In this document: positions 1 to 10,512 of the stretch, piece by piece
Position numbering within the stretch: the first letter of the stretch is position 1
Layout: the number at the start of each line of letters is the position of its first letter
NCBI GenBank assembly: GCA_031260095.1
Contig: JAIRKN010000148.1
Location: 1-10,512, forward strand
Direction of reading: 5' to 3'
Length of the DNA: 10,512 nt
From: Tannerella sp.
GTDB lineage: Bacteria > Bacteroidota > Bacteroidia > Bacteroidales > Tannerellaceae
Made by a program: the position numbers and the translations under genes
The notes under the pieces: generated by a model
What the model saw: the letters and a program-made list of their open reading frames with translations, nothing else
What the model was told of the DNA's origin: nothing
Database searches by the model: none

Positions 1-22
1 TACTTACAACAGGATCGGATAT

Positions 23-730
23 ATGACCGAATTGCCGCAATACAAACAGATATATGAAAACTTAAGGGCGCAGATCGCCGCAGGAAAATATATTCCCGGC
101 GACCGGCTTCCATCAGAACATGAGTTATGCGTGAAATATAATGTGGCGCGCCTTACCGTGCGGAAAGCGTTGGAGCAATTGGTTGCGGACGATTTTATCA
201 TTCGTCATCAGGGGAAAGGCAGTATCGTGAAAGGTACTCCGAAAGGAATCGGTATCCTGTCGCTGATGAGTACAACTTCTGCGCTCGACAATACGAATCT
301 TACAACACATATCACTTTGAAACCGGAATTGCGCGAATGGCATGAGGCGTTTACTTTTCCGGTTGAGCCGCAGGAAGAAGCAGCCGGATGTATCTATTTT
401 GAACGATTACGATTGCTCGACGGAGAGCCGGTTTTTTATGACATTACGATGCTTCCGAATATAAACCTGCCGCGCTTTTTGGATTACGATATGGAAAATA
501 AATCGCTGTTTGATACCTTGCGCACCAGGTATCAGATTGTTGTGACCGGAGGCGTACAACAACTTTTTGCCATACGGGCCGATAAGCGTCTTCAGGAATC
601 TTTTTATGTCCGCTCCGGACATCCCGTACTGCAACTTAACCGGAAGATCAATACCAATCGCACAGGATTCCACATATACAGCCGGATATTTTGCGTGACA
701 CAACGTTACGGACTGATCGGAAGTTTCTGA
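23..730 (+). CDS. GntR-family (HutC/UTRA type) transcriptional regulator
   Basis: This is a ligand-responsive DNA-binding regulator of 235 aa, a normal length for the HutC subfamily. Residues about 5-71 form the GntR winged helix-turn-helix: the YKQIYENLRAQI helix, the GDRLPSEHEL segment, the recognition-helix region VARLTVRKALEQL and the wing ending HQGKGSIV. Residues about 95-230 fit a UTRA effector-binding domain, with the typical patterns CIYFERLRLLDGEPVFYD and HPVLQLNRKI. The ATG at 23 is preferred because family members usually begin a few residues before YKQIYE. However, no in-frame stop precedes it in the window, so a longer start cannot be excluded. It sits upstream of and codirectional with a catabolic operon, and the intervening gap holds matching inverted repeats. 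It is therefore probably the local repressor, released by a pathway substrate or intermediate (inference). The ligand is unknown, though UTRA ligands are often sugar phosphates or small acids. Confidence 0.93.
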   Translation: MTELPQYKQIYENLRAQIAAGKYIPGDRLPSEHELCVKYNVARLTVRKALEQLVADDFIIRHQGKGSIVKGTPKGIGILSLMSTTSALDNTNLTTHITLKPELREWHEAFTFPVEPQEEAAGCIYFERLRLLDGEPVFYDITMLPNINLPRFLDYDMENKSLFDTLRTRYQIVVTGGVQQLFAIRADKRLQESFYVRSGHPVLQLNRKINTNRTGFHIYSRIFCVTQRYGLIGSF

Positions 731-738
731 AAATACAC

Positions 739-763
739 ATATACAAGTATGGAACTTGTGTAT
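739..763. promoter_or_regulatory. Probable GntR operator 1 (inverted repeat)
   Basis: The arms are ATATACAAGT (739-748) and ACTTGTGTAT (754-763), separated by 5 nt. The inner six bases of each arm pair perfectly, followed by one T-G mismatch and three more pairs. The site begins 8 bp after the regulator's stop codon. The spacing and symmetry fit a dimeric repressor site. The link to this GntR protein is inferred from proximity and from the repeated half-site at 820-829. Confidence 0.6.
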
Positions 764-821
764 ATCGACGCGCAAAATAAGTTATTGATTATCATAAACT
801 AAAAAATAAAATATAAATGAC

Positions 822-853
822 TTGTATATATACATTTTTTTATCGTAACTTTG
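822..853 (+). promoter_or_regulatory. Bacteroidota-type promoter for the catabolic operon
   Basis: TAACTTTG at 846-853 matches the Bacteroides -7 consensus TAnnTTTG exactly. TTG at 822-824 lies 21 bp upstream, within the usual spacing for the -33 element. Transcription would start near 857-862, leaving a leader of about 45 nt before the ATG at 905. It faces the E2 gene and is the only promoter of this quality I noticed in the window. Confidence 0.8.
823..834. promoter_or_regulatory. Probable GntR operator 2 (perfect palindrome over the promoter)
   Basis: TGTATATATACA reads identically on both strands. Extended leftwards it starts with ACTTGTATAT, the same decamer as in the upstream inverted repeat. 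It overlaps the TTG of the -33 element and part of the promoter spacer, so a bound repressor would block RNA polymerase. Runs of alternating TA are self-complementary by chance more often than mixed sequence, so the shared ACTTGT flank is the stronger evidence. Confidence 0.55.
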
Positions 854-904
854 CGGCAAATTAAATTATTTCAGCGAATATCTATACATTAATAATTAGA
901 AGAA

Positions 905-2233
905 ATGGCAACAGTTGTAATCATGCCCAAACAGGGACAGTCGGTCGAAAGTTGTATCCTGACGGAGATAAAAAAGAAAAAAGGCGACGCCGTCGCAGTC
1001 GGCGATATATTGTTTTCTTATGAAACAGACAAGGCTTCGTTTGAAGAAGAAGCGCAGGCGGCAGGCACCGTGCTCGACGTGTTTTTTGCCGAAGGAGATG
1101 AGATCCCTGTCCTTGCGAACGTAATGGTAATCGGTCGTCCGGGAGAATCGACGGATGAGTTTCGCACCGAAGCGGCAGGAAACGCTCCCGCCGAAACGGT
1201 TGCGCCCGTAACCGCGCCGCCACAATCCGCCGAAGCGCCCCAGACTGTAAACGCCGGTATGCAAACGACCGCCACAGCCACGTCTCCAGTATCGCCGCGC
1301 GCCAAAGCGCTGGCCGGCAAAAATGCTATACAGGCAGAAACGCTTGCCGGTACAGGCCCGCATGGACGTGTGATCGAACGGGATGTGCAGGCTGTTATTG
1401 ATAACATGCCGAAAACAACGCCGCTGGCAAAAGCCGTTATCAAAGATACGGGCGCATCACTTCCAGAATCCGGAAGCGGACTGGCCGGAACTGCGAAAAG
1501 CGCCGATCTCGGAGTGAAAAATCCGGTGTATGCCTCCGACAGCGAAATAAAACCATTGACCAATATGCGGAAGATTATCGCCAAATCTATGCACGCATCC
1601 CTTCAAAACTCAGCACAGTTGACCCACCACCTCGGTGCAGATGCACGGAATATTATGGCGCTACGCAAAACGGTCAAAAAAGCAATGCAGAATGGCTATC
1701 CGACCGATATTACACTAAATGATTTCGTTTGTTTGGCCGTCATCAAAGCGCTGAAAAAATTTCCGCAGGTGAACGCGCACTTTCTCGGAGACAGCGTGCG
1801 CCTGTTCTCGAAAGTACACCTCGGACTGGCAGTAGATACGGAACGCGGACTGATGGTGCCTGTCGTAAGAAATGCCGACGACTTGTCCGTACAGGACTTA
1901 TCCAATCAGCTCAAAGAAGTGGCCAACGCATGTAAAAAGGGAGGCATCGCGCCGGATCTTCTTTCGCCGGAAGCCGCGTCGTTCACGGTATCAAACCTCG
2001 GAAATTACGGCGTAGAAATGTTTACGCCCGTCATCAACCTGCCGCAGGTCGCTATTCTGGGAGTTAACACGATCGTTCCACGCCCGAAAGACCTGGGAGG
2101 AGGCGTTTACGGATTTGTACCTTACATGGGCTTAAGCCTTACATACGACCACCGTGCACTCGACGGAGGCGAAGCTACCCGTTTCGTAAAACAGGTGGCC
2201 ATTGAAATCGAAAATCTTGAATTTAGCTTATAA
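905..2233 (+). CDS. 2-oxoacid dehydrogenase complex E2 (dihydrolipoamide acyltransferase)
   Basis: This is the core subunit of a 2-oxoacid dehydrogenase-type complex. It carries the acyl group on a swinging lipoyl arm and transfers it to CoA in the cytoplasm. The protein is 442 aa, normal for an E2 with one lipoyl domain. Residues 1-79 are the lipoyl domain, with the lipoylation motif ETDKAS and Lys43 as the modified residue. An Ala/Pro/Thr-rich linker covers about 85-128. Residues about 129-166 are the peripheral subunit-binding domain (SPRAKALAGKN, then GTGPHGRVIERDV). A second Ala/Gly/Ser linker follows, then the catalytic domain from about 214, with FTVSNLGNYGVEMFTPVINL (359-378) and the active-site DHRALDGG (His416, Asp420). 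The ATG at 905 follows a purine run and starts exactly at the lipoyl fold. It is the first gene after the promoter, 13 bp before the E3 gene. The acyl specificity cannot be decided from the sequence. Confidence 0.95.
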   Translation: MATVVIMPKQGQSVESCILTEIKKKKGDAVAVGDILFSYETDKASFEEEAQAAGTVLDVFFAEGDEIPVLANVMVIGRPGESTDEFRTEAAGNAPAETVAPVTAPPQSAEAPQTVNAGMQTTATATSPVSPRAKALAGKNAIQAETLAGTGPHGRVIERDVQAVIDNMPKTTPLAKAVIKDTGASLPESGSGLAGTAKSADLGVKNPVYASDSEIKPLTNMRKIIAKSMHASLQNSAQLTHHLGADARNIMALRKTVKKAMQNGYPTDITLNDFVCLAVIKALKKFPQVNAHFLGDSVRLFSKVHLGLAVDTERGLMVPVVRNADDLSVQDLSNQLKEVANACKKGGIAPDLLSPEAASFTVSNLGNYGVEMFTPVINLPQVAILGVNTIVPRPKDLGGGVYGFVPYMGLSLTYDHRALDGGEATRFVKQVAIEIENLEFSL

Positions 2234-2246
2234 AACAATCAAACGT

Positions 2247-3611
2247 ATGATAGATTTAGCAATTATCGGCGGCGGGCCGGGAGGATATGTAGCAGCGGAA
2301 CGCGCGGGAGCAAAAGGATTAAGTGTCGTACTCTTTGAAAAAAGAGAACTTGGAGGTGTGTGCCTGAACGAAGGTTGTATTCCTACCAAAACACTGCTAT
2401 ATAGCGCCAAAGTTTTTGATTATGCAAAGCATGGCGATAAATACGGGATCAATGTGGCGGACGCTTCATTCGATTTCGGCAAAATAATGGTGCGTAAAGA
2501 CAAAGTAGTAAAGAAACTGATCGCAGGCGTAGGCGCTAAAATGAAAGCGCATAAAGTGACGGTTGTCAAAGGGGAAGCGATGATAAAGGGACGTTCATCC
2601 GCAGGGATCGAAATATCCTGTGACGGAGAAGACTTTTGCGCGAGAAACCTGCTGCTTTGTACCGGCTCGGAAGCGTTTGTGCCTCCCATTCCGGGAGTGC
2701 GGGAAGCCGGGGATATCGTTGTTACGAACCGGGAGATCCTATCCCTTAAAGAACAACCGAAGTCATTGGTCATCATAGGTGGCGGCGTTATTGGAATGGA
2801 ATTTGCCAGCTTCTTCAACAGCCTCGGCACGGAAGTGACGGTAGTGGAGATGCTGCCCGAAATACTGGGCGGACTGGATAGTGAGATCAGCAAAATGCTT
2901 CGCGAGATGTATAGCAAAAAAGGCATTACATTTAATTTATCCTGCAAGGTTACGGAAATAAAAGGAAACGAAGTGGTCTATGTAAATGCGGAAGGCGTTC
3001 AGGCGTCGGCCAAAGGCGAAAAGATCCTGATGAGCGTCGGTCGCCGCGCCGTCACGCAAGGGTTTGGACTGGAGAATCTTGGTGTGGAAACGGAGCGGAA
3101 TGCGATCAGGGTAGACAGTAAAATGAGGACAAACGTTCCGAATGTTTTTGCCGCAGGAGATGTGACGGGCTTCTCTATGCTTGCTCATACGGCCAGCCGC
3201 GAAGGTGAAGTGGTCGTCAACAATCTCACGGGCCGTCCCGACGTTATGCGCTACAATGCGATTCCCGGCGTTGTCTATACGAACCCGGAAGTGGCCGGAA
3301 CAGGTCTCACGGAAGAACAGGCAAAGAAAGAAGGTATTGCCTATAAGATAGTCAGACTGCCCATGAGCTATGCCGGACGCTTTATTGCCGAGAACGAAGG
3401 AGGTAGCGGAATATGTAAAGTGCTGGCCGGAGAAAAATACGGAGAAGTGCTCGGAGTACATCTGCTGGGTAATCCCTGTAGCGAAATGATCTATGGAGCA
3501 TGTCTGGCCATCGAACAGGAAATGACGCTCAAAGAAATGGAAGAAGTGGTATTCCCCCACCCAACCGTATCCGAAATATTCAAAGAAGCAATCTTTGCAA
3601 TGGACATTTAA
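2247..3611 (+). CDS. lpdA: Dihydrolipoamide dehydrogenase (E3)
   Basis: This FAD enzyme reoxidises dihydrolipoamide on E2 and passes electrons to NAD+. The 454-aa protein is slightly shorter than many E3 proteins (about 460-475). Visible features are the N-terminal FAD motif GGGPGG (8-13), the redox-active pair Cys39/Cys44 in GGVCLNEGCIPTK, the NAD-binding GGGVIG (178-183), the second FAD motif NVFAAGDV (299-306), and the C-terminal dimer domain with His438 and Glu443 in HPTVSE. All key residues are present. The ATG at 2247 places the Rossmann strand directly at the N-terminus. An upstream in-frame ATG at 2202 would add 15 residues with no family counterpart and overlap E2, so it was rejected. 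It lies between E2 and E1, suggesting a dedicated E3 rather than a shared housekeeping copy (inference). Confidence 0.95.
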   Translation: MIDLAIIGGGPGGYVAAERAGAKGLSVVLFEKRELGGVCLNEGCIPTKTLLYSAKVFDYAKHGDKYGINVADASFDFGKIMVRKDKVVKKLIAGVGAKMKAHKVTVVKGEAMIKGRSSAGIEISCDGEDFCARNLLLCTGSEAFVPPIPGVREAGDIVVTNREILSLKEQPKSLVIIGGGVIGMEFASFFNSLGTEVTVVEMLPEILGGLDSEISKMLREMYSKKGITFNLSCKVTEIKGNEVVYVNAEGVQASAKGEKILMSVGRRAVTQGFGLENLGVETERNAIRVDSKMRTNVPNVFAAGDVTGFSMLAHTASREGEVVVNNLTGRPDVMRYNAIPGVVYTNPEVAGTGLTEEQAKKEGIAYKIVRLPMSYAGRFIAENEGGSGICKVLAGEKYGEVLGVHLLGNPCSEMIYGACLAIEQEMTLKEMEEVVFPHPTVSEIFKEAIFAMDI

Positions 3612-3647
3612 TTAATATACACGATTCATCATTAATTACTAAATAGT

Positions 3648-6125
3648 ATGCCAAAAGTAGAATTTATCGACCCTGCAAAGGTCAGAAAACCGGGTGAAGT
3701 AAAATTCAGTAACATCCCTGTGAACCAATACAAAAAAACAGTGAGCGAAGAACTGAACAGCAAAAACTTCACAAATGAAGATTTAACACGTATTTACTTC
3801 GATATGTCGGTGATACGTGAGTTTGAAACGATGCTCCAGCTTGTAAAAACAACCGGCGCTTATCAGGGGATTGAATATAATAATCCCGGCCCGGCTCATT
3901 TGTCTGCGGGACAGGAAGCTGCGGCAGTAGGTATGGCTTATATGCTGGATACGGACGATTTTATTTTCGGTTCTCACCGCAGTCATGGAGAAATTATCGC
4001 CAAAGGATTGCGCTCCATACAAACTATGCCGGAAAAAGAATTGAAAAGGATTATGGAAAGTTTCTGGGACGGAGCCACGTTGAATGTAGCTAAAAAAGCG
4101 TATAAGGGGAAAGAGATCAAAAAGTTGGCCATTAGATTCCTTTTATATGGAGCATTAGCCGAAATATTCGCACGTACAACCGGTTTCAATAAGGGCCTTG
4201 GCGGCAGTATGCACACGTTCTTCACTCCGTTCGGCATTTATCCGAACAACGCAATCGTAGGAGGTAGTGCGACTATTGCTGTCGGAGCGGCTTTGTATAA
4301 GAAAGTGAATCGTAAGAAAGGGATTGTGGTAGCCAATATCGGTGACGGCTCCATGGCGCGCGGCCCCGTCTGGGAAGCGCTTTCTTTTGCCGCTATGGAT
4401 CAGTTTAAACAGTTGTGGGAGAAAGATATGAAAGGCGGACTGCCCGTTATTATCAATATCATGAACAATCAATACGGCATGGGCGGACAAACAGCCGGAG
4501 AAACTATGGGATACGATATCGCAGCACGTATCGGCGCAGGCGTAAATCCTGAACAAATGCACGCCGAACGTGTCGACGGGTATAATCCGTTAGCCGTAAT
4601 CGACGCATATCGCCGCAAAAAAGCTATCTTAGAGAAAAAAGAAGGTCCTGTCCTGCTCGATATTCTTACCTATCGTTACAGTGGTCACTCCCCGTCGGAT
4701 GCTTCCTCCTATCGTACAAAAGAAGAAATCGAAGCCTGGGAAAAAGCAGACTGTATCAAGAGCTACGGAAAGGAACTCGTAAAAGCCAAAGCAGCGACAC
4801 AAAAGGAACTGGATGCAATAGAGAAAGAAATCAAAGAGATTATGTTTGAGATATTCAAACTGGCCATCGACCCGGAACTTTCTCCGCTAATGGATTTGAA
4901 GAAGCAGCCGGATCTGCTGGAGGAAATGATGTTTTCCAATCAGTCGGTAGATTCTTTGTCAGAGGCCAAACCGGAGGTCAATCATCCGTTAAAAGAAAAT
5001 CTGCGCGTCAAACAAATAGCCGGAAAAGAACGCTTTGCTTATGACGAAAACGGTAAACCGTTCTCTAAAATGAAACAGTACCAGTTGCGTGACGGTCTTT
5101 TCGAAGCCATTGCTGACCGGTTTTACAAAGACGCTTCACTCGTTGCATACGGAGAAGAAAACCGCGACTGGGGAGGCGCTTTTGCCGTTTATCGCGGGCT
5201 AACCGAAGCCCTGCCGTATCATCGCCTGTTCAACGCGCCTATTGCAGAGGCGGCTATTGTCGGGACAGCTATTGGCTATGCAATGTGCGGCGGGCGTGTC
5301 ATTCCCGAAATTATGTATTGCGACTTCCTGGGATGTTGTGGCGACGAGGTTTTCAATCAGCTACCCAAATGGCAGGCAATGAGCGGAAATCTCATCAAGA
5401 TGCCGGTTGTCGTACGTGTATCGGTAGGGTCCAAATACGGCGCTCAGCACTCCCAGGACTGGACTTCGCTGGCGGCTCACATTCCGGGACTGAAAGTCTG
5501 TTTCCCCGCAACGCCTTACGATGCAAAAGGATTGATGAACCGTGCATTGCAGGGAACGGATCCGGTTATATTCTTCGAAAGTCAGCGCATTTATGATATC
5601 GGCGAACAATTCCATAAAGGCGGAGTGCCTGAAGGATATTATGAGATCCCGTTCGGTGAGCCGGATATCAAACGCGAAGGGAAAGACGTTACCTTCCTTA
5701 CCATTGGCGCAACCCTCTATACGGCTCTGAAAGCGGCCGATAGACTTGAAAAAGAATACGGCATGAGTGTGGAAGTGATAGACGCACGTTCACTGGTTCC
5801 CTTCAACTATGAAAAGGTGCTGGCGTCGGTTAAAAAGACGGGACGTATCGTGATTGCAAGTGACGCTACCGCACGCGGCTCGTTCCTGAACGACCTTGCA
5901 CGCAACATAACGGAACTTTCATTCGACGATCTGGACGCTCCCCCCGTGGTCGTAGGTTCACGCAACTGGATCACGCCCGCATACGAACTTGAATATGCCT
6001 TCTTCCCGCAGGAAGAAAGTTTCCTGGATGCCATACATGAAAAAATCGTTCCGTTAAAAGGATATATTCCTACCTATAATTTTACGGACGGCGAACAAAT
6101 ACGCCGACAAAAACTCGGAGTGTAA
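3648..6125 (+). CDS. Fused E1 alpha-beta thiamine-diphosphate dehydrogenase
   Basis: This ThDP enzyme performs the first step of the complex: it cleaves the carbonyl substrate and reductively acylates the E2 lipoate. At 825 aa it joins both E1 subunits in one chain. The alpha part (about 45-410) shows FGSHRSHGE (His110, His113), GGSMH (185-189), the ThDP motif opening at GDG (232-234) and closing at NN (273-274), and the loop YRYSGHSPSD (342-351). The beta part (about 475-800) shows YGEENRDWGG, the cofactor glutamate region NAPIAEAAIVG (Glu534), and SKYGAQHSQDW with likely catalytic His601. About 65 polar residues join the halves. An N-terminal extension of about 45 residues precedes the alpha fold. 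The GDG-to-NN spacing is about 38 residues instead of the usual 24-27, and the segment 120-180 is about 35 residues longer than in typical alpha chains. The substrate is uncertain: pyruvate, a branched or sugar-derived 2-oxoacid, or an acetoin-like compound. The stop overlaps the next ATG by one base. Confidence 0.9.
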   Translation: MPKVEFIDPAKVRKPGEVKFSNIPVNQYKKTVSEELNSKNFTNEDLTRIYFDMSVIREFETMLQLVKTTGAYQGIEYNNPGPAHLSAGQEAAAVGMAYMLDTDDFIFGSHRSHGEIIAKGLRSIQTMPEKELKRIMESFWDGATLNVAKKAYKGKEIKKLAIRFLLYGALAEIFARTTGFNKGLGGSMHTFFTPFGIYPNNAIVGGSATIAVGAALYKKVNRKKGIVVANIGDGSMARGPVWEALSFAAMDQFKQLWEKDMKGGLPVIINIMNNQYGMGGQTAGETMGYDIAARIGAGVNPEQMHAERVDGYNPLAVIDAYRRKKAILEKKEGPVLLDILTYRYSGHSPSDASSYRTKEEIEAWEKADCIKSYGKELVKAKAATQKELDAIEKEIKEIMFEIFKLAIDPELSPLMDLKKQPDLLEEMMFSNQSVDSLSEAKPEVNHPLKENLRVKQIAGKERFAYDENGKPFSKMKQYQLRDGLFEAIADRFYKDASLVAYGEENRDWGGAFAVYRGLTEALPYHRLFNAPIAEAAIVGTAIGYAMCGGRVIPEIMYCDFLGCCGDEVFNQLPKWQAMSGNLIKMPVVVRVSVGSKYGAQHSQDWTSLAAHIPGLKVCFPATPYDAKGLMNRALQGTDPVIFFESQRIYDIGEQFHKGGVPEGYYEIPFGEPDIKREGKDVTFLTIGATLYTALKAADRLEKEYGMSVEVIDARSLVPFNYEKVLASVKKTGRIVIASDATARGSFLNDLARNITELSFDDLDAPPVVVGSRNWITPAYELEYAFFPQEESFLDAIHEKIVPLKGYIPTYNFTDGEQIRRQKLGV

Positions 6126-7306
6126 TGACTATGGGAACATACAGCAGAGTGCCAAACGTCAATGCACACTTGCATACGCCATTTTCTTTCAGCGCCTTTG
6201 AAAACCTGGCCGACGCGCTGGATAGAGCTTCGGGTGAGAATGTCAGTGTCGTGGGAATCAATGATTTTTATTCCACTGACGGATATGAAGAATGGGATAA
6301 AGAGTCGCGTAAGCGACATCTTTATCCGTTGTTCAATATCGAATTTATAAGCCTCCAGCAGGAAGATCAGGAGAACGGCATACGTGTGAATGACCCGAAT
6401 AATCCGGGACGTACATACATCAGCGGAAAAGGATTAAGTTGTCCGCCTGCACTGAAAGAGCCTTATGCATCACAGTTAGCCGGAGTACGTGCAGAATCGA
6501 ATACGCAGGTAAAAGAAATGTGCGACAAGATAAACCTTCTCTTAAAAGCTTATAACGCCGGTTTTCATGTTGATTTTGAAAATATCGAAAGCGAGATGAG
6601 CAAAGGGCTTGTGCGCGAACGTCACTTAGCCAAAGCGCTGCGCATGTATACGTATATCCATTTTAAGAACGAGCCGAAAGACGTGAAGAAATTTATGGAA
6701 AAGATCTTTAACGGTAAAAAATTAAAATCGGATATATTTGATTACGCCGGAGTGGAAAATGAGATACGCGGCAATCTGCTGAAAGCCGGAGGAGCCGCAT
6801 TTGTCCCGGAAGATCCGAAAGCATTCCTTCCGCTCGACGATGTGCGCCGTATCATCCTGAATGCAGGCGGAATCCCAACCTATCCATTCCTTGGCGACGA
6901 TGCAAACGGAGGATTCACCGACTTTGAACAGGATATAGAAAAAGCAGCCGAGACCCTGAAACAACGAGGTATTTTTGCGGCGGAATTTATTACGACCAGA
7001 AATACTACGGATGTGTTGGAGAAATATGCAGGTTATCTTCATGATAACGGGTTTGTTGTCACATTCGGAACAGAGCATAATACGCCTGCAATGGAACCCA
7101 TATTGCTCCGTACCCGCGAAAAATCCCTTCTGACGGAACGATTGAAACAAATTAATTATGATGGGGCTTGTGTCATAGCCGCTCATCAGGAGCTTATCCG
7201 TGAAGGGAAAGCCGGATATGTCGACGACAATGGGATAGCAGATATGGACAACCGGAACAAATATATCGAAAAGGGTAATGAATGGATACAAGCTGTCATT
7301 CACTGA
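6125..7306 (+). CDS. PHP-superfamily-like metallohydrolase, substrate unknown
   Basis: This 393-aa protein has the order of motifs of a PHP (polymerase and histidinol phosphatase) metal-dependent hydrolase. These are NAHLHTPFSF with His15/His17, GINDF (44-48) in place of the usual TDH segment, NIEF with Glu73, and RERHLAKAL with His167, which resembles the RPHIARAL motif of nucleotide-processing PHP enzymes. Next come GGIPTYPFLGDD (248-259), where Tyr253 replaces the usual histidine of the AHP motif, and GTEHNTP with Glu317/His318 near the C-terminal end of the barrel. Several metal-site positions are thus kept and others altered. No signal peptide or membrane segment is seen. Its ATG overlaps the E1 stop (TAATG), suggesting translational coupling; ATG at 6131 is an alternative start. 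From context it may hydrolyse a phosphate ester, lactone or ring bond of a pathway intermediate, but this is inference. Confidence 0.75.
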   Translation: MTMGTYSRVPNVNAHLHTPFSFSAFENLADALDRASGENVSVVGINDFYSTDGYEEWDKESRKRHLYPLFNIEFISLQQEDQENGIRVNDPNNPGRTYISGKGLSCPPALKEPYASQLAGVRAESNTQVKEMCDKINLLLKAYNAGFHVDFENIESEMSKGLVRERHLAKALRMYTYIHFKNEPKDVKKFMEKIFNGKKLKSDIFDYAGVENEIRGNLLKAGGAAFVPEDPKAFLPLDDVRRIILNAGGIPTYPFLGDDANGGFTDFEQDIEKAAETLKQRGIFAAEFITTRNTTDVLEKYAGYLHDNGFVVTFGTEHNTPAMEPILLRTREKSLLTERLKQINYDGACVIAAHQELIREGKAGYVDDNGIADMDNRNKYIEKGNEWIQAVIH

Positions 7307-7334
7307 TCCGCCAAACAAATAATTTTTTAAAACG

Positions 7335-9302
7335 ATGATAAACGATAATATTAAGCAACTGATTGAGATCTCCCGCAAATACGGAAGCGACGACCGCTAT
7401 GTGATTGCCGGAGGAGGTAACACATCTTACAAGGATGATGAAAAATTATGGGTAAAAGCAAGCGGTCATGCACTCGCAACCATTACGGAAGACGGTTTTG
7501 CCATTCTCGACCGGAAAAAACTGAATGTCATATCCGAAAAGAAATACAGCTCTGATGCAGCTAAACGCGAAGAAGAGGTGAAAAATGACCTGGCAGCCGC
7601 ATGTATCACAAAAGACCGTCGCCCTTCCGTCGAAACATCCATGCACAATGCGATCGGCTATGCTTTTATCGTTCATCTTCATCCCACCATGGTAAACGGG
7701 TTGATGTGCAGCAAAAATGCCGAATCGGAAACAAAACAACTGTTTGGAAACGAAGCGGTATATATTCCTTACACCGACCCGGGATATGTATTGTTTAAAG
7801 AGGTTGAAACACGGATCAATACGCATCGGAAAAAGACCGGGAAGCATCCGTCGATCATTTTACTGCAAAATCATGGTATTTTCGTAGGAGCGGATACGAC
7901 CAAAGAGATAGAAACCATATACAAACAGGTAATCGGCAAAATAGAGAAAAAAGCGGCAGCCGGACGAACGGCTAAGGATGAAAAGATCTGCGACTGCGTA
8001 CAGGAAATCATACCGGCCATACGCATGATGGTAAGCAAGTATGACGGACTGAAAACATTGAAAGTACGAAACAACAGCCGGATCAGAAAATTCGCCTCGT
8101 CGGAAAAGGAATTTGCAAAAATCGCGGCTCCGTTTACACCGGACGTTATCGTATACTGCAAGTCCAAATATATCCGGCTGGCAAACACAAGCAAAGACGA
8201 CCTGCTGAAAAAAGCGCAGAAAGAAATAGATAACTATGTGAAGAAAAACGGGTACACGCCGAAAGTGTTGGTCATTGAAGACATTGGGCTGGTAGCCATT
8301 GGCGACAACGCCGCCGGATGCGACATTATTCTGGACGTGTACGAGGATCTGATGAAAGTAACTGAAATCGCTCAATCTTTTGGGGGAGAACATCCCATGA
8401 CAAAAAAACAAATAGACTTCATCGACCATTGGGAAGTTGAAAACTACCGTCGTAAAGTAAGCGCCGGAAATGCTTCGGGACGTGTGGAAAATAAAACAAT
8501 CATAGTCACAGGAGCCGCCCAGGGATTCGGCGAAGGTATTGCGGAATGTTTACTGAAAGAAGGCGCTAACATTGTCGTGGCCGACCTGAACGAAACAGCA
8601 GGCCATGCGACGGCAGAGCGTTTTTTAAGCCGCTGCAAAACGAACCGGGTACTGTTTGTAAAAACAAATGTCGCCGATACTGCAAGCCTGCGAAACCTGA
8701 TACATGAAACGGTTTGTAACTTCGGAGGACTGGATGTTTTTATTAGTAACGCAGGCGTGCTGCGCGCCGGAGGACTGGAAGACATGACGCCGGAGGATTT
8801 TGAGTTTGTAACAAAAATAAATTATAACGCATACTTCTACTGCACACAAGCAGCGTCGCGCGTGATGAAGCTTCAGAACGAATACGCCCCGGAGTATTAT
8901 GGCGATATCATCCAGATCAACTCAAAATCCGGTCTGCGCGGCTCCAAAGCAAACTTCGCGTATGCAGGCGGCAAGTTTGGAGGCGTTGGGCTGACGCAGT
9001 CATTTGCCCTTGAACTGGCTCCATTCCGAATCAAAGTCAATTCGGTCTGCCCCGGTAATTTTTATGAAGGCCCGTTATGGTCCAACCCCGAAAACGGTTT
9101 GTTCAAGCAATACCTGGAAGCAGGAAAAGTACCCGGCGCTAAAACAATCGGGGACGTTCGCAAATTCTATATGAATCAGGTACCCATGCGCAAAGGAACC
9201 GGCCCGGAAGATGTTGCCAAAGCCGTACTTTATCTTATCGACCAGACATGCGAAACCGGACAGGCCATTCCCGTAACAGGAGGACAGGTCATGCTAAACT
9301 AA
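7335..9302 (+). CDS. Bifunctional class II aldolase / short-chain dehydrogenase fusion
   Basis: This two-enzyme protein of 655 aa is somewhat shorter than the YuxG/RhaEW-type fusions (about 690). The N-terminal class II aldolase module (about 1-365) has the phosphate-binding-type GGGNTSYK (26-33), likely catalytic Glu100, metal ligands His114 and His116 in VHLHPT, and His180 in QNHGIF. It should cleave a ketose phosphate or similar compound, typically releasing dihydroxyacetone phosphate. The C-terminal SDR module (about 384-655) has TGAAQGFG (392-399), SNAG (471-474), Ser530 and Tyr543/Lys547 in YAGGK. Its stretches IIQINSKSG, KFGGVGLTQSFALELA and the end PVTGGQVM closely resemble sorbitol-6-phosphate dehydrogenase SrlD as I remember it. 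This SDR may therefore act on a polyol phosphate rather than on lactaldehyde (inference). It lies 28 bp after the PHP gene and 25 bp before the SorE-like gene. Both active sites look intact. Confidence 0.9.
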   Translation: MINDNIKQLIEISRKYGSDDRYVIAGGGNTSYKDDEKLWVKASGHALATITEDGFAILDRKKLNVISEKKYSSDAAKREEEVKNDLAAACITKDRRPSVETSMHNAIGYAFIVHLHPTMVNGLMCSKNAESETKQLFGNEAVYIPYTDPGYVLFKEVETRINTHRKKTGKHPSIILLQNHGIFVGADTTKEIETIYKQVIGKIEKKAAAGRTAKDEKICDCVQEIIPAIRMMVSKYDGLKTLKVRNNSRIRKFASSEKEFAKIAAPFTPDVIVYCKSKYIRLANTSKDDLLKKAQKEIDNYVKKNGYTPKVLVIEDIGLVAIGDNAAGCDIILDVYEDLMKVTEIAQSFGGEHPMTKKQIDFIDHWEVENYRRKVSAGNASGRVENKTIIVTGAAQGFGEGIAECLLKEGANIVVADLNETAGHATAERFLSRCKTNRVLFVKTNVADTASLRNLIHETVCNFGGLDVFISNAGVLRAGGLEDMTPEDFEFVTKINYNAYFYCTQAASRVMKLQNEYAPEYYGDIIQINSKSGLRGSKANFAYAGGKFGGVGLTQSFALELAPFRIKVNSVCPGNFYEGPLWSNPENGLFKQYLEAGKVPGAKTIGDVRKFYMNQVPMRKGTGPEDVAKAVLYLIDQTCETGQAIPVTGGQVMLN

Positions 9303-9327
9303 TAATTAATCATATCATTCAATTAAC

Positions 9328-10512
9328 GTGAAAACAAAAGCAGTACGATTATACGGAAAAAACGATCTTCGGTTGGAGACGTTTGAATTGCCTGCCATCA
9401 AGGAGGATGAGATCTTGGCAAAAGTAATATGCGACAGTATTTGTATGTCGTCATACAAAGCTACACATGAAGCCGACATACATAAACGGGTGCCACGCGA
9501 TGTGGCGCAGAACCCGGTTATCATCGGCCATGAATTTGCAGGAGAACTGATAGAAGTCGGCAGTAAATGGAAAAATAAATTCAAACCCGGAGAAAAGTTT
9601 TCCATACAACCTGCACTGAATGATCCGAACGGCCCGGTTGGCCCGCTAAGCGCACCCGGTTACTCATACCGCTATATCGGCGGCGACGCTACCTGTGTAG
9701 TAATCCCAAATGAAGTGATGGAAAATGATTGTCTGCTGCACTATACGGGCAAAGGTTTCTATCCGGCCTCCCTGTCAGAGCCTCTGTCGTGCGTCATCGG
9801 AGCGATGCACGCGAATTATCATACCGAACAGGGCTCCTACATTCATCAAATGGAAATAAAGGAGGGGGGAAACATGGCCATTCTCGCCGGAGTCGGCCCC
9901 ATGGGACTGGCTGCGATCAATTATGCCATCCATCGCCCCGACAGAAAACCGAAATTCATGATTGTAACGGATATAGACCAGGCAAGGTTAGACCGGGCGG
10001 CACTGCTATACAGTCCGGAAGAAGCAGCCCAAAACGGTATCGAATTGAAATATATCAATACCGGAGATATGGAAGATCCTTTAGCGGAACTTCATGCCAT
10101 GACCGGCGGCTACGGATATGACGACGTCTTCGTATTTGCCCCGGTAGCCCCGATTATCGAACAGGCAGATGCCATTCTTGCGGTAGACGGATGTCTGAAC
10201 TTCTTCGCCGGTCCTGCCAAAACCGATTTCAAAGCGCCTTTCAACTTCTACAACGTGCACTATGCAAGAACACACATCGTCGGAACAAGCGGCGGAAACA
10301 ACGACGACATGGTAGAAGCGCTCGACATGATGAGCAAAGGTCTCGACCCGGCCGGATTAATCACCCACATCGGGGGCCTCAACGCCGTAATAGATACGAC
10401 CATGAATCTACCCCATATACCGGGCGGCAAAAAACTGATCTACACACATATCGACATGCCGCTGACTCCCATTACCGAATTTGAGGAAAAAGGACAATCG
10501 AATCCCGTATAT
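9328..10512 (+). CDS. SorE-like zinc-dependent medium-chain dehydrogenase (3' end outside window)
   Basis: This is an NAD(P)-dependent medium-chain dehydrogenase, open for 395 codons to the window edge. Homologues are a little over 400 aa, so only the last few residues should be missing. The start is GTG at 9328, followed by KTKAVRLYGKNDLRLETFEL, a typical family N-terminus; no ATG fits there. Likely zinc ligands are Cys39 (or Cys35) in CDSICMSS, His68/Glu69 in GHEFAG and Glu151 in SEPLSC. The four-cysteine structural zinc loop of alcohol dehydrogenases is absent. The Rossmann motif is GVGPMG (188-193), with Asp215 after strand two suggesting NAD preference. Long stretches such as DGCLNFFAGP, VGTSGGNNDDM and GGKKLIYT match the L-sorbose-1-phosphate reductase (SorE) family as I remember it, which interconverts sorbose-1-phosphate and glucitol-6-phosphate. 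The true substrate may be another ketose or polyol phosphate. Confidence 0.88.
   Translation, partial: MKTKAVRLYGKNDLRLETFELPAIKEDEILAKVICDSICMSSYKATHEADIHKRVPRDVAQNPVIIGHEFAGELIEVGSKWKNKFKPGEKFSIQPALNDPNGPVGPLSAPGYSYRYIGGDATCVVIPNEVMENDCLLHYTGKGFYPASLSEPLSCVIGAMHANYHTEQGSYIHQMEIKEGGNMAILAGVGPMGLAAINYAIHRPDRKPKFMIVTDIDQARLDRAALLYSPEEAAQNGIELKYINTGDMEDPLAELHAMTGGYGYDDVFVFAPVAPIIEQADAILAVDGCLNFFAGPAKTDFKAPFNFYNVHYARTHIVGTSGGNNDDMVEALDMMSKGLDPAGLITHIGGLNAVIDTTMNLPHIPGGKKLIYTHIDMPLTPITEFEEKGQSNPVY

Follow-up and report, generated by a model that had tools for sequence, protein, structure and literature searches.

A subfamily of fused E1 components tied to sugar-alcohol-phosphate genes across the Bacteroidales

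The window analysed here, a stretch of 10,512 nucleotides, is one entire Bacteroidales contig that begins with a GntR gene and continues with genes for an E2, an E3, a fused E1, a PHP-fold protein, a class II aldolase-SDR fusion and a SorE-like dehydrogenase, the last of which is truncated at the contig end. No gap between neighbouring genes of the six-gene operon exceeds 36 bases, which bears out the description in an earlier note of an E2-E3-E1 set sharing one tight operon with the other three. The substrate usually given for a complex of the E1-E2-E3 type is pyruvate, 2-oxoglutarate, a branched-chain acid, glycine or acetoin. Scans of the window with domain and NCBIfam models found no acetoin or butanediol genes. 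Its features are:

23 to 730, plus strand: GntR/UTRA (HutC-type) regulator (PF00392 and PF07702).
739 to 831, unstranded: operator-like half-sites ATATACAAGT (739-748), ACTTGTGTAT (754-763) and ACTTGTATATAT (820-831), recognised as repeats.
822 to 853, plus strand: putative Bacteroidota-type promoter TTG-N21-TAACTTTG, overlapping an operator half-site, assigned by pattern match only.
905 to 2233, plus strand: E2 with a single lipoyl domain (ETDKA), an E3-binding domain and an acyltransferase domain (DHRALDG) (PF00364, PF02817, PF00198).
2247 to 3611, plus strand: E3 dihydrolipoyl dehydrogenase (TIGR01350, 500 bits against a cut-off of 409).
3648 to 6125, plus strand: fused E1 alpha-beta of 825 aa, in a separate clade (PF00676, PF02779, PF02780).
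4014 to 4142, plus strand: E1 insertion of about 43 residues (approximately 123-165), from an alignment of 26 E1s.
6125 to 7306, plus strand: divergent, predicted PHP-fold protein of 393 aa (model and structure matches; PF02811).
7335 to 9302, plus strand: class II aldolase domain (approximately residues 1-205), linker and SrlD-like SDR domain (383-655) (PF00596, PF00106).
9328 to 10512, plus strand: SorE/YggP-like zinc dehydrogenase, truncated by the contig end (51-52% identity to annotated sorE and E. coli yggP, 97-100% coverage).

The fused E1 stands apart from the enzymes with which we compared it. In a tree of 24 rows with outgroup E1s (aco, PDH and BCKDH) drawn from annotated plasmids, the operon E1s group with an E1 from the Rhizobium johnstonii plasmid pRL8 as a single clade (100/100 support, stem length 3.37; the tool warned of long branches), and none of the PDH, BCKDH or acetoin enzymes falls inside it. 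The window E1 shares 54% identity with the pRL8 protein and 59% with the E1s of two further genomes, G395 and G720; the figure is 36-37% for aco E1s and for split E1s of Bacteroidales, 29-32% for two PDH E1s and 30% for a BCKDH E1. The insertion is present in all 13 clade rows of the alignment and absent from 12 of the 13 others; the exception is a Shinella E1 with a shorter, different insert. The names given to E1s among the matches listed range over "2-oxoisovalerate dehydrogenase E1 component", "dehydrogenase", "thiamine pyrophosphate-dependent enzyme" and "alpha-ketoacid dehydrogenase". Two Parabacteroides sp. records, PFB2-12 and PFB2-10, neither carrying a MAG label, include E1s with 81% and 80% identity, respectively. 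Because the GDG...NN motif, the "PIxE" glutamate and the AQHSQ histidine, which we take to have their familiar roles, are all retained, the protein should be an active TPP enzyme. There are 269 clade-invariant positions, 55 of which are polar or aromatic and occur in no more than two of the 13 outgroup E1s. Clade-specific K596, Y597, D604 and W605 lie beside the catalytic histidine, and W508 is shared among the outgroup E1s by two aco rows alone. Judged by sequence, the clade-specific residues and the distribution of W508 would sit more easily with a polar substrate than with one of the branched-chain acids.

To follow the gene set across the order we sampled 237 Bacteroidales genomes evenly, counting the genome that contains the window. 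The E1 subfamily (67-100% identity, with next-best matches at or below 41%) is found in 35 genomes and the PHP gene in 33: both occur in 33, E1 alone in two, PHP alone in none and neither in 202, a co-occurrence with a Fisher value of 2e-38 in a statistic that ignores shared descent. The two genes lie on one contig in 28 of the 33 genomes, on the same strand in 27 and within 3 kb in 25. Given this co-inheritance and the shared contigs, we reject chance linkage. The two genes are less tightly linked in the host genus (PHP in 23 of 37 genomes, E1 in 23 and both in 18), where many contigs stop within the operon. A convergent gene follows E1 in genome G024, which has PHP and the aldolase-SDR gene on a different contig; about 27 kb separate a piece of E1 from PHP in G017; and some PHP matches of this genus stand in other settings, such as a transketolase-RpiB neighbourhood in G033. 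E1-E2-E3 genes unlinked to the other three, which the earlier note had named as evidence against its idea, thus do occur in G024, in G017 and on the R. johnstonii plasmid, but the association is strong overall.

We tabulated 27 operons, selected for E1 and PHP on one contig and excluding the window; because several stretches end at contig ends, the content figures are lower bounds. An SDR is present in at least 25, E2 in 23, SorE in 22, GntR in 20, an aldolase domain in 18 and E3 in 9. Rarer neighbours are AKR (5), HxpB-like HAD (4), MtlD-like (3) and FSA (3) genes, and the rarest are FGGY (2), D-lyxose isomerase (1) and PfkB (1). These occasional genes, each in few operons, fit hexitol and ketose phosphates. 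When small genes at one locus (L044) were considered as a PTS, Pfam identified them as DUF4870 and dihydroorotate-dehydrogenase parts, and the PTS reading was rejected. As E3 and the aldolase domain are missing from many of these operons, and PHP gave no match near E1 in G395, in G720 or in the plasmid collection holding pRL8, none of the three belongs to an invariant core of the gene set.

The operon also appears to have a characteristic operator. The exact palindrome ACTTGTNNNNACAAGT occurs in 18 of 57 loci scanned, in every case before E2 and/or GntR, and at one of the 18 it precedes an FSA gene placed between GntR and E2. When the 33 carriers were searched genome-wide, 29 sites came to light in 22 of them, against 13 sites in eight genomes for the reversed pattern. 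Counted by position, 20 of the 29 sites are in the operon promoter, so that 20 of the 33 carriers have an exact operator there, in a test that is partly circular, since a good many of these promoters had served to define the pattern; G195:C69 and G219:C260, two of the 20, lie outside the defining set. In genome G245, whose operon locus is without SorE, an operator stands 105 bases upstream of a relocated SorE gene (69% identical), and on this basis SorE seems to be part of the same regulon even when displaced. Seven of the remaining eight sites were examined: two precede different GntR genes (35-36% identical) and five have no evident link. In the window itself the 16-mer is absent at fewer than two mismatches, though half-sites are present. 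The promoter assignment follows the Bacteroidota consensus TTTG / TAnnTTTG; scans for sigma70-type promoters and terminators gave no excess over shuffles (14 against 14.5 and 14 against 13.1, respectively).

Relatives of the E1 outside the order have kept similar company. On pRL8 the E1 is accompanied by a lipoyl protein and an alpha/beta hydrolase, and nearby are sugar ABC transporters, an RbsD/FucU gene, a sugar-binding regulator, a D-psicose-3-epimerase-like gene (143 bits, cut-off 300) and a fructokinase-like PfkB gene (136 bits, cut-off 450). Passages of PMC3333776 searched for the pRL8 gene names and for names of the complexes contain neither. Across 392 Bacteroidota genomes searched at E<=1e-150, one E1 case beyond the window was found, in G395 of a different class, and 245 genomes of that class yielded one more, in G720. 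The G395 E1 has sugar symporter, MtlD-like, SorE, GH92 and PfkB genes as neighbours and no adjoining E2, the best E2 matches (30-34%) being on another contig. The G720 locus comprises MtlD-like, E2, E1, SorE, transaldolase (318 bits, cut-off 234) and GH92 genes and pieces of a symporter, with an aldehyde dehydrogenase and a 2-hydroxyacid dehydrogenase some kilobases off. Neither stretch around E1 has a match to PHP or to the SDR fusion, and a search of the whole of G395, run without a positive control, gave no PHP match. Three separate settings thus place this E1 with ketohexose or hexitol-phosphate genes.

The best PDB match of the SDR domain is sorbitol-6-phosphate dehydrogenase (5o3z, E 2.5e-40), and its best single-domain NCBIfam match is NF009050 (SrlD), at 213.5 against a cut-off of 307; more generally, the dehydrogenases, kinases, epimerase and HADs score under the curated cut-offs of named equivalogs. 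The SorE-like protein belongs by full-length similarity with SorE (51-52% to three annotated sorE products at 97-98% coverage), and its relative in E. coli, yggP, lies beside the cmt mannitol PTS genes. SrlD works on glucitol 6-phosphate at a carbon distant from the phosphate, and SorE works at the carbon adjoining the phosphate, so the pair would move a carbonyl along the chain. A study of mannitol and sorbitol in Haloarcula (PMC11519228) mentions a sorbose-1-phosphate reductase. The aldolase half keeps the HxH, ET and NHG motifs in the window protein and in 23 of 31 other aligned orthologs and is absent from eight; at those eight loci we found an FSA-like gene in three, a phosphoglycolate-phosphatase-like HAD in four and neither in three. 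Together with the transaldolase of G720, the FSA-like genes at aldolase-less loci suggest that unrelated C-C-cleaving enzymes are interchangeable in these operons.

The PHP protein is divergent. Its relatives begin at codon 3 of the window reading frame (base 6131). Since a profile of 46 PHP rows gave only a chance-like match among PDB sequences (6q2d, E 0.02), the predicted fold rests on the model and on weak matches to PF02811, which all 46 rows reach at E<=0.01 and for which the window protein scores 16.9, short of the gathering score of 26.4. Invariant in the 46 rows are H13 and H15 (HxH), E71, H165, E315, H316 and an NDPxNPGR loop; the rows lack the D of HxHxxxxD and the H of TDH, which we take to be the canonical PHP metal motifs. 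Because of this difference the reaction may not be phosphate ester hydrolysis. Of the "PHP-like hydrolase" in the earlier note, the fold has stood up; the hydrolase part was presumptive, and the metal motif departs from the expected one.

What pathway might unite these genes? We lean, with somewhat less than even confidence, toward a pathway that breaks down hexitol or ketohexose phosphates, with the E1-E2-E3 complex forming acyl-CoA from a ketol or 2-oxo compound that derives from the sugar. The GntR regulator would control the operon, and the SorE-type and SrlD-type dehydrogenases would interconvert ketose-1-phosphate, hexitol phosphate and ketose-6-phosphate; the aldolase domain, or elsewhere FSA or transaldolase, would cut a ketose phosphate into triose units. 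Using TPP, the E1 would cleave a carbonyl compound derived from the sugar, with an alpha-ketol the likeliest candidate, in the way acetoin dehydrogenase does; the acyl piece would pass via lipoamide to CoA, E3 would yield NADH, and the PHP protein could serve the Bacteroidales version as a metal-dependent accessory enzyme. The direction of flow, the E1 substrate and the PHP reaction are the parts of this scheme that we infer. The occurrence of an aldolase and an acyl-CoA-forming complex within one operon is left unexplained by it. Of the earlier note's proposal that a carbohydrate or polyol pathway is paired with an acyl-CoA-forming complex, the conserved, co-regulated unit, the separation of E1 from three standard complexes and the sugar or polyol surroundings elsewhere in the clade all lend partial support, with the correction that E3, PHP and the aldolase are variable members of the set. 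A more specific proposal, which we consider rather unlikely, is that the E1 clade does the work of a phosphoketolase by way of lipoamide, cutting the C2-C3 bond of ketohexose 6-phosphate (or of a 1-deoxyketose phosphate) to give aldotetrose 4-phosphate, glycoloyl-CoA (or acetyl-CoA) and NADH, with SorE/SrlD or SorE/MtlD supplying the ketose 6-phosphate and an adjacent transaldolase or FSA processing the tetrose or ketose.

Several other readings have to be weighed against this catabolic scheme. The complex could be a pyruvate dehydrogenase that is unusual in sequence and oxidises polyol-derived pyruvate, gaining NADH in place of reduced ferredoxin: PDH-type models do give the best E1 scores, and the host genome, 73% complete, yielded no PF00676 gene besides the operon E1. 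Those scores, however, fall below the curated cut-offs (TIGR03182, 207 against 394; NF006667, 233 against 321), and linkage to SorE under a common operator would be needless for a pyruvate enzyme. With its low identity to PDH and BCKDH E1s and its position outside both in the tree, an ordinary PDH or BCKDH is disfavoured, and we hold even the unusual version to be unlikely. Also improbable is that E1 takes a 2-oxo acid from an aldolase or transaldolase product, for instance hydroxypyruvate to glycoloyl-CoA. The polar residues near the catalytic histidine and the phosphoglycolate-phosphatase-like HADs in four of the 27 operons would suit such a substrate, but the subset of Bacteroidales neighbour ORFs scanned held no aldehyde dehydrogenase, dehydratase or 2-hydroxyacid dehydrogenase. 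We give little credence to an inositol route, in which a SorE/IolM-like enzyme makes a diketone from an inosose, PHP hydrolyses it and E1 uses the keto acid: the top NCBIfam match of the SorE-like protein is indeed IolM scyllo-inosose 3-dehydrogenase, at 60 bits over residues 4-91 against a cut-off of 450, yet its similarity to annotated SorE is near full-length and the SDR is SrlD-like. L-fucose or L-rhamnose is a further candidate substrate, raised by locus L039, which has a rhamnulokinase-like FGGY gene (460 bits against 528) and a fucosidase gene nearby; FGGY, however, is present in just two of the 27 operons.

We believe the operon to be undescribed and its E1 subfamily to be distinct from the PDH, BCKDH and acetoin E1s compared. 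The earlier note knew of no described pathway with this exact gene set, and we likewise found none in the literature searched, a body that excluded preprints and many subscription papers. Gene order, co-inheritance and a shared operator tie the subfamily to sugar-alcohol-phosphate genes across a bacterial order, and the gene set points to an unknown conversion of sugar alcohols or ketose sugars into acyl-CoA. If a CoA-acylating complex does cleave ketoses, it would represent new enzymology and its own class of sugar-cleaving reaction, many annotations would be corrected and sugars could be turned into acyl-CoA with an NAD-linked tool.

The operon shares features with several established systems. 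Like acetoin dehydrogenase (acoABC), it pairs a TPP-dependent E1 with a lipoyl E2; its E1 is 36% identical to two aco E1s and has W508 in common with them, and the separate lipoyl protein and alpha/beta hydrolase of the pRL8 relative resemble AcoC, presumably a lipoyl and alpha/beta-hydrolase protein, divided in two. In contrast, the window E1 is fused, carries the insertion and falls outside the aco pair, and the window E2 is of the ordinary acyltransferase type (PF00198) rather than a lipoyl and alpha/beta-hydrolase protein. With the pyruvate and branched-chain 2-oxoacid dehydrogenases it shares the E1-E2-E3 domain set, and it differs in E1 identity (29-32%), in scoring below the PDH cut-offs and in its operon. 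SorE-like and SrlD-like enzymes recall the L-sorbose (sorE) and glucitol (srlD) routes and are here present together; to our knowledge those phosphate routes use a PTS and have no lipoate complex, PHP protein or fused aldolase. Finally, the aldolase-SDR protein has the architecture and aldolase motifs of the RhaEW-type rhamnulose-1-phosphate aldolase/SDR (TIGR02632), but it scores 265 bits against a cut-off of 568, its SDR half is SrlD-like and its aldolase half is missing from 8 of 31 orthologs.

The Shinella plasmid pShin-08 carries a further fused E1, about 30% identical (locus L101, positions 2479-9166), which adjoins an E2 of the AcoC type found in acetoin dehydrogenase complexes. A four-carbon acid sugar kinase is also encoded beside this E1, as is a class II aldolase. 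This locus is a second sugar-acid setting for E1 complexes.

Paralogs of the PHP-fold protein are sited away from the E1 operon in six loci (L041, L122, L031, L035, L036 and L046), where their neighbours are HAD, AKR, SDR, transketolase-RpiB, transporter or channel genes. The aldolase-SDR fusion is incomplete in places: eight loci (L084, L085, L086, L089, L090, L116, L117 and L039) keep the SrlD-like SDR and lack the aldolase half, and in five of them genes resembling fructose-6-phosphate aldolase or phosphoglycolate phosphatase lie close by. In L080, the region 3' of SorE (15446-17544) contains genes for a tandem class II aldolase protein and for a lipoate-protein ligase.

An ortholog of the SorE-like dehydrogenase stands alone in genome G245 (L183, contig C37, 6435-7817) with the operator, the GntR palindrome of the operon promoter, upstream of the gene; the E1 operon locus of the same genome is without SorE. 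The operator ACTTGTACGYACAAGT also accompanies a different GntR gene, 35-36% identical, in L189 and L191, and the gene adjoining it in both was judged by eye to be deoxyribose-phosphate aldolase-like. The window's SorE-like protein has a 52% relative in YggP of Escherichia coli, whose gene lies between cmtA and glpX (L102).
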